Part shown: piece after piece, positions 1-64,000 of the stretch | Numbering within the stretch: position 1 is the stretch's first letter | How the letters are laid out: the number at the start of each line of letters is the position of its first letter | From: Sinorhizobium fredii NGR234 | Lineage (GTDB): Bacteria > Pseudomonadota > Alphaproteobacteria > Rhizobiales > Rhizobiaceae | Length of the DNA: 64,000 nt | Assembly: GCF_000018545.1 (NCBI RefSeq) | Contig: NC_012586.1 | Location: 372,001 to 436,000, forward strand | Direction: 5' to 3' | The notes under the pieces: generated by a model | Database searches by the model: none | Told to the model about the DNA's origin: nothing | The model's input: the letters and a program-made list of their open reading frames with translations, nothing else | Translations under genes and position numbers: made by a program

Positions 1-330
1 CTCGTTGCGTCCGCGGTGCTCGCCTTCACTTTCACGTTTTTCGCCCTCGGCTGGATCGGCGGCGGAGATGCGAAGCTGCTGCCGGTCGCGGTGCTCTGGC
101 TCGGTGCCGGCCTTGCTCTTCCCTTCGTCGTCTGCGCCTCGGTGCTTGGCGCGGTTCTGACGCTTTCGCTGATGCAGTTCCGCAAAATGCCATTGCCGGT
201 CCTCCTGCAGAAACGAGCCTGGTCGAGCCGCTTGCACACGCCCCAGACGGGCATTCCGTACGGTGCCGCCATGGCCCCTGCTGCACTCCTGCTGCTGCCG
301 GAAAGCCATTGGTTCGCTGCTCTCCTCTGA
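1..330 (+). CDS. cpaA: Prepilin peptidase CpaA/TadV, C-terminal part (cut by window start)
   Basis: The frame is open from base 1, so the gene starts upstream of the window and only about 109 C-terminal residues are present. The remaining part is hydrophobic and contains GWIGGGDAKLL, the GxGD motif of type IV prepilin peptidases, whose Asp is catalytic. In Tad systems this inner-membrane aspartic protease removes the short leader of Flp pilins and of TadE/TadF pseudopilins. It is followed 34 bp later by cpaB in the usual Tad gene order. Its likely substrates here are the pilin at 4149-4310 and the TadE-like proteins at 1182-2924 and 2921-3343. The last residues, after the final membrane segment, are not conserved enough for me to judge. 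The family call is secure; the full length cannot be seen. Confidence 0.85.
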   Translation, partial: LVASAVLAFTFTFFALGWIGGGDAKLLPVAVLWLGAGLALPFVVCASVLGAVLTLSLMQFRKMPLPVLLQKRAWSSRLHTPQTGIPYGAAMAPAALLLLPESHWFAALL

Positions 331-364
331 AGACATAATAGTTCGTAACAAAACAGGTCTTGCC

Positions 365-1156
365 ATGATCCGCTTGGTCATTCTCCTCTTCGCACTCGCG
401 TCGGGCGGTGCCGCCTCCTGGCTGGCGCTCGGCTTTGCCGATCAGCCGACCGTCGAGGCCGCCGAAGTTCAACAATCTCCTTCCCAGGAGGTGCTCGTCG
501 CCGCTCAAGAGCTGGCCCGCGGCACGACCCTCGAGGAACCCCACCTGCGCTGGCAGGCGTGGGAGGGCGAGATTCCTCCTGTGTTCATCAGCCGCAGTGC
601 GCGGCCGGACGCGAAGGAATCGCTCAAGGGTCTGCTCGCCCAGAGCAGTTTCGTCGCCGGAGAGCCGATCCGCGAGGACAAGCTTGCGCAGCGAGGCGCC
701 GGCTTCCTGTCCAGTATGCTGCCTTCGGGCAAACGGGCGATTGCCGTTCGCGTGACGGCGGAAAGCACGGCCGGCGGCTTCATCCTGCCGAACGACCATG
801 TCGACGTGATCCACACCGTCGCGCGCCCGGATTCCTCTGGAAAGGACGGCAAGGTCGTCAGCCGCGCGGTCCTTTCCAACATACGGGTGCTGGCCGTCGA
901 CCAAACTATTTCCGAAGGCGCCGATGGGACATCGGTCGTTGGAAAGACCGCGACGCTCGAGGCCGATCCCGGGCAGATCGACATCATCGCCGCGGCGGAA
1001 GCCTCCGGCACAGTCTCGCTTGCGCTGCGCGCGGTTGCTGACAACCTGGAGGCACCGGTTGTCGAGACGGAAGGAAGCCGACCAGGGGTCGTGCGCATTG
1101 TTAGTGGTGGGCGGCTGTCGATGATCGAAGTTCCGTCCCGCTCCGGTGGCAGCTGA
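365..1156 (+). CDS. cpaB: Flp pilus assembly protein CpaB/RcpC
   Basis: The product has 263 residues. It begins with one hydrophobic N-terminal segment (MIRLVILLFALASGGAASWL), which acts as a signal or membrane anchor. A SAF/RcpC-like domain follows (roughly residues 40-110, with the pattern VLVAAQELARGTTL), and then the RcpC domain around PSGKRAIAVRVTAES and LPNDHVDVIHT. CpaB/RcpC works in the periplasm with the outer-membrane secretin of the Tad machine. I chose the ATG at 365 because a signal-like segment starts there; an in-frame start at 263 would run back over cpaA. The next gene, cpaE, starts close to this stop, with an in-frame GTG at 1146 inside the cpaB end, so the genes are probably translated from one message. 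Confidence 0.88.
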   Translation: MIRLVILLFALASGGAASWLALGFADQPTVEAAEVQQSPSQEVLVAAQELARGTTLEEPHLRWQAWEGEIPPVFISRSARPDAKESLKGLLAQSSFVAGEPIREDKLAQRGAGFLSSMLPSGKRAIAVRVTAESTAGGFILPNDHVDVIHTVARPDSSGKDGKVVSRAVLSNIRVLAVDQTISEGADGTSVVGKTATLEADPGQIDIIAAAEASGTVSLALRAVADNLEAPVVETEGSRPGVVRIVSGGRLSMIEVPSRSGGS

Positions 1157-1181
1157 TGATTTTCAAAGGAATGTCGGAGAG

Positions 1182-2924
1182 ATGAAACAGCTCGGCAAAA
1201 TTATCCAAGAGGCCCCGCGGGAACCGGTTGCACCGCTCCTGTCCATCCCGAAGGTGGACATTGCCGTCTTCTGCCGATCGGAGGCGTTGATGGGGACGGT
1301 CCGCACGGCGGCGATCGACCGCCGGATGGCGCGTGCCACCGTGACGATCAACGAAGGTGGGATAGAGGAAGCGGCGGCGCTTTACGGCGGCGTCACCTCG
1401 CCGAACCTTGTCGTCGTGGAGAGCGGCGACGAGGAGGACCGCCTGATGAGGGCGCTCGAAGACCTGGCGATGGAGTGCATCACCGGCACCAAGGTCATTG
1501 TCGTCGGCCGTTCCAACGACGTGGGCCTTTATAAGAGGCTTTTGGACGCCGGCGTCAGCGACTACCTGGTCACGCCGCTCGACCCGATGGACTTCGTTGC
1601 GGCGGTGCATCGCTGCTTTCGCGACTCCGTCGACGGGAAACTCGGTCGTATCGTCGCCTTCATCGGCGCCAAGGGCGGTACCGGATCCTCGACGCTCGCC
1701 CACAACGTGGCCCTGGCGATGTCGAAACGCATCGCTTCTGATGTGCTGGTTGCCGACCTCGACCTGCAGTTCGGTACGCTCGGGCTTGATTTCGATGTTG
1801 AGGCCGTCCAGGGCATGACCGACGTCCTCAGTAGTCCTGATCGCCTGGACGATGTCCTCCTGCGGCGCCTGACTGTGCCGTACACGGAGCACCTGCACTT
1901 GCTTCCGACGACCACCGATCTCAACCGGTTCTTCTATCTCAAGGAGGAACATGTCGACCATCTCCTGGATGTTGCCCGGTCCAGCTCCTGGCAGATCGTC
2001 GTCGATCTGCCGCACATATGGATGCAGTGGACCCGAAAGATCCTGCTTGAGGCCGACGAGGTCGTTATCACGGCAACCCCGGATCTCGCGTCGATGCGCA
2101 ACGTGAAGAACCTGGTCGACCTGCTGAAGAAGGCGCGCCCCAACGATCCGCCGCCCAGACTCGTGCTGAACAGGACAGATACGCCGAAGCTTGCCGAGAT
2201 CAAGCCAAAGGACTTCGTCGCCGCAGTAGGGCTGGAGGAAAGCATATCCGTTCCCTTCGATCCGCAACTGTTCGGCAAGGCGGCCAATAATGGCCAGCTG
2301 GTCATCGAGTCGGCACCCGAGTCAAAGGCGGGGCAGGCCATTGTATCGCTTGCGTGGCGGGTCGGCGGCACGAGGGAGCGACGGACGCGGAAGAAAGGAC
2401 TTGCGGGATTGGTGCAGAGATACATGCAGCAACGCAAGCAGAAGGCAGCGGCAGGGCTTCGCAATAAGGCGCAGGACCTAAAGAAGTCCGAGGCCGGCGC
2501 CTCGGCCGTGGAGTTTGCGCTGTTTGCACCGGTATTGGCGCTCGGCCTCGTCGCCATGGCCGATGTCGCACTGGCGCTGCACGAGCGCATGACGATCGAC
2601 CATGTCCTTCGGGCGGGTGCGCAAGCCGCCATGGCCGATCCCGGGGCGACGCAGGTTGACAAGGTGCTGCAGTCGACACTGGCGCAAAGCGCCAAACCGG
2701 CCAATGTCACCCTGGCGCCGGTGAAGCGCTACTGCGCCTGTCCGGAAAACGCCGATGTCAAGCCGGAGGCCGCGCCGCAATGCGGCACGACACCCTGTGC
2801 GGATGCAGTGCAGCAGCTGGTATTCTATCGGCTCGAAGCGGCGAAATATTACCAGCCCATGTCCCTGCCGGAGGTGCTGCCGCCCTTCCAGCTCAACTCC
2901 TCGATGCAGGTGCAGGTCCGATGA
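1182..2924 (+). CDS. cpaE: CpaE/TadZ-type ParA-like ATPase fused to a TadE-like pseudopilin
   Basis: The product has 580 residues. Residues about 25-140 look like the degenerate receiver of CpaE/TadZ. Residues about 155-400 are a MinD/ParA-like ATPase with a deviant Walker A (AKGGTGSST) and later ADLDLQFGTLGLDF and VVDLPHIW. CpaE proteins normally stop near 400-430 residues. Here a basic linker (RYMQQRKQKAAAGLRNKAQD) leads into GASAVEFALFAPVLALGLVA at about residue 438, the hallmark prepilin-type segment of TadE/TadF. About 115 periplasmic-type residues with four Cys follow. I prefer ATG 1182, after GGAGAG, over GTG 1146. The stop overlaps the next gene by 4 bp (ATGA). The fusion puts a cytoplasmic polar-localisation ATPase and a membrane pseudopilin in one chain, with a possible peptidase site between them. 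Confidence 0.82.
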   Translation: MKQLGKIIQEAPREPVAPLLSIPKVDIAVFCRSEALMGTVRTAAIDRRMARATVTINEGGIEEAAALYGGVTSPNLVVVESGDEEDRLMRALEDLAMECITGTKVIVVGRSNDVGLYKRLLDAGVSDYLVTPLDPMDFVAAVHRCFRDSVDGKLGRIVAFIGAKGGTGSSTLAHNVALAMSKRIASDVLVADLDLQFGTLGLDFDVEAVQGMTDVLSSPDRLDDVLLRRLTVPYTEHLHLLPTTTDLNRFFYLKEEHVDHLLDVARSSSWQIVVDLPHIWMQWTRKILLEADEVVITATPDLASMRNVKNLVDLLKKARPNDPPPRLVLNRTDTPKLAEIKPKDFVAAVGLEESISVPFDPQLFGKAANNGQLVIESAPESKAGQAIVSLAWRVGGTRERRTRKKGLAGLVQRYMQQRKQKAAAGLRNKAQDLKKSEAGASAVEFALFAPVLALGLVAMADVALALHERMTIDHVLRAGAQAAMADPGATQVDKVLQSTLAQSAKPANVTLAPVKRYCACPENADVKPEAAPQCGTTPCADAVQQLVFYRLEAAKYYQPMSLPEVLPPFQLNSSMQVQVR

Positions 2925-3343
2925 CCTTATCCCTCTTCCTTCGTCGCGCCTGGCGTAGCCAGTCGGGCGCGACGGCAGTCGAATTCGCGCTTGTCTGTTT
3001 CCCGCTGCTTCTGCTCGTCCTTGGCGTCATCGAGTTCGGCCGCGCCTTCTACGTGCGCAACGACATGTCCTACGCTGCCGACGTCGCCGCCCGGGAAGTG
3101 CTCATCGGGAAGATCGCGCGTGATGCGCCCGACAGCGAGGCGCAGGCGAAGCTGGCGAGTGCAGTGCGCGACAGCTTCGACAGCGGCGATCCAGCTCGCC
3201 TGGAAATTGCCGTGACGAAGCAAACGGTGGACGGGATCGATTTTCGCGTGCTGTCGATCCGCTATCCGCTCGAATTTCTTCTTCCCGGGATGACGGAGAC
3301 CTCCTTCAGCCTTGCGCTTTCACGGCGCATCCCGATCGGCTGA
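2921..3343 (+). CDS. tadE: TadE/TadF-like pseudopilin
   Basis: The product has 140 residues. The N-terminus is short and basic (MTLSLFLRRAWRSQ), followed by SGATAVEFALVCFPLLLLVL, the prepilin-like segment in which CpaA/TadV would cut after Gly and before Ala. Glu of AVEF corresponds to the conserved E+5 that helps assembly. The rest is a mixed alpha/beta region of the size usual for TadE. The ATG overlaps the stop of the cpaE fusion by 4 bp, so translation is probably coupled. Because the preceding gene already ends in a TadE-like domain, the locus holds two minor pseudopilins (TadE plus TadF-like), as complete Tad operons usually do. I cannot decide which one is TadE and which is TadF. Confidence 0.85.
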   Translation: MTLSLFLRRAWRSQSGATAVEFALVCFPLLLLVLGVIEFGRAFYVRNDMSYAADVAAREVLIGKIARDAPDSEAQAKLASAVRDSFDSGDPARLEIAVTKQTVDGIDFRVLSIRYPLEFLLPGMTETSFSLALSRRIPIG

Positions 3344-3361
3344 ACGATCGGCGGCAGTCGT

Positions 3362-3880
3362 TCATGGTTCGCCCCCTTCGTTGATCGGCGGAGCGGGACT
3401 GGCAGGGGGCGGAGGAGCAGTCGTTTCGTCGTTCGACTGAACCGGGTCGCAGCGCTCCGTGCAGCTGTAGGTTGCCCGGCCACTACCGCCGTCGACGGTG
3501 ATCAACCGGCCGCCAGCAGCAGCCACATCCAGGATGATATTGGCGACCTCGGCGCCGGCGGCGTCCATGACGATGAGGTTCGTCGATCCCGGCGTCTTGC
3601 CGGTCAGGATGACTGTCTTGTCGTCGCTGAGCGTTGCCTGGGCGATGGTCGGATTGCCGATGATGAGCGTGCTTGCCGGCCGGGCGAGGATCAGCGGCCT
3701 TGCAAAGTCGACAATGACCCTGACGACGCCCTCGGTCTGCCGGGTCGGTTCCAGCGCCGTGGTCGGCGGGCGATCTTCCGCCGCCTGCGCCGCGCCAAAA
3801 AGGGTACAGGCCAGCAAGGCGGGAACAAGCCATCCGGCCCCTATATGCCCTGGAACCACATGCCTTGGAACCACCCGCAT
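3362..3880 (-). CDS. Small secretin-N-domain protein (pilus/T2SS N-terminal region), antisense in the tad locus
   Basis: The product has 172 residues. I chose ATG 3880 because it begins a signal peptide (basic start, hydrophobic VPALLACTLFGAAQA, cut near AQA/AED). The mature part contains VIVDFARPLILARPASTLIIGNPTIAQATL and TGKTPGSTNLIVMDAAG, the pattern of the secretin N-terminal domain found at the start of CpaC. A Pro-rich tail (PPPPASPAPP) follows instead of a secretin barrel, so the gene is much shorter than CpaC (about 500 residues). It lies antisense between tadE and pilA, 18 bp from the tadE stop. A role as a periplasmic accessory to the pilus secretin is inferred. No full secretin gene is visible in this window; it may lie upstream of base 1. 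Confidence 0.72.
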   Translation of the reverse strand: MRVVPRHVVPGHIGAGWLVPALLACTLFGAAQAAEDRPPTTALEPTRQTEGVVRVIVDFARPLILARPASTLIIGNPTIAQATLSDDKTVILTGKTPGSTNLIVMDAAGAEVANIILDVAAAGGRLITVDGGSGRATYSCTERCDPVQSNDETTAPPPPASPAPPINEGGEP

Positions 3881-4148
3881 TTTTCGCTCCCGTCTCTGTG
3901 AACGGACGACGAGCCGTCTGTTCGAACAAGCTGGCAAAGCAAGAGGATAGTGCGGCCGGACGATTGGACTAGGCCAACAGGCCGACCCTGCCGCGGAAGT
4001 GGTATCGGCCATCAGGCTGAATGGATCAAAAGGGTTAATAAAGTCTATATCAAGGCCACACAGCAAGCGGGAACGAGCAGAACCCAGCCCCGGCCCTGTG
4101 ATGCCGAACTTGGCGTCGGCGCAACCCCAACCCAATAAGGATCGCCCC

Positions 4149-4310
4149 ATGAAAAATCTTCTCGTCCGCTTCGTCCGCAACGAATCCGGTGCCACGGCCA
4201 TCGAATACGGCCTGATTGCAGGCCTCATCGCCGTCGTCATCATCAGCGCGGTGCAACTCGTCGGCACCGACATCGGCGCCAAATTCACCGCCATCTCGAC
4301 GGCGCTCTGA
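4149..4310 (+). CDS. pilA: Flp/Fap pilin (major pilin subunit)
   Basis: The product has 53 residues: a basic leader MKNLLVRFVRNESG, then ATAIEYGLIAGLIAVVII, the Flp motif with Glu and Tyr at mature positions 5 and 6, then a short hydrophilic tail. CpaA/TadV should cut after the Gly before ATAIEY, giving a 39-residue mature pilin. The gene has its own non-coding leader (about 270 bp from the divergent gene at 3880) and a gap of about 100 bp before cpaF. It is therefore probably transcribed strongly from its own promoter. Only one Flp pilin gene is present here. The length and motif make the call firm. Confidence 0.93.
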   Translation: MKNLLVRFVRNESGATAIEYGLIAGLIAVVIISAVQLVGTDIGAKFTAISTAL

Positions 4311-4412
4311 CCCCTTCCAGGATCAGCGCCGATCGCCAAGCGAAGCGGAAGGCATGATCGCCTTCCGCTGTCGCATCTGGAGAACACCCCAACGACGAGC
4401 GAAGCGACACCC

Positions 4413-5837
4413 ATGTTCGGCAGAAAATCCATCCCGGATCATAAGGTTACCGAAGCGGAAGTCCATCAGGCGGCGAGTGAGGCGCCCGTCGCCATGCCGC
4501 GGGAAGTGCCGAAGCCTGCCGTAGTTCCGGCCGCTGCGAAGGCGGAAAAAGCCGATCAATATTACAGCTTCAAAAAGGAAATCTTTAGCGCGCTCATCGC
4601 CACCATCGACGTGGCGGCGCTGTCGACCATGGACGGAGACGAGGCGCGCACGGAAATCGGCGCCATCGTCAACGATATCGTCGCGGCCAAGAAGGCCGGG
4701 ATTTCCATGGCGGAGCAGAACGAGCTGCTGCGCGACATCTGCAACGACATTCTGGGCTATGGCCCCCTCGAGCCTCTTCTCGCACGCGATGACATCGCCG
4801 ACATCATGGTGAATGGCGCCGACCAGGTGTTCATCGAGGTCGGCGGCCGCGTGCAGCAGACTGGTATCCGTTTCCGCGACAACGAGCAGCTTCTCAACAT
4901 CTGCCAACGCATCGTCAGCCAGGTGGGCCGGCGGGTCGACGAAGCGAGCCCGATCTGCGATGCGCGTCTGGCCGACGGCTCGCGTGTCAATGTCATCGCG
5001 CCGCCGCTGGCGATCGACGGACCGAGCCTGACGATCCGCAAGTTCAAGAAGGAAAAGCTGAACCTCGACCAGCTGGTGCGATTCGGCTCGATCTCGCCCG
5101 AGGGCGCCGAGATTCTCAAGATCATCGGCCGCGTCCGATGCAACGTTTTGATTTCGGGCGGCACGGGATCCGGCAAGACGACGCTGCTGAATTGCCTTAC
5201 CGGTTATATCGACGACGGCGAACGCATCATCACCTGCGAGGATGCCGCAGAACTTCAATTGCAGCAGCCGCATGTCGTGCGGCTCGAGACCCGCCCGCCG
5301 AATATCGAAGGGCAGGGTGAGATCACCATGCGCAGCCTCGTCAAGAACTGTCTGCGCATGCGGCCCGAGCGGATCATCGTCGGCGAAGTGCGCGGGCCGG
5401 AGGCCTTCGACCTCCTGCAGGCGATGAACACCGGCCACGACGGCTCGATGGGGACGCTTCACGCCAACTCGCCGCGAGAAGCGATTTCGCGCGTCGAGGC
5501 GATGATCACCATGGGGGGCCATTCGCTGCCGGGCAAGGCGATCCGCGAGATGCTCGTTTCGTCGGTGGACGTGATCGTCCAGGCGGCGCGCCTGCGCGAC
5601 GGCTCCCGCCGCATTACCCACATCACCGAAGTGCTCGGCATGGAGGGCGACGTGGTGACGACGCAGGACCTCTTCGTCTACGACATTCTCGGCGAGGACG
5701 GAAAAGGCAACATCATCGGTCGGCACCGTTCCACCGGCATCGGCCGCCCGGCCTTCTGGGATCGCGCCCGCTATTATGGCGAGGAAGCGCGCCTGGCCGC
5801 TGCCCTCGATGCCGCCGAAATCAAGGCAGCCGCCTGA
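4413..5837 (+). CDS. cpaF: Tad secretion ATPase CpaF/TadA
   Basis: The product has 474 residues and is the hexameric ATPase that drives Flp pilus extension at the inner membrane. The N-terminal 70 residues are a variable linker (Ala/Glu/Lys-rich). The core holds [21 protein letters not shown], then Walker [14 protein letters not shown] at about residue 250, then the Asp-box region [14 protein letters not shown], Walker B region [42 protein letters not shown] with the His box, and [15 protein letters not shown]. All key elements of the PilT/VirB11 family are present, and the length is normal for CpaF. It is followed 44 bp later by tadB in the canonical order. Confidence 0.95.
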
Positions 5838-5881
5838 CGACCGTGAAGATCTCCGAGTATCCGAGAAAGGCTAATACGGAC

Positions 5882-6880
5882 ATGCTGAGTGCTTCGCTGT
5901 TTCCCGTGCTCATCTTCTTTCTGGCGTCGAGCTTCGTCGGCGGCCTGATGCTCGCTGCCTTTTATCCGCGGACCGTGAAAGCCAGCGCCTATCGGCAACG
6001 GTTCGAGCGGGTCGCCGGCCACACGCAGATCAACCGCACTGGTTCGGCTGATGAGAGCCGCGACCGTCGCCGCTCAGTGGAAAAGACGCTGCGCGACATA
6101 GAGGAGCAGCAGAAGGCACATGTGCGCAAGGGCCGCAAGCCGAAGCTTGAGGCTCGCCTCCGTCAGGCCGGTCTCGGCTGGTCGACCCGAGCCTATTGGG
6201 TCGCTTGCGCCGGCACGGGCCTCGCCATCTACGTTCTGGTGGCGCTTCTGGGGTTGGGCGCCTTCGCGGCGCTGGGCTTCGCCACAGCGGGCGGCCTGTA
6301 CCTGCCGCACTTCCATGTGAACACGACGCGCAACAGGCGGCTGAAGCGGTTCACCGCCGAGTTCCCGAATGCGGTCGATGTGATCGTGCGCGGCCTCAAG
6401 GCAGGCCTGCCGATGACCGATTGCTTGCGCGTGATTGCTGCGGAAGCTCAGGAGCCGGTCAAGGGCGAATTCCTGACCATCGCGCACGACCAGACGCTTG
6501 GATTGCCGGTTGACGAAGCGGTCGAGCGCCTGTGCGAACGCATGCCCTTGCCCGAGGCCAGGTTCTTCGCGATCGTCATCACTATCCAAAGCCGCACGGG
6601 CGGCAGCCTCTCGGAGGCGCTGGGAAACCTCTCCAAGGTGCTGCGCGAGCGGAAGAAGATGAAGGCGAAGATCAAGGCCATGAGTGCGGAGGCAAAGTCC
6701 TCCGCCGGCATTATCGGCGCCTTGCCCTTCTTCGTCGCCGGTGCGGTGTACCTGACCAGCCCCGACTACATGTCGCTCCTGTTCACGACGATGACCGGGA
6801 AGATGGTGCTGGTCGGCTCGGCCCTGTGGATGGGCATCGGTACCCTCCTCATGCGCAAAATGATCAACTTCGATTTCTGA
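5882..6880 (+). CDS. tadB: Tad inner-membrane protein TadB
   Basis: The product has 332 residues. An N-terminal membrane segment (FPVLIFFLASSFVGGLML) is followed by a basic cytoplasmic stretch, two membrane segments around residues 110-160, and the T2SSF (GspF-like) domain: RRLKRFTAEFPNAVDVIVRGLKAGLPMTDCL and IQSRTGGSLSEALGNLSKVLRER. A final pair of membrane segments completes it. TadB and TadC form the inner-membrane platform of the pilus with CpaF. I chose ATG 5882 because the membrane segment follows it directly and GAGAAAGG lies upstream. A GTG at 5843 would add 13 polar residues without a visible ribosome site. tadC follows after 8 bp. Confidence 0.9.
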   Translation: MLSASLFPVLIFFLASSFVGGLMLAAFYPRTVKASAYRQRFERVAGHTQINRTGSADESRDRRRSVEKTLRDIEEQQKAHVRKGRKPKLEARLRQAGLGWSTRAYWVACAGTGLAIYVLVALLGLGAFAALGFATAGGLYLPHFHVNTTRNRRLKRFTAEFPNAVDVIVRGLKAGLPMTDCLRVIAAEAQEPVKGEFLTIAHDQTLGLPVDEAVERLCERMPLPEARFFAIVITIQSRTGGSLSEALGNLSKVLRERKKMKAKIKAMSAEAKSSAGIIGALPFFVAGAVYLTSPDYMSLLFTTMTGKMVLVGSALWMGIGTLLMRKMINFDF

Positions 6881-6888
6881 GAAACGAC

Positions 6889-7860
6889 ATGAACCTTGGC
6901 GCCCATATCCCCGATCCGGACCAGCTTTCCGCGATGTTGACTGGCATAGCCGCCTTTTCCGCCGTCGTGGCGGTTTCCTGGCCCTATGTTTTCCGCAATA
7001 CCCTTGCAGAGCGGATGCGCAAGGTGGAGAGCGAGCGCGAGCGCATCAGGCAGCGTGAGCGCACTCGGCTGAATGCCGAAAAGAGCAAGGTGGCGCTGCG
7101 CGCAGAGCCCAGGCGCTTCTTCCAGGCGATCGTCGATCGCTTCAATCTTGCCAAACAGGCGGAGAATAGCGACATCCTCCGCCAGCTGAGCATGGCCGGT
7201 TACCGCGGCTACGCGCCGGTCACGACCTTTCTTGCCTTCCGGTTGATAGCGCCAATTGTGCTCTTTGCCGCTTGCCTCCTCTATATACTGCTCGTCCTCC
7301 GGCCCCAGGCGCCGCTGCTTGCGGTCATTGCGATGGCCGGCGCCATGGGGTCGCTCGGATATTTCGCTCCGGCGATATTCATCCGGAACAGGATCACCAA
7401 GCGCCAGCAGGCGATCCGCCGAGCCTGGCCGGAGGCGCTGGACCTCCTGTTGATCACCGTCGAATCCGGCATGGGCATCGAAAGTGCCTTTCGCAAGGTG
7501 GGCGAGGAGATCGGCGCACAGTCGCCCGAGGTCGCCGAGGAGATCCTGCTCACGACGGCGGAGCTTTCTTATCTGCAGGACCGGCGGCAGGCCTTTGAGA
7601 ACCTGGGACAAAGGACCGGCGTCGAGGGTGTCCGCGCCGTCGTGACCAGCCTGATCCAGGCGGAGAAATATGGAACGCCGCTTGGTCAGGCGTTGCGGGT
7701 CATGGCGCAGGAGAACCGCGACATGCGGATGAGCGAGGCGGAGAAAAAAGCCGCCGCGCTTCCCCCGAAGCTGACCGTGCCGATGATCGTATTCTTTCTG
7801 CCGGTTCTCTTCGCCGTGATCGTTACGCCAGCTGCCATTCAGATTTCCGGGATTCAATAG
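6889..7860 (+). CDS. tadC: Tad inner-membrane protein TadC
   Basis: The product has 323 residues. There is an N-terminal membrane segment (about residues 17-35), a charged linker rich in Arg/Glu, paired membrane segments at about residues 110-160, a T2SSF domain with RRAWPEALDLLLITVESGMGIESAFRKVGEEIG and TSLIQAEKYGTPLGQALRVMAQENRDMRMSEAE, and a C-terminal membrane segment. It pairs with TadB. The ATG at 6889 follows the tadB stop by 8 bp. It is the last pilus gene before the terminator-like hairpin at 7869; no tadD or tadG is seen downstream. Confidence 0.9.
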   Translation: MNLGAHIPDPDQLSAMLTGIAAFSAVVAVSWPYVFRNTLAERMRKVESERERIRQRERTRLNAEKSKVALRAEPRRFFQAIVDRFNLAKQAENSDILRQLSMAGYRGYAPVTTFLAFRLIAPIVLFAACLLYILLVLRPQAPLLAVIAMAGAMGSLGYFAPAIFIRNRITKRQQAIRRAWPEALDLLLITVESGMGIESAFRKVGEEIGAQSPEVAEEILLTTAELSYLQDRRQAFENLGQRTGVEGVRAVVTSLIQAEKYGTPLGQALRVMAQENRDMRMSEAEKKAAALPPKLTVPMIVFFLPVLFAVIVTPAAIQISGIQ

Positions 7861-7868
7861 GCAAGGCA

Positions 7869-7961
7869 GCGGCGTCGCGACGCGGCGCTTTGATGCGCGG
7901 CGCCGCAATCGAGCAAGGGTGTGCTCACATACGTTCGCGACGCCGCTCTGACACTTTTTTT
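7869..7961 (+). terminator. Long hairpin with T-run at the end of the tad operon
   Basis: A perfect 12-bp inverted repeat (GCGGCGTCGCGA at 7869-7880 and its complement at 7935-7946) encloses a smaller GC-rich hairpin. Seven Ts follow at about 7955-7961. It lies just after tadC and before the convergent cheB stop. It probably ends tad transcription and shields the two opposing operons from each other. Confidence 0.6.
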
Positions 7962-8014
7962 GCCGGATTTGTGCTAACTGCAAAATCCTCCGTGAAGCGC
8001 AAACTCGCGGGCGG

Positions 8015-9061
8015 CTACGTGCCACTCTCTCGACCTTCGGCGAGGGCGACAATTTTGCCGCCGATGCTCTCCAGAGGCAGCACGAAATCGACAAGACCCG
8101 CACCAATCGCCGATTTAGGCATTCCAAAGACCACGGAACTCTCCTCGTCCTGGGCAATCGCCTTGCCGCCCGCCTCGCGGAGTGCGCGAAGCCCCTCGGT
8201 CCCGTCATTGCCCATGCCGGTAAGGATGACGGCGAGCGCCTCGCCTTTGAAGGCGCGGGCGATGGAGCCGAAGAGATAGGAGCCCGAGGGCTTGAAGCCG
8301 TCGACGGGAGCATCGTTCACGACGCGGATTCGAGATCGGCCGGAGACCCCGAGTTGTCGACCGTCCGGGGCAAGGTAAACCATTCCTGCCCTCAAGCGCT
8401 CGCCGTCCGTCGCGACCTTCACGTTCAGCGGTACGGTCGCGTCGAGGGAAGCGGCGACCCGGTCGATGAAGCCGCTCGACATATGCTGTACGATGAGGAT
8501 CGGGGCGGGAAATTTACTCGACACATTCATCAATATAGACCGGATAGCGGCGGGACCGCCCGTGGAAGCCGCAATGCCGACAATGCCGATCGGCGCGTGA
8601 GCCGCAGCTAGATCGCCCTGGTCGTTCCGGCCGTCGCCTCCCGATTTCTTGCGCCATTGCCTGACAACCTTCACATGGGCCATGGCCTTGATCGTCGACA
8701 GGAACTTCTCCGTCGCCGCTTTCTCGAGGCGACCATCGACCGGTGGCGGCGCTGGAATGACCGCGAGAGCCCCGGCGTCGAGGGCTCGAGCCGCCACGGA
8801 TCCCAGCTCCTCGACACGCGACACCATGACGATCGGCGCCGGCGCTGAAACCATGATTTCCCTGACCGCCTCGACGCTGTCGTGCTCACCGAGCCGTAGT
8901 TCCATCGTCACGATATCGGGCGACAGCTGCCGTGCCATCGTGACCGCCTCGGCAAAGCTTCTTGCGACGCCCAGGAGTTCCGCCGACGCGTCGCTGCGAA
9001 CCGCCCTCTCGACGAGTTCCTGAAGGTCAACCCTGGAGGTGGCAAGCAGAATGCGAACCAT
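8015..9061 (-). CDS. cheB: CheB-type protein-glutamate methylesterase with degenerate receiver
   Basis: The product has 348 residues. The C-terminal methylesterase domain (about 155-345) keeps the catalytic triad: Ser166 in GIAASTGGP, His193 in VQHMSSGF and Asp286 in GMGNDGTEG. It would demethylate or deamidate receptor glutamates. The N-terminal 105 residues have the receiver fold pattern but not its chemistry. The acidic pair is replaced by Ala7/Thr8 (ILLATSRV), the phosphoacceptor Asp by Glu54 (IVTMELRL), and the Lys of the KP motif is missing (VIPAPPP). The domain therefore probably cannot be phosphorylated by CheA. The gene starts 8 bp after the cheA stop and is last in the operon. The enzyme call is firm; the regulation is inferred. 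Confidence 0.9.
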   Translation of the reverse strand: MVRILLATSRVDLQELVERAVRSDASAELLGVARSFAEAVTMARQLSPDIVTMELRLGEHDSVEAVREIMVSAPAPIVMVSRVEELGSVAARALDAGALAVIPAPPPVDGRLEKAATEKFLSTIKAMAHVKVVRQWRKKSGGDGRNDQGDLAAAHAPIGIVGIAASTGGPAAIRSILMNVSSKFPAPILIVQHMSSGFIDRVAASLDATVPLNVKVATDGERLRAGMVYLAPDGRQLGVSGRSRIRVVNDAPVDGFKPSGSYLFGSIARAFKGEALAVILTGMGNDGTEGLRALREAGGKAIAQDEESSVVFGMPKSAIGAGLVDFVLPLESIGGKIVALAEGRESGT

Positions 9062-9069
9062 TTGCTACC

Positions 9070-11196
9070 TCAGACGACCTGGCTCACCGTTTCCAGAAAC
9101 TGATGTGCATCGAACTGGTTCTTCGCGACGTAAGCATTGGCTCCCAGTTCCAGGCCGTGAGCCTTGTCTTCCGGCGCTTCCCGCCCGGTGACGAGTATTA
9201 TGGGCAGGCCGGCCAGCCGCTCGGAACGCCTGATCGCCTGGGTCAATTCGAACCCATTCATCGAGGGCATATCGACATCGGCCACTACGACATCGACCTC
9301 TTGATGGTGCAGGTGCTGCAAAGCCTCCTGACCGTCGGACGCCATGGCAACGTCATAGCCTGCCGCTTGGAGGATGAGCCTGACCAGCGTGCGGATATAC
9401 TTCGAGTCATCGACGACGAGAACCTTGCGGCGCTTGGGCTTTCTAAACTGAGCGGCATCAGGAATGGATGCCGCAAATGACTCCGGCGCCGGCGCACACA
9501 GAAGGGAGGTATTGAGAAGCAGCGCGATGCGACCGTCGGGCAGCACCATTGCGCCGCAATAGCGTCGGACTTTCTCAAGGCGCGGCCCGAGCGAACGCGC
9601 AAGCAACTCCTGTTCGGCGGCGATCTCGTCCACAAGAACCGCAGCTTCCCTGCCCCCGGCGCGGATGATGATTGCTGGCCGGGCCTCCCTGGATATAGGT
9701 TCGCCAGCCGCCCGCAACCCCAGCCAATGGGCAAGATCGACAAGGGAGAACGTGCCCACCTCGGTTGTCACGACCTGCCTTTCCTGTTCGAAGCCGATGT
9801 TCTCGGCGGAGACCCTTATGACGCGCTCGACGCAAGAGGTGTCGATCGTGAGAACATGCCCGGCTACATGGACCACCAGGGCGCGCACCGTAGCGAGCGT
9901 GAGCGGAAGGGTCAGGGTGAAAGCGGCCCCGCCTTCCGGAACTTGCGCGACCGCCGCCGTGCCGCGCATATCCTCGACAGCCCTTCTGACGATGTCGAGC
10001 CCGATGCCGCGACCAGCCAGTCTATCGACCGAGGCCGACGTGGAAATGCCAGGCTCGAAAACGCGCTGGAGAAGATCTCCCTCGTCTTCCGATGCAATCG
10101 GAGCCCGGTCCGCGAGCTTGCGCAGCGATGCCATGTCCAGGCCCCGGCCATCATCCTTGACCACCACTTGCACCCGATCGCCCGAGACGGAAGCGGAGAC
10201 GACGATCCTTCCCTTTTCAGGTTTGCCCGCCAAACGCCGTTCCTCCGGCGACTGGATGCCATGCGCCACGGCATTGCGGACGAGGTGGCGGAGCGAATCC
10301 TGCAATCCGGCGAGAATTGAGCGATCGATGTCGATTTCACCGCCCCTGATTTCCAGCGTCGCTGATTTATTCACGTGGGCTGCCATGTCCCTGACGATGC
10401 GCTCCAGCCCCTTGCACGCCGCGGCGAAGGGTTGTGTGCGCGCGCGGCGAACCTCGTGGCTAAGGGCGGTGACCGCGCTATGTAGCAGTCGTCCATTGCT
10501 GTGGAGCGAAGCAGCAAGCTCGCGCAACCCGTTTTCTATGCCAGCGGCGTCGGTCTCGGAAAAGGATCCGACCGTCCGCAATCTTCCTGCCTGTTCTCTG
10601 AGGTCCGAAGCCCGCTCGGCATGAGTCCGGACGACTGCATCGAAGGCGAGCAATTCTCCGCTCCTGTGAAGAAGCGCGTCGAGTCGATCGGCTGACACAC
10701 GCATCGAGCCGTCCAGATCGGTCGAGCGAACCGGGACCTGATGTTCGGCGGAGGGTGGCGGTGGCCCCGGTGGCATATTGCCGTAAGCCACGCCTGGGGT
10801 AACCGTGGCCTCTAATTCGCGAACGACACTTCCTGTCTTGGCAGACGAGGGCATCTCGCCCCCTGCCAGGAGCCGGCCCGCCTCCTTAATCGCATCCGCC
10901 GCCCGTAGAAGCACGTCGAGCTCCAAACGACTGAGCGCCGACTGCTCCTTCGAGGCGCGCATAAGCACCTCCTCCATCCAGTGGCAAATGCTTTCGATGC
11001 CCCGCACCTCGACAAGTCCGGCGGCGCCCTTGAGACTATGCGCCATCCTGAGCAGCTCATCCTGGAGCCGACGTTTGTCTTCGGCGTCGCCAGCCTCGTC
11101 GATACCGATCAGTATGCGCGCCATGTCGGAGGATCGTAACCGCACCTCTCGCGCGAAGATCGTCAGGAGCTGGCGGTCAAGTTCTTCAGCTTTCAT
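9070..11196 (-). CDS. cheA: Hybrid chemotaxis kinase CheA with C-terminal receiver
   Basis: The product has 708 residues. An N-terminal Hpt domain carries His53 ([10 protein letters not shown]). The dimerisation and HATPase region (about 170-430) has [33 protein letters not shown] and [19 protein letters not shown] CheW-like domain (about 430-570) follows, and then a complete receiver (about 590-708) with [23 protein letters not shown] and a Lys in YVAKNQ. I see no clear P2 (CheY/CheB-binding) domain between Hpt and the dimerisation region. CheA-receiver hybrids are typical of alternative chemosensory systems, where the receiver acts as a sink or autoregulator. The start overlaps the mcp stop by 4 bp. 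Confidence 0.93.
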
Positions 11197-12827
11197 CGTC
11201 TTCCGTTGCTATGGTCAGCGAGCATGTCCCTCAGCCGGGATCCGAGCTCATTCAGGTCTTTTGCGGCTTCTTCCGCCTGGCGAATGGCCGACAGGTTCTG
11301 GCTGCTGGCCTGCTGAATGTAATGCATGGCGTCATGTATCTGCTTCATGCCAGCCTTCTGCTGGCCGGCAGATGCGGCGATCTGCGCGACGGAGCGCGCG
11401 GAATCCCCGATGATCGCCTCGAGCTGCCGGATCGTCTCGCCTGCTTCCTTGACCGTTTCGAGCGCTCGGCCGACGCTCTTGGAACCCTCTTCGGCACCAA
11501 CGACTGCGGCGTTCGTCGACTTCTGGATCTCCATAAGGATCCGACGAACCCTGGTGGTGGCGGTTTTCGACTGGTCGGCCAAGGTCCTGATCTCGCTGGC
11601 GACGACGCTGAAGCCCCGACCGTGTTCGCCCGCACGCGATGCTTCGATCGCCGCGTTGAGGGCAAGCAGATTGGTCTGGTCGGCGATCTCGGCCACGACC
11701 GAGACGATCTCGCCGATTTCGAGGCTGTTTTCCGCGAGCAAGAGAATATTGCCGGCAATCGCCCCAGTTCGCGCATTGACCGCGTTCATCGTCGTGACAG
11801 TGTTATCGAGCGCCGTGCGCCCCTCGCTGCTAACCTTCACGGCGGTCTCATAGGAGGCGGCGACCTGCTGGGCGCGCTGTGCCGCTTGTTCCGACGTTTG
11901 CAACACGTCATCGACGCTGGTTACCGTTTCCGCGACGGCGGTGGACTGGTCGCGCATGCCTTCGACCTGTTGCGTGGTTCCGGCCAGGATCTCCGCCGCC
12001 GAGGACGAAAGATGCTGCGATGTCTCCGAGATCGTCGCGAGCAGGTCCTCCAGCCGTTCGCGGGCGGCACGCTCATTCTCGATCATGCCTGCAAGTTTCG
12101 CGGTCATGCCGTTGAAGGACGCGCCGAGAACTGACAGTTCGTCATATCCCGTGACAATGGCCCTCTGGTCCAGATTTCCGGCACTAACGCCTTTCGCTAC
12201 ATCCACGAGGATACGCACCCGGCCAGCGTAGTGGCGAACGACCCTCAGAACGAGGAAAAGCAAAACGATCGCCAGTGCGGACAAGCCCAGCTGCAGCATC
12301 TGCGACCGGTAGAGCCTTGTCGCGGCCGTCTGCTCGATTCCGTCGATCTTTTCGTTGATGCGGGCGGCGTAGGTGCGGATATGTCGATCGAGTTCCTCGA
12401 GCACGGCTTGGCTGGGCGGCGCCTGGCTTATGGTTCTTTCAAGCGCCGGTTTCACCTGATGCTGCCAGAGCTGGCGCAACTGCTCCAGCTGGGCAATGGC
12501 TTCCGGGTTGGCCTCCAAGGCAAACCCAAGCGCCTCGTCCCCGCCAGCCAGCCGGGCGAGCATCTGTTCATTGCGCTGCATTAGGTCGCGAAGCTCCGAT
12601 ACGGCTGCCGGGCGGTTCGGGTCGTTCGGTCCCGGCAGGCGGCCAACCCTATAGAGCATCTGGTAGAAGATGCGCTCCTTGCTGAGCGACGAGGCCGCAG
12701 CAAGATCGGCGCGGACTCTCTCCAAAGCGATGAAGCTTGATCCGACGAGCAAGGCGGATGCCACAGCGAACAGCAGCATTGCTAGACCCAGCATGCCGTA
12801 GAGGCTCTTCGTGCGCAGGAGTTTCAT
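11193..12827 (-). CDS. mcp: Methyl-accepting chemotaxis protein
   Basis: The product has 544 residues. TM1 is at about residues 10-32 ([20 protein letters not shown]). A periplasmic helical region of about 145 residues, probably a four-helix bundle, follows, then TM2 at about 178-196 ([15 protein letters not shown]). A HAMP domain ([20 protein letters not shown]) leads into the coiled signalling domain with the hairpin tip [31 protein letters not shown]. No CheR-docking pentapeptide is seen at the C-terminus, which ends DHSNGRR. It overlaps cheW and cheA by 4 bp each, so it is the dedicated receptor of this operon. The ligand cannot be predicted. Confidence 0.93.
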
Positions 12828-13462
12828 GGTCGCTCATCCCCTGCAATCTCCCCGACAGGCTGCTCGCTCTCCAGAAAGAACCGGCGATCGCTGAGGAGAA
12901 GAGCGCCGTCAAGAACAATGGTATCCTGGCTCGCGGTGGCGCTAGCCCATTCGGGGCCATCCTCGTTGCCAAACGAAGCACTATCCGGTGCAAAAACCCT
13001 GCTGATTTCGGGCATTCCCTCCGCCACGATCAGCAATTCCGCCTGCATCTCCCCACAGACGATCACCCAATCGCTATCTGGCGAAAGAGCGTCGGGAAGG
13101 TGGAGCAGGCTGCGCAGATCGAAAACCGGAAGCAACTGACCGCGTAGGTCAAAAATGCCCCGCACGTAGGTCGGCATGCCCGGAAGCGGCGTGACACGCG
13201 CCATGGAAACGATCTCGCAAACGTAGCGGACTTCCAGCGCAAGGCGGCGGCCCGACAGTACAAAGGATACGAAACGTGCCGAGCCTTCGGGCTCTTCACC
13301 CATCTCCACGTCCGACCGGGTCAGTGGGAAGTTTTGCTGGCCTGCCGCTTCGGCGTCCTGCGCCGCCGAACCGAGCAGCGCCTCCGTCTCCTCAAGGGCC
13401 ATGGCGATCCTTCGTTTCACGTCGGCCCAGTCGGGACGTATCTTTCGGTCAAGGGCGATCAT
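12824..13462 (-). CDS. cheW: CheW coupling protein
   Basis: The product has 212 residues from ATG 13462, chosen because GGGAAAGG lies just upstream; a start at 13540 would lie deep inside cheR. An N-terminal extension of about 65 residues precedes the CheW fold: [59 protein letters not shown] is the diagnostic stretch. CheW links the receptor to CheA. The gene overlaps the cheR end by 14 bp and the mcp start by 4 bp. The C-terminal part is less conserved than in housekeeping CheW proteins. Confidence 0.9.
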
Positions 13463-14387
13463 CTGCAGGCCTTTCCCGGCCGGACACCGCTCGTCGATAA
13501 ACGGCGCCCGCGGATGTGATCGATGTTTCGAAAGGCGCATACTTCCAGAGCGGTGGATCGGTTGGTGCGGTCATCAGCCAGCCACCCTTGACCAGGCACG
13601 TAAAAAGCTGCCGTGCTATCCGGTGGACGGCGGCCGCATCGAGATAGACGAGGACGTTTCGACAGAGGATCAGGTCGAAATCGGCAAGGCCGATTTGGGG
13701 CGCAGGAAGGACGTCGGCCCCAAGGGCGACTTTTGTCAACGTCACACGCCGCGCCAGATCAGGTCTCACGCGATACCGGCTCCCGCTTCGGAGGAAATAG
13801 CGCTGCCTCCAGCATTCGCCGGTGTTCCTCAGAGACCATTCGCCGTATTCGGCCTCCGCGGCATCGCTGAGCGCCTTACGTGATATGTCCGATGCAGTGA
13901 TTTCAACGCGGCTCGATAGATTGTCCGCCTCGCAGAGTATCGCCAGCGAATAGGGCTCTTCCCCGCTCGCGCAGCCGAGGCTCCAGATCCGGAGGGGCGA
14001 GCCGATCAGCCGGCTTCGGCACCGCTCCGGAAGAATTGTGTCCCTTATCAGGTCGAACTGGGCCGCACCGCGGAAAAAATGGGTCTCGCCGACGGTCAGT
14101 TCGTCGATGAATTCCTCCTTCAGATCTTCGTCCGCATCGATCTGACCGAGAAGATCGCTGACATGATTCAGACCTCGCCTGGCCATGACGCGGCCGATCG
14201 CCGAAACGGCAGCCTCTTTGCGGGACGCCGCGATGCTCAACCCGATCCTGTCGGCGATCCTTCCAGCGAGTGCGCCTGCCTGCAGGAGCATTGCGCCGGA
14301 CATGTTTTCCACGTCCTCGTCCTTCACGGAGCGGCTTGGCGGGAGTGAGGCTCTCGTAGATCTGGCTTTCGCTGGGGCGCGGCGCAT
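13449..14387 (-). CDS. cheR: Chemotaxis protein methyltransferase CheR
   Basis: The product has 312 residues. The start ATG 14387 is preceded by AGGTGG. The N-terminal helical domain has ELTVGETHFFRGAAQFDLIRD, and the SAM-binding domain has RIWSLGCASGEEPYSLAI, VEITASDISRKALSDA, the CheR-specific YFLRSGSRYRVRPDLARRVTL and FDLILCRNVLVYLD. It methylates receptor glutamates with SAM and is the partner of the CheB at 8015-9061. It is the second gene of the operon, 107 bp after the LuxR-type regulator. No TPR or other extension is present. Confidence 0.93.
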   Translation of the reverse strand: MRRAPAKARSTRASLPPSRSVKDEDVENMSGAMLLQAGALAGRIADRIGLSIAASRKEAAVSAIGRVMARRGLNHVSDLLGQIDADEDLKEEFIDELTVGETHFFRGAAQFDLIRDTILPERCRSRLIGSPLRIWSLGCASGEEPYSLAILCEADNLSSRVEITASDISRKALSDAAEAEYGEWSLRNTGECWRQRYFLRSGSRYRVRPDLARRVTLTKVALGADVLPAPQIGLADFDLILCRNVLVYLDAAAVHRIARQLFTCLVKGGWLMTAPTDPPLWKYAPFETSITSAGAVYRRAVSGRERPADDRP

Positions 14388-14494
14388 CGTCGTTCCACCT
14401 CAATTTCGTTGTTATCGTACCTACGTCCTCGCACGCATCTGAGCTATTCGTCCGGATGGCTAGAAAGCGGCCTAGCCGTCCGGCCTATCGGGGC

Positions 14495-15178
14495 TTACCT
14501 TTGCGCAATTGGCAACAGGCGGGCACCGGCGGCTGCTGCCTCCTGCCGGTTCCTCACCCTGAGGCTGCGGAAGAGCGCCGCCATATGTATCTTGACGGTT
14601 CCTTCACCGAGGCGAAGCTTGCGGGCGATTTCCTTGTTCGAAAGGCCCTCGACCAGGAGCAGCAGTACCTCGCGTTGCCTCGGTGTGAGGAAGTCGATCG
14701 TTCGCCGCGACGGCTCGTCGCTATGCCCGGTTGCTGCTGGCGGCGGTTCAGATTCAGCCGAACGGGGTGTGCAGCCGGCGAGGGAAGGCGGGACATAGAT
14801 GGCGCCGTTCAAGATGACGCGCAGCGCGGCGGCGAGATCCGAGGCGCCGAGGCTCTTCGGCACATAGCCGTGGATTCCCGCCGCCAGGGAGGCAAGAATA
14901 TCGTTCCGGCGCGATGAAGCGGAAACCACGGCCACTTTCACGTCCGGGTGAACTTCGCGCACTGCACCGAGGCTCGCGGCACTCTCCATACCCGGCATGG
15001 TAAGATCGAACAGAGCCAATGAAACATCATCGCGGTCCGCCAGGCGCTCGATCGCCTCATCGAGGGATCCTGTCTCGACCACGTCGGAAAAACCAAGCTT
15101 CGTCTTCAAGATGGCCGCGAGCGCGATCCTGAAGAACTCGTCATCGTCCGCGACAAGTGCGACGCCAAACGCATTCAT
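14495..15178 (-). CDS. NarL/LuxR-family response regulator at the head of the che operon
   Basis: The product has 227 residues from ATG 15178, which follows a strong ribosome site (GGGGGAG). The receiver (about 1-120) is intact: acidic cluster VADDDEFF, phosphoacceptor Asp in LALFDLTMPGM, and Lys in YVPKSL. A linker rich in Pro and Ser precedes the LuxR-type HTH (FLTPRQREVLLLLVEGLSNKEIARKLRLGEGTVKIHMAAL). As the first gene of a che operon with no cheY, it is the best candidate for the phosphorylated output of CheA, giving transcriptional rather than flagellar control. Its targets are unknown; the neighbouring tad pilus genes are an obvious possibility. Confidence 0.9.
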   Translation of the reverse strand: MNAFGVALVADDDEFFRIALAAILKTKLGFSDVVETGSLDEAIERLADRDDVSLALFDLTMPGMESAASLGAVREVHPDVKVAVVSASSRRNDILASLAAGIHGYVPKSLGASDLAAALRVILNGAIYVPPSLAGCTPRSAESEPPPAATGHSDEPSRRTIDFLTPRQREVLLLLVEGLSNKEIARKLRLGEGTVKIHMAALFRSLRVRNRQEAAAAGARLLPIAQR

Positions 15179-15339
15179 CGATGCTCCCCCAGGTTCAGGT
15201 TGACCGGATCTCCGCGTCAATGGAAAAGGTCGGTCCTCCGATGAAGGTCACAAATGTCCTGCAACTAACGATCGTCCCGGCAGCTCGGTTCCCACTCTCG
15301 GCGTGTACGGTTAACTTTTTCCGCGAATTCCTTAGCCAA

Positions 15340-15586
15340 TTGTTCTAGCTTGGCTGTCGTGACAAATTAAGCGGGGGAGGATTGAACTAACCCGCTGACG
15401 CGGGAGAGGTCGGGTTTGGAGGCGCGGTCTCCTGATGGGATGTTGGGGTGTTAAGAACCAACCCCTGACCAGGAGACCGACCGATGACCGACGCCCCGGC
15501 AGCGGTGAACCCGCTGCGCCGCCGCATGATCGACGACATGACGCTCCGCAACCTGTCGCCGGCCACGCAACGATCCTACCTGCATC
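15340..15586 (+). mobile_element. Remnant of a transposable element with the start of a tyrosine recombinase
   Basis: From 15484 an ATG-initiated frame reads MTDAPAAVNPLRRRMIDDM and then TLRNLSPATQRSYLH. This is the N-terminal SAM-like domain of small tyrosine recombinases of the type often found beside IS91-type transposases. The frame breaks at about 15586, where sequence of another gene begins, so only about 34 residues survive. The left limit, near 15340, is a guess from where the unrelated upstream sequence seems to end. The fragment interrupts the cyclase/hydrolase remnant that follows. Confidence 0.5.
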
Positions 15587-15700
15587 AAACATCCAGGCAT
15601 AATCCAGATTGGATACCCAGCCCGGCACATAGATGATATCGAACGGGCCATCGCCTATCGTTTGATAGGCGATGCGAGAAAGTTCCCGTTTCGCTCTCAA
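15587..15700 (-). pseudogene. N-terminal fragment of an adenylate-cyclase/alpha-beta-hydrolase-type protein
   Basis: Reading the minus strand from about 15700 gives LSRIAYQTIGDGPFDIIYVP and then GWVSNLDYAW. This is the characteristic N-terminus of the hydrolase half found in many rhizobial adenylate cyclases and related hydrolases. After about 35 residues the frame enters the recombinase remnant and no family similarity remains. The normal protein is several hundred residues long, so this is a dead fragment. The first codon in frame is TTG; the true start was probably lost. Confidence 0.55.
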
Positions 15701-15736
15701 AAGATCGCGTAATATATCAACGGGAACCGCCCAAGC

Positions 15737-16308
15737 CTATGAACGAGCAGCGTCAGTGCCTGCGCCGTCACTGAGAATGTCCATATAAGCTCGATAAACG
15801 AACACCCGGCCACGGCGCCGCCCGGTGGCTTCCTCGACAATGCCGAGTCTCTGTAGTTGGTCCAGTGCAGCGTTCACGGTCGGCACTGTGAGAGCGCTTC
15901 GCTTCGCCGCGGACGCTGCGGTCAGATAGGGGCTCGTGCGCATGATGTCATGGATCTGAAGGACTGATCCTGTACGTTCGGATTCTCTCACGATCCGTCC
16001 CCTGTCGTCGTCAAGTAGTCGTGCAATACGGCTGGCTGTCTCAAAAGTTTGATCCGCTGTTTCGGCCACACCGTCCAGGAAAAACTCTAGCCAGGCTTCC
16101 CACGTTCCATATTCTCGGACTTCCTGCAAAAGCCGGTAGTAATCGGGCCGTCGCGATTTGAAATAAAGGCTGAGATTGAGCAGAAGTTGTCGAAGCACTC
16201 CGGTCGCGCAAAGGTAGAGTGTGATCAGAAGCCGACCGAGGCGACCATTTCCATCTAGGAAGGGATGAATGGTTTCAAACTGGACGTGGATGAGGCCGGC
16301 CTTTGATC
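15737..16308 (-). pseudogene. Fic-domain protein, C-terminal fragment
   Basis: The minus-strand frame, open from about 16308, contains KAGLIHVQFETIHPFLDGNG followed by RLGR, the Fic catalytic motif HPFxxGNGRxxR. It continues with LLLNLSLYFKSRRPDYYRLL and a C-terminal winged-helix-like part (LTVPTVNAALDQLQRLGIVEE). Fic proteins transfer AMP or related groups to target proteins; this kind normally has about 370 residues. The N-terminal half is missing: at about 16305 the sequence changes directly into a LysE exporter remnant. No start codon with a ribosome site precedes the Fic motif. The surviving 153 residues after the GTG at 16198 lack the motif, so I call it a pseudogene. Confidence 0.7.
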
Positions 16309-16640
16309 GGCCAATACGGTTTCTGCGCCATAGCCAATGAGTGTATGCCCTCCGACCACGATCACCTCGATCGGGGCAATGATCACCAGCAGTTCCGCGG
16401 TATGGTAAACGGTGAGCGGCCGGGTCCCCAGAACACCCGGCAGCAGTGCGAGGTAAGAAATCGGCATCCTTGGGTTGGAGATGTTGAGAAGCAAGCCCGT
16501 GAGGTAAAGTCTGATCAGGCTGCCCGCATCACGTGCGGCCTGATGTCCGCCGAAGCGCTTGGTCCAAGGCCTTAAGACCAGCAAAGCGGAAAGCCATGCC
16601 CGCGAAGACGAGCTGTCGCCAGTAAAGCAAGATATTGATA
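16303..16640 (-). pseudogene. LysE/RhtB-family exporter remnant
   Basis: One minus-strand frame carries IRLYLTGLLLNISNPRMPIS and YLALLPGVLG, the hallmark of LysE/RhtB amino-acid exporters. The N-terminal part (LLYWRQLVFAGMAFRFAGLK) lies in another frame, so at least one frameshift has occurred near 16570. The sequence stops resembling LysE after ETVLADQRP and runs into the Fic fragment. No intact start or C-terminus exists. It appears to be half of a deletion scar. Confidence 0.55.
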
Positions 16641-16674
16641 ATGGCACGCATATCCATCTCCTCACGCTAAAGCG

Positions 16675-17262
16675 TCATGCAATAAAGGCCAAGCCAATAC
16701 CGGCGCCGATGATCCCCGTGCCGATGATGCGATGCGCCGGCATGGGGCCGGTGCCGCGCCGGGCAAGTGCATGCCAAACGGTCATGCCGGTGATGTGGAG
16801 GATCACCGTGCCGCCGATGAAACCGAGGATATGGCCGAGCGGTGCTGCGGCCGGACCCTCCGTGCCATGGGCGAAGCCATGGAAAAAGCCGAAGGTGGCG
16901 GCGCCGGTGATGGCGAGCGTAGCTGGTATGTTCGCGTTCGCGATCAACGCCGCGCCCAAGAGGATGACGGAGGTGATTACCGCCGCCTCGACGAGGGGGA
17001 CCGTTACGCCGGTCAGGACATAGGCCGCGCCCGCAACCATGGCCGAGACGAAGGCGAGCGGCAGCCGGAAGAGCGCCGAGCCGCCGAGCCGTCCTGCGAT
17101 CAGTCCGACCGCGATCATGGCGAGCAGGTGGTCGACGCCGGAAAAGGGATGCAGGAGTCCGCTTGCAACACCGTGGACATGATCATTGCCGGAATGGGCC
17201 AGCGCCTGGCCGGGAAGGCTCGCGGTGATGATTGCGAGTGCCGTCAGAGTCTTGAAATTCAT
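16675..17262 (-). CDS. hupE: HupE/UreJ-family nickel (or cobalt) permease
   Basis: The product has 195 residues. There is a signal-like N-terminus (MNFKTLTALAIITASLPGQALA), then the family's metal motif HPFSGVDHLLAM, five or six membrane segments, and a second His motif FFHGFAHGTEG. HupE/UreJ proteins bring Ni2+ across the envelope to feed hydrogenase or urease. No hydrogenase or urease gene is near. The gene ends an operon whose central enzyme is the nickel-type guanidine hydrolase at 17832-19037, so nickel supply to that enzyme is the likely role. It starts 25 bp after the stop of the His-rich gene. Confidence 0.85.
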   Translation of the reverse strand: MNFKTLTALAIITASLPGQALAHSGNDHVHGVASGLLHPFSGVDHLLAMIAVGLIAGRLGGSALFRLPLAFVSAMVAGAAYVLTGVTVPLVEAAVITSVILLGAALIANANIPATLAITGAATFGFFHGFAHGTEGPAAAPLGHILGFIGGTVILHITGMTVWHALARRGTGPMPAHRIIGTGIIGAGIGLAFIA

Positions 17263-17287
17263 GGTGTTGCCTTTTTGAAGGAGGAAT

Positions 17288-17827
17288 TCATTCGGTCGGT
17301 TCTATGTCGAAATGCGAGGCGTCGGTCCGGTCCTCGAGCTTGCGCGCCTCGGCGAAGGAAAGCCGGACGACCGCCTCGCCGTCGTGATAGAGGAACGAGA
17401 GGTCGTGGCGGCGCGACGTCATGCGTGCCGGCAGCACGTCGTAACGCACGCCGTTGCCGCCGAGGAGCGGCACGACCGCGCCGATATCCGTACGATCTGC
17501 GATCTCGACGCGCAGCAGATGCAGGGCTTTCCCGGAAGCGTCGATGCCTACAAAGGGAATGCCCGCAAGTCTGAGAAAACTCGTCGCATCACTCGCGCGG
17601 GCAAAGTTCTCGACGAAACTCGCCTCGACGAGATCGAGATCACGCTCGTGCGGCGGCGACAGGTCCTTTCTTGTGGGGCGATGCGGCACCTGCCATTGTA
17701 CGGTGCCGCGCTGCCGGTTATGGCCGGGACCCGCATGCTGGTGGCCGTGATGGTCGTGATCGTGATCATGATCACGGTGATGCGAATGCGCGCCGTGATG
17801 GTGATGATGTCCGCCGTGCATGGCCAC
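17288..17827 (-). CDS. Very His-rich protein, candidate nickel chaperone for guanidine hydrolase
   Basis: The product has 179 residues. The first 36 residues contain 17 histidines in runs such as GGHHHHHGAHSHH and RDHDHDHDHHGHQH, a typical Ni2+/Zn2+-storing tail like those of UreE, HypB or SlyD. The remaining 140 residues (FLRLAGIPFVGIDASGKALH, LPARMTSRRHDLSFLYHDGE) form a compact domain I do not recognise. It has no P-loop, so it is not HypB/UreG, and no Cys pairs, so it is not HypA-like. It has no signal peptide and is therefore cytoplasmic. The gene sits between a guanidine hydrolase gene (4 bp gap) and a nickel permease gene. Cyanobacterial guanidine hydrolases use HypA/HypB-like maturation factors; none is seen here, so this protein may take that place. 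Function is inferred. Confidence 0.6.
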   Translation of the reverse strand: MAMHGGHHHHHGAHSHHRDHDHDHDHHGHQHAGPGHNRQRGTVQWQVPHRPTRKDLSPPHERDLDLVEASFVENFARASDATSFLRLAGIPFVGIDASGKALHLLRVEIADRTDIGAVVPLLGGNGVRYDVLPARMTSRRHDLSFLYHDGEAVVRLSFAEARKLEDRTDASHFDIEPTE

Positions 17828-17831
17828 CTCC

Positions 17832-19037
17832 TCAGAAGCTCACCGGCTTGTCGATCAGGTGCTTGTGGGAACCGAGCTTGCCATGTGCCAGCATCGATCC
17901 CAGCGCCTCCACCACCACCCGAACGCCAAAGAGTGCCGTGATGTCGGATGTGTCGTAAGGCGGGCTGACCTCGACGACCTCGAGGCCGCAGAGCCCTTCT
18001 GCCGCGACCAGCCCGAGGATCTTCAGGGCCTCGCGCGGCAGGAAGCCGCCCGGTTCCGGCCAGCCTGTGCCGGGCACGAAGCCGCAATCGATACTGTCGA
18101 CGTCGAAGGAGATATAGACGGCGTCGGCGTCCTTCCAGGCAAGCTCGAGGGCGATCTCCGCAGTCTTCTCCGGACCGAGCTTTTCGATGTCGTCGATCGT
18201 CAGCACGTTGGTTCCGCGCTCGCGCGCCACCTTCACGCCGTCGCGCGGCACCTGCCAGCCGCCGATACCGAGCTGGACGAGATTTTTCGGCGAGACGTTC
18301 GGCAGATTGGTTGCCCAGTACCAGGGCGTCGTGTGCATGCGCTCGTCGAGATCCTTTTGCTGGATGTCGATATGCCGGTCGAAATGGATGATCCCGATGC
18401 GTTTCGATGTGCATTCGGCAATGCCGCGCACGCAGGGAAAGCCGATCGAGTGGTCGCCGCCGAGCATGATCGGCAGCGCGCCGGACGAAAAGACATGGGA
18501 GACGCCGCGGGTGATCTGGTCGAAGCTCTTTTCCAGATTGGCCGGGATGGTGAAGACGTCGCCGGCATCGCAGAGCGTCATCTGTTCGCGCAGGTCGACA
18601 CCCATTTCGTAGTTATAAGGCGTGTAGAGCGCCGAGATGCGACGGATGCCCTGCGGTCCGAAGCGGGTGCCTGGACGATAGGTCGTGCCGCTGTCGAAGG
18701 GAATGCCGAGCACGGCCGCATCATACTTGCCGACATCGCGAACGTTTTCGACGTAGGGCGCCTTCAGGAATGTGTTGATACCGGCGAAATGCGGCAGCTC
18801 GCCCCTCGCGAAGGTCGGGATCGACTTGTCCGTCAGGCTCTCCGAGCCCGGCAGACCCATTTCGAGCGCCCATTGCTTTTCCCGCCCCCAGCCCTTGCCG
18901 GAAAGCTTCGCCTCCGCCTCGAGCGCCTTCCAGCCCTGGCTGTCGAGCATGTTGAAATCCGGATGGTGGCGGCGCTCGCGAACGGGCGCGTGCATCGCGC
19001 CGGCGCGCCGGGCTTGGCGGCTTGGGGGTTCACGCAT
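17832..19037 (-). CDS. gdmH: Ureohydrolase-family guanidine hydrolase (GdmH type, nickel)
   Basis: The product has 401 residues. It belongs to the arginase/agmatinase fold, with metal ligands His196 (GGDHSIGF), Asp220/His222/Asp224 (HFDRHIDIQ) and Asp312/Asp314 (ISFDVDSID). Agmatinases read FDAHxD; the DRHID variant, the long N-terminus (about 100 residues before the core), the stretch DERMHTTPWYWATN and LGIGGWQVPR match, from memory, cyanobacterial Sll1077-type enzymes that hydrolyse guanidine to urea and ammonia with Ni2+. The guanidine-I riboswitch at the head of the operon, the importer upstream and the nickel-handling genes downstream agree. The start at 19037 overlaps the ATPase gene end by 8 bp. 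Agmatinase or guanidinobutyrase is the alternative, but less likely. Confidence 0.82.
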   Translation of the reverse strand: MREPPSRQARRAGAMHAPVRERRHHPDFNMLDSQGWKALEAEAKLSGKGWGREKQWALEMGLPGSESLTDKSIPTFARGELPHFAGINTFLKAPYVENVRDVGKYDAAVLGIPFDSGTTYRPGTRFGPQGIRRISALYTPYNYEMGVDLREQMTLCDAGDVFTIPANLEKSFDQITRGVSHVFSSGALPIMLGGDHSIGFPCVRGIAECTSKRIGIIHFDRHIDIQQKDLDERMHTTPWYWATNLPNVSPKNLVQLGIGGWQVPRDGVKVARERGTNVLTIDDIEKLGPEKTAEIALELAWKDADAVYISFDVDSIDCGFVPGTGWPEPGGFLPREALKILGLVAAEGLCGLEVVEVSPPYDTSDITALFGVRVVVEALGSMLAHGKLGSHKHLIDKPVSF

Positions 19038-19836
19038 GGGGCATGCTCCTTTTCGTTTCCTGGGACATGGTGTTGGGCTCGATCGGCCGCGAAAAGCCGA
19101 GGATCGGTACAGGGCCGTCGCGGCTCAAATCGAGGTCGTAGATGATGCGGGCGCCGTAGCGCTCAGGCGCTTGCGGATCGATTCGCGGCTTGTCGAAGGC
19201 GAGCAGCCGCGTCCCGAGACCGAAGGCTTCCTTGAGATCGTGGGTGACCATGATCACGGTCATGCCGCGCTCGCGCCATAGCGGCTTGATCAGCGCGTGC
19301 ATCTGCGCCCTGGTACCCGGGTCGAGCGCGCCGAAGGGCTCGTCGAGCAGCAGCACCTTCGGCTCCTTGGCGAGCGCCTGGGCGATCGCCAGCCGCTGCT
19401 GCTGGCCGCCCGAAAGCGCGCTCGGATACTTCCAAGCGTGCTCGCTGAGGCCGACCGCTTGAAGAAGCGCTTCCGCCTTCTCGCTGGCCGCCTTTCGCTT
19501 CGCTCCAAACAGCTTGGCCAGAAACGGGCTTTCGGCGAATTCGTAGGCGATCAGGACATTCTGCAAAACGTTCAGGTGGGGAAAAACCGAATACCGCTGG
19601 AACACCACGCCGCGGTCCGAACCCGGCTCGCCCGGCAGCCCCGCGCCGTCGAGCGTGATGATGCCGCGCGTCGGCCGCTCCTGCCCAAGGATCATCCGAA
19701 GAAAGGTGGATTTGCCGCAACCCGAGGGGCCGACGACGGAGACGAAGGCGCCGGGGGCGATATCGAGCGAGACGCCTTCGAGCACGATCTGGTCGCCATA
19801 TTCCATCCAGACGTTATGGACGCGGATCTCGCTCAT
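19030..19836 (-). CDS. ABC importer ATPase, NitT/TauT type (guanidine uptake)
   Basis: The product has 268 residues, with ATG 19836 overlapping the permease stop by 4 bp. Walker A is VVGPSGCGKSTFLRM, the Q-loop VVFQRYSVFPHL, the signature LSGGQQQRLAIAQALA and Walker B VLLLDEPFGALD, with switch His in VTHDLKEAF. It belongs to the SsuB/TauB/NrtD branch. A C-terminal tail of about 40 residues (GARIIYDLDLSRDGPVPILG) is longer than usual. It energises the permease at 19833 and is predicted to import guanidine because of the riboswitch and the downstream hydrolase. Confidence 0.88.
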   Translation of the reverse strand: MSEIRVHNVWMEYGDQIVLEGVSLDIAPGAFVSVVGPSGCGKSTFLRMILGQERPTRGIITLDGAGLPGEPGSDRGVVFQRYSVFPHLNVLQNVLIAYEFAESPFLAKLFGAKRKAASEKAEALLQAVGLSEHAWKYPSALSGGQQQRLAIAQALAKEPKVLLLDEPFGALDPGTRAQMHALIKPLWRERGMTVIMVTHDLKEAFGLGTRLLAFDKPRIDPQAPERYGARIIYDLDLSRDGPVPILGFSRPIEPNTMSQETKRSMPHA

Positions 19837-20657
19837 CGGCGCGCCTCCTGGGCATAGGCCCAGGGGAAGCCGCGTCGCGCAATCCGTGCCAGCAGCCAGT
19901 CGAGGACGTAGGCGATGAGGGTGATCCAGGCCACATAGGGCAGGATAACGTCCATGGCGAGATAGCGCCGGACGAGGAAGATTCGATAGCCGAGGCCGCT
20001 TTCTGCGGCGATCGCTTCGGCCGAGATCAAGAAGAGGAAGGCTGGGCCCAGCGATAGCCTCATGGCTTCGATAAGCCGTGGCATCGCCTGCGGCAGTGCC
20101 ACGCGCAGCATCACTTGCCACGTCGAAGCGCCGAGCGTCTGCGCCTTGACGATCTGCTCGCTCGGGATGGCGGCAACGGTCATGGCGAGGTCGCGAACTA
20201 GGAACGGTGCAATGCCGATTACGATCAGCACGACTTTGGAGAGTTCACCAAGACCGAGGATGATGAAGAGCACTGGCAGGATCGCCATCGGCGGGACCAT
20301 CGAAATGACGGCGACGAGCGGCGACAGGCCGGCGCTTGCCACCGGAAGCAGCCCAAGCGTCAGCCCGAGCACCAGGCCGATGGCAGCAGCCGCACCGAGG
20401 CCGATGAACAGTCGCTGGAGGCTCGCCGTAGTATCCGACCAGAGGGTCAAGTCTCCCGACCGGCGGTCGGGCTCGGTCGCCAGCCGGTCCATGCTCGTGG
20501 CCATTTCCGCGATCGGTGGCAGCAGCTTGTCGCCCGGATTTGCTGCCCGCCGTTCAGCCGAGACGACGACATAGAGGCAGGCGATCAGCAGGAAGGGCAG
20601 GAGGGCGAGCAGGATCCGCGTTCCCGATCCTGGGACGATATTGATGGCACGTCGCAT
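19833..20657 (-). CDS. ABC importer permease, NitT/TauT type (guanidine uptake)
   Basis: The product has 274 residues from ATG 20657; a TTG at 20684 would add nine residues but has no ribosome site. It has six predicted membrane segments, starting with ILLALLPFLLIACLYVVV, and the EAA-type loop SEQIVKAQTLGASTWQVMLRVALPQAMPRL that contacts the ATPase. The family is SsuC/TauC. It lies 80 bp downstream of the binding-protein gene and overlaps the ATPase gene by 4 bp. The same family supplies a guanidine importer in cyanobacteria, which supports the assignment. Confidence 0.88.
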   Translation of the reverse strand: MRRAINIVPGSGTRILLALLPFLLIACLYVVVSAERRAANPGDKLLPPIAEMATSMDRLATEPDRRSGDLTLWSDTTASLQRLFIGLGAAAAIGLVLGLTLGLLPVASAGLSPLVAVISMVPPMAILPVLFIILGLGELSKVVLIVIGIAPFLVRDLAMTVAAIPSEQIVKAQTLGASTWQVMLRVALPQAMPRLIEAMRLSLGPAFLFLISAEAIAAESGLGYRIFLVRRYLAMDVILPYVAWITLIAYVLDWLLARIARRGFPWAYAQEARR

Positions 20658-20737
20658 GAGCCGGTTCTCATCTTGGAGAGGCAAGTGGAGGCTAAGATCG
20701 TCAGGGTGCGCCAGCTCGGCCGCCTGAGCGGATGGAC

Positions 20738-21820
20738 CTAGAGCGAGCCGTCGGCGGCGAGCTTCATGTAGCTCGCATCGAAGCGCAGCTTCACATTGTC
20801 TGCAGAACCCAGCACCTGGCCGCCCGGGAAGGCGATGCCCACGACGTCCTTGTCCGCGGCGCCGTCGCCGAGAAGGCCATGATCGAAGGAGAAGGTCCGC
20901 ACCAGTTCCATGGTCCTGACGAGGTCCTCGCTCTCGGTGAAGGAGACCGCCTCCTGAGGTGTAGCGAACAGCTTGGTCGCCGCAAGCTGGGCCTCGAAGC
21001 CGGCAAGGTCCGTGCCGGACATAGTGCCCATCGCGGTGCGTGCAGTCTTGCCCTTCTCGCCCGGGTCCGTCAGGACAGACATTATCTCGTACCAGATGCC
21101 GGCGAGTGCCTTGCCGAAGTTGGGATTGTCCTTGAGTACCTCGGTGTTGACCATCATCGTATCGATGATCTCGCCTGGAATTTGCGTGGAATCGAACAGC
21201 GCGGCGGAACCGGGCTCGGCCTTGACCTCGGCGAGCAACGGGTTCCAGGTGACCACCGTCGAGGTCTCCGGCGACTTGAAGGCGGCGACCATGTCGGCAT
21301 CGGAGGTGTTGACGATCGTCACGTCCCTTTCTGAAAGCCCCGCGGTTTCAAGGGCGCGCGCCAGCAGATAGTGCGAGACCGAAAGTTCGACGAGATTGAT
21401 GCTCTCACCCTTGAGATGGGCGGGCGTCTTCGCGGTCTTGGAGACGATGCCGTCATTGCCGTTCGAGAAATCGCCGACGATCAGGATCGTCGTGTCGACG
21501 CCGCCTGCGGCCGGAATGGTCAGGCCATCCATGTTCGTCGCCGTCACGCCGTCGAAGCTGCCGGCCGTGTACTGGTTGATCGACTCGATGTAGTCGTTGA
21601 CCTGCTTGACGTTGATGGTGATGCCGTATTTGTCGGCCCATTTCTTCACAATGCCGGCATCCGCCGCATAGGGCCACGGCATCCAGCCGACGTAGATCGT
21701 CCAGGCGATATTGAATTCCTTCTTCGGCTCCGCCCGCGTCCCGCTCGCCAGAAGCGTGAGCGACAGGCCGAGAGCGACCGAGAGGGCACGAAAACCGAAT
21801 CTGCCATTTCCAAAACGCAT
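20738..21820 (-). CDS. Periplasmic substrate-binding protein, NitT/TauT type (probable guanidine binder)
   Basis: The product has 360 residues. Start ATG 21820 begins a Sec signal peptide (FRALSVALGLSLTLLASGTRA, cut near TRA/EPK). The mature protein opens with FNIAWTIYVGWMPWPYAADA and has INVKQVNDYIESINQYTAGS and VTATNMDGLTIPAA, in line with ABC-type nitrate/taurine-like binding proteins that often bind small cationic or amide compounds. It is the first gene after the guanidine-I riboswitch, about 92 bp from its 3' end, so its expression should rise with guanidine. Guanidine as ligand is inferred from context. Confidence 0.82.
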   Translation of the reverse strand: MRFGNGRFGFRALSVALGLSLTLLASGTRAEPKKEFNIAWTIYVGWMPWPYAADAGIVKKWADKYGITINVKQVNDYIESINQYTAGSFDGVTATNMDGLTIPAAGGVDTTILIVGDFSNGNDGIVSKTAKTPAHLKGESINLVELSVSHYLLARALETAGLSERDVTIVNTSDADMVAAFKSPETSTVVTWNPLLAEVKAEPGSAALFDSTQIPGEIIDTMMVNTEVLKDNPNFGKALAGIWYEIMSVLTDPGEKGKTARTAMGTMSGTDLAGFEAQLAATKLFATPQEAVSFTESEDLVRTMELVRTFSFDHGLLGDGAADKDVVGIAFPGGQVLGSADNVKLRFDASYMKLAADGSL

Positions 21821-21911
21821 CGTTCTATTCCCCTGTTCAAGTTGGGGCTCACGCTGCGCTCTTTTCTCGGAAACCACAGGCGGGATTCCCAAAGCAACGG
21901 CACCGCTGCAT

Positions 21912-22012
21912 GAGCCTCCCGGGCTTTTATCCCGCCGTGGACCCGGTGGATGTCTCCCCACCGGAGGTTTCTCTCGGTCCAGACATGCCCTGACGGCATC
22001 GGAACCCTAGAA
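21912..22012 (-). promoter_or_regulatory. Guanidine-I (ykkC) riboswitch
   Basis: Read on the minus strand, the leader contains the class's conserved blocks in the right order. CTAGGGTTCCG is at 22009-21999, then a variable hairpin, then CTGGACCGAGAGAAAC, a second variable hairpin, CACGG, and finally GGGATAAAAGCCCGGGAGG ending near 21914. These are the ligand-binding and P1/P3 signatures of the guanidine-I aptamer. It sits between a promoter at 22021-22048 and the binding-protein gene at 21820. Riboswitches of this class turn on guanidine export or degradation genes when guanidine is bound. The expression platform should lie in the 92 bases before 21820, but I cannot fold it here. Confidence 0.93.
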
Positions 22013-22020
22013 ACATCTGC

Positions 22021-22048
22021 AGTATAATTCCATGACTCCGAAAGTAAA
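22021..22048 (-). promoter_or_regulatory. Candidate sigma-70 promoter for the guanidine operon
   Basis: On the minus strand a -35-like TTTACT (22048-22043) is separated by 16 bp from a -10 TATACT (22026-22021). Transcription would start near 22014, directly at the first conserved base of the riboswitch, which supports the prediction. Confidence 0.5.
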
Positions 22049-22279
22049 GTGGAAGTTCTGCCGAATTCCGCCCATAATTTGTGCATGAATGCTTATAAAA
22101 TGATCAAATAGATCAATAATTATTGCGAGCATTTGAGGAGCCCTTGTAGCGCCGTTCTTCCGCGCGCTGAGACGTGATTGGCGATCGGCGGGTTTGGCCG
22201 GCCTGCCGAGAGTTATATTGAGTAGAAGCGACATTTTAAGGTCGCTCTCCCTCACCAGTCGGCTTCTCCATCAGCGCTC

Positions 22280-24085
22280 TCAGGCGGCCAAGCTGGCGAT
22301 GTAGGCACGCCACCCGCCATAGCGGCTGATGTCTGCAGCTCCGGCGAGCCCGGCCGGCTCGACCAAAAAGCCCTTGCAGGCCGTTCCGTCGGCAAGCTGG
22401 ACGGTACCGATCGCAAGTGGTGATGGAACGGCTGCGACGAAGAGTCCGAACGCCTCTGCCCCCAACTTCCAGACCTCAACCTCGATCGAGGCACCTTCAC
22501 TCTCCTGACAACGCACGAGGCCGGGTTTCGCGGGCTCGGTGCTCGAAAGAGCATAAAGCCTGTAACATTTGGCCGTCAGCGCCCGCCGGGAAAATCTGGC
22601 GCCCAGGTCTCGCAACTGGGCGTTCAAGGGCATGCCGGAAAGATGCGCGCCGACGACAACGAGTTCTATCATCTGGCCCTCATCGGTGGCGGCCGGGAGA
22701 TAGTTCGCCGGCTGCGGCCATCCCGTGGCGCCGAGCGGCAGGGCGCTTAGCCGATGCAGTTCGGCAGCGAGCGATGCGGTCAGGTGATCCTTGCCGGCAG
22801 GCGCGAGCAAGGTGACGCTCGCAGGCCGACCGTCGGATCTGTGACCCGTCGGCACGGCCATGCCGCACATGTCCAGCAGGTTGACGAAATTGGTATAGAT
22901 GCCGAGCCGCGCGTTTTCGCGGATCGGTTCCGCTTCGACTTCCATACGTGTGAAGTGCGTCGGCGCGGTCGGAACGCAGATCATGTCGACGGACGCGATG
23001 AGCGGCGCGACCTTTCGCTTCAGCGCCTGCAACGCATAGAAACCCTCGAAGGCATCCGCCGCCGACAGTGCCTTGGCGCCGCCATAGATCTCTCGCGTCA
23101 CCGGATGGAAGCTCGTCTCGTTCGCATCGAAGAAGTCCTTGACCGCTGCATATCGTTCGGAGACCCAGGCGCCTTCGTAGAGAAGCGCGGCCGTGGCATA
23201 GAAATCGGCAAAGGGCAACTCGACAATCTGATGCCCCAGTGAGCGCAGCATCTGAAGCGCGTCGGCGTAGGCGCTCTCCATGAGCACGTCCCCGAAGAAG
23301 CGCCGATCCGCCGTTGCCGGTACGCCGACTTTGAGGACCGGTGGCAAGGAGAGACCGCCCCTCGGCGCAATGTCCCGGGAATAGGAGTCGGTCGCATCGG
23401 GTCGCGCGGCGACTTGGAAAATTTGATAGGCGTCCGCGACGGCCAAGGCGAAGATAGAAACGCAGTCGAGAGTACGGCAGGCCGGCACGACGCCCGTGGT
23501 CGACAGGGCACCGATACTCGGCTTGAGGCCGACGATGTTGTTAAGTCCGGCCGGGATGCGGCCCGAGCCAGCCGTGTCGGTACCGAGCGCGAAGCTGACG
23601 ATGCCGTGGGCAGTCGCCACCGCCGATCCGGAGCTCGATCCGCCGGGCACGAGCGCTGGATCGATGGCGTTGCGCGGCGCCGGATAAGGGGTCCGCACGC
23701 CAACGAGACCGGTCGCGAACTGGTCGAGATTGGTCTTGCCGACGACGAGGGCGCCGGCCTCGCGCAACAGTCGTACAACCGTGGCGTCCCTTTCGGCCAA
23801 GTAGGCATAATCCGGGCAGGCGGCCGTCGTCGGCATGCCGGCCACGTCGATATTGTCCTTGACGGCGAAGGGAATGCCCCACAACGGTTTGGCGACAGGA
23901 TCGAACGCGCCGAGAGCGGCGGCCTCATCGAGGAGTTCGCTGCGATCGGCGAGATGGAGAAAGATACCCAGATCGTCGACGGCCGCGATGCGCTCGAAAA
24001 CCGTCTTGATCGTCTCAGCCACGCTCCAACCCGACCGATAGGCGGCATGAAGAGAAGCAATGTCGAAAGCCTGTCCGTCTTTCAT
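22280..24085 (-). CDS. atzF: Allophanate hydrolase
   Basis: The product has 601 residues from ATG 24085, which has AAGGAA upstream; an in-frame TTG at 24103 is less likely. The amidase domain (about 1-430) has the Ser-cisSer-Lys triad: Lys76 in IPFAVKDNID, Ser150 in PGGSSSGS and Ser174 in TDTAGSGRIPAG. The spacings (74 and 24) match those I recall for AtzF. The C-terminal domain (about 470-600; VVVGAHLSGMPLNAQLRDLGA) is the second domain of allophanate hydrolases, which plain amidases lack. It converts allophanate to ammonia and CO2. As the last gene of the biuret operon it removes the product of biuret hydrolase. It begins 5 bp after the cupin gene. Confidence 0.9.
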   Translation of the reverse strand: MKDGQAFDIASLHAAYRSGWSVAETIKTVFERIAAVDDLGIFLHLADRSELLDEAAALGAFDPVAKPLWGIPFAVKDNIDVAGMPTTAACPDYAYLAERDATVVRLLREAGALVVGKTNLDQFATGLVGVRTPYPAPRNAIDPALVPGGSSSGSAVATAHGIVSFALGTDTAGSGRIPAGLNNIVGLKPSIGALSTTGVVPACRTLDCVSIFALAVADAYQIFQVAARPDATDSYSRDIAPRGGLSLPPVLKVGVPATADRRFFGDVLMESAYADALQMLRSLGHQIVELPFADFYATAALLYEGAWVSERYAAVKDFFDANETSFHPVTREIYGGAKALSAADAFEGFYALQALKRKVAPLIASVDMICVPTAPTHFTRMEVEAEPIRENARLGIYTNFVNLLDMCGMAVPTGHRSDGRPASVTLLAPAGKDHLTASLAAELHRLSALPLGATGWPQPANYLPAATDEGQMIELVVVGAHLSGMPLNAQLRDLGARFSRRALTAKCYRLYALSSTEPAKPGLVRCQESEGASIEVEVWKLGAEAFGLFVAAVPSPLAIGTVQLADGTACKGFLVEPAGLAGAADISRYGGWRAYIASLAA

Positions 24086-24089
24086 CGTT

Positions 24090-24437
24090 TCAATTTCCTT
24101 CAAGCATCGTCACGGGCCGATACCACTGGATCAGAACGACACAGCCGGTATCGCTCCAGACGGAATGTTCCGTGCCCGCGGCATTGACGATGTAGGTGCC
24201 GACCCCATAGTCGCCGCTTTCGTCGGATTGGGTGCCGGTGAGCACCAGGATCGTCTCCAAGCCGTCATGACGGTGACGCGGCACGGAAGCGCCGGCCTCG
24301 TAGCGGAGCAATGCAACACCGGGCTGACCGCCATCGAAGTGCCTTATCCAATGGATCATCACTCCATCGCGGAACGGCTCGAATTCAAGGTCACGCCAAC
24401 TTCCCTGTGTCAGGCTCTCGCGTGTCGTTTCAGGCAT
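24090..24437 (-). CDS. Small cupin protein
   Basis: The product has 115 residues from ATG 24437, overlapping the previous gene by 8 bp. It is a single cupin barrel of the ChrR-like kind, with metal-ligand type residues in [20 protein letters not shown] and a second motif near [12 protein letters not shown]. It has no signal peptide and no DNA-binding part. Similar small cupins occur in amide-degradation operons, sometimes with an unknown role. Here it lies between two hydrolases of the biuret pathway. It might act on an intermediate or stabilise an enzyme; the sequence does not decide. Confidence 0.75.
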
Positions 24438-25098
24438 GGGCGATCCCCCTGAGCACATCGGCGAGATGCGCCGTCCATCCGACGATAGCGCCCTGCGCAC
24501 GGATCATCGCCAGGGTCGCGGACTTGAACTCGGGGAAGTAGCTTTCCGTCGCCTCCTCGACGAGCAGGCACTCGTAGCCGCGGTCGTTCGCTTCCCGCAT
24601 GGTCGTCTGCACGCAGACCTCGGTCGTCACGCCGGCGAAGACGAGCTGTCCGATGTCGCGCTCCTTCAGGATGTAGTCGAGCGGTGTCGCATAGAACGCA
24701 CCCTTGCCAGGCTTTTCGATGACCGTCTCGCCAACGGCCGGCGCGAGCTCCGGCAGGATCGCGGTGCCCGGCTCGCCCGCAATCAGGATGCGGCCCATGG
24801 GACCCTCGTCGCCGATCCTAAAGTGGGGGCGGCCGCGTTCGCGCTTGGCCCGCGGCAGATCGGAAAGGTCCGGACGGTGACATTCCATGGTATGGATCAC
24901 CGGCAGGCCGGCGGCGCGAAAGCCCTCGATCAGCCGCTTGACGTCGGGCACGATCTTCGCCACGCGCGCTACGTCATTGCCGAGGCTTTCGCCGAAGCCG
25001 CCTTCCTCCGTGAAGTCGCGCTGCATGTCGATGACGATGAGCGCGACGGCGTCGCGGTCGAGCCGGAACGGAAAAGGTTCTGCCTTGATCTCCGCCAT
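24430..25098 (-). CDS. Isochorismatase-like cysteine hydrolase, second paralog in the biuret operon (triuret or biuret hydrolase candidate)
   Basis: The product has 222 residues. The triad of this family is complete: Asp24 (IVIDMQRDF), Lys129 (IEKPGKGAF) and Cys162 ([22 protein letters not shown]). It resembles the biuret hydrolase at 26639-27355 (shared [42 protein letters not shown] and [13 protein letters not shown]) but is shorter at the N-terminus and differs near the active site (FYATPLDY instead of FCATDLEL). A triuret hydrolase related to biuret hydrolase is known from Herbaspirillum, so this could be the enzyme for the next larger oligomer. Ureidoacrylate-type amidase is another option. 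It starts at the ATPase stop (TGATG junction). Confidence 0.75.
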
Positions 25099-26642
25099 CA
25101 GTGGTGCCCCGCCATATGGGCTCCGATGACGGCCACGTCCGCGTCGCGAGTCGGCGTCTCGTAGACGAGCTTGCCGTCCGACATGACGATGATCCGGTCC
25201 GACATTTCCATCAACTCATCGAGATCCTCGGACATCAGGAGCACCGCAGCGCCGGCATTGCGCGCCTTCATGATGCGGGCGCGGATTTCCGCGACCGCTG
25301 AAAAGTCCAGGCCGAAACAGGGATTCGACACGATCAGGAGATCGACGTCGCCCGACAGTTCGCGCGCCAGCACGGCTCGCTGCACATTCCCGCCCGAAAG
25401 GGCTGCAATCGGCGAGGCGGGGGAGGCGGTCTTCACCTTGAAGTCGGTAATCAGCGCCGTCGCGCGCTTCTTCATGCCGCGTGCGTCGAGCCAGATCGCA
25501 TCGCTGCCGTCCTTGGCAAGGTCGAAGGTGCGGAAGGCGAGGTTCTCCGTCACCGTCATCTTTTGGGCGCAGGCATTGTTGAGCGGCTCTTCCGGGATGA
25601 AGCGGACGTTGTTTGCCCTGGTCTCGGGCCGCGTTGCGCCGTAGGGCTTTCCCTTGACGATGACTGCCCCCTCGGCCGTGCGCTGGCCGGCGAGAACCTC
25701 GGAGAGCTCCTTCTGCCCATTGCCGGATATACCCGCGATGCCGACGATCTCCCCGGAGCGAACGACCAACTCGTCGATCTCGATAGGCTTCAGCCCGGTG
25801 CGGTCCGGCGCCTTGACCTTCTTGACCGCGAGCACCGGAGCGGCGTCCGGGGAAACGGGCAGGCGCGTGTCCAGTTCGGCGAGCTTGACGTCACCGATCA
25901 TCATCCCCGCCATGTCTGCGGTGGAGAGCTCGGATACCCTGCCGGTGCCTGAAAGTCTGCCGCGCCGGAGCACGGAGACCGCGCCGGCGAACTTCGTCAC
26001 CTCGTGGAACTTGTGGGAAATCATCAGGACCGTCAGCTCGCCGCGTTCCGTCATGCCGCGCACGAGGCCGAGCATGTCGTCGGCCTCGGCCGGAGTGAGA
26101 ACGGAAGTCGGCTCATCGAGCACCAGGAACCGGCGCCCGAGATAGAGCTGCTTGATGATCTCGAGCTTCTGCTTCTCGCCGGCGGCGAGTTCGCTCACCG
26201 GACGATCGAGCGGTATGTCAAAGGGCATCGTCTGCATGAAGGCGCAAAGCCGCTTCTTCTCCTTCGACCAGTTGATGATCGCGGGCACGCGCGCGCGGCT
26301 GATGACCAGGTTTTCAGCGCCAGTCAACGAAGGCACGAGCGTGAAGTGCTGATAGACCATCCCGAGGCCGTGAGCGGCCGCATCGCGTGGCGAAGCGATC
26401 GCCACTTCGCGGCCGTCGACCTGCAATTGCCCGGAAGTCGGGTGGTAGAAGCCCATGATGCATTTCACGAGCGTGGACTTGCCAGCCCCGTTTTCGCCGA
26501 GAAGAGCATGGAAGGTGCCGGCCGGCACCTTGATCGACACTTGGTCGAGCGCGGTGAAGGAGCCGAAGCGCATCGTCATCTCGACGGTCTCGATGCCGAC
26601 GGCGGGAATGCTCTTTGGAGCAGGGATTTCGCCGATGATCAT
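25098..26642 (-). CDS. Double-cassette ABC ATPase, simple-sugar/nucleoside (BMP) type, biuret operon
   Basis: The product has 514 residues from ATG 26642, which overlaps the biuret hydrolase stop by 4 bp. It has two ATP-binding cassettes. The first has [26 protein letters not shown] and [29 protein letters not shown]; its signature Ser is replaced by Ala. The second has [17 protein letters not shown] and [19 protein letters not shown]. This matches the YufO/NupA-like ATPases that pair with BMP-family binding proteins. With the two permeases and the binding protein of this operon it completes an importer. The substrate is probably biuret or a related ureide, judged from the catabolic genes in the same operon. 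Confidence 0.88.
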
Positions 26643-27355
26643 GGCAACTGACCCACGAGCGTCGCAGAATTGGAGACGGAGCCGAAGACGCCGCCCTGCA
26701 TCTTCACCATCTTGATCGCGGCAAGATGGTTGCCGTAGTCGGTCGCGCCGCAGCAATCCTCGAGCAGGAGGCATTCGAAGCCGCGGTCATTGGCCTCTCT
26801 CATGGTCGTGTGCACGCAGACATCGGTGGTAATGCCGGTCAGGACGATGTTGTCGATGCGCTTCTGGTTGAGGATCAGTTCGAGGTCGGTGGCGCAGAAC
26901 GAGCCCTTGCCCGGCTTGTCGATGATTGTTTCCCCTTGGATCGGCTTCAACGCGTCGATGATTTCCCAGCCGGGCTCGCCGCGCACCAGGATCCGCCCGC
27001 AGGGACCGGCATCGCCAATCCCTGCCTTGATCCGCTGCGAGCGCCAGCGCTTGTTTGCGGGAAGGTCTGCCAGATCCGGCCGGTGGCCCTCGCGCGTGTG
27101 AATGATGTGGTAACCCTTGGCGCGCATTGCCGAGAGCACCTTCCTGATCGGTTCGATTGGCGCGCGAACCAGCGAGAGATCATAGCCCATGTGGTCGACA
27201 TATCCGCCCGGACCGCAGAAATCGGTCTGCATGTCGATGATGATCAGCGCCGTGTTCTCGGGTCTGAGGTCGCCGTTATAGGGCCACGGATAGGGATCGG
27301 CATCGATATGGCTGAGCTTATGGCTCGTGATCGGCAGGGAGCCGAGACTGTTCAT
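26639..27355 (-). CDS. biuH: Biuret hydrolase
   Basis: The product has 238 residues. It is a cysteine hydrolase of the isochorismatase superfamily that cuts biuret to allophanate and ammonia. The catalytic triad is Asp41 ([15 protein letters not shown]), Lys147 ([16 protein letters not shown]) and Cys180 ([15 protein letters not shown]). The spacing equals the Asp36/Lys142/Cys175 I recall for the Rhizobium leguminosarum enzyme, and [11 protein letters not shown] and [17 protein letters not shown] also match that protein as I remember it. It starts 12 bp after the permease stop and overlaps the ATPase gene by 4 bp. Together with allophanate hydrolase at 22280 it gives a full route from biuret to ammonia and CO2. 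Confidence 0.9.
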
Positions 27356-27367
27356 GACGGATCGCTC

Positions 27368-28297
27368 CTATTTGGTGATCGACAAGGCGCCAGGGGCGCC
27401 GGCGAGCGAGCGGGTGGGAGAGGATGTGGCGATCATGATGACGAGGGTCAGCACGTAGGGGGCGGCATAGAATAGGTAGTAGCCCTTCGTGACGCCGACC
27501 GATTGCAGGGCGGGCCCAAGCGCACCGGCGCCGCCGAAGAGAAGCGCGGCTAGGAAGCAGCCGATCGGGTTCCATCGGGCGAAAATGACGAGCGCGACGG
27601 CCATGAGGCCTTGGCCCGACGAGATGCCCTCGTTCCAGGAGCCCGGATAGTAGAGCGAGAGATAGGCGCCGCCGATCGCTGCCAGCGCTCCCCCGGCGGC
27701 TGTTGCAAGCAGCCGCACCGTATCGGGGTTCAAGCCCATCGCCCGGGCGGCGTCCGAACTGTCGCCGACAACGCGCAGGATGAGGCCGACACGGGTATTG
27801 CGGAAGGCCCACCAGAGAAAGAGGGCGAGGGCTGCGCCGATGAGGAAGAGAACGTTGATGTTGAGGACGGCCTGGATCGGCGGCAGATCCGACCAGGCGC
27901 CGAAGGCGATGGCCGGCAGCTTCGGAGCGGCGGGCTGAATGAAGGGCTTGCCGAGAAAGAAGGCGAGGCCGAGGCCGAACTGCATCATGGCAATGCCGAT
28001 TGCGATGTCGTTCACCTTCCGAAACTTGCAGATGAAGCCGTGGGTGAGGCCGAAACAGGCGCCGACTGCCATTGCCGCCAGAACGCCGAGCCATGGCGAG
28101 AGCGTCATGACCGCGACCGCATAGGCCGTCATTGCGCCGAAGACGAGCGTGCCTTCGAGACCCAGGTTGATACGGCCGGTGCGCTCGGTGATCGCCTCGC
28201 CGAGACTGACGAAGATGAAGGGCGTGGAGACGCGGATCGCGCCGGCGAAGATCGCCAGCGGAACGCCCCAGACGCCAATGCCGGTGGCTTCCATCAT
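27368..28297 (-). CDS. ABC permease of the YufQ/NupC (BMP) type, biuret operon
   Basis: The product has 309 residues. The start at 28297 (two adjacent ATGs, 28297 and 28294) overlaps the previous permease stop by 4 bp; the open frame runs far further upstream but only in the shadow of that gene. It has eight or more membrane segments and the family stretch VSLGEAITERTGRINLGLEG and TLVFGAMTAY. Together with the permease at 28294-29424 it forms the heterodimeric channel of a BMP-type ABC importer. Biuret uptake is inferred from the operon. Confidence 0.87.
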   Translation of the reverse strand: MMEATGIGVWGVPLAIFAGAIRVSTPFIFVSLGEAITERTGRINLGLEGTLVFGAMTAYAVAVMTLSPWLGVLAAMAVGACFGLTHGFICKFRKVNDIAIGIAMMQFGLGLAFFLGKPFIQPAAPKLPAIAFGAWSDLPPIQAVLNINVLFLIGAALALFLWWAFRNTRVGLILRVVGDSSDAARAMGLNPDTVRLLATAAGGALAAIGGAYLSLYYPGSWNEGISSGQGLMAVALVIFARWNPIGCFLAALLFGGAGALGPALQSVGVTKGYYLFYAAPYVLTLVIMIATSSPTRSLAGAPGALSITK

Positions 28298-29424
28298 GCG
28301 CTCCTTTTCCAGAGGTCCGGATTGAATATCTTGAAGCGGCCGTAGAACGTCTCGCAGAACAGGATGACGACGAAAAGCGTGCCTTGAAGCACCAGCACGG
28401 TTGCATCCGGCAGACCCATGCGGCGCTGGATCAAACCGCCGGAGGCATCGATGCCGCCGAGCAGCACCGCGACTGGAATGATCGCCAGCGGATTGTGGCG
28501 CGCAAGGAAGGCGACGAGGATGCCGGTGTAGCCATACCCTGCGGCAAGCGATGCATTGGCGCTGCCCTGCACCGCAGCGACTTCGATCATGCCAGCAAGA
28601 CCGCCGAAGGCGCCGGCGAGCGCGGTGAAACCAACGATAAGCCTGCCTACCGGCAGCCCCTGGATCTGTGCGGCACGGACGTTGCCGCCGGCAATGCGCG
28701 CGGCGAAGCCGAAGCTCGTCGCCTCGATCAGCACCCAGGAGAGAATGCAGGCCATGACGCCAACGACGAGACCCCAGTGGAGATCCGTTCCTGGGATGCT
28801 GCCGAGCATGTAGTCCGGTGGCAACGGGGCAGTGGATGGCTTGTTGAGGCTTGCCGGATCGCGCAGCGGCCCCTCTATGAGGTGGTTCATGACGGCAATT
28901 GCGATATAGGCGAGCAGAAGTGAGGCGATTGTCTCGTTGACGCCGCGATAGTGCCTGAGAAAGCCCGCGAACCCGAACCAGACGGCTCCGACGAGCATGC
29001 CTGCAAGCGCCATGATGAGCCAGACGAGCGGAGCGGGTGCGTCGCCGACGAGGGGCAGGGCGATCGCGGCTCCGGCGACGCCGCCGAGTACGACCGCGCC
29101 TTCGGCGCCGATCACGACGAGGCCGAGCCTGGCGGGAAGGGCGACGCAGAGCGCGGTCAGGAGCAGCGGCGCCGCGCGGCTTAACGAATTCTGCACCGAG
29201 AACCATGTGCCGAAGCCGCCGGCGTAGATAAGCTCGAAGAGCTGGATCGGCGATCTGCCGATCAGTGCGATGAAGAGCGAAAAGAGCGCGAGCCCGACGA
29301 AGATGGCAAAGAGCGTAATCGCCAGCGGTTCCGCGCGGCGCGCCAGCCATTCGAGGAAGGGCCGGAGACTACCGACCCGGCCGTCGAGCGTGGCTAAAGT
29401 GTGGGAGTTGGCTTCGAGGGTCAT
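28294..29424 (-). CDS. ABC permease of the YufP/NupB (BMP) type, biuret operon
   Basis: The product has 376 residues from ATG 29424, 14 bp after the binding-protein stop. It has about ten membrane segments; after an N-terminal segment (AITLFAIFVGLALFSLFIAL) come PIQLFELIYAGGFGTWFSVQ, VVIGAEGAVVLGGVAGAAIA and RHYRGVNETIASLLLAYIAI, typical of the larger permease in purine/nucleoside-type BMP importers. It is the partner of the permease at 27368-28297. Confidence 0.87.
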   Translation of the reverse strand: MTLEANSHTLATLDGRVGSLRPFLEWLARRAEPLAITLFAIFVGLALFSLFIALIGRSPIQLFELIYAGGFGTWFSVQNSLSRAAPLLLTALCVALPARLGLVVIGAEGAVVLGGVAGAAIALPLVGDAPAPLVWLIMALAGMLVGAVWFGFAGFLRHYRGVNETIASLLLAYIAIAVMNHLIEGPLRDPASLNKPSTAPLPPDYMLGSIPGTDLHWGLVVGVMACILSWVLIEATSFGFAARIAGGNVRAAQIQGLPVGRLIVGFTALAGAFGGLAGMIEVAAVQGSANASLAAGYGYTGILVAFLARHNPLAIIPVAVLLGGIDASGGLIQRRMGLPDATVLVLQGTLFVVILFCETFYGRFKIFNPDLWKRSA

Positions 29425-29438
29425 GATGCCGACGCCCC

Positions 29439-30581
29439 TTAAGCAGTCGAGCCGACGACGCCCTCGACCAGGTAGTCCATGCTTTCGAGCTCGATCGCGT
29501 TCTCGGCGAAGGATTGCCCCACCGCCACGACGACATTGCCCTTGTTGTCCCTGATCGATCCCTTGAAGACCGAGAAGCCGCCGGCCATTATTGCGGCGAG
29601 CGTCGCTTCGAATTTCTTGCGCGCCTCCTCGGTAACCGCCGTGCCGAGCGGGCTCATCTTGACAAAGCCTTCCTTCAGGCCGCCGCGAACGAAATTTCCA
29701 AGCTTTTGCCCAGCCTGGGCCTTCGTCACGAAATCCGTGTAGACATTGCCCCATGCCCATTCGGCGCCGGTGAGGTACTTCTCGGGAGCGAGCGGACTTT
29801 GATTGGCGTGATAGCCGCAGATGAACGCGCCGCGGCCGGCGCCCGTCTCGACGACCACCTTGGGGCTATCCACATGGCAGGTCACGACGTCAGCGCCCTG
29901 GTCGATGAGCGCGTTGGTGGCCTCCGCCTCCTTGACCGCGAGCGACCATTCTCCGGTGAAGATCACTTGGCAGGTGATCGCGGGGTCGACCGAGCGGGCG
30001 CCGAGCAGGAAGGAATTGATGTTCTGCAGCACCTGCGGAATGGGCTTGGCGGCGACGAAGCCGATCTTCTTGCTCCTGGTCGCGTAGCCGGCGGCAATGC
30101 CGTTGAGATATTGCCCCTGGCCGATATAGCCGAAATAGGAACCGGTGTTGCCCGGATGCTTGCCCTCCTGCCAAAGGCCGCCGCAATGGCGGAACTGGAT
30201 GCCGGGATATTTCTTCGCCAGCTCCAGCATGTGGGGATCAAAATAGCCGAAGGAGGTGGGGAAGAGGAGCGTCGCCCCATCGAGGTTGATCATCGATTCC
30301 ATCGTCTTCTGAACGTCAACGGTCTCGGGGACGTTCTCCTCCTCGACGACGGTGACGCCCGGCAAGGCCTTGATTGCCGCCGCTCCCTCCGCATGCGCCT
30401 GGTTGTAGCCGTAATCGTCCTTGGGGCCGACATAGATGAAGCCGACGGTCAATGCGCTCTGGGCGGCGGCAGGCGAAAGGAGAAGACCCGGCGCGAGGCT
30501 CGCCACGGCGGCACCCGCGGCAGATGATTGCAGAAATGCGCGGCGGGATATGGCGTGGGAGGCATGAAGGAGTTTGGTCAT
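29439..30581 (-). CDS. BMP-family substrate-binding protein with Tat signal (biuret operon)
   Basis: The product has 380 residues from ATG 30581. The N-terminus has a twin-arginine signal (SRRAFLQSSAAGAAVASLAP) ending at AAAQ/SAL, so it is exported folded. The mature part has VGFIYVGPKDDYGYNQAHAE, NLDGATLLFPTSFGYFDP and QGADVVTCHVDSPKVVVETG, the pattern of PnrA/BMP nucleoside- and purine-binding proteins. It is the first gene of the biuret operon, divergent from a GntR regulator gene. As the operon degrades biuret, this purine-type protein may have moved to a ureide-like ligand. Ligand identity is inference. Confidence 0.85.
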   Translation of the reverse strand: MTKLLHASHAISRRAFLQSSAAGAAVASLAPGLLLSPAAAQSALTVGFIYVGPKDDYGYNQAHAEGAAAIKALPGVTVVEEENVPETVDVQKTMESMINLDGATLLFPTSFGYFDPHMLELAKKYPGIQFRHCGGLWQEGKHPGNTGSYFGYIGQGQYLNGIAAGYATRSKKIGFVAAKPIPQVLQNINSFLLGARSVDPAITCQVIFTGEWSLAVKEAEATNALIDQGADVVTCHVDSPKVVVETGAGRGAFICGYHANQSPLAPEKYLTGAEWAWGNVYTDFVTKAQAGQKLGNFVRGGLKEGFVKMSPLGTAVTEEARKKFEATLAAIMAGGFSVFKGSIRDNKGNVVVAVGQSFAENAIELESMDYLVEGVVGSTA

Positions 30582-30711
30582 TGGGATGCTCCTTGCGAGT
30601 GGCGCTGGCCGGTTCGAATTCGATGCAATGAAAAGTGCATGCAATGTGTGTGCCAAGAAGTAACCATATGATATCGTTGAGTCGCCCTCATTGGGTGGAT
30701 CGCCGTTGAGC

Positions 30712-30727
30712 AAACTGTATGCAGTTT
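30712..30727. promoter_or_regulatory. Perfect palindrome, candidate GntR operator in the biuret intergenic region
   Basis: The 325-bp divergent region 30582-30905 contains AAACTGTATGCAGTTT, a perfect palindrome with 6-bp arms around TATG. Related TGTATGCA-type words occur at 30891-30898, just before the GntR start, and as TGCATGCA at about 30637-30644, close to the operon start. Placement on both flanks fits autoregulation plus control of the biuret operon by the GntR protein at 30906. No other feature was recognised in this region. Confidence 0.5.
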
Positions 30728-30905
30728 TCAAGCGATATGCTGATTTTCTATGCGACGCTAATGGAATGGGCGAGATGGTCTTGTGTGGGCGCCAATCCCT
30801 ACGGAAGCTAAGCTAGGCGAGCTTGGAAAACCGGCTGAAGTTCTAGAGAGTTAAGCTTCCAGTTTGACTTGCGGACCACGTGCGTGCATCTGTATGCAAA
30901 TTCCA

Positions 30906-31598
30906 ATGTCGAATCCGCGCGTGAAACAGCCAAGAAGAAGAGAGATCATTCGGGCAGGTACGACCGTCGATGAGATGGTGCGGGCGATCGCCGACATGAT
31001 CGTCACTGGTGAGATGCAGCCCGGAGAGAAACTCGACGAATTCTCGCTCGCCGCTCGCTTCGAGGTCTCGCGGACCCCGGTGCGGGAATCGCTGCGGCAA
31101 CTCTGCGCCATGGGTCTCGTGGACCGGCAGCCCAATCGCAGTGCAATGGTCATGAACGTGACCGGTGAATACCTCGCCTCGATGTTCGAGGCCATGGCCG
31201 AACTTGAGAGGATCTGTGCGCGGCTTTCCGCCGAGCGTATGACCGTCGACGAGCGCCGCGCACTGGAAAAGATGCACGGAGACTCCATGCGCCTTGTCCA
31301 TGCGGGCGCCGATGACGACTATGCCGCGCATAACATTGAATTCCATACAAGGCTTTATCGCGGCGCGCACAACGACCACATCTTCGAAATGGTCACTCAG
31401 ACCCGGGCTCGACTTGCACCCTTCCGTCGCGCCCAATTCCGTCTGCCGGGGCGGCTCGCGAAGTCCTATAAGGAACATCAGGGCATCGTCACAGCCATTC
31501 TTCGTGCAGATGCTGAAGAGGCCGCCAAGGCGGCCTATTGGCACGTATCGAACGTCAGCGACGCAAGCACGGTCTTCGTGAGCCGCAACAAAGGCTGA
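30906..31598 (+). CDS. GntR-family regulator, FCD type (probable biuret operon regulator)
   Basis: The product has 230 residues from ATG 30906; ATGs at 30894 and further upstream are possible. The winged-helix domain (about 20-85) has GEMQPGEKLDEFSLAARFEV and SRTPVRESLRQLCAMGLVDR. The FCD ligand domain (about 95-215) has the metal-binding pattern with AAHNIEFHTRLYRGAHNDHI and YKEHQGIVTAIL, which includes three His and an upstream acidic residue. FCD regulators usually sense small acids through a bound metal. It is divergent from the biuret operon and separated by the palindromes described at 30712, so local control is likely. No RIME or other gene lies between. Confidence 0.85.
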   Translation: MSNPRVKQPRRREIIRAGTTVDEMVRAIADMIVTGEMQPGEKLDEFSLAARFEVSRTPVRESLRQLCAMGLVDRQPNRSAMVMNVTGEYLASMFEAMAELERICARLSAERMTVDERRALEKMHGDSMRLVHAGADDDYAAHNIEFHTRLYRGAHNDHIFEMVTQTRARLAPFRRAQFRLPGRLAKSYKEHQGIVTAILRADAEEAAKAAYWHVSNVSDASTVFVSRNKG

Positions 31599-31638
31599 AC
31601 CGGAGCCCTGCACGCTCTCCCTTCTGGCCCTCTCCTCC

Positions 31639-31744
31639 CTACAGCGCCGCGCGTCTTATCAGACGCGCAAAGGCCGCTGTAGCACTTTGAAGTGCTGCAT
31701 GTCTTTGTCCTTAGATCGAGGTCGATTTAAGGAGACATGCAGTG
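31639..31744. repeat. RIME1-like rhizobial palindromic repeat
   Basis: The stretch begins CTACAGCGCCGCGCGTCTTA and contains two hairpins: GCGCGTCT-TATC-AGACGCGC near 31648-31668, and a second arm pair around TAGATCGAGGTCGATTTAAGG. It ends with ACATGCAGT near 31744. Sequence and length (about 106 bp) match, from memory, the RIME1 family found many times in Sinorhizobium genomes. It fills most of the 302-bp gap between the GntR gene and the transporter gene at 31901 and may act as the terminator of the GntR gene. Confidence 0.7.
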
Positions 31745-31780
31745 GATGCTGCATCGCAGCGACGAATTGCTCTTGATGTG

Positions 31781-31804
31781 TTTAGTAAAGTGTATATCAC
31801 TAAA
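31781..31804. promoter_or_regulatory. Inverted repeat, candidate operator of the transporter/DHA operon
   Basis: TTTAGT (31781-31786) and ACTAAA (31799-31804) form 6-bp arms, extended outside by matching G/C to GTTTAGT...ACTAAAC. The centre (GTGTATATCAC) is itself nearly symmetric. The size suits a dimeric repressor. It lies about 100 bp before the binding-protein start at 31901. No dedicated regulator gene is adjacent except the GntR at 30906 and the small protein at 42312. Confidence 0.4.
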
Positions 31805-31900
31805 CATATTGCTCAACATGAGGGAGTACGGCTTGGGCATGTGAGCAACGGAGAATTTTCCGAGGCCGACGTCGGTCGGCTCTGTATCTGGGAGGAATAC

Positions 31901-33226
31901 ATGCGGAAGATGACGAAGGCCCTGATGGGCATGTCGTCGGCGCTCTTGCTGTCGACGGCGATACCGGGAATGGCAAAGGCCGATGAATTGACGCTCTGCT
32001 GGGCCGCCTGGGATCCGGCCAACGCATTGGTCGAGCTCTCCAAGGATTTCACCGCGCAGACAGGCACCGCCATGAAATTCGAGTTTGTGCCCTGGCCGAA
32101 CTTTGCCGACCGCATCCTCAACGAGCTCAATTCTGGCGGCAAGCTGTGCGACCTGCTGATCGGCGACAGCCAGTGGATCGGCGGTTCAGCCGAGAACGGC
32201 TACTACGTCAAGCTCAACGATTTCTTCGACAAGGAAGGGATTAAGATGGGCGACTTCGCCGAAGCCGCGGTCAATGCCTATTCGACCTGGCCGAAAGGCA
32301 CGCCGAACTATTGGGCGCTGCCGGCCATGGGCGATGCCAACGGCTGGTTCTATCGCAAGGACTGGTTCGCCAAGCCTGAATTGCAGGCCGAGTTCAAGCA
32401 GAAATACGGTCGCGACCTCGGGCCGCCGCAGACTTGGGACGAGTTGAAGCAGGTCGCCGAATTCTTCACCGGGCGCGAGATCGACGGGCAGAAGGTCTAT
32501 GGCGCGGCGATCTTCACCGAGCGCGCCTCCGAGGGCATTACCATGGGTGCGACCTCGGCGCTCTATCCCTATGGCTTCAAGTATCAGCAGACCGCCGGCA
32601 AATACGACATGGACGGCGCTGTCAATTCGCCCGATGCCGTCGCGGGGCTGGAGGCCTACAAGGCGCTCTACAAGTGCTGCCAACCGCCCGGTTATACCGA
32701 CAGCTACATGGGCGAGGGACTCGACGCCTTCAAATCCGGCCAGGTAGCTATGGCGATGAACTGGTTCGCCTTCTTCCCTGGCCTCTACAAGGACGAGAAG
32801 GTCGGTGGCGAGAGGATCGGCTTCTTCGTCAATCCGAAACAGAAGGTCGCTGCCTCGACACTTGGCGGGCAGGGGATCTCCGTCGTTGCCAATACCGACA
32901 ACATGGACGGCGCGCTCGCCTATATCAAATGGTTTGCCCAGCCTGAGGTGCAGAAGAAATGGTGGGCGCTCGGCGGCTATGCCGTGCACAATGCGGTCCT
33001 GAACGATCCGTCCTTCAAGGCGAGCCAGCCCTTCGCCGCCGACTTCCTCGTCGCGATGAACCAGGTGCAGGACTTCTGGCAGGAGCCGTCCTACGCGATC
33101 CTGCTGCAGGCGATGCAGAAGCGGCTGCACGACTATGTGGTGGCTGATCAGGGCACCGCTCAGGAGGCGCTCGACGCATTGGTCAACGACTGGAAGGAGA
33201 TCTTCGAGGACGAAGGCAAGCTCTAG
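31901..33226 (+). CDS. Sugar/polyol ABC transporter substrate-binding protein
   Basis: The product has 441 residues from ATG 31901, after the strong site GGGAGGA. The signal peptide (MTKALMGMSSALLLSTAIPG) cuts near AKA/DEL. The mature protein is an MalE-like family 1 binding protein: LCWAAWDPANALVELSKDFT, VPWPNFADRILNELNSGG, and late MNWFAFFPGLYKD and GGQGISVVANTDNMDGALAY. It begins an operon with two permeases, a 70-residue membrane protein and two ATPases, followed by dihydroxyacetone kinase genes. Glycerol, dihydroxyacetone or another short polyol is therefore a reasonable ligand, but nothing in the sequence proves it. A hairpin follows the stop. Confidence 0.85.
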   Translation: MRKMTKALMGMSSALLLSTAIPGMAKADELTLCWAAWDPANALVELSKDFTAQTGTAMKFEFVPWPNFADRILNELNSGGKLCDLLIGDSQWIGGSAENGYYVKLNDFFDKEGIKMGDFAEAAVNAYSTWPKGTPNYWALPAMGDANGWFYRKDWFAKPELQAEFKQKYGRDLGPPQTWDELKQVAEFFTGREIDGQKVYGAAIFTERASEGITMGATSALYPYGFKYQQTAGKYDMDGAVNSPDAVAGLEAYKALYKCCQPPGYTDSYMGEGLDAFKSGQVAMAMNWFAFFPGLYKDEKVGGERIGFFVNPKQKVAASTLGGQGISVVANTDNMDGALAYIKWFAQPEVQKKWWALGGYAVHNAVLNDPSFKASQPFAADFLVAMNQVQDFWQEPSYAILLQAMQKRLHDYVVADQGTAQEALDALVNDWKEIFEDEGKL

Positions 33227-33242
33227 GCTTGCCTCAGTTTCA

Positions 33243-33267
33243 CGGCCCGGCAGCGAAGTCCGGGCCG
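33243..33267 (+). terminator. Hairpin between binding protein and permease genes
   Basis: CGGCCCGG (33243-33250) and CCGGGCCG (33260-33267) form a perfect 8-bp GC stem with a 9-base loop. No T-run follows. Such hairpins after binding-protein genes often protect the upstream mRNA or end part of the transcripts, giving more binding protein than permease. Confidence 0.45.
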
Positions 33268-33308
33268 CGGGCCTCGAACCGATCCTTCCTCGACTTCAGG
33301 TGACGTCA

Positions 33309-34277
33309 GTGACCGATGCCCCTTCCACCATTGCGGAGCGACCCGCCGACATGCTTGCGCGCGCTACGCCATCAACGATCGCGGTTCGGGTGCGTGGCCT
33401 TTCGGACCGCGCCATCGCCTGGCTGTTCATAACGCCCACGATCGCCTTGCTGCTGGCGATCAATATCTTTCCCCTGATCTGGGCCGTCTATCTGTCATTC
33501 ACGAATTTCCGCGCCAACCGCCCCAACGCCGAAGTCGAGGGCGTCGGCCTGCGCAACTATCAGCGGGTGCTGAACGATGCGGACATCTGGATCGCCATGC
33601 AGACGACGGCGCATTTCGTCTTCTGGACGATTCTCCTGCAGACCGTCATCGGCTTCGCGCTTGCCTATCTCATCGACCGCAAATTCCGCGGCCACGCGTT
33701 CTGGACGACGGTCATCCTCATCCCGATGATGTTGTCGCCAGCGGTCGTCGGCAACTTCTGGCGGTTCCTCTACCAGCCGCAGATCGGCCTCTTCAATTAC
33801 ATCGTCTCGTTCTTCACGGGCATTCCGCCGTCATCCTTCGAGATGCTCGGTTCAGTGAATCTCGCGCCTTGGGCGATCATCATCGTCGATACGTGGATGT
33901 GGACGCCCTACGTCATGCTGATCTGCCTCGCCGGCCTCAGGTCCATCCCGGACTACATTTACGAGGCGGCGGAGGTGGATCGCGCCTCCGCCTGGCGGCA
34001 ATTCTGGTCGATCACCGTGCCGATGGCTCTGCCCTTCATCATGCTCGCGGTGCTGTTCCGCGGCATTGAGAACTTCAAGATGTTCGACATGGTGATGCTG
34101 CTGACGGGTGGCGGCCCCGGCTCGACGACCGAGGTCGCGTCGATCACGCTGAAGCGTGAAGCCTTCGAAAGCTGGCTGACCGGGCGCTCCTCGGCTTTCG
34201 CGATCGTCCTTTTCGTCGCGGTATTCGGCCTCGCCAACATCTACGTCAAGGCGCTCAACAAGGTGAAACAGCGATGA
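33309..34277 (+). CDS. Carbohydrate ABC transporter permease 1 (UgpA/MalF-like)
   Basis: The product has 322 residues from GTG 33309; an ATG at 33351 would shorten it by 14 residues. It has six membrane segments, the first being AWLFITPTIALLLAINIFPL. The conserved permease loop is YEAAEVDRASAWRQFWSITVPMALPFIM, with the EAA-type contact for the ATPase, and LTGGGPGSTTEVASITLKREAF is typical of MalF-like proteins. The stop overlaps the next gene by 4 bp. Confidence 0.88.
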   Translation: MTDAPSTIAERPADMLARATPSTIAVRVRGLSDRAIAWLFITPTIALLLAINIFPLIWAVYLSFTNFRANRPNAEVEGVGLRNYQRVLNDADIWIAMQTTAHFVFWTILLQTVIGFALAYLIDRKFRGHAFWTTVILIPMMLSPAVVGNFWRFLYQPQIGLFNYIVSFFTGIPPSSFEMLGSVNLAPWAIIIVDTWMWTPYVMLICLAGLRSIPDYIYEAAEVDRASAWRQFWSITVPMALPFIMLAVLFRGIENFKMFDMVMLLTGGGPGSTTEVASITLKREAFESWLTGRSSAFAIVLFVAVFGLANIYVKALNKVKQR

Positions 34278-35230
34278 GTTCGGTCAACACCACCGCCCAT
34301 TCCGTGGTCGAGCCGACGCCGACCGTGAAGCGCATCGCCGGCGCGATCGTCATCCTCTATGCGCTGATAACCATGGTCCCGCTCGGCTGGATCTTCCTGA
34401 CGAGCATCAAGTCGCCGCCGGACTCGATCAGCTATCCGCCGAAGATCGTCTTTACGCCGACACTCGAGGGTTATTGCAACCTCTTCACCACGCGCACGCG
34501 GCAGACGCCGGACTATATCCAGTCGCTTCCGCCGCCGACCGGCACCTGCGACGAGATCACCCGCGGCCGCAACATGGTCATCGCCGGACCGTCGAACTAC
34601 TGGCCGCGTTTTGGCAATTCGCTCATAATCGCCTTTGGATCGACCTTCCTCGCCGTCTCTTTCGGAACGCTTGCGGCCTATGGGTTCTCGCGCTTTCGCG
34701 TGCCGCTCGCCGACGACCTCCTGTTCTTCATCCTGTCGACCCGGATGATGCCGCCGATCGCGGTCGCGATCCCGATCTACCTTATGTACCGCCAGTTCGG
34801 CCTCTCCGACACGGCGCTCGGCATGATCTTGCTCTATACCGCGGTCAACGTCTCGCTTGCCGTCTGGCTGCTCAAGGGATTCATCGACGAAATTCCGCGC
34901 GAATACGAGGAGGCGGCGATGATCGACGGCTATACCCGCCTGCAGGCCTTCTGGAAGGTCGTGCTGCCGCAGGCGACGACCGGGATTGCCGCGACCGCGA
35001 TCTTCTGCCTGATCTTCGCCTGGAACGAGTATGCCTTCGCGGTGCTGCTCACCTCGGGTTCGGCGCAGACGGCGCCGCCCTTCATACCGACGATCATTGG
35101 CGAAGGCGGCCAGGACTGGCCGGCGGTCGCCGCCGGCACAACGATCTTCCTGGTGCCGATCCTCGTCTTCACCATCATCCTGCGCAAGCAGTTGCTGCGC
35201 GGCATCACCTTCGGGGCGGTACGCAAATGA
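34274..35230 (+). CDS. Carbohydrate ABC transporter permease 2 (UgpE/MalG-like)
   Basis: The product has 318 residues. The membrane segments start with IVILYALITMVPLGWIFLTS. The stretch YEEAAMIDGYTRLQAFWKVVLPQATTGI is the EAA loop. There is a periplasmic insert of about 45 residues (FTPTLEGYCNLFTTRTRQTPDYIQSLPPPTGTCDE, positions given as 34450-34560) with two Cys, longer than in MalG and also seen in some polyol importers. It pairs with permease 1 and overlaps it by 4 bp. Confidence 0.87.
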   Translation: MSSVNTTAHSVVEPTPTVKRIAGAIVILYALITMVPLGWIFLTSIKSPPDSISYPPKIVFTPTLEGYCNLFTTRTRQTPDYIQSLPPPTGTCDEITRGRNMVIAGPSNYWPRFGNSLIIAFGSTFLAVSFGTLAAYGFSRFRVPLADDLLFFILSTRMMPPIAVAIPIYLMYRQFGLSDTALGMILLYTAVNVSLAVWLLKGFIDEIPREYEEAAMIDGYTRLQAFWKVVLPQATTGIAATAIFCLIFAWNEYAFAVLLTSGSAQTAPPFIPTIIGEGGQDWPAVAAGTTIFLVPILVFTIILRKQLLRGITFGAVRK

Positions 35231-35439
35231 CGAATCCGCAAGAGATGACTCGTGCAACCCGGCAGAAGCGGCCGGTCTTCCTCAGGCGTGGACCGATGGA
35301 GAACATCGCGACGGCGCTCATCGCCGCCGGCTTCCTGATGTTGTTCCAGCCGTTCCTGCTGGTTCTCTATACTTATTCGCTCGCCATGCTTCTCACTGGA
35401 ACCGTCATGTTCATCATCGTTTCGAAATTCCCGGAGTGA
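35227..35439 (+). CDS. Small membrane protein in ABC operon
   Basis: The product has 70 residues, ATG 35227 overlapping the permease stop by 4 bp and ending 3 bp before the ATPase start. It has a basic N-terminus (TRATRQKRPVFLRRG) and two membrane segments (IATALIAAGFLMLFQPFLLVL and SLAMLLTGTVMFIIV). I do not recognise a domain. Rhizobial glycerol importers of the GlpSTPQV kind also carry a small membrane protein gene (glpU), so it may be an accessory of the transporter; the two are not clearly alike in length. Tight packing argues that it is translated. Confidence 0.65.
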   Translation: MTNPQEMTRATRQKRPVFLRRGPMENIATALIAAGFLMLFQPFLLVLYTYSLAMLLTGTVMFIIVSKFPE

Positions 35440-35442
35440 ACG

Positions 35443-36540
35443 ATGTCCGAGATCAAGATCGTAAACCTCCGCAAGCAGTTCGGCGATTTCATCGCCGTCC
35501 AGGATTCGAGCTTCACCGTCGAGGACGGCGAGTTCCTGGCGCTGCTCGGTCCCTCCGGCTGCGGCAAGACGACGACGCTTCGAATGATCGCCGGGCTCGA
35601 ACTGCCGACCAGCGGCAGGATCTATCTCGACGGCGAGGACGTCACCTTCAACCGCGCGAGCGCCCGCGACATCGCCTTCGTCTTTCAGCTCTTCGCCCTC
35701 TATCCGCACATGAATGTGCGCCGGAACATCGGTTTCCCGCTCCTGTCCCAGGGCGTGCCGAAGGCGGAAATCCGGGCTCGCGTCGAGGAGACCGCGAGGC
35801 TCTTGAGGATCGACCATATCCTTGACCGGTCGGTGTCGGGCCTCGCCGGCGGTGACCGCCAGCGTGTCGCGCTCGGCCGCGCGATTATCCGGCGGCCGAA
35901 ATGTTTCCTGATGGACGAGCCGCTCGGAACGCTCGATGCGGAATTCCGCGAAGTCATGGTCCATGAGTTGCGCGAGCTGCACAACCGCATCCATGCGACG
36001 ACTGTCTACGTGACCCATGACCAGCACGAGGCGATGGCGATGGCCGACAAGATCGCGGTGATGAACCATGGCGTCATCGAGCAGTACGGCACGCCGCGGG
36101 AAATTTACGATCGCCCCGCTTCGATGTATGTCGCCGACTTCATCGGATCGCCGCCGATGAATTTCATGCGCTTCCATTCGGGGCTCAACAAGGGGATGCG
36201 GTCGATCTTCCTCGATGATGTCGAGGTTGCCGTGCCGGAGGTGGGGGAGGACGTCGCACCGGGCGAAATGGCGCTCGGCATCCGTCCGGAACATATCCGC
36301 TTCAGTGATCAGTCCCCCATCCGCGGCGCCGTCTATGGCAGCGAATATCTCGGCACCAACCAGATCGTCGCGGTCGAGACCGCTGTCGGCATCGTCAAGG
36401 CGCGCGTTTCGGCCGATCACAGCTTCAGGCTCGGCGAAGCCGTCGGCCTCGAATTCAATCCGGCCAACATCGCCGTCTTCGATTGCGTCTCCGGCAGGGC
36501 GATCGCCTCCTCCCTTTACGCGGAGGCGCGCCATGGCTGA
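35443..36540 (+). CDS. ABC transporter ATPase with degenerate signature (UgpC/GlpS-like)
   Basis: The product has 365 residues. Walker A is LLGPSGCGKTTTLRMIAG, the Q-loop VFQLFALYPHMNV, Walker B CFLMDEPLGTLD and the switch His VTHDQHEAMAM. The signature, normally LSGGQ, reads LAGGD (VSGLAGGDRQRVALGRA). A C-terminal TOBE-like regulatory domain (ALGIRPEHIRFSD) is present. The next gene encodes a partner with a canonical signature, so the importer probably has one weak and one strong ATP site. The gene is 3 bp after the small membrane protein and overlaps the next by 8 bp. Confidence 0.88.
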   Translation: MSEIKIVNLRKQFGDFIAVQDSSFTVEDGEFLALLGPSGCGKTTTLRMIAGLELPTSGRIYLDGEDVTFNRASARDIAFVFQLFALYPHMNVRRNIGFPLLSQGVPKAEIRARVEETARLLRIDHILDRSVSGLAGGDRQRVALGRAIIRRPKCFLMDEPLGTLDAEFREVMVHELRELHNRIHATTVYVTHDQHEAMAMADKIAVMNHGVIEQYGTPREIYDRPASMYVADFIGSPPMNFMRFHSGLNKGMRSIFLDDVEVAVPEVGEDVAPGEMALGIRPEHIRFSDQSPIRGAVYGSEYLGTNQIVAVETAVGIVKARVSADHSFRLGEAVGLEFNPANIAVFDCVSGRAIASSLYAEARHG

Positions 36541-37540
36541 GGTCGTTCTTCACGGTATCGGTAAGACCTTCGGCGACACGGTCGCGGTCGACGATCTGTC
36601 GCTCACCGTCAGGGATGGGGAATTCGTGGTCCTCCTTGGGCCGACGGGTGCCGGCAAGACGACGACGCTCCGTTTGATCGCCGGACTCGAAAGACCGGAT
36701 TGCGGGCGGATAGCGATTGGCGGTCGTGATGTCGGCGCCCACTCGCCGGCCGACCGGGACGTGGCCTTCGTCTTCCAGCAATATTCGCTCTATCCGCACC
36801 TAAGCGTCTACGACAATCTCGCCTTTCCGCTACGCTCGCCGGCACGCCGGCTCGGCGCCGAGGAGATCGACCGCCGCGTGCGCGAGGTGGCGCGCATGGT
36901 TCGGATCGAGCACAAGCTGCAGAACCGCTCGACTCGGCTTTCGGGCGGTGAGATGCAGCGCGTGGCGATCGGCCGCGCGCTGGTGCGCCGTCCGGCGATT
37001 TACCTCATGGACGAACCGCTGTCTTCACTCGATGCAAAGCTCAGGGCAGAGCTTCGGCTGGAACTGAAGCGGATCCAGAAAGAATTGAGCTCCACACTGC
37101 TCTACGTCACCCATGACCAGGTGGAGGCGATGACGATGGCCGATCGCATCGGCATCCTGTCCGAGGGGAAGCTCGTGCAGATCGGCACGCCGCGGGAGAT
37201 CTATGCGGACCCGGCCAATCTGCACGTCGCCGCGCGCCTCGGCCAGCCGCACATAAACCTGCTTCCCATAGACCTTCTGCCCGGGGCCACACCACCTTCC
37301 GGCGCGCTGACGATCGGCGCGCGGACAGAACATCTGGAGATCGCGACCAACGCTCGGGGGAATGCCGAGGTGGACTGGATCGAGCACCTTGGCGACCAGA
37401 ATCACCTGCATATCCGGGTGAAGGGCCACAAGCTCGTGACACTCGCAGATCCCCATCTCTCTATCAAACCAGGGGACCAGATCAGCCTCACGCTGAGACA
37501 GCCCCTTTATTTTGGGTCCGAGGGAGAGCGGTTGCGCTGA
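36533..37540 (+). CDS. ABC transporter ATPase, canonical partner (UgpC/GlpT-like)
   Basis: The product has 335 residues from ATG 36533. Walker A is LLGPTGAGKTTTLRLIAG, the Q-loop VFQQYSLYPHLSV, the signature LSGGEMQRVAIGRALV, Walker B IYLMDEPLSSLD and the switch His VTHDQVEAMTM. It has a C-terminal TOBE region. It forms a heterodimer with the ATPase at 35443-36540. Paired, unequal ATPases of this kind are known for the rhizobial glycerol importer. Confidence 0.88.
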   Translation: MAEVVLHGIGKTFGDTVAVDDLSLTVRDGEFVVLLGPTGAGKTTTLRLIAGLERPDCGRIAIGGRDVGAHSPADRDVAFVFQQYSLYPHLSVYDNLAFPLRSPARRLGAEEIDRRVREVARMVRIEHKLQNRSTRLSGGEMQRVAIGRALVRRPAIYLMDEPLSSLDAKLRAELRLELKRIQKELSSTLLYVTHDQVEAMTMADRIGILSEGKLVQIGTPREIYADPANLHVAARLGQPHINLLPIDLLPGATPPSGALTIGARTEHLEIATNARGNAEVDWIEHLGDQNHLHIRVKGHKLVTLADPHLSIKPGDQISLTLRQPLYFGSEGERLR

Positions 37541-37572
37541 CGCTACGGCGACCGATCGACGAGGCAATTTGG

Positions 37573-39216
37573 ATGAGTACGATGAAGCACTTTTTCAACC
37601 GCAGGGAAAACATCGTTACCGAAGCATTGGACGGCCTGCTGCAGACCGCACCGGCCGGTAGCCTGGCGCGGCTCGACACCTATCCCGACATCAAGGTCGT
37701 CCTGCGCGGCGACTGGGACAAGGCGAAGGTCGCGGTCATCTCAGGCGGGGGGGCCGGCCATGAGCCATCGCATGCGGGTTTTGTCGGGAGAGGCATGTTG
37801 ACCGCGGCGGTTTCCGGCGAGATCTTCGCTTCGCCGAGCGTCGAGGCGGTGCTGACGGCGATCCGCGCGGCGACCGGGCCGAAGGGCTGCCTGCTGATCG
37901 TCAAGAACTATACCGGCGATCGCCTCAACTTCGGGCTCGCAGCTGAAAAGGCGCGCGTCGAAGGCTTTCGCGTCGAGATGGTGATCGTTGCCGATGACAT
38001 CGCGCTCCCGGATATCGTTCAGCCACGCGGTGTTGCGGGAACGCTCTTCGTCCACAAAATCGCCGGTCACCTCGCTGAGTGCGGCGCCGGTCTCGAGACC
38101 GTTGCCGCCGCCGCCCGCTCGGCGGCGCGCGATATTGTTTCGCTCGGCGTTTCGCTCTCCTCCTGCTCGATTCCCGGCCAGGCCCATGCGGAACGGCTCG
38201 AGGCGGACGAGGGGGAACTGGGGCTCGGCATCCACGGCGAACCCGGTGTCGAACGGATCGCCCTGCAGGAGGCGCGCAGCATCGTTGCGACCATGTCCGA
38301 GCGGCTTTCCAGAGCTTTGCGCGGGGGCGGCGGCTATGCGCTTCTCATCAACAATCTCGGTGCCGTGCCGCCGATCGAGATGGGACTGATCGCTCACACG
38401 GTCCTGTCCTCCTCACTCGCCGAGCGTGTGAAGCTGACGATAGGCCCAGCGCCGCTGATGACGGCGCTCAACATGAACGGCTTTTCGCTTTCCCTGATGC
38501 GGCTTGATGGGGAGCGCGAGGCAGCTTTGAAAGCGCCCGTCGGGCCGCACGCCTGGGTACCCGCAGTCGAGCGGCATGATGTCACCGTGCTGCCGGCGAT
38601 TGCCGCGCTGGCCAAGCAGCCCGTGCCGGCCAGTCACGATCCGGCCGCCGATCGGCTGATCGCGGCGATTTGCGATCACCTGCTCTCGCTCGAAGCTGAG
38701 CTCAACCACCTCGACGCACGCGCCGGTGATGGCGATACCGGCTCGACCGTGGCGACAGGCTCGCGCAGCGTCCTGGCGCAGATCGAAAGGCTGCCGCTGA
38801 AGGACGTCGCCGCGACACTCTCGTCGATCGGCAGCATTCTCAGCACCAGCATGGGCGGCTCGAGCGGCGTGCTTCTGTCGATCTTCTTCACCGCCGCCGC
38901 CAAGGCCTATTTGGACACGAAGGACATGGCGGGGGCGCTGCTGGCGGGACTGGAACGGATGACCTTTTACGGGGGGGCAGGGGTCGGCGACCGCACCATG
39001 GTGGATGCTTTGGACCCGGCACTGCGCGCCCTCAAGGCCGGCGGTCTGGCCGCGGCCGCTTCCGCAGCGCGCGCTGGTGCCGACGCAACGCGGGCGATGA
39101 AGAAGGCGAAGGCCGGGCGCGCTTCCTATGTCGGCGAAAGAGACCTCGACGGCATACCCGATCCGGGAGCCATGGCGGTGGCCGCGGTCTTCGAAGTCGC
39201 GGCGGGGCTTCGTTAA
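37573..39216 (+). CDS. Fused dihydroxyacetone kinase (DhaK-DhaL domains, ATP type)
   Basis: The product has 547 residues. Residues 1-330 are DhaK-like, with GGGAGHEPSHAGFVGRGMLT, NYTGDRLNFGLAAE and the substrate-binding His in LGLGIHGEPG. Residues about 345-547 are DhaL-like, with LDARAGDGDTGSTVATGSRS (the Asp cluster for Mg-ATP) and GGSSGVLLSIFFTAAAKAY. Such two-domain kinases use ATP directly and make dihydroxyacetone phosphate. GACGAGG sits 8 bases before ATG 37573. It follows the importer ATPase gene by 32 bp, which links the imported compound to dihydroxyacetone or a related triose or keto-sugar. Confidence 0.9.
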   Translation: MSTMKHFFNRRENIVTEALDGLLQTAPAGSLARLDTYPDIKVVLRGDWDKAKVAVISGGGAGHEPSHAGFVGRGMLTAAVSGEIFASPSVEAVLTAIRAATGPKGCLLIVKNYTGDRLNFGLAAEKARVEGFRVEMVIVADDIALPDIVQPRGVAGTLFVHKIAGHLAECGAGLETVAAAARSAARDIVSLGVSLSSCSIPGQAHAERLEADEGELGLGIHGEPGVERIALQEARSIVATMSERLSRALRGGGGYALLINNLGAVPPIEMGLIAHTVLSSSLAERVKLTIGPAPLMTALNMNGFSLSLMRLDGEREAALKAPVGPHAWVPAVERHDVTVLPAIAALAKQPVPASHDPAADRLIAAICDHLLSLEAELNHLDARAGDGDTGSTVATGSRSVLAQIERLPLKDVAATLSSIGSILSTSMGGSSGVLLSIFFTAAAKAYLDTKDMAGALLAGLERMTFYGGAGVGDRTMVDALDPALRALKAGGLAAAASAARAGADATRAMKKAKAGRASYVGERDLDGIPDPGAMAVAAVFEVAAGLR

Positions 39217-39262
39217 TGCATGTCGCCCTAGACTGTGCACCGGTTTGGGGATGACGACAGCA
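39217..39262. repeat. Partial rhizobial intergenic palindrome (RIME2-like)
   Basis: Right after the stop of the fused kinase gene, TGCATGTCGCCCTAGACTGT and ACCGGTTTGGGGATGACGAC match, as I recall, a common rhizobial repeat of the form GCATGTCGC...GACGACATGC, though the right arm has decayed (GACAGCAC). It lies in the 135-bp gap before dhaL and may separate the operon into two transcripts. Confidence 0.45.
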
Positions 39263-39351
39263 CGAACCCTTTAGAATGCAAACGTGCCTTTAGCACATGC
39301 TCTAACGATGGCGGCCGATCGCGAGTAAGATCGAGCGAGGGTTGGTAAAAG

Positions 39352-39975
39352 GTGTTGGTCGTGCTGGCAAATGCAGCGCTTATAGGCGGGTTGATCGAGG
39401 TCTGCCGCGAGGCGATCGCCGCCAATGCCGATCACCTGTCGGAGCTCGACAGGGCGATCGGCGACGGAGACCACGGCATCAATATGCGGCGCGGGTTGGA
39501 GGCGGTCTATGCCGAGCGAAACCGGCTCGCAGAGCTTGCCCTGCCGAAAGCCTTGGAGGAGATCGGCTTGACGCTCGTCATGAGCGTTGGCGGCGCGGCC
39601 GGTCCGCTCTACGGGACGCTGCTGATCGCGATCGGCCGCCAGTTGGGCGGTGCGAACGGCCAGCAAGACTTCGCACGCGCGCTCGAGCATGCCATCGATG
39701 CCGTCGCCCGGCGCGGCCGCGCAAGCCCCGGCGACAAGACTCTGCTCGACGTGCTTTACCCTGTGCATGCCGAAGTGGTAAGGCGCGCGGGACTGGCAGG
39801 TATTTCCGAGCAGGCGGAAAGGGCGGCAAGCCTCACTTTCGGCATGAGGGCGATGCGCGGGCGTGCCGCGTTTCTCGGCGACCGGTCGATCGGGCATGTC
39901 GATCCGGGCGCGAAGAGTTGTGCGCTGCTGACGGCAGCGATCTGTCGTTTCTTGGAGGAGCAATGTCCGGCATGA
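39352..39975 (+). CDS. dhaL: Dihydroxyacetone kinase subunit DhaL (ADP-binding, PTS type)
   Basis: The product has 207 residues from GTG 39352, with a GAGGG site about 11 bases upstream. The Asp cluster is DRAIGDGDHGINMRRG, followed by MSVGGAAGPLYGTLLIAIGR and SPGDKTLLDVLYP. In the PTS-dependent enzyme DhaL holds ADP as a fixed cofactor that is rephosphorylated by DhaM. Its gene overlaps dhaM by 13 bp. Confidence 0.9.
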   Translation: MLVVLANAALIGGLIEVCREAIAANADHLSELDRAIGDGDHGINMRRGLEAVYAERNRLAELALPKALEEIGLTLVMSVGGAAGPLYGTLLIAIGRQLGGANGQQDFARALEHAIDAVARRGRASPGDKTLLDVLYPVHAEVVRRAGLAGISEQAERAASLTFGMRAMRGRAAFLGDRSIGHVDPGAKSCALLTAAICRFLEEQCPA

Positions 39976-40370
39976 TTCCGAAATCTGCAAATGTCGGCAT
40001 CGTCATCGTCTCACATTCTCCGCTCGTAGCGGAGGGCGCCGCCGACATGGTGCGCCAGATGGTCGGCGATTGCGTGCCGCTCGCCTGGTCGGGCGGAAAC
40101 GCCGTAGGTGGTCTCGGTACGCATGCAGCCGGCATATTGGCAGCGATCGAACGGGCCTGGTCGGATGCGGGGGTCGCCGTCTTCGTCGATCTGGGCGGGG
40201 CGGAGACCAATAGCGAAATGGCGATCGAAATGCTCGGCGAGCCGCGTTCTGGAAAAGTGATCATTTGCGACGCGCCTCTGGTCGAGGGGGCTGTGATGGC
40301 CGCCGCTGAAGCATCGGGCGGTGCGGTTCTCGCCCGCGTCGTGGCGACCGCGCAGGAGCTGTCGCCGTGA
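39963..40370 (+). CDS. dhaM: DhaM, EIIA(Man)-like phosphoryl donor
   Basis: The product has 135 residues. It is an EIIA-mannose-type domain with the active His in VGIVIVSHSPLVAEGAADMV, plus GGLGTHAAGILAAIERAWSD and VFVDLGGAETNSEMAIEML. E. coli DhaM also carries HPr-like and EI-like parts in one chain; here the gene has only the EIIA domain and the other two are separate genes directly downstream. Overlaps: 13 bp with dhaL, 4 bp with the HPr gene. Confidence 0.9.
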   Translation: MSGMIPKSANVGIVIVSHSPLVAEGAADMVRQMVGDCVPLAWSGGNAVGGLGTHAAGILAAIERAWSDAGVAVFVDLGGAETNSEMAIEMLGEPRSGKVIICDAPLVEGAVMAAAEASGGAVLARVVATAQELSP

Positions 40371-40714
40371 TGGATAACAGGTCGCGACGGGAAGCGCCGG
40401 AAGCAGTCGATACGCACGGTTACTACAAGGCGGAGATCGAGGTGACTCACGGCTTCGGGCTGCATGCTCGTCCGTCGGTCATCTTCACGCGGCTCGCAAA
40501 GTCGTTTCCCTGCAGCGTTGAGATCGAGGTCAACGACAGCCACGTCTGGCTGAACGGTAAGAGCATCGTCAAGATCATGGGGGCAAAGATTCGCAGGGGC
40601 TCGATGCTTAAAATCCGCGCCCGAGGTTTACGGGCCGCCGAAGCGATCCATGCCCTCAAGGCGCTTGTCGAGCGCGACTTCGATGAAGCAAAGAAGCATG
40701 GCCGAAGCGCTTGA
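40367..40714 (+). CDS. HPr-family phosphocarrier dedicated to the Dha system
   Basis: The product has 115 residues. A 25-residue N-terminal extension precedes the HPr fold: VTHGFGLHARPSVIFTRLAK with the phosphorylated His, and VWLNGKSIVKIMGAK, which includes a Ser at the regulatory position. It accepts phosphate from the Enzyme I encoded next and passes it to DhaM. It overlaps the EI start by 17 bp. It is separate from the nitrogen-PTS HPr that rhizobia carry on the chromosome. Confidence 0.9.
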   Translation: MMDNRSRREAPEAVDTHGYYKAEIEVTHGFGLHARPSVIFTRLAKSFPCSVEIEVNDSHVWLNGKSIVKIMGAKIRRGSMLKIRARGLRAAEAIHALKALVERDFDEAKKHGRSA

Positions 40715-42311
40715 AATCGCCGGAACCGCCGCCTCTCCGGGCGTGGGGCTCGGACCGGTCCATCGCGCCACCGATGTCACGGCAGAGGTGCTTGCGCTGC
40801 CCGACACCGTGGCCGCGGAGCGCGACAAGCTGCGGCAGGCCGTCGCTACCGCCCTTGCGGAGCTCCAGGCGCTCGCGGACCGGTCGGACGAGGAGAGCGC
40901 CGGCATCCTCGGTTTCCAGATCGAGATGCTGCTCGATCCGGCTCTCGCCGAAATGGCCGAGGACCGGATCGTCGCCGGCGATGGCGCCGCTCTCGCTTGG
41001 ATCGGGGCCCTGGACGAATATATCGCCGGTATCAAGGAGGCGCCCGATGAGCAGCTGCGCGCCCGCGCGGTCGACATCGTCGATATCCGCAATCGCGTCA
41101 TGAGCGCGCTCACGGGTCGCCCTCTGGACGGTTTCGCGCCGGGTTCGGTCTTCGTCGGCAAGGACCTTGAGCCAAGCCGCTTCCTTGCGCATGACTGGAC
41201 CGCCGGCGGCGGAATCGTCCTCTTTGAAGGCAGCGTTTCAAGCCACGTGGCAATGCTTGCGCGTGGCCGCTGTGTGCCCATGGTCGTGGCGACGGGGCAG
41301 TTCGAAGTGGCTGACGGCGCACGCGTGCTCATTGATGCGAACAACGGCCGAGTCGTTGTTGCGCCCGACGACTCGCATGTTCGCCAGGCGAAACCGGCAA
41401 GAGCTGAAGCAACCCCGATCGCCGCGCGCCGCGCCGGCGGTGTGGTCGAAACCGCCGACGGCGTTGCGATCCGGCTGTCCGCCATCATCAACGATCCAGC
41501 GGAGCTCAAGGCCGTTGATCCCGCTTCCTTCGCCGGCATCGGTCTGATGCGGACCGAATTTCTGGTGGCTTCGCCCGCGGATGCCGTCGACGAGCAAAGG
41601 CATTACGACATCTACCGGCAAGCACTGGAATGGGCCGGCGACGCGCCGGCGATCGTGCGCATGCTCGATCTAGGCGGTGAAAAGACATTGCCGGGCATGG
41701 GGGACAGGAAGAGTGAATCCTTCCTGGGCCTTAGAGGCATCCGGCTGCTCCTGGCACGGCCGGCGCTTGCCCGCGCCCAGGTGCGCGCGCTGTTGCGCGC
41801 CGCCGTGCACGGCGATCTAGGCGTCCTCTTGCCGATGGTGACGGTGCCGGACGAGCTCGACGCGATGCGGACCTACTTCGAAGAGGAGCGTGCCGATCTG
41901 TTCAGGCACGGGGTGGAGACGCGCATGCCGGAGATCGGTATGATGGTGGAGGTTCCGGCGGCGGCGCTGATGCTCGAGCGCTTTTCGCACTCGGCTTTTT
42001 TTTCCTTCGGCACGAATGACCTGGCGCAATATCTGATGGCCGCCGCACGAGACGACCAATCCGTGGCCGCACTTTACGACGCCGCCACGTCAGCGGTGCT
42101 GAGGGTGATCGCGCAAGGCGTCGGGCATGCCGAGGCGATGAAAAAGCCGATCGGGATTTGCGGCGAGATGGCCTCCGACCCCCGACATATACCGGCGCTC
42201 ATGGCCGCGGGCCTTCGCCACTTCTCCGTGGCCCCCAATCGCGTGACTGACATACGATCCACAATCGGCGGCTTTTACTCGGACGGCCGGGCCGCGGCGG
42301 AGATGAAATGA
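40698..42311 (+). CDS. Phosphoenolpyruvate-protein phosphotransferase (Enzyme I)
   Basis: The product has 537 residues from ATG 40698. The N-terminal domain begins LEIAGTAASPGVGLGPVHRA. The phosphohistidine is in EGSVSSHVAMLARGRCVPMV. The PEP-binding barrel has MRTEFLVASP, GDLGVLLPMVTVPDEL, FFSFGTNDLAQYLMAAARDD and the Cys motif GICGEMASDP. It lacks a GAF domain, so it is not the nitrogen-type PtsP. It gives phosphate from PEP to the HPr at 40367 and so to DhaM. Length is slightly below that of E. coli EI (575). Confidence 0.92.
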   Translation: MAEALEIAGTAASPGVGLGPVHRATDVTAEVLALPDTVAAERDKLRQAVATALAELQALADRSDEESAGILGFQIEMLLDPALAEMAEDRIVAGDGAALAWIGALDEYIAGIKEAPDEQLRARAVDIVDIRNRVMSALTGRPLDGFAPGSVFVGKDLEPSRFLAHDWTAGGGIVLFEGSVSSHVAMLARGRCVPMVVATGQFEVADGARVLIDANNGRVVVAPDDSHVRQAKPARAEATPIAARRAGGVVETADGVAIRLSAIINDPAELKAVDPASFAGIGLMRTEFLVASPADAVDEQRHYDIYRQALEWAGDAPAIVRMLDLGGEKTLPGMGDRKSESFLGLRGIRLLLARPALARAQVRALLRAAVHGDLGVLLPMVTVPDELDAMRTYFEEERADLFRHGVETRMPEIGMMVEVPAAALMLERFSHSAFFSFGTNDLAQYLMAAARDDQSVAALYDAATSAVLRVIAQGVGHAEAMKKPIGICGEMASDPRHIPALMAAGLRHFSVAPNRVTDIRSTIGGFYSDGRAAAEMK

Positions 42312-42722
42312 ATGTCGCGCGAGACGGTTGAAGACCCCATCATCGCTTACAAGACGATCCTGGCGCAGATTATCGACAATCGGCCGTCAGGAACCCGTCA
42401 GCGGCTCGCAGAAGCACTCGGCAAGCATCGCAGCTTCGTCACTCAGGTGACGAGTCCGGCCTATTCGACCCCGCTGCCGGCGCGCCACCTCGCGGCGATC
42501 TTCCGCGTCTGCCATTTTAGCCTGGGCGAGCAGGAACGCTTTCTTCAGGCCTATCAGTCAGCGCACCCCGGCAAGCTGCCGGATTTCGGAAGTGCGCAAA
42601 AGCTGCGCCAGCTCTCGCTGATCGTTCCCGATCTGGGCGACGAAAAGAAGAACCGCCTGTTCGACGAGGCGATAGCAGAACTCGTCCGGAATATGGCGAA
42701 ACTGGTCGGAACGATGGATTAG
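42312..42722 (+). CDS. Small helical protein, possible HTH regulator of the Dha genes
   Basis: The product has 136 residues. The start ATG lies directly after the Enzyme I stop. Residues about 25-65 (GTRQRLAEALGKHRSFVTQV and SPAYSTPLPARHLAAIFRVC) look like an XRE-like helix-turn-helix; the rest is helical and charged (IVPDLGDEKKNRLFDEAIAE). No known family name comes to mind. Its place between Enzyme I and the second dhaK suggests a regulator or an accessory of the kinase. DNA binding is inferred only from the sequence pattern. Confidence 0.55.
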   Translation: MSRETVEDPIIAYKTILAQIIDNRPSGTRQRLAEALGKHRSFVTQVTSPAYSTPLPARHLAAIFRVCHFSLGEQERFLQAYQSAHPGKLPDFGSAQKLRQLSLIVPDLGDEKKNRLFDEAIAELVRNMAKLVGTMD

Positions 42723-42837
42723 AGGGTTGTGATGTGTTTCAGTATGTCGCTGCCTCCGGCAGAGCCCTCTGCATTCGTGTCGGATCGGGCGGCGATTTGC
42801 GCGAGGCAGGAGAGCACGGCGTCGTGGGAAGGGCAGG

Positions 42838-43833
42838 ATGAAGAAATTCATGAACCGAGCCGAGACGTTGGTTGCTGAGAGCCTGGCGGGCCTTGTGTCG
42901 GCCCACGAACGGCTGGTGACCTTCGGAGCCGACGGGAAGTTCGTTCGCCGGCGCAGCCTTCGGCCGGGCAAGGTCTCGCTCATCTCGGGCGGCGGTGCCG
43001 GGCACGAGCCGATGCATGTCGGCTTTGTTGGGAGAGGTATGCTGGATGCCGCGTGTACCGGGCATGTCTTCACTTCTCCAACGCCAGACCAGATTGTTGC
43101 CGCGATCCGGGAAACGGACCGGGGCGAGGGATGTCTGCTCATCGTTAAGAACTATGACGGCGATGTCATGAATTTCGAGATGGCCGCCGAACTCGTCGCG
43201 GCGGAGCACCGGATCGCCACCGTCGTGGTGCGCGACGACGTCGATCCCGGCGGGTCGAAGCGCAGCCAAGGCAGGAGAGGAGTTGCAGGAACCGTTGTGA
43301 TGGAGAAGCTGCTCGGGGCGGCGGCGGAGGCCGGCTGGCGGCTCGATGAACTGAGCGCGCTCGGCGAGAGCCTGAACGGTCGCATCCGCACGATGGGGGT
43401 TTCGCTGCGTGGTGTTACCGTGCCCGACACGGAGCGGGAGACCTTCGTTCTCCCTGAGGATGAAATGGAGATCGGGGTAGGCATCCATGGAGAGCCGGGA
43501 CGCGCACGGGTCAAGTTCGCCACCGCCGACGAAATTGTGGAAACCATGCTGGAGGCAATCTTAGGCGAGTTGGCATCGGAACGTGATGAAAATCTCCTTA
43601 TGTTCATCAACGGCTACGGTGGTACACCGGCATCGGAGCTTTACCTCGTATACAATTCTGCGAAAGCGCAGTGCGAGCGCCTCGGCCTTACGATCGCCCG
43701 GCCGCTGGTCGGGACCTACGTGACCTCTTTGGACATGGCGGGGCTGTCAATCACCGTCGCGCGTCTTGCGGAACGAGAGCTTTCGCTGTGGGACGCGCCG
43801 GTCGACACCGCGGCGCTGCGCTGGGGAGGTTAA
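42838..43833 (+). CDS. dhaK: Dihydroxyacetone kinase subunit DhaK
   Basis: The product has 331 residues, the size of single-domain DhaK. It has GGGAGHEPMHVGFVGRGMLD, IVKNYDGDVMNFEMAAELVA, and the substrate His in VGIHGEPGRARV. It should form the PTS-type kinase with DhaL (39352) and DhaM (39963). The site GGAAGGGCAGG precedes ATG 42838. The gene is separated from dhaL by five genes' distance rather than lying next to it as in E. coli dhaKLM. It is the last gene of the region; no clear terminator follows. Confidence 0.9.
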   Translation: MKKFMNRAETLVAESLAGLVSAHERLVTFGADGKFVRRRSLRPGKVSLISGGGAGHEPMHVGFVGRGMLDAACTGHVFTSPTPDQIVAAIRETDRGEGCLLIVKNYDGDVMNFEMAAELVAAEHRIATVVVRDDVDPGGSKRSQGRRGVAGTVVMEKLLGAAAEAGWRLDELSALGESLNGRIRTMGVSLRGVTVPDTERETFVLPEDEMEIGVGIHGEPGRARVKFATADEIVETMLEAILGELASERDENLLMFINGYGGTPASELYLVYNSAKAQCERLGLTIARPLVGTYVTSLDMAGLSITVARLAERELSLWDAPVDTAALRWGG

Positions 43834-44594
43834 TTTAATCCTGCCCTCTGCGCGCCGCAGCCCGAGGCGGGTACGCTTCGTGGCAGCATGATGTTTTTGC
43901 TCAGAACAGGTCCCAGGGCGACGCCATTCGGATGACGTTCGCGACAAATTTATGACCATGCCACGGGCCGCAACAGGCGCGCCTGATGGCGCGCAGGTAG
44001 GAAACTGCTGGGCCCGCCATTTGCACCGTTCCTCGACTGGCCGAGAGCTGTTCGTAGCGAGAAAATTGCCAATCAACGGCATACGATACGGCGGGGGGTG
44101 CGCAGGCCTGCTCTTTGGCGGGATGTTCATTGCCGCTGGCGGTCCGGGCTTCGCGGGATTCCGCAATTGTCGATCGATACGCTCGTCGCAGGGGCCACGA
44201 TCGCCATTCCAGTTCGACGCCTTAAACCGAGTACTCGAAGCCCATGTGGCACAAGAGGACGCAGTTCGCATCAAGTCGACTGCATCGGAGTAGGAGCTTG
44301 AACCGCGGCAACTTCGCCTTTGTTTTCTAGACACTATGCCCGGCGAGTCAACAACTGAACGATCTCGTTTCGGGCTCCAAAGATCACATAATGTATCAAC
44401 CGGAACAGCATGCCATAATCGGCCGGTCCGACGTTCAAATCCGTGCAAGGTGTTTAGCTCAGAATTTGGCTCAGCCAAGGAAGATGAGCCAAAGGAAGAA
44501 ATCATAATTCTCATAGGTTTACCGGGCATTTTCCCTCAGTTTGGCTCAGAGCTTTGGTTCGAGTGAGACTGATAAGCTCTAGTTTGAGCCAAAC
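43834..44594. other. Gene-poor stretch with repeated TTTGGCTCA nonamers
   Basis: I see no convincing gene in these 761 bases. The longest plus-strand frame (43952-44293, 113 codons) has no recognisable domain. Near the right end the nonamer TTTGGCTCA occurs at 44465-44473 and 44540-44548, and inverted at 44485-44493 and 44585-44593; TTTAGCTCA at 44453-44461 is a near copy. The first pair could form a 9-bp hairpin with an 11-base loop. At 44365-44409 a stretch resembles 15685-15728. The region probably holds the 3' end signals of the minus-strand gene at 44595. Confidence 0.5.
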
Positions 44595-46229
44595 TCATGG
44601 AATGCTGTAACGCGTGCCGCTGCGAATCCCGCTGGATATCAATCGCCCATCTTTCACCAGTTGCTCAACGCTTCGGCGGATCCGCGACCTTGGGATCTCA
44701 GAGCCAACTCGCTTATGGATATCGCCGATCTTTGATTGTGGGTAGCGACCGACATCTTCGACAATGAGCGCGAAAAGCCTGTGTGGCTCTATACGTTTGA
44801 GAGTGGTCCCTCCGATGAAGTCGTGACGCCGGAGCATTTCTGGATCCACAAAATAACGCGTGGCTTGCGTGCGGCCGGCGCTCCTGACGAGTTGCCATTC
44901 CAGAAGTCGCTTGATCCAGGGCTGAAGTGCATCGATCGAAGGAAGTTCAATTTGGGCAGCAAGCTCACGCGCCGTCAACGCATCATGTTGGGCGAGAAGG
45001 CCAAGCGCAATACGCTCCCGTTGAGTGAGTTGGTATGTGTCGTCAGCCTTGGCGATGAAGTCGATGATTTCCGGCTTCAATATGCGACGGCGAATGGTGA
45101 CCTGCACTCGGTCATGTTGCTCAACCAGTTCCGGTGCCGGCCGGCCCTGTGAAAGTAGCACCTCATAGACTTTGTCGTATCCGCTTCCCTCTCTTTCCAT
45201 AAGCTTGAGGTCGTGGAAAAGCCGAGCCAAGTGTTCATTGCGTCGTACCGTCGTATGAAGCACGTTCTGTGGAGTAACTCCTAGAGGGAGCAGCCCGGGA
45301 TTGACGACTTCCAATCGATCCGGATGGAGATTGAGGAAAATGTCTCCCCGCTGCGTATAGGGCCTATGGACGAGCGCGTTGACTAGCAATTCGCGAACTA
45401 CAACTTCGTCGAATGCTGGGACATTCTGCCGGAAGAGACCATCGGGCAATTCGTAGGACTCTTTGAAGTCGGGAACTTCCTGCCAAACGGCTTCTACCAG
45501 TTCCATAGGGTTGAGGGCGTGATCATCCCAGACGATCTTATTGACCTTCTGCCCATGATCGTCGAACTTGATGAACTGGAGCACCGGCGCTGTTATCAGC
45601 TGTGCCCTCCGAAACTGCTTTCCGACACAAAGGACACCGAGATTGGTGAGATACTCGCCTTGAGCCAACAAGTAGTGGTCCAGCAGCTCGTTCGGCGTCT
45701 TTTCCTTCACCGAGGACTTGACGCGATCAGACGCTCGTAGTCCCGTAACGATAGCATCGACCTTTACCGCGTCCAGTTCGGATCGAGGGATCTGCAACGA
45801 AATCTGCGTTTCCCATGGCAGTGCGGCGCGTTCGGATGCCAATCGCATGACATCATCGCCGGTGACCGGTTTGCTTTGGTCGGCCACACGAAGGTAGTAG
45901 CGACCGTCGGTCGTTGACGCGACGGCAAGAGATCTCGGAACTGTAAGCTCAATGTACTGGCCGCCGTTGATCGCCGTTACGATGTTTGGCAGGCCGATTA
46001 CATTCACGGTTCTTTCCGCAAGCTTTCGCCGCAGCAAATCCGGCAGATCAGATTGAACACGTTGTTCTGCAGGGGGCAGCTCGTGACCATCTTCAATTCC
46101 GATCTTCAGAGTTCCGCCGGCGGCATTGGCAAAGGCAATGCAGTCTTTCGCCAACTCGGCCCAATTTGCGGTATTGCCGGTCACAGCCCGGAGCGATTTT
46201 TGGTCGGACAGGTGACCTTCCAAACTCAA
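44595..46229 (-). CDS. AlbA_2/Schlafen-like ATP-binding protein with winged-helix C-terminus
   Basis: The product has 544 residues. The N-terminal AlbA_2 part (about 10-130) has AKDCIAFANAAGGTLKIGIE, GQYIELTVPRS and RYYLRVADQSKPVTGDDVMRL. A HATPase_c4-like part (about 260-370) has VVRELLVNALVHRPYTQRGD, LEVVNPGLLPLGVTPQNVLH and REGSGYDKVYEVL. Two winged-helix modules follow (ERIALGLLAQHDALTARELAA and KIGDIHKRVGSEIPRSRIRR). Such proteins are widespread accessory genes, called putative regulators or RecG-like; some families are linked to phage defence. It is a single-gene unit, divergent from the CGNR gene. Function is unknown. Confidence 0.75.
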   Translation of the reverse strand: MSLEGHLSDQKSLRAVTGNTANWAELAKDCIAFANAAGGTLKIGIEDGHELPPAEQRVQSDLPDLLRRKLAERTVNVIGLPNIVTAINGGQYIELTVPRSLAVASTTDGRYYLRVADQSKPVTGDDVMRLASERAALPWETQISLQIPRSELDAVKVDAIVTGLRASDRVKSSVKEKTPNELLDHYLLAQGEYLTNLGVLCVGKQFRRAQLITAPVLQFIKFDDHGQKVNKIVWDDHALNPMELVEAVWQEVPDFKESYELPDGLFRQNVPAFDEVVVRELLVNALVHRPYTQRGDIFLNLHPDRLEVVNPGLLPLGVTPQNVLHTTVRRNEHLARLFHDLKLMEREGSGYDKVYEVLLSQGRPAPELVEQHDRVQVTIRRRILKPEIIDFIAKADDTYQLTQRERIALGLLAQHDALTARELAAQIELPSIDALQPWIKRLLEWQLVRSAGRTQATRYFVDPEMLRRHDFIGGTTLKRIEPHRLFALIVEDVGRYPQSKIGDIHKRVGSEIPRSRIRRSVEQLVKDGRLISSGIRSGTRYSIP

Positions 46230-46464
46230 GACTTTGTTCTTCCTTTGTTTTTCTAAGCAGACTAGCTGACAAAATATGCTGTCCGTTGAAGGAATCTTAT
46301 GTGTTTTGTATCAGCTTGTCGGGTTTTTATCCAACCCGGTTTGCTGCCGCTGATGATAATGGCACCGCACGCTGGAAGGAACGATTCATGTTTGCCCAGA
46401 ATTCGTTCCTCCTCGCAATATGCCACGACAATCGCTATATACGGAACTGACTAAGGTGGTTCCT

Positions 46465-47052
46465 ATGCGACATGAATTTTCCGAAGGCGATCTTGCGTTT
46501 CGCTTTACATCCCATCGGCTGTGCCTCGATTTTCTTTCGACGATCGGCGAGGTCGGGCATAGGGATATTGAGCGAATTGGCACTCCCACATCCTATTCCC
46601 GGTGGATCGCAGCCTCGGGAATTCTCGATCGCGAACCACTCGTTTCAGTGACGGATGTCGAGGATGCGGTGGAGTTCCGGCGAATATTGCGGAGCTTCTT
46701 CTCGGATGTCACTGCCGAGATCAGGCCGCCTGCCAATGTGATCCGCGCGATCAACGATACGTCGCGTCGTCCCATTCCCTGGATGGAACTGGCAGATGAC
46801 GGATATACTGTCTCGCGCCGCGCCGTTGCTCCGGCTCAGGCCGCGCTCGCCTCCGTCGCGCGCGACGCGCTTCTGCTGGTGTCGGAAGGCCTGCTTCCCC
46901 GTGTCAAGCAATGCAACGATCCGACATGCAACATGTTCTTCCTCGACAACAGTCGCGGAAACAACCGGATCTGGTGCTCAACAGAGGGGCGCGGCTGCGG
47001 CAACAAGGCCAAGAAGCGAGCGTTCAGGAAGCGTCACTCGGAACCATCTTGA
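46465..47052 (+). CDS. CGNR zinc-finger protein (ABATE domain)
   Basis: The product has 195 residues from ATG 46465, after AAGGTGG. The N-terminal ABATE region has HRLCLDFLSTIGE. The C-terminal zinc finger has VKQCNDPTCNMFFLDNSRGN and RIWCSTEGRGCGNKAKKRAF, four Cys with the CGNR core. These proteins are presumed stress-related transcription regulators. The 3' end overlaps the convergent GntR gene by 29 bp. It may or may not belong with the catabolic operon that starts at 47856. Confidence 0.8.
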   Translation: MRHEFSEGDLAFRFTSHRLCLDFLSTIGEVGHRDIERIGTPTSYSRWIAASGILDREPLVSVTDVEDAVEFRRILRSFFSDVTAEIRPPANVIRAINDTSRRPIPWMELADDGYTVSRRAVAPAQAALASVARDALLLVSEGLLPRVKQCNDPTCNMFFLDNSRGNNRIWCSTEGRGCGNKAKKRAFRKRHSEPS

Positions 47053-47752
47053 TAGGTTCCTCGCCGCCGCCATCCAGCCGCCGGCCGGCGGCCTCGCTGA
47101 TGAGCATCGCGGTGCGTGACAGATGCGTTTCCATCAGCCGGCATGCATTTTCCGGATCTCTCTGAAGGGCGGCCTGCGCCAGAGCGTCATGTTCCGCCGC
47201 AACGTCGCGGTGATCCGCATCGACCGGTATGGACAGCCTGCGATAACGCTCAGCGCGGTCGAATAAGGTCTGCCGGATACCGAGCAGGGTCTGGTTTCGG
47301 CACCCGGCGACCAGCGCGACGTGGAAGTTCGCATGGGCTTCACTCCATGCCGCCGACATTTCGTCGTCGGATCCACGCTGCTCCCGCGGCGTTCCGTTCA
47401 GTCGGTAAAGCGCTGCCACGACTTGACTTTCCCAGGCGAGATCGCCCTGCGCGATGGAGAGGCGAAGACAGGCGCATTCGACTTCGATCCGCGCCTGCGT
47501 GAGGTCGAACATATCCTCTAGAGATACGCCCGTTACCTGAAATCCACGCTTGGCGTATGCATGCAGCAACCCTTCACCTTCCAGACCTGAAAGAGCTTCG
47601 CGGACAGCGCCAAGGCTAACGCCGAACTCCTCGCAGACATCGTTAATGACGATCCGTTCGCCTGGCTGCAGCTCGCAGCGAAGAATCCGTTGTCTCAACG
47701 TGCGGCGAACCAGAGCCGCGTTATTTTGCTTCTGATGGTCCATAGCCAACAT
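47024..47752 (-). CDS. GntR-family regulator, FCD type (probable regulator of the 47.9-59.8 kb operon)
   Basis: The product has 242 residues from ATG 47752, five bases after GAGGGGC; ATG 47743 is the alternative. The winged-helix domain has ILRCELQPGERIVINDVCEE and FGVSLGAVREALSGLEGEGL. The FCD domain has DLTQARIEVECACLRLSIAQ, SEAHANFHVALVAGC and AAEHDALAQAAL, with the usual metal-binding His positions. It is divergent from the catabolic operon, with 103 bp in between that carry a promoter and an inverted repeat. It probably represses the operon until a pathway intermediate is bound. Confidence 0.85.
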   Translation of the reverse strand: MLAMDHQKQNNAALVRRTLRQRILRCELQPGERIVINDVCEEFGVSLGAVREALSGLEGEGLLHAYAKRGFQVTGVSLEDMFDLTQARIEVECACLRLSIAQGDLAWESQVVAALYRLNGTPREQRGSDDEMSAAWSEAHANFHVALVAGCRNQTLLGIRQTLFDRAERYRRLSIPVDADHRDVAAEHDALAQAALQRDPENACRLMETHLSRTAMLISEAAGRRLDGGGEEPIKMVPSDAS

Positions 47753-47803
47753 ATAGCCCCTCGGGACGAAAACGCATTACGAATATAAAAATATATTATT
47801 GCG

Positions 47804-47845
47804 TTGACAATGTCAGATTTGTGGGAGTATCTCTAACTCACAAAT
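47804..47845 (+). promoter_or_regulatory. Promoter and overlapping inverted repeat before the FAH operon
   Basis: TTGACA (47804-47809) is 18 bp from TATCTC (47828-47833), a good sigma-70 pair. ATTTGTG (47817-47823) and CACAAAT (47839-47845) are perfect 7-bp arms around 15 bases, covering the -10 box and ending just before the ribosome site GGAGG. A repressor bound here would block transcription; the adjacent GntR protein is the candidate. Confidence 0.6.
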
Positions 47846-47855
47846 GGAGGAAAAC

Positions 47856-48731
47856 ATGCGCTTTCTAGCCTACACGCAAGGAAATCAGACCGGAGTCGCG
47901 GTTTTATCAAACGGGGAATGGCGCGGGGCGGCTGATGCAGGAACTACCTATGCAGGTTCCATTCAGGCCTGGATTGAGCAGGGAGGCGAGGCCCTCTGGC
48001 TTGCGGGCGACCGACTTTCGCGTGAACCGATAGTCGATCTCGCCAATGTCGACCTGCTTCCGCCCATCCTCCGACCGGGCAAGATCGTCTGCGTGGGCCT
48101 GAATTACGCTGATCATACGGAGGAGAGCGGCTACAAACAGCCCGACCATCCAACCCTGTTTCCCCGGTTCACATCCAGCCTGATTGCGGCGGGAGAACCG
48201 ATCGTGCGGCCCTTCGTGTCCGAGACCCTCGATTTCGAAGGAGAGTTGGTTGCCGTCATAGGACGCCGCGGCCGGCATATTTCCAAGCATGACGCGCTCG
48301 ATCACGTCGCCGGCTACTCGATTTTCAACGATGCATCCATTCGCGAATTCCAGCACCGGACCCCTCAGTGGACGCTTGGCAAGAATTTCGACGGGACGGG
48401 CTCGTTCGGCCCCTGGTTCGTGACGGCCGATGAATTGCCGCGCGGCGCGGCGGGTCTCCGCATCGAGACGCGCCTCAACGGCGAGGTGGTGCAGGCGTCG
48501 AACACCGATCAGCTGATCTTCGATGTCGCGACGCTGGTATCGACCATTTCGGAAGCGATCACCCTCGAGCCCGGCGATCTCATCGTCACGGGAACGCCGT
48601 CCGGCATTGGCCATGCGCGTAACCCGCGTCTCTACATGCGGGCCGGCGATGTGGTGGAGGTCGAGATCCAGTCGATCGGAACACTCAGGAATCCTGTTGT
48701 CGACGAGCCGCTCCAGCGCGCGGCCAGTTGA
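47856..48731 (+). CDS. Fumarylacetoacetate hydrolase-family protein
   Basis: The product has 291 residues. ATG 47856 is chosen because the GGAGG overlapping an earlier ATG (47844) is its ribosome site. The FAH fold is clear: KIVCVGLNYADHTEESGYK, the metal ligands in SETLDFEGELVAVIGR (Glu-Glu) and FNDASIREFQ (Asp), WTLGKNFDGTGSFGPWFV, and ITLEPGDLIVTGTPSGIGHA. These enzymes cleave or isomerise diketo or acylpyruvate acids, often after aromatic ring cleavage or in keto-deoxy-sugar acid breakdown. It is the first gene of the operon. Confidence 0.88.
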   Translation: MRFLAYTQGNQTGVAVLSNGEWRGAADAGTTYAGSIQAWIEQGGEALWLAGDRLSREPIVDLANVDLLPPILRPGKIVCVGLNYADHTEESGYKQPDHPTLFPRFTSSLIAAGEPIVRPFVSETLDFEGELVAVIGRRGRHISKHDALDHVAGYSIFNDASIREFQHRTPQWTLGKNFDGTGSFGPWFVTADELPRGAAGLRIETRLNGEVVQASNTDQLIFDVATLVSTISEAITLEPGDLIVTGTPSGIGHARNPRLYMRAGDVVEVEIQSIGTLRNPVVDEPLQRAAS

Positions 48732-48755
48732 TCGAAAAGGGAGGGGAGGCCCCAG

Positions 48756-49709
48756 ATGACCGCAAACAGAGGACAGATCGGCGCAGAGGCGGTGAACGGA
48801 CTTCTTGGCGCCCATTCGCTCGACACGTTCAGCTTCGGCGTGCCTGATCTGGATAAAGCGGAGGAGTTTCACCGTGCGTTCGGCCTCGTGACGCGAGAAC
48901 GCGGCGGCGCATTGGAACTGCGGACCGAGGGCAACGACCATGTGTGGGCCAGGCTGACGGAAGGGCCGAAGAAAGCGCTCTCCTATCTTAGCTTCGGCAT
49001 CTATGAAGAGGATCTGGAGCGCTTCAAGCGCCACTTGAAGTCCAATGGCGTCCTCGAGACCGACGCGCCTCCGGGCCTTGAATCCAACGGTATCTGGCTG
49101 AGGGACTTCGAGGGAACGTTGGTCGAGCTGAAGGTCGCAGCCAAAAGCTCGCCGGATCAGAAGTCCCACGGCGTGATGAACTCCTCGCCTGCCGGGATCG
49201 CCGGGGCTCCGAAACGTTCCGCCGCCGGGCTCGTGATGCCTTCCCGCATGTCCCACATCCTGCTTTTCACATCCGATGTCGACCGCGCCGTCGATTTCTA
49301 CACGCGTGTTCTCGGCCTCGGCCTCTCGGATCGGGCCGGCTCCAACATCGCATTCCTGCACGGCCGTCATGGCAGCGACCACCACATGGTCGCCTTCGTG
49401 CGGTCGCATGCGCCCGGCATTCACCACACGAGCTGGGACGTGCCGAGCGTCCATCATGTAGGTCTCGGGGCAATGTGCATGGCGGACCGCGGCTTCTCGC
49501 AAGGGTGGGGTGTCGGCCGCCACGTGCTTGGGTCGAACTACTTCCACTACGTGCGTGACCCGTGGGGAAGCTATGCCGAGTACTCCTGCGACATGGACTT
49601 CATACCGAAAAACATCGACTGGTCGGCCGCAGACCATGACGACGAGGATGCATTTTATGTGTGGGGGCCGAAGCCTCCAGCCGATTTCGGCGTGAATCAC
49701 GAGGCCTGA
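48756..49709 (+). CDS. VOC-family extradiol dioxygenase-like protein
   Basis: The product has 317 residues, with AAAGGGAGGGG before ATG 48756. It has two VOC domains: N-terminal DTFSFGVPDLDKAEEFHRAF and C-terminal MSHILLFTSDVDRAVDFYTR. The C-terminal domain keeps the 2-His-1-Glu metal site of type I extradiol enzymes: His in MSHILLF, His in PGIHHTSWDV and Glu in SYAEYSCDMDF. FHYVRDPWGSYAEY resembles the active part of catechol 2,3-dioxygenases. With the FAH-family hydrolase just before, a ring-cleavage step is plausible. The substrate is unknown. Confidence 0.83.
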   Translation: MTANRGQIGAEAVNGLLGAHSLDTFSFGVPDLDKAEEFHRAFGLVTRERGGALELRTEGNDHVWARLTEGPKKALSYLSFGIYEEDLERFKRHLKSNGVLETDAPPGLESNGIWLRDFEGTLVELKVAAKSSPDQKSHGVMNSSPAGIAGAPKRSAAGLVMPSRMSHILLFTSDVDRAVDFYTRVLGLGLSDRAGSNIAFLHGRHGSDHHMVAFVRSHAPGIHHTSWDVPSVHHVGLGAMCMADRGFSQGWGVGRHVLGSNYFHYVRDPWGSYAEYSCDMDFIPKNIDWSAADHDDEDAFYVWGPKPPADFGVNHEA

Positions 49710-49740
49710 CCTCGAACGGCATAAACAGAAAGGTCTGATA

Positions 49741-50496
49741 GTGGAAAACCGCGTTGAAGGTGCTGCGACAGCAGCGCCAAGGCCTCTTATTGGCAAAAGG
49801 ATCGTGCTGACCGGCGCAACCGGCGGCCTCGGGCGCGCGATGGCCGTGGCCTTCGCCGCGGCGGGAGCCGACGTCATTCCCGTCGCACGCGGCGGTGAAG
49901 CGCTTGAAACGCTTGCCGATGAACTCGGCTCTGCGCCTCTGGCGGTGGATCTGACCGATCCGGCCGTGATCAGCAGCGCCATGAACGGTATCGGCCCGGT
50001 TGACGTGCTGGTCAACAATTCTGGCACGAACCGCCCTGGACCCTTTGAAGCGGTCACAGTGCAGGATTTCGACTTGCTCGTGAACCTCAACTTGCGGGGC
50101 ACCTTTTTCGCAACCCAGTCGCTGCTGCCGCACATACGTGCCGGGGGAGCGATATTGAACGTCGGGTCGCAGATGGGGCACGTCGGGGCCGAAAACCGGA
50201 CGGTCTACTGCGCGACGAAGCACGCCATCGAGGGGTTCACGAAAGCACTGGCGATCGAGCTTGCGCCCCGCGCCATCCGGGTCGTGTCGATCGCGCCGAC
50301 ATTCATCGAGACGCCGATGACCGCGCCGATGTTCGCCGATCCGACCTTTCGTTCGCAGGTGCTAACCAACATTCCCATGGGACGCATGGGCCGGCCGGAG
50401 GACGTGGCGGCGGCTGCCGTTTTCCTGGCGTCGGACGCCGCCGGCATGATCACCGGCACGAGCCTTCTGATCGACGGCGGCTGGACCGCCCATTGA
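49741..50496 (+). CDS. Short-chain dehydrogenase/reductase A
   Basis: The product has 251 residues from GTG 49741. The cofactor motif is LTGATGGLGRAMAVAFAAAG (TGxxxGxG). The NNSG motif is LVNNSGTNRP, with catalytic Tyr and Lys in YCATKHAIEGF and the Ser in ILNVGSQMGHV. The C-terminus GTSLLIDGGWTAH is typical. It is the first of four SDR genes in the operon and the least like the others. The substrate cannot be told from sequence. Confidence 0.87.
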   Translation: MENRVEGAATAAPRPLIGKRIVLTGATGGLGRAMAVAFAAAGADVIPVARGGEALETLADELGSAPLAVDLTDPAVISSAMNGIGPVDVLVNNSGTNRPGPFEAVTVQDFDLLVNLNLRGTFFATQSLLPHIRAGGAILNVGSQMGHVGAENRTVYCATKHAIEGFTKALAIELAPRAIRVVSIAPTFIETPMTAPMFADPTFRSQVLTNIPMGRMGRPEDVAAAAVFLASDAAGMITGTSLLIDGGWTAH

Positions 50497-50566
50497 GAAG
50501 CAAAAGGAGGATTTGGAGGTGACGTGCGCAAATCGAGACAGAAGCAGCGAGCCGCAGAGAAGCACC

Positions 50567-50995
50567 ATGAGCGGTGACAATCCCGCTTTCGCAACCCTGA
50601 AGCGGTTCTACGCTGCAGAGACGGTCTACCTCGCGCCCGGCGGCGGCGATTTCGGGCCGATTGCGGAGACACTGGATCCGGGCTGCGTGCTTTATCAGCC
50701 GGCCACTCTTCCCTATGGCGGCGAATGGCGCGGTCCGGAAGGTTTTCGGGCGTGGATGGAGGCCTTCGGCAGGGTCTGGTCGCACCTGGAAGTGCGCGAT
50801 CCGCAGTTCTATCCGTCGGGCGATGAGGTCATCGTCAGCCGCTCCCATGTTCATGCCACGGTGCGTGCGACCGGGCAGGCCGTCGACTGGCCATTGATGC
50901 AATTCTTCCGCGTCCGCAACAACCGCATCGTCGAGCTGCGTCCTTTCTATTGGGATACGGCCGCCCTGCTTGCCGGCATCGGAGGCAGGTCATGA
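50567..50995 (+). CDS. SnoaL/NTF2-like protein
   Basis: The product has 142 residues from ATG 50567. A GTG at 50519, eight bases after AAAAGGAGG, could give 158 residues and cannot be excluded. The fold is an alpha+beta cone: FATLKRFYAAETVYLAPGGG, GEWRGPEGFRAWMEAFGRVW and VIVSRSHVHATVRATGQAVD. Members are small hydrolases, isomerases or structural proteins. The stop overlaps the following SDR start by 4 bp, so it belongs to the operon. Role unknown. Confidence 0.75.
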   Translation: MSGDNPAFATLKRFYAAETVYLAPGGGDFGPIAETLDPGCVLYQPATLPYGGEWRGPEGFRAWMEAFGRVWSHLEVRDPQFYPSGDEVIVSRSHVHATVRATGQAVDWPLMQFFRVRNNRIVELRPFYWDTAALLAGIGGRS

Positions 50996-51810
50996 GCAAG
51001 CGTGAAGTGGTCATCGTCACCGGCGCGAGCTCCGGCATCGGCCGCGCCACCGCGGTCCATCTGGCTGAGTTCGGCTATGATGTCGGCCTGACCTTCGGGT
51101 CCAACGAGGCGGCAGGCGAGGAGACGGCACGCCGGGTGCGCGCCGCGGGAGGCCGCGCAGAAGTGCGACAGATGTCGCTTGGCGATCCCGCAAGCATAGA
51201 GCGGGCGTTGGGCGGACTGATCGAAGCCTTTCGGGGCGTTGCTGCCTTCGTCAACAATGCCGGCACCTTGGCCCTTGCGAGTTTCACCGACATCAGCCTC
51301 GCCGATTGGCGCGGCGTGATCGACGTCAACCTGACGGGCAGTTTCCTGGCCGGCCAACTCATCGCCCGCCACATGATCGAGACGAAAACGCCGGGCCGGA
51401 TCGTCAACGTCTCATCGGTGCACGAGGCGGTGCCACTTCTGGGAGGGGCCGCCTACTGCACATCCAAGGCGGGCATTGGCATGCTGACCAAATGCATGGC
51501 GCTCGATCTTGCGCCGCATGGCATCCGCGTGAATGCCGTAGGTCCGGGAGAAACCGCGACCCCGATGATCGGTGTGGCCGAAGGCGAGGACATCATGGGT
51601 CGGCGCCGGCCCGAAACACCGCTCGGCCGCCCCGGCACACCGGGCGAAATGGCCGGCGCGATCGCCTATCTGCTGGCTCCGGAGGCGAGATTTACGACAG
51701 GCACAACGCTGTTCGTCGATGGGGGACTGACGCTGATGGCGGCGATCGGCAATCAGCGGACGATCATGGAATCGATGCGCCAAGGGGAGGTCACCAATGG
51801 GAATTCTTGA
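50992..51810 (+). CDS. Short-chain dehydrogenase/reductase B
   Basis: The product has 272 residues from ATG 50992. The cofactor motif is VTGASSGIGRATAVHLAEFG, then FVNNAGTLAL, catalytic Ser in NVSSVHEAVP and Tyr/Lys in YCTSKAGIGMLTKC. The C-terminus has GTTLFVDGGLTLM plus about 24 extra residues. It resembles glucose 1-dehydrogenase-like SDRs. It overlaps the SnoaL gene by 4 bp and SDR C by 14 bp. Confidence 0.87.
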   Translation: MSKREVVIVTGASSGIGRATAVHLAEFGYDVGLTFGSNEAAGEETARRVRAAGGRAEVRQMSLGDPASIERALGGLIEAFRGVAAFVNNAGTLALASFTDISLADWRGVIDVNLTGSFLAGQLIARHMIETKTPGRIVNVSSVHEAVPLLGGAAYCTSKAGIGMLTKCMALDLAPHGIRVNAVGPGETATPMIGVAEGEDIMGRRRPETPLGRPGTPGEMAGAIAYLLAPEARFTTGTTLFVDGGLTLMAAIGNQRTIMESMRQGEVTNGNS

Positions 51811-52537
51811 CGGAAAAACAGCGATAGTAACGGGAGGAGCAGGCGGCGTCGGCTCGGCCGTTGCCTCTCTCTTTGCTCAGGAGGGAGCAAAGGTCGCGGT
51901 CTTCGACATGAAGGAGGACGGTCCGCAGGGCATCGATTTCTACCGCAAAGTGGATATTACCGATGAAGGCGCCGTCCGCGCGGCCGTGGCGACTGTCGTG
52001 GAGGTGCTCGGCCTGCCCGATGTGCTCGTCAATGCGGCAGCCATAGCTGGTACCGGCGCGCCCACCCACGAGGCAACGTCGGAGGATTTTGACCGCGTCT
52101 TCGCGATCAACGTCAAGGGCACGTTCCTGTGTACCAAGCACGTCATCGCCGGACTGCTTGCGACCGGTCGCCCCGGCAGCATTGTCAATATCTCATCGAC
52201 CTACGGCGTCGTCGGGAACGCGGATATTCCACTCTATCACGGCACCAAGGCGGCCGTTCGTCTTCTGTCGAAATGCGACGCCGTCACCTATGCCGAGAAG
52301 GGCATCCGGTCAAACGCAATCATCCTGGGGTCGACCCGCACGGACATGACGGTCGCGGCCATGAAGGCGAGTCCGGAGGGCGAGGCCTATGTCCGTAATC
52401 TGATCGCTGCACATCCGATGAAGCGGCAGGCCGAACCGGTCGAGATCGCAAGGGTCATCGCGTTCCTGGCGTCCGATCTCGCCTCCTTTGTCACCGGCGC
52501 AGATATCCCAGTCGATGGCGGCTACACCGCTCAGTGA
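51797..52537 (+). CDS. Short-chain dehydrogenase/reductase C
   Basis: The product has 246 residues. The cofactor motif is VTGGAGGVGSAVASLFAQEG, followed by LVNAAAIAGTGAPTHEATSE, SSTYGVVGNADIPLYHGTKA with the catalytic Tyr/Lys, and the end GADIPVDGGYTAQ. It is closely related to SDR D at 53615-54412 (same NxAAIAGTGxPTH, NADIPLYHxTKAA, LLSKCDAxTYA and GGYTAQ blocks). Each of the two is followed at once by a binding-protein gene, so the pair looks like a duplicated cassette. Confidence 0.87.
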   Translation: MGILDGKTAIVTGGAGGVGSAVASLFAQEGAKVAVFDMKEDGPQGIDFYRKVDITDEGAVRAAVATVVEVLGLPDVLVNAAAIAGTGAPTHEATSEDFDRVFAINVKGTFLCTKHVIAGLLATGRPGSIVNISSTYGVVGNADIPLYHGTKAAVRLLSKCDAVTYAEKGIRSNAIILGSTRTDMTVAAMKASPEGEAYVRNLIAAHPMKRQAEPVEIARVIAFLASDLASFVTGADIPVDGGYTAQ

Positions 52538-52565
52538 TCGAAAAACAAAACATAGGGAGGAGAGA

Positions 52566-53618
52566 ATGAAACTGAGGAACTATTTTGCGGCCCTTCTGGT
52601 GTCGATGGCAATTTTGCCGGGCAGTGTGCGGGCGCAGGAGGTCAGGATCGATGTCGGCGACGGCATCACGGTGCCGCTCAAAACTGAAGGGCCATTGAAG
52701 ATCGCCTTTTTTTCCGAAGGCGCGAACAATTCAGCAATGCAGGCCAGTATCGACGGGGCAACACGGGCGGCCACGGAGCTCGGTTGGCAGATCGACGTCT
52801 TCGACGGGAAGTTCGACGCTGTCACGCAGCTGAACCAGCTTCAGAACGCGCTGACCAGGGGCTACGACGCATGGGTTCTGAAGGCCGTCGAAGGCAATAC
52901 CATGTGCGAGATCGCGACGAAGGACGCACCCGCCAAAGGGATTGTAGTCGTGATCTCCGTTCTGTCGATCTGTGGGCGAGGTGCGAACGAAGGCGAGGCG
53001 CTCTGGTCGCCGGGTACGCTCGCCTATGTCGGCGGGGCAGAAACGCCGAAGGCCTTTTTCCAGGTCCTCGATCGCATGGGGCGAGAGAATCCAGGCCCAC
53101 AGAAGCTCGGTGTCATCACTGGCCCGGAACTCAACCCGATCACCAAGAACCACGAGGCAGCGCTGCGGATGTTCGAGGCCAAGTATCCCGACGTCGAAGT
53201 GGTTGCTGTCGCGCGAACCGACTACTCGACGCCCTCAGCCTTGGAGAAGGCAGCGCCGATGGTGCAGGCCAATCCGGACATCACCCTTTATTACACCGCT
53301 TTTTCCAACCTTGCGAAGGGCCTGGTCCCGGTGCTCGAGCAGGCGGGCTTAATCGATAAGGCGAAAATATACGACAACGGCGCCACCGCATGGGCCGCGG
53401 GGGCGATCATGGAAGGCGCTGTAAAGCTGTCGAGCGCCAACCGGCTAGGTTCCAACGCCTACAACGCCGTGATGGCGATCGACCGCGCCAGGAAGGGTGA
53501 GAACCTTCCGCGTGCCATCGGCGATCTCGGAGAGCCGCTGGTCGACGGCACGCCTCCAACCGATCCCTATCTGATCGATTCCGCCAACGTGGCGTCCTAT
53601 CAACCGGAGGTCGAATGA
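52566..53618 (+). CDS. Periplasmic binding protein 1 of a three-member set (sugar-type ABC importer)
   Basis: The product has 350 residues from ATG 52566. The signal peptide (LRNYFAALLVSMAILPGSVR) cuts near VRA/QEV. The mature part starts with VRIDVGDGITVPLKTEGPLK, then FFSEGANNSAMQASIDGATR and FDAVTQLNQLQNALTRGYDA, the pattern of ribose-type (PBP1/TorT-like) binding proteins. It is the most divergent of three paralogs (others at 54434 and 55852): it has YYTAFSNLAKGLVPVLEQ where they have VYTNMSKGAVPALEA-type sequence. Only one ATPase/permease pair is present to serve all three. Confidence 0.85.
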   Translation: MKLRNYFAALLVSMAILPGSVRAQEVRIDVGDGITVPLKTEGPLKIAFFSEGANNSAMQASIDGATRAATELGWQIDVFDGKFDAVTQLNQLQNALTRGYDAWVLKAVEGNTMCEIATKDAPAKGIVVVISVLSICGRGANEGEALWSPGTLAYVGGAETPKAFFQVLDRMGRENPGPQKLGVITGPELNPITKNHEAALRMFEAKYPDVEVVAVARTDYSTPSALEKAAPMVQANPDITLYYTAFSNLAKGLVPVLEQAGLIDKAKIYDNGATAWAAGAIMEGAVKLSSANRLGSNAYNAVMAIDRARKGENLPRAIGDLGEPLVDGTPPTDPYLIDSANVASYQPEVE

Positions 53619-54412
53619 GCACCGTCGGCGCCTCCATCGTTTACAACGTGCCGGTCCATTCGATGATGTCGCTTGCCGGCAGGCGGGCGCTTGTCACCGG
53701 CGGCTCCGGCGGCATCGGTCGCGCCATCGTGGACGAGTTCCTGGACCTTGGCGCCGCGATCGGCGTGACGGATCTGGTCGCGCCGGAGGTTGATCTCGCT
53801 TCCGGAGCCGTCTTCTGCGCGGCCGACATCACCGACGAGACCGATGTGCAGCGCATGTTCGATACGCTCACCACGAGCCTCGACGGCGCGTTCGATATTC
53901 TGGTGAATTGCGCTGCGATCGCCGGGACAGGCCGACCGACACATCTCGCCTCTGCCGAGGACTTCGATCATGTCTTCGCCGTCAACGTGAAGGGCGCGTT
54001 TCTATGCGGCGGGCAGTTCATTGCCCGCTGCCTCGAACGCGATGCGGAAGGCGTCATCGTCAATGTCTCGTCGATCAACGGTGTGATCGGCAGTGCCGAC
54101 ATCCCGCTTTATCACGCGACCAAGGCGGCGCTGCAGCTTCTGTCGAAGTGCGATGCCATCACCTATGCGGACCGGAAAATCCGCTCGAACTGCGTGCTGC
54201 CAGGTTCGACGCGCACGGAGCTGACGCTTCGCGCGCAGGCGGAGAGCGATGATCCGGACGGTTATGTGCGCCGCCTGGTTCAGGCACATCCGATCGGCCG
54301 GCAGGCGCTGCCGGAGGAAATCGCAAGGGTCGTGGCCTTTCTCGCTTCGGATGCATCCGCCTTCGTGACGGGTGCCGATGTCGCGGCCGACGGCGGTTAC
54401 ACCGCTCAATAA
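53615..54412 (+). CDS. Short-chain dehydrogenase/reductase D
   Basis: The product has 265 residues; the start overlaps the binding-protein stop by 4 bp. A 17-residue lead precedes RRALVTGGSGGIGRAIVDEF. It has LVNCAAIAGTGRPTHLASAE, SSINGVIGSADIPLYHATKA (catalytic Tyr/Lys) and ends GADVAADGGYTAQ. It is a close paralog of SDR C. Both probably oxidise or reduce related intermediates. Confidence 0.87.
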   Translation: MSTVGASIVYNVPVHSMMSLAGRRALVTGGSGGIGRAIVDEFLDLGAAIGVTDLVAPEVDLASGAVFCAADITDETDVQRMFDTLTTSLDGAFDILVNCAAIAGTGRPTHLASAEDFDHVFAVNVKGAFLCGGQFIARCLERDAEGVIVNVSSINGVIGSADIPLYHATKAALQLLSKCDAITYADRKIRSNCVLPGSTRTELTLRAQAESDDPDGYVRRLVQAHPIGRQALPEEIARVVAFLASDASAFVTGADVAADGGYTAQ

Positions 54413-54433
54413 GATCAAAGGAGGAGGTTAAAC

Positions 54434-55495
54434 ATGAGAAAATTCAAATCACTGAAGAGCTCCCTGTCAATCGCCAGCCTGCTCGCCGCACTGGCGGCTC
54501 CCGCAGCCGCAGAGGATGTCTCGATCGACGTTGGGACCGACAAGCCGATCGTCGTGCAGAAAGGCGCATTGAAGCGCATCGCGCTCTTCATCGAGATGGG
54601 AACCAACACCGCTGTCCAGTCGACGGTGACAGGCGCTCAGGAGGCCGCAGCGCTGCACAGCATCACTGTCGATGTCTTTGATGCGCGTTTCGACATCGGC
54701 CGGCAGGTGAACCAGATGCAGAATGCGCTGATCGGCGGCTATGACGCCTGGATCGTCGCGGCGATCGAGGGCGAGCAGGTGTGCAACATGGCCGCCAGCG
54801 AGGCGCCGAAGGCCGGCATTCCGGTGGCGGTGGTCACGATGGCGATCTGCGGCCGTTCGATCAACGAGGGCGAAGCGATGTGGTCGCCTGGCACACTCAC
54901 CTATATCGGTGGGAACGAAAGCCCGAACTCCTTCGAGCGCGTGATGCAGCAGGCGGTGATCGACCATCCCGGACCGCAGAAGATCGCCGTGCTGACCGGT
55001 CAGCCGTTGCACCCGATCACGCTCGCCTTCGACAAGGCACTCAAGAAATTCCTTGCCGAGAACCCGCAGGTGACGCTGGCTGCCACCCATCGCACCGACT
55101 ATTCGCCGGAAATGAACCAACAGAAGGTGCAGACCACTCTGCAGGCAACGCCAGATCTCGACGCTATCATCGGTGTCTACACCAATATGTCGAAGGGCGC
55201 AGTCCCGGCGCTGGAGGCGGCGGGATTACAAGGCAAGATTCGTCTCTACGAAGCAGGCGGTACGGTGTGGTCGGTCGATGCGCTGAAGTCCGGCGCCATC
55301 GCCGCCACTACCGGATACTACCGCGGCACTGCCGCCGAAACCGCCGTCGAAATGCTCGTCAAGGCCTTCAACGGCGAGCCCGTGCCACGCGCCGTCATGA
55401 ACGACGGCCATGCGCTGATCCCCGGACAGTCGCCCGGCCAGGTCGGAATCGTCACGGTCGCCAATGTCGACCAGTACGTTCCTCAGTCCCCGTGA
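54434..55495 (+). CDS. Periplasmic binding protein 2 of the set
   Basis: The product has 353 residues, with GGAGGAGG before the ATG. The signal peptide (LSIASLLAALAAPAAAEDVS) cuts near AAA/EDV. The mature protein begins VSIDVGTDKPIVVQKGALKR and has FIEMGTNTAVQSTVTGAQEA, FDARFDIGRQVNQMQNALIG and GGNESPNSFERVMQQAV. It is very similar to protein 3 at 55852-56889, less to protein 1. The motif SICGRG/AICGRS/ACGRS near the middle is shared by all three. Confidence 0.87.
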   Translation: MRKFKSLKSSLSIASLLAALAAPAAAEDVSIDVGTDKPIVVQKGALKRIALFIEMGTNTAVQSTVTGAQEAAALHSITVDVFDARFDIGRQVNQMQNALIGGYDAWIVAAIEGEQVCNMAASEAPKAGIPVAVVTMAICGRSINEGEAMWSPGTLTYIGGNESPNSFERVMQQAVIDHPGPQKIAVLTGQPLHPITLAFDKALKKFLAENPQVTLAATHRTDYSPEMNQQKVQTTLQATPDLDAIIGVYTNMSKGAVPALEAAGLQGKIRLYEAGGTVWSVDALKSGAIAATTGYYRGTAAETAVEMLVKAFNGEPVPRAVMNDGHALIPGQSPGQVGIVTVANVDQYVPQSP

Positions 55496-55502
55496 GGCCG
55501 CG

Positions 55503-55850
55503 ATGACCAACACCACCGATCAAATCGTCCTCATCGTGGCCTTCGATCCCATGCCGGGGCGTAAGGAGGCCTTTCGCGAGCACCTGTTCGCGCTGGTGCG
55601 CGCGATGAGCAAGGAACCGCACTTCGTCAACACGATTGTGCATGACGATCTGAACCACGCCGACCGGCTCGTCCTCTACGAGATCTGGTCGGGAACCAGG
55701 GAGCGCTGGCTCCGGGAGGAGCCGCAGAAACCCTACCGCAAAACCTATGAAGAGGGCCTGCCGGGGCTGCTCGCCGACCGCATCGTGCAATGGATGGTGC
55801 CTGTGGCCGAGTGGGGCAGCAGCCTGACGGCGCATATCCAGGGAGAATGA
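55503..55850 (+). CDS. ABM-family (antibiotic biosynthesis monooxygenase-like) small protein
   Basis: The product has 115 residues from ATG 55503. The ferredoxin-like ABM fold is suggested by IVLIVAFDPMPGRKEAFREH, FVNTIVHDDLNHADRLVLYE and IWSGTRERWLREEPQKPYRK. Relatives include quinol monooxygenase YgiN and heme-degrading proteins, though many have no known activity. It lies between binding-protein genes 2 and 3, taking the place the SDR has in the other two cassettes. Confidence 0.75.
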   Translation: MTNTTDQIVLIVAFDPMPGRKEAFREHLFALVRAMSKEPHFVNTIVHDDLNHADRLVLYEIWSGTRERWLREEPQKPYRKTYEEGLPGLLADRIVQWMVPVAEWGSSLTAHIQGE

Positions 55851-55851
55851 G

Positions 55852-56889
55852 ATGAAACACGCAGCAATTGCCGCCTTCCTCTTAGCAGCCGGCTCGGCCT
55901 CGGCCGAAGAGATCAAGGTCGATGTCGGCCTGGACAAGCCCGTCGTCATCGATACCGAACAGCCGCTGAAGCTCGCACTGTTCATCGAGATCGGCACGAA
56001 CAGCGCGGTGCAGTCGACCATCACCGGCGTGGAAAAAATGGCCGCGAAATACGGCTTTTCCTATGACGTCTTCGATGCCCGCTTCGACGTGGCGCGCCAG
56101 ATCAACCAGATGGAGACGGCCCTTTTCAACGGCTACAACGCCTGGATCGTCGTACCCGTAGAAGGAAGCCAGGTCTGCGACATGGTGACGAAGCGGGCGC
56201 CGGCTGAAAACGTTCTGGTCGCCCATGCCACCGGAACCGCCTGCGGCCGCTCGTCGATGGAGGGCGAAGATCTCTGGTCTCCCGGAACGCTGACCTATGT
56301 CGGCGGCAACGAGACGCCCGGCGCGTTCAAGGCCATTATGGAAAAGGCGGCGGCCGACAATCCCGGTCGCCAGAAGGTTGGCATCCTGACCGGTCCCAAC
56401 CTGCACCCGATCACTGTGTCCTTCGACAAGGCGCTCGACGAGATCAAGAAAGAGTATCCGGACTTCGAAGTGGTCGCCCTCCATCGCACCGACTACTCGC
56501 CGCCCGACAATCAGATGAAAACGCAAACCATGCTGCAGGCCAATCCGGACCTCAGCATCATGGTCGGCGCCTACACCAACATGTCGAAGGGCGCTGTTCC
56601 TGCACTGGAAGCCGCAGGCAAACAGGGCCAGGTGAAGGTCTACGAGGCGGGCGGTACCGAATGGTCGGTGGAAGCGCTGAAGTCGGGCGCGATCCAGGCA
56701 ACGACCGGCTTTTACCGGCAGACGGCCGCCGAGGCTGCCGCTCAGGCCATCCTCGATGCGCGGGCCGGCAAGAAGGTACCCCGAGTGATCCTCAACGACG
56801 GTCATGCACTGATCCCGGGTCAGGAGGCTGGAAAAGTGGGTCTTGTCACCCGCGACAACGTCGCCCAGTACACACCGGAATCACCGTGA
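55852..56889 (+). CDS. Periplasmic binding protein 3 of the set
   Basis: The product has 345 residues; the ATG is in the GGAGAATGAGATG junction after the ABM gene. The signal peptide (KHAAIAAFLLAAGSASA) cuts near ASA/EEI. The mature part begins IKVDVGLDKPVVIDTEQPLK and shares FIEIGTNSAVQSTITGVEKM, FDARFDVARQINQMETALFN, HRTDYSPPDNQMKTQTMLQA and AYTNMSKGAVPALEAAGKQG with protein 2. It is directly followed by the ATPase gene (30 bp). Confidence 0.87.
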   Translation: MKHAAIAAFLLAAGSASAEEIKVDVGLDKPVVIDTEQPLKLALFIEIGTNSAVQSTITGVEKMAAKYGFSYDVFDARFDVARQINQMETALFNGYNAWIVVPVEGSQVCDMVTKRAPAENVLVAHATGTACGRSSMEGEDLWSPGTLTYVGGNETPGAFKAIMEKAAADNPGRQKVGILTGPNLHPITVSFDKALDEIKKEYPDFEVVALHRTDYSPPDNQMKTQTMLQANPDLSIMVGAYTNMSKGAVPALEAAGKQGQVKVYEAGGTEWSVEALKSGAIQATTGFYRQTAAEAAAQAILDARAGKKVPRVILNDGHALIPGQEAGKVGLVTRDNVAQYTPESP

Positions 56890-56919
56890 TTTCATGAGGG
56901 CCACGGAGGAGGAACGGAC

Positions 56920-58458
56920 ATGAGCACGCTTGCAGCACAAAGACCACCGGCCATACGCCTGCGCGGTGTGCGCAAGTCGTTCGGAATGGTGGAGGCACTG
57001 AAACCGGTCACGCTGGACGTTGAGGCTGGGAAAATTCACGCGCTTGTCGGCCAGAACGGCGCGGGAAAGTCGACCACGCTGGGCATTCTCGCCGGCCGCA
57101 TCGCTGCGAGCGGCGGCGACATCGAGATCGGCGGCAGCAGGGTAGAACTCGGCGATCCGCGCCGGGCCCGCGCAGCCGGCGTGGTCGCCATCTACCAGGA
57201 GCTGACCATCGTTCCCGCGCTCTCCGCCGTTGCCAACGTTTTCCTTGGCCAGACCTATGCACGCCGGGGCCTATTGGCCGAGGCGGCCATGCGCCGCCGG
57301 TTCCATGAACTGACCGCCCGCCTCGGCGTGACGATATCTGCCGAGGCGGAGGCCCGCAGCCTGTCGGTCGCCGACCAGCAGACGCTCGAGATCCTGCGCG
57401 CGCTTGAGGCGAATGCACGCATCATCCTGTTCGATGAGCCTACGACCGCGCTCGCGCCGCCGGAGCGGGAGGCCCTCTTCAAGGTGATGCGGGATCTTCG
57501 TGCGGCGGGACATACGCTGATTTATGTCTCCCACAACCTCGACGAGGTGCTCGACATTTCCGACGCCATCAGCGTCTTCCGCAATGGCCGCCTCATCGAA
57601 ACGCGTCCAAGACCGGATTGGACCAAATCGCGGCTCGTTGCCGCGATGCTGGGCGAGGACATGGGCGACATCTATCATCGCCGCCCCGCCGCCCGGCCGC
57701 TCGGCGGCCCGCCCGCCCTCAGCGTTCTCGGCTGTTCTCTGCCGGGCGCGATCGAAGGCATCGGGTTCAGCGTCAGGGCAGGGGAAGTGTTGGGTATCGG
57801 CGGTCTCGTTGGCTCGGGGCGCAGTAGTCTGCTGAGGGCCGTGGCCGGCCTCGAGCCGCAATCCAGCGGCTCCATGGAGATCGGCGGCAAGGCCGTTGAA
57901 TGGCCACGCACGCCACGGGCGGCGCGGCGGCTCGGCATCGCCCTTGTGCCGGAGGATCGTAAGCATCAGGGGCTCGTGCTCGGTCTACCGGCCGCCGACA
58001 ACGTGACGCTTCCCAATTTCGGCGCCGTCGCCCCGTTTGGGCTCATCAACAACCGGTATATGACCGATCGTTCAGCCGTCGCCACGCGCGCCTTCGGCTT
58101 CGACCCGCGCAGGTTGGCGGCGCCGGTCGGAACGCTTTCCGGCGGCAACCAGCAGAAAGTGCTGCTGGCGCGCTGGGCCTATGAACGGCCGAAGATCCTG
58201 CTTGTGGACGAACCCACGCGCGGTATCGACGTGGGTGCAAAGTCCGAGATCCTCAATTCCCTCCGCGCCTTCGCGGACCAGGGCCTCGCCGTCATCATCG
58301 TTTCCTCCGAGCTTGAAGAGATCTGCGCGCTTGCCGATCGAGTGGTCGTGCTCGCCGAAGGTCGGCTTGTCGATCACATCGATTCGAACCGCGCCGAACT
58401 CTCCGTCCATCTTGTCCTGAACAGCGCCTTCGGCGTGGAAAGGCACCATCATGACTGA
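56920..58458 (+). CDS. Double-cassette sugar ABC ATPase (RbsA/MglA-like)
   Basis: The product has 512 residues. The first cassette has LVGQNGAGKSTTLGILAG, IYQELTIVPALSAVANVFLG, LSVADQQTLEILRALEANAR and IILFDEPTTAL. The second has GIGGLVGSGRSSLLRAVAGL, GTLSGGNQQKVLLARWAYER and ILLVDEPTRGIDVGAKSEIL. The layout is that of ribose/galactose-type ATPases. It overlaps the permease start by 8 bp and serves the three binding proteins upstream. Confidence 0.92.
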   Translation: MSTLAAQRPPAIRLRGVRKSFGMVEALKPVTLDVEAGKIHALVGQNGAGKSTTLGILAGRIAASGGDIEIGGSRVELGDPRRARAAGVVAIYQELTIVPALSAVANVFLGQTYARRGLLAEAAMRRRFHELTARLGVTISAEAEARSLSVADQQTLEILRALEANARIILFDEPTTALAPPEREALFKVMRDLRAAGHTLIYVSHNLDEVLDISDAISVFRNGRLIETRPRPDWTKSRLVAAMLGEDMGDIYHRRPAARPLGGPPALSVLGCSLPGAIEGIGFSVRAGEVLGIGGLVGSGRSSLLRAVAGLEPQSSGSMEIGGKAVEWPRTPRAARRLGIALVPEDRKHQGLVLGLPAADNVTLPNFGAVAPFGLINNRYMTDRSAVATRAFGFDPRRLAAPVGTLSGGNQQKVLLARWAYERPKILLVDEPTRGIDVGAKSEILNSLRAFADQGLAVIIVSSELEEICALADRVVVLAEGRLVDHIDSNRAELSVHLVLNSAFGVERHHHD

Positions 58459-59431
58459 CTCTCTCGCAATCGCTGCTCAGCCCATCGCAACTGGCCGCAG
58501 GCACTTCGTCGACATCGCGCTACGTTACGGGCTGATTATCGTGCTTGTCGTCCTGGTCGCCGTCAGCCAGTTCCTGTATCCACGTTTTCTCGATCCGCAA
58601 AACATCAAGAATATTCTGAGCCAGAACGCGCCGCTCGGCATCGTAGCGGTCGGCATGACGCTCGTCATGATCACCCGTGGTTTCGATCTCTCGGTTGGCG
58701 CGAGCTACGCTGCCGGCGCGACCGTTTTTGCAAGCCTTGCAGTTGCCGGATGGTCCCTATGGTGGGCCGGCGCGGTGACGCTACTCATCGGCCTTGTGGC
58801 CGGCCTGATCAACGGGACGATCATCACGCGTATCAACGTCAATCCGTTCGTGGCAACGCTCGGCACCACCTCGGTCTTCAGCGGTCTCGCCTTGCTCTAC
58901 TCGAATTCCTCGCCTTTCGTGGTCTCCGACAAGACCTTCGCCATGATCGGCCGCGGGAGTTTCCTCGACGTGCCGATCAGCATCTGGATCCTCGCTGCGG
59001 TGCTCGTCGTCGGCGAGCTCGTGCTGGCGCGTACCGTCTACGGCCGCTCCCTCTACGCGATCGGCGGCAATGACGAGGCGGCTCGCCTCGCCGGGCTTCC
59101 CACAGCGATGCTGCGTACTTCGACATATGTCATTTGCGGCGTGTGCGCCGCGCTCGGCGGCATGATCATCGCCTCGCGCCTTTCCATAGGGCAAGCGGAT
59201 ATCGGCACGTCGATGGCGCTCGATTCCATCGCCGTGGTGGTCATCGGCGGCACGTCACTGATGGGCGGCGAGGGATCCGTCTGGCGAAGCGCCATCGGCC
59301 TCATGATCGTTGCGGTGCTGACCAATCTTCTCGACAGTCTGGCGGTCGATTCCAACTACCAGCTCGTCATCAAGGGAACGATCGTGGTTGCCGCGGTCGC
59401 GCTCGACGCCTTCGCTCGGTCGCGCCGATGA
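58451..59431 (+). CDS. Sugar ABC permease (RbsC-like)
   Basis: The product has 326 residues with eight or more membrane segments, beginning YGLIIVLVVLVAVSQFLYPR. The family signature is NILSQNAPLGIVAVGMTLVM and ITRGFDLSVGASYAAGATVF, with INVNPFVATLGTTSVFSGLA and YAIGGNDEAARLAGLPTAML. It forms the homodimeric channel with the RbsA-like ATPase. The stop overlaps the following VOC remnant by 4 bp. Confidence 0.92.
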   Translation: MTDSLAIAAQPIATGRRHFVDIALRYGLIIVLVVLVAVSQFLYPRFLDPQNIKNILSQNAPLGIVAVGMTLVMITRGFDLSVGASYAAGATVFASLAVAGWSLWWAGAVTLLIGLVAGLINGTIITRINVNPFVATLGTTSVFSGLALLYSNSSPFVVSDKTFAMIGRGSFLDVPISIWILAAVLVVGELVLARTVYGRSLYAIGGNDEAARLAGLPTAMLRTSTYVICGVCAALGGMIIASRLSIGQADIGTSMALDSIAVVVIGGTSLMGGEGSVWRSAIGLMIVAVLTNLLDSLAVDSNYQLVIKGTIVVAAVALDAFARSRR

Positions 59432-59811
59432 TCGCCGGCATCACCATGTCGCGGTCGCCGTCGACGATCTCGCCGCAGGCCTCGCCTTCTACGGGTTCTT
59501 CGGCTTGCGGGAGGCGCAACGGGCGGAACTGCCCGATGGCAGGCTGCTGGTCCTCCTGCGAGGGGACCGCCGTTGAGCTCGTCTGGTCGAATACGACGAC
59601 CCGCTCCGTTCCGCTGCCGCTTCCCGACGATCTCCGGCGAACCGGTGTGAAGCACGTCGCATTCCAGTCGGACAATCTCGATGCGGATCTGGGGCGGTTG
59701 GCGGATCTGGGCATCCGGCCGGTCGTCGGTCCATCGCATTCGCCCTACGGGCTCCGCTTCGTATTTTTGAACGACCCGGCGGGAAACCGGGTCGAGATAA
59801 TGGGCAACTAA
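59428..59811 (+). pseudogene. VOC-family gene with two compensating frame shifts
   Basis: The product pieces are MIAGIT in frame A (from ATG 59428), HVAVAVDDLAAGLAFYGFFG and LREAQRAELPDGRLLVLLRG in frame B, then GTAVELVWSNTT to RLADLGIRPVVGPSHSPYGL and NRVEIMGN in frame A again, ending at 59811. Joined, they form one complete VOC (glyoxalase-like) domain of about 128 residues. The shifts are consistent with one lost C near 59446 and one extra G near 59564. Neither frame alone codes for the full protein. It may be a fresh pseudogene or contain sequencing errors; recoding is not suggested by any slippery site I can see. Confidence 0.65.
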
Positions 59812-59859
59812 GCCCCCCAACGACGCCGCATCGCCCCGATGCGGCCTGAAAGGAAAGAG

Positions 59860-60240
59860 ATGAGCAAATTTCTCAAATCCGGCAAGGCTGCAGACGCCCG
59901 CGCCGAGGACGATGCCAAGGTGCGTGCGACGGTCGAGGGCATTCTAAGCGACATCGAGAGACGAGGCGATCTGGCGGTCCGTGACCTGTCGGAGAAATTC
60001 GACCGCTGGTCGCCCGAAAACTTCCGTCTTTCCGAGCAGGACATCGAGCGGCTGATCGGCGAGGTCCCTGCACAGGATCTCGCCGCCATCCGTTTCGCGC
60101 AGGACCAGGTGCGGCGCTTCGCCGAACACCAGAAGGCTGCGCTTCGCGACGTCGAAGTCGAGACCTTGCCGGGCGTCGTCCTCGGACACCGCAACATTCC
60201 AGTGAACTCGGTCGGCTGCTACGCGCCGGGCGGCAAATAA
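59860..60240 (+). pseudogene. HisD-like dehydrogenase, truncated after the N-terminal 126 residues
   Basis: The frame begins at ATG 59860 after AGGAAAGAG and reads [40 protein letters not shown] and [17 protein letters not shown], then stops (TAA). In the histidinol dehydrogenase/sulfopropanediol dehydrogenase family the motif CYAPGGKYP is followed by about 300 further residues with the NAD and zinc sites. Here the frame ends right after GGK and the next sequence is unrelated. The enzyme cannot work. The N-terminus resembles HpsN-like sulfopropanediol dehydrogenases more than true HisD. Confidence 0.75.
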
Positions 60241-60262
60241 TCGCTATGCCTTGCTATTCAAA

Positions 60263-60279
60263 CGGCGCCAGAGGCGCCG
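60263..60279. terminator. Short GC hairpin at the junction of two operons
   Basis: CGGCGCC-AGA-GGCGCCG is a perfect 7-bp stem with a 3-base loop. It lies between the truncated HisD-like gene and the convergent Gfo/Idh pseudogene. It could stop transcription from either side, although no T-run is present. Confidence 0.45.
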
Positions 60280-60283
60280 CTTG

Positions 60284-61425
60284 TCAGAATGATGTTTGAA
60301 GGGTCTGTCGTTGCCCTGTGGCAGCGGACTTATAGGCCGCCTCGATTATCTCCACCACGTGACGCGCGTGTTCGGCCGTTGCCACGCTACGTTTCCCTTC
60401 GCGAACCCAATCAACAAGTTGCATGAGGTCAGCAAATACGTGCTGTTCGCCGATAGTCCGGTGGACACCCTCAACATTCGGCAGGATCCATTCGTTTCCT
60501 CCAAAGCCTGGCTGTGTGCCGCCATCCGGTGCAGTTACTGCAATCTCACGGCCTGGATAATCGAAATACTCGCCGTTGAGCTTAAGTCCCTCGATCTTGC
60601 CCTGCGTTCCGAAATAGGTGCCGCTGAAATCCAGTGAGTGTTTTACTGCACCAGCTGCCGTCCCATAGACCTTCGCGAACAGGCCACTACCAAAATCAAG
60701 CAGCAGCAAGGTATTGTCGTCGGCTTCAGTGGGAATAACCCGCTCGACAAACCGTCTTTCTGGAATCCTTACGCCCGAAAGTGCTGTCACGGCGCGGGCA
60801 GGCCCAAAAATTCCGGTCATGCCATGCAAGGCGTAGACTGTCATATCGAAGAGCGGGCCACCACCCTAGGATCAATCGGTGTCAGGCCTTTGCCAAGATC
60901 GCGCTCAGGCTCGTCTTCATGCTAGGACTCAAATGCTGCGCCCGCGATTGCCCAGGTGACATCGCCGATAACATGTTCTTCGATCATCTTCTTAACAGCG
61001 ACGTTGTGTGGCCGCAGCATCTCACCCGGTGAAGAAACAATTCTCAGATCCTTCGTCCCCGCCAGTTCTATCAGTTTATCGGATTCCTAGGTTGTGACCG
61101 ACATTGTTTTGTTAAAATGAACATGCTTGCCCGCGTTCAGGGCCTTCATACCCTGTTCGAAATGGAGGCCAATAGGCGACGCAATCGTAATAGCATCGAC
61201 GTCGCCTCTTTCCAGAAAGTCGTCAAATGAACTGAATGCATGTGGCACGCCATACTCGTGTGCCGCATGCTCTACCCGGTCAGAGATCGGATCACACAGG
61301 GCCGTCAACTGGACGCGATCGGCTATGTCATCCTGGGCGAGATGCGGAATCAGTCCACGCAAGCTCACCGTCTCGCAGCCAACAACGCCGAACTTCAATG
61401 GTGCTTTCAAGGTTTTTACTCCCAC
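60284..61425 (-). pseudogene. Gfo/Idh/MocA-family oxidoreductase pseudogene
   Basis: Read from 61425, the N-terminal Rossmann part is intact (LKFGVVGCETVSLRGLIPHL, VDAITIASPIGLHFEQGMKA, GKHVHFNKTMSVTT). A TAG then interrupts at 61089-61087. The reading continues (ESDKLIELAGTKDLRIVSSP, MIEEHVIGDVTWAIAGAAFE), a second TAG lies near 60925, and a frame shift near 60868 is needed to join the C-terminal part (TVYALHGMTGIFGPARAVTA, FSGTYFGTQGKIEGLKLNGE, AEHARHVVEIIEAAYKSA). The whole would be about 380 residues, normal for the family. All three lesions fall on CTAG words. A homologous intact gene lies at 62208. Confidence 0.8.
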
Positions 61426-61443
61426 TATCGGGTTTCTAGTAAC

Positions 61444-62181
61444 TCAGAGCAGTGTCCGGCCGCCATTGACCGCGAGCTTCTGCCCTGTGATGAAGTCAGC
61501 TTTCTCGGATGCGAGGAAGACGACCATGTGAGCGATGTCCGCGGGAGTCCCGAAGTGCCCGGCCGGCGTACGGTCCAGATACCAGTCGATCCGCTCTTTC
61601 GGTGATTCTGCGTGCCTTTCGACCGGGATCCAACCTGGCGCAACAAGGTTCACCGTAATGCCTTCTGGCGCAAGTTCCTTTGCCCAAGAGCGGGTCATGG
61701 AAAGCATCGCACCCTTAGCCGAGGCGTAATTGCCAAAATAGGGATTTCCGAGCTCAGCGATCTCTGAGCCAATATTAATTACCCGGCCGGCTTTGCGTTC
61801 CCTCCAGTCGGGCAGCACTGCTTGGAGCATTTCAAGCGGCGCTTTGACGAAAAATTCAAGCTGATCAAGATAAGTGCGCCAGGACTGCTCCATCAGCGGC
61901 ATCTCCGGCTGCGGTCCCGTTGCGTTGTTGACGATAAGATCCACGGGGCCAAGCGAGTTCTTAATTTCCTCGATGCCCCTCGTGATCTCAGACTGATCGA
62001 TGACGCTAAACCTGGCTGCGTGTGCTCTTCCGCCGCCGTCACGGATCTTGGCGGCCACCGATTCTGCTCCGGCGGTGTCACTTGCGTAATTGACTGCGAC
62101 AGCCCAACCCGCAGAGGCCAATTCCTGCGCCATCACCGCTCCGAGACCGCGTGACGCGCCTGTCACGAGTGCAACTTTCAT
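61444..62181 (-). CDS. Short-chain dehydrogenase/reductase E
   Basis: The product has 245 residues. It has ALVTGASRGLGAVMAQELAS, IVNNATGPQPEMPL, catalytic Tyr/Lys in YFGNYASAKGAMLSMTRSWA, and ends FITGQKLAVNGGRTLL. It resembles 3-oxoacyl-ACP reductase-like SDRs that act on sugars or polyols. It lies 27 bp downstream of the intact Gfo/Idh gene in the same direction and 18 bp before the Gfo/Idh pseudogene, so the three formed one operon. Confidence 0.87.
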   Translation of the reverse strand: MKVALVTGASRGLGAVMAQELASAGWAVAVNYASDTAGAESVAAKIRDGGGRAHAARFSVIDQSEITRGIEEIKNSLGPVDLIVNNATGPQPEMPLMEQSWRTYLDQLEFFVKAPLEMLQAVLPDWRERKAGRVINIGSEIAELGNPYFGNYASAKGAMLSMTRSWAKELAPEGITVNLVAPGWIPVERHAESPKERIDWYLDRTPAGHFGTPADIAHMVVFLASEKADFITGQKLAVNGGRTLL

Positions 62182-62207
62182 ATTGGATGTCCTTTCGTTT
62201 CTGAATG

Positions 62208-63230
62208 TCAGCCCAGAGTCACGGTTTGCCCTGTGCGTGCAGATTGTTCAGCCGCGTAAGCGATCTGCAGCGCTTTCACTCCGTCGGCTACGCCCGGAGA
62301 GATTGTGCGGCCCTCCCATAGAGCACTGATGAAATAATCTAGCTCGGCATTGTATGCGTTGGCGTAGCGCTCAAGGAAAAACGGCTCAGGATTGGATTTC
62401 CAGGTACCCGAAGCACCCATTTGGGTAACGCCGTTCTGTAGGCGATTAGCAAGTTTCAACATACCCAGCTCTCCCAGAACTTCCACTCGCTGGTCGTAGC
62501 CATAGGCGGCGCGCCAGGAATTGTTGATGGAGACAATAGCACCGGATGGCATCGTCATCGTCACAACGACCGTGTCCGGCAATTTGGCTTCCTTCATAGC
62601 CACGGTGGTGAGGGCGGACGCTGTTGCGTGTACCGAAATCGGCTCTTCACCCGTCAACCATCGGGCGACATCGATATCGTGGATCGTGGTTTCTCGAAAA
62701 ACTCCACCTGACTTCACGACGTAATCGATGGGCGGCGGAGAAGGATCGCGGCTTGTGAGAATCGCAAGCTCGACGGCACCTATCTCGCCGCCGCGCAGAC
62801 GACTGGCCAACGCAACGAAATCCGGATCGAAACGGCGATTGAACGCCAACAGAAAAGGCAGCTTTGTGGCCTCGACCACCTTTGCGACCGACTGTACGGC
62901 TTCCAGATCTCGTGCCAAAGGCTTTTCGCAGAAGATCGCCTTGCGCGCGGCCACACTCCGTAGGATCAGGTGTGGATGAGAATCCGCAGCACTGGCTATG
63001 ACCACCGCGTCAACATCTTCGTCATCGAACACGGCATCCTCTTCAAGGACACGCACACCGTGTTCAGCAGCTAGCCGCTCGGCGCTCGGAAGATGCGCAT
63101 CGACGATACCGGCAAGACATGCATCGGAGCGCCGCACCAGAGTTGCGGCGTGGATGGCGCCCATACGACCTGCACCGAAGACGGCCACACGCAGGTGCGA
63201 TTGCTTTGTGAACATATCGTTCGACTTCAC
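62208..63230 (-). CDS. Gfo/Idh/MocA-family dehydrogenase (inositol 2-dehydrogenase-like)
   Basis: The product has 340 residues; the start overlaps the permease stop by 4 bp (ATG 63215 is an alternative). NAD site: LRVAVFGAGRMGAIHAATLV. The catalytic Lys is in IFCEKPLARD. FRETTIHDIDVARWLTGEEP holds the His/Asp of the IolG-like active site, and NAELDYFISALWEGR is typical of the C-terminus. Inositol or another cyclic polyol or sugar is the likely substrate. It follows an RbsC-type permease, which agrees with a sugar/inositol operon. Confidence 0.88.
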   Translation of the reverse strand: MKSNDMFTKQSHLRVAVFGAGRMGAIHAATLVRRSDACLAGIVDAHLPSAERLAAEHGVRVLEEDAVFDDEDVDAVVIASAADSHPHLILRSVAARKAIFCEKPLARDLEAVQSVAKVVEATKLPFLLAFNRRFDPDFVALASRLRGGEIGAVELAILTSRDPSPPPIDYVVKSGGVFRETTIHDIDVARWLTGEEPISVHATASALTTVAMKEAKLPDTVVVTMTMPSGAIVSINNSWRAAYGYDQRVEVLGELGMLKLANRLQNGVTQMGASGTWKSNPEPFFLERYANAYNAELDYFISALWEGRTISPGVADGVKALQIAYAAEQSARTGQTVTLG

Positions 63231-64000
63231 TTTATGATGCCGATTTTTTCACGGTCGATGGTCAGCGCGACCGATACCAGCACCATTATGCCGAACAGAA
63301 TATTCTGAAAGGCGGGATTGAGACCTAGCATGACGGTTCCGAGGCGCACCATCACCGCGATCAATCCACCTATGAGTGCGCAGCCTACGCCTCCAACACC
63401 GCCAGAAATCGCGTTACCACCAACCACAACCCCAACAATTGCCGGCAGGAGATAGTTATTGGCCATGGCAGGTGAACTGTATCCGGTCTGACTGAGAAAC
63501 ATCAAACCTGCGCCCGCGGCAAAAAACGACGACAGCGCGAAGGCAATTGCCTTGACTGGTCCGACCTTGACGCCGGCGACCAATGCTGCTCGTTCGGAGC
63601 TCCCAACCGCGAATAAATCTCGACCAAGTCGTGTAAAACGCAGCGTTAGGCTGAGACCAACAGCACAGAGCACTGCGACAACCAGGCCGTGGGGGACGCC
63701 CGCTGTCTTTGCTCCAAGGAACGGTATGATGAGAGACGAGCCGAGGGGTGCAGCAGTCGCCTGGGTTATATAATGGGCAGTTCCATAGAGAACCCCCAGC
63801 GTGCCAAAACTCACCACAAATGACGGTATTTGTGCGCGATGATGAATGACGCCCTGTAAGTAGCCGATAAAAGCCGCGAGACTCAGCACCACGACGATAC
63901 CCAGATCGCCTGTCGTCGGCGAGATGATCACCAAGAGAACGGCAGAGAACGACGCCATTGTCGCCACCGACAAATCGATACCGCCAATCAGGATGACGAC
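63227..64000 (-). CDS. RbsC-like sugar ABC permease (5' end beyond window)
   Basis: The frame is open to base 64000, so the start lies outside; about 257 residues are visible. It reads VVILIGGIDLSVATMASFSA, the core signature of RbsC-type permeases, then VIHHRAQIPSFVVSFGTLGV, RLGRDLFAVGSSERAALVAG and ALIGGLIAVMVRLGTVMLGL. At least seven membrane segments remain. It probably serves an ABC importer whose ATPase and binding protein are encoded to the right of the window. It overlaps the Gfo/Idh gene by 4 bp. Confidence 0.88.
   Translation of the reverse strand, partial: VVILIGGIDLSVATMASFSAVLLVIISPTTGDLGIVVVLSLAAFIGYLQGVIHHRAQIPSFVVSFGTLGVLYGTAHYITQATAAPLGSSLIIPFLGAKTAGVPHGLVVAVLCAVGLSLTLRFTRLGRDLFAVGSSERAALVAGVKVGPVKAIAFALSSFFAAGAGLMFLSQTGYSSPAMANNYLLPAIVGVVVGGNAISGGVGGVGCALIGGLIAVMVRLGTVMLGLNPAFQNILFGIMVLVSVALTIDREKIGIIK

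Follow-up and report, generated by a model that had tools for sequence, protein, structure and literature searches.

How a guanidine hydrolase of the GdmH type, predicted to depend on nickel, obtains its metal where HypA/HypB-type helpers are not encoded alongside is the question raised by an operon of Sinorhizobium fredii NGR234. The operon lies in a stretch of 64,000 nucleotides (NC_012586.1, positions 372,001 to 436,000), hereafter the window. Operons joining a guanidine riboswitch to GdmH are already known. Cyanobacterial guanidinase clusters are described as including hypA and hypB (PMC10119275, PMC8390497), and in Synechocystis two accessory proteins are reported to load Ni2+ (PMC12186494). 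As far as these sources describe it (PMC8390497, PMC10119275, PMC12186494), the Synechocystis operon (GdmH/Sll1077, GhaA/GhaB) resembles that of NGR234 in its guanidine-I riboswitch, its TauABC/SsuA-type importer and the active-site residues of GdmH, whereas no HypA/HypB-type genes were found in the NGR234 locus, where a His-rich orphan follows gdmH and a HupE gene is present. The operon of Nitrospira inopinata, in the available text of PMC11410670, shares with NGR234 the guanidine-I riboswitch, a GdmH-type enzyme (9fek) and the absence of nickel chaperones from the region; it differs in having an APC permease in place of an ABC importer, and that text mentions no His-rich partner such as NGR234 has. 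The same comammox study, having found no chaperones, called the nickel-loading route of its GdmH unclear (PMC11410670).

An initial annotation of the window had listed a guanidine-I aptamer, a NitT/TauT-type importer, a GdmH-type hydrolase, a His-rich protein and HupE. All of these elements were found, on the minus strand between positions 22048 and 16675 (Table 1). Its broader interpretation survived in part: sensing, import and hydrolysis are supported by sequence, whereas the promoter match is at chance level and the operon's "own nickel supply" needs correction.

Table 1. Elements of the guanidine operon, in window coordinates and in order along the minus strand.
Element	Position	Strand	Family or model
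Guanidine-I aptamer	22021-21914	-	RF00442
SBP, probable guanidine SBP (ATG at 21820)	21820-20738	-	TIGR03427
ABC permease, TauC/SsuC-like, start uncertain	20684-19833	-	PF00528
ABC ATPase	19836-19030	-	PF00005, 116 bits
GdmH-type guanidine hydrolase, 401 aa	19037-17832	-	PF00491, 257 bits
His-rich orphan partner (alternative GTG start at 17827)	17821-17288	-	none
HupE/UreJ-family permease	17262-16675	-	PF04955

Since adjoining genes either overlap by 4-8 nt or are separated by 10-53 nt, a single transcript is plausible. The promoter that had been placed before the aptamer corresponds to TTTACT-16-TATACT at 22048-22021, directly 5′ of it, but matches of this kind occur at chance level (2 found between 16000 and 25400, against 1.8 expected). 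A biuret/allophanate-type operon, absent from the initial annotation, precedes the guanidine operon on the same strand.

The aptamer matched its Rfam model over positions 1-107 of 107 (cmscan, 82.9 bits, gathering threshold 63, E 2.8e-13) and was the single RF00442 match in the whole 6.89-Mb genome. Folding of the leader was no better than that of shuffled sequences (z -1.30; 21 of 200 shuffles as good). The SBP scored 543 bits against the model for a "putative urea ABC transporter substrate-binding protein" (cut-off 333.9), the query for the Pfam and NCBIfam searches being two residues longer than the ORF from ATG 21820. The permease reached 76.9 bits against its Pfam family, and its best NCBIfam match was TauC (122 bits, under the cut-off of 342). 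Aptamer and SBP family together support the guanidine sensing and import proposed initially, and the aptamer may well place the operon under guanidine-dependent control.

The closest PDB relatives of the hydrolase were the Synechocystis enzyme (7esr/7oi1; 540 bits, E 2.3e-161) and the Nitrospira guanidinase (9fek; 519 bits, E 7.7e-155); the next, a guanidinobutyrase, scored only 174 bits. We mapped a published list of guanidinase residues, as given in the available text of PMC11410670, onto the hydrolase through alignment. All six metal ligands (H196, D220, H222, D224, D312 and D314) are in place, and T119, R221, H235, W326 and E356 are identical to those of both characterised guanidinases (7oi1 and 9fek). 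The genome's four other arginase-family ORFs differ, with A at position 221 and T at position 326, and none combines T119 with W326, the published guanidine-specificity residues. In a quick tree these four fell outside the guanidinase group (SH-aLRT 97), and 81 partner-bearing enzymes formed one alphaproteobacterial clade (SH-aLRT 99), separate from the cyanobacterial and Nitrospira enzymes; the latter, the only two characterised rows included, are long branches whose join was flagged as unsure. From the metal and specificity residues and the nearest PDB guanidinases we call the hydrolase GdmH-type, in line with the first reading of the gene, and predict that it releases urea from guanidine with nickel.

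Database names point elsewhere. The best NCBIfam matches of the hydrolase are agmatinase-type models, and relatives carrying a source name are mostly labelled agmatinase (among the best 120 of 5309), as would be expected if the enzyme mainly used another guanidino compound such as agmatine or guanidinobutyrate. We regard such a preference as very improbable, every NCBIfam match being below cut-off and T119 and W326 occurring together in 80 of 80 related loci (the best 80 of at least 581), as against none of the genome's four other arginase-family ORFs. Across the same best 80 loci the metal ligands, R221 (of the DRH motif), H235 and E356 are likewise invariant. No GdmH was found in the 112 viral stretches scanned.

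Urea released by the enzyme would have to be used from elsewhere, as had been suggested from the lack of a urease in the window. Both points agree with the wider searches. A single urease alpha match was found in the whole genome, on contig C3, with urease beta, gamma, UreD and UreE encoded nearby, and urease alpha was present in all 49 searched genomes with a GdmH locus, a count that covers GdmH genomes alone.

To follow the operon through its relatives, we used the loci kept from a scan by GdmH alignment, whose enzymes are 72-98% identical to that of the window; being the best 80 of at least 581, they are biased towards close relatives. A riboswitch model of our own, distinct from that of Rfam and built from 18 aptamers of this kind, matched 76 of these best 80 loci, 17 of which had contributed to building it; L042, L050, L051 and L075 were unmatched. 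The His-rich partner was present behind gdmH in all 80 (best 80 of at least 581). The same adjacency was seen in genome samples: the partner adjoined GdmH in 11/11 GdmH genomes among 385 of the class and in 7/7 among 398 of the phylum, with GdmH counted at E 1e-120 and 1e-90, respectively, and scoring limited to the top candidates of each genome. The two samples overlap, as this genome and G156 belong to both. One TGA falls within the partner match of G509, in the phylum sample. In two genomes of the class sample, G174 and G414, partner sequence occurs where GdmH gave no match. G414 carries a shortened SBP and, after it in a different frame, a partner core whose His tail is C-terminal; in G174 an 81-residue ORF matches the second half of the partner profile. 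We read these pieces as remnants or assembly faults.

Nine of the best 80 loci (of at least 581) have no importer gene within ~8 kb upstream, a count that hinges on the chosen score limits, and all nine keep the partner; in eight of them the riboswitch lies directly before gdmH. The importer is incomplete in three more loci, L051 and L075 being cut by a contig end and L013 having only an SBP-like match. Since the partner is kept where importer genes were not found, it goes with the enzyme rather than with the importer, and since eight of these nine loci also have the riboswitch, the smallest unit consists of riboswitch, gdmH and partner. Ten plasmid records carried GdmH and six were examined; the partner was present in two alphaproteobacterial plasmid records, and four actinobacterial records with GdmH-like genes had neither the partner nor HypA within 6 kb. 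One of the four actinobacterial enzymes lacks the specificity Trp.

HupE behaves differently. It matched its Pfam family with 153 bits (cut-off 23) and is, by family, a probable nickel importer. It fits the nickel theme in that hupE also lies 3′ of metformin hydrolase genes, in an operon (hypA, hypB, mefH alpha/beta, hupE) described in PMC11399263. That operon resembles ours in combining a nickel ureohydrolase with a HupE gene directly downstream, but its enzyme is heteromeric and acts on another substrate, HypA/HypB are present, and no His-rich orphan is mentioned in the available text (PMC11399263). Among the best 80 of at least 581 loci, HupE was near gdmH in 21 and directly downstream in 17, with six changes on the GdmH tree. 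HupE is thus an optional addition outside the constant unit, and we rejected it as the core of a nickel supply because it occurs in only 21 of these 80 loci. Other conserved genes downstream of gdmH fell into lineage-specific sets only, HupE among them. The "own nickel supply" of the initial annotation is weakened to this extent; its constant item is the His-rich protein, named but given no emphasis in that annotation and found in 80/80 of the best loci, for which a role with nickel is our proposal.

Known nickel helpers were sought in the same loci and genomes. HypA was found in none of the best 80 loci (of at least 581) with a model made from 12 sequences of the 49-genome search, the control being recovery of the same 12, all of which were found. 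It was not found in the window's genome either, and it occurs somewhere in 21 of the 49 GdmH genomes, some of which are drafts. For HypB, a single probe was used on the 80 loci, the UreG-like protein of this genome, which finds 11 ORFs in HypA loci; one HypB/UreG-type GTPase was detected in the best 80 of at least 581, in L024, with a UreG-like score and on the other strand. The genome's own best match to the HypB model scored 89.6 bits (cut-off 121.2) and lies near UreE, so it is probably UreG.

What is new here is the partner, a constant gene without annotation that keeps to the enzyme, not to the importer, in loci not encoding HypA/HypB-type helpers alongside. Its product consists of a variable His-rich tail and a conserved core of ~100 aa. 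We aligned the core in 66 sequences, one from the window and the others from 65 members of the 80-locus set, numbering residues from the GTG at 17827; F71, D80, L85, R86, P91, G116, P120, Y129, P133 and R140 are invariant or nearly so. The richest 30-aa window of the partner contains 14 His at the median, a number that no other ORF of the operon approaches beyond 8. Tails are weak in some members (4 His in the best 30-aa window of L075, 6 in L035 and L048, 7 in L034); the tail is C-terminal in L065, and His residues are found at both termini of some members. Cys is absent from 66 of the 80 partners (best 80 of at least 581). The idea that the His-rich ORF is spurious was rejected by its dN/dS of 0.08-0.28 against three Sinorhizobium relatives and by its homologues, 189 in one search and 2129 in another (the best 120 listed in each).

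Searches with the 66 members and their profile gave nothing at E 0.001 in Pfam, NCBIfam or PDB. Weaker matches were to NCBIfam nickel/cobalt efflux (E 0.0025) and DmeF (E 0.0096), with 11 members each, and to Pfam ZrgA (E 0.017, 8 members); those to metal transporters probably come through the His tail. Homology to HypA or HypB was not detected, the 66 members giving one weak HypB match (E 0.14) and comparison of the core profile with 12 HypA sequences a probability of 0.2%. No member matched the Pfam domains UreE_N or UreE_C, one weak match to NCBIfam UreE was obtained (E 0.19), and comparison of the core with the genome's UreE, a single sequence, gave a probability of 0.1%. A literature search linking guanidine, riboswitch, nickel and "histidine-rich" returned nothing, which is not proof of absence from print.

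We propose the following account. Guanidine would bind the guanidine-I aptamer and turn expression on; the ABC importer would carry guanidine into the cell, where GdmH, with a nickel-dependent two-metal site, would convert it to urea and ammonia, and the urease encoded elsewhere would split the urea. HupE would take up nickel. The His tail of the partner may gather nickel and its core dock on GdmH and pass the metal over, so that the partner would stand in for GhaA/GhaB, the chaperones of HypA/HypB type that accompany cyanobacterial GdmH. The constant linkage to gdmH, the retention independent of the importer, the His tail and the failure to find HypA in loci or genome all argue for a dedicated nickel loader. 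On balance we favour the account as a whole, with some reserve: a guanidine-induced nitrogen-scavenging operon whose partner is the dedicated nickel-loading factor of alphaproteobacterial GdmH. We advance more tentatively, our doubts slightly outweighing our belief, that the partner founds a nickel metallochaperone class of its own, without relation to HypA, HypB or UreE, serving one ureohydrolase and induced with its client by guanidine, and that it became fixed at the origin of the alphaproteobacterial GdmH clade in replacement of HypA/HypB.

Several observations weigh against a dedicated loader. The core resembles neither the HypA nor the UreE profile, and the mechanism has no precedent here; the weak tails, the partner sequences of G174 and G414 without GdmH and the TGA of G509 are exceptions to the pattern; UreE of the same genome could load GdmH; and HypA is encoded somewhere in part of the GdmH genomes (21/49). 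By analogy, loading of GdmH without a dedicated factor is possible, as no helper was found near the Nitrospira gene or the four actinobacterial GdmH-like genes and metformin hydrolase is reported to be active in extracts without its chaperones when nickel is added (PMC11271267). Alternatively, the locus could be a guanidine-use operon of the usual kind: urease accessory proteins would load the nickel, or loading would be spontaneous, and the partner would be no more than a nickel store or buffer. UreE, UreD and the urease subunits of this genome, the urease of all 49 GdmH genomes searched and a Nitrospira GdmH that works with no chaperone known in the available text (PMC11410670) are consistent with this reading. 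A general store would be expected away from gdmH too, whereas the family was found beside GdmH in 11/13 and 7/7 genomes of the two samples, and the conserved core exceeds what a store needs; we consider this alternative unlikely, though deserving of some weight.

The spacing of the two genes bears on a different possibility. At one extreme the partner overlaps gdmH by 11 nt, at the other it lies 298 nt away, and the distance is at most 23 nt in 68 of the best 80 loci (of at least 581), with partner starts picked by script; the largest gap of the phylum sample is ~345 nt, in G787. The divergence of the partner is correlated with that of GdmH (r 0.86, 3160 pairs), as shared ancestry alone could produce. 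Such close coupling would also suit a structural or regulatory subunit of a GdmH complex with a secondary His tail, like the second, metal-free subunit that metformin hydrolase is reported to require (PMC11399263). This reading seems improbable to us: the partner has no Pfam match and no detectable relation to arginases, homohexamers are described for both the Synechocystis and the Nitrospira enzyme (PMC11410670), and the His tail, which can be C-terminal, would be left unexplained.

As a candidate nickel loader, the partner offers a concrete answer to how GdmH might acquire its metal in a large soil and marine clade that includes Sinorhizobium and Mesorhizobium. If this is true, it would serve as a marker for guanidinases among entries named agmatinase and as a co-expression aid for making active enzyme.

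Two sequences in which enzyme and partner might be joined were inspected. P0070 was rejected as a natural GdmH-partner fusion: of GdmH it holds just residues 137-247, which suggests a deletion or an assembly junction. P0156 continues from GdmH into a stretch that resembles the partner but gives no model match, which we read as a frame shift.

Directly upstream of the guanidine operon, and on the same strand, lies a biuret-type gene set (22280-30731, -), to which a cupin gene also belongs. Matches to BiuH, cupin and allophanate hydrolase were likewise present at two related gdmH loci (L008 and L009). The second BiuH-like hydrolase scored below the cut-off; it is perhaps a triuret hydrolase.

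Genes of the biuret-type set in the window
Gene	Position	Strand	Match
Bmp-type SBP	29439-30731	-	
permease	28294-29760	-	
biuret amidohydrolase	26639-27355	-	NF050097, 420.6 bits (cut-off 370)
ATPase	25098-26774	-	
second BiuH-like hydrolase	24430-25098	-	244.8 bits, below cut-off
allophanate hydrolase	22280-24103	-	

Elsewhere, the riboswitch-gdmH-partner unit was found near a GTP cyclohydrolase-like gene, together with UPRTase in one Ancylobacter locus (L014 5596-7740) and with DUF1688 in one Xanthobacteraceae locus (L017 3265-6006). The neighbours at both loci resemble the URC uracil-breakdown set.

In the part of the leader that spans 21879-21936 (-), a segment of the aptamer, GGCGGGAT (21936-21929), is perfectly complementary to a downstream sequence, ATCCCGCC (21886-21879). 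The same complementarity could be read in the sequences of L008-L010, and pairing of the two segments may form a putative switch helix.

H25, P26, G35 and W36 in the N-terminal region of GdmH (17832-19037 in the window) were kept in all 80 loci compared. P26 and G35 are common to four actinobacterial rows as well, whereas H25 and W36 are not. Residues 25-36 are a possible docking site for the His-rich partner. L075, labelled as an Anaerolineae MAG, falls within the alphaproteobacterial GdmH clade of the tree, and is either misbinned or transferred.

In the urease-bearing stretch of the window's own genome, the genes for urease beta and urease alpha have an LprI-family gene between them (L140 10795-11214, -).
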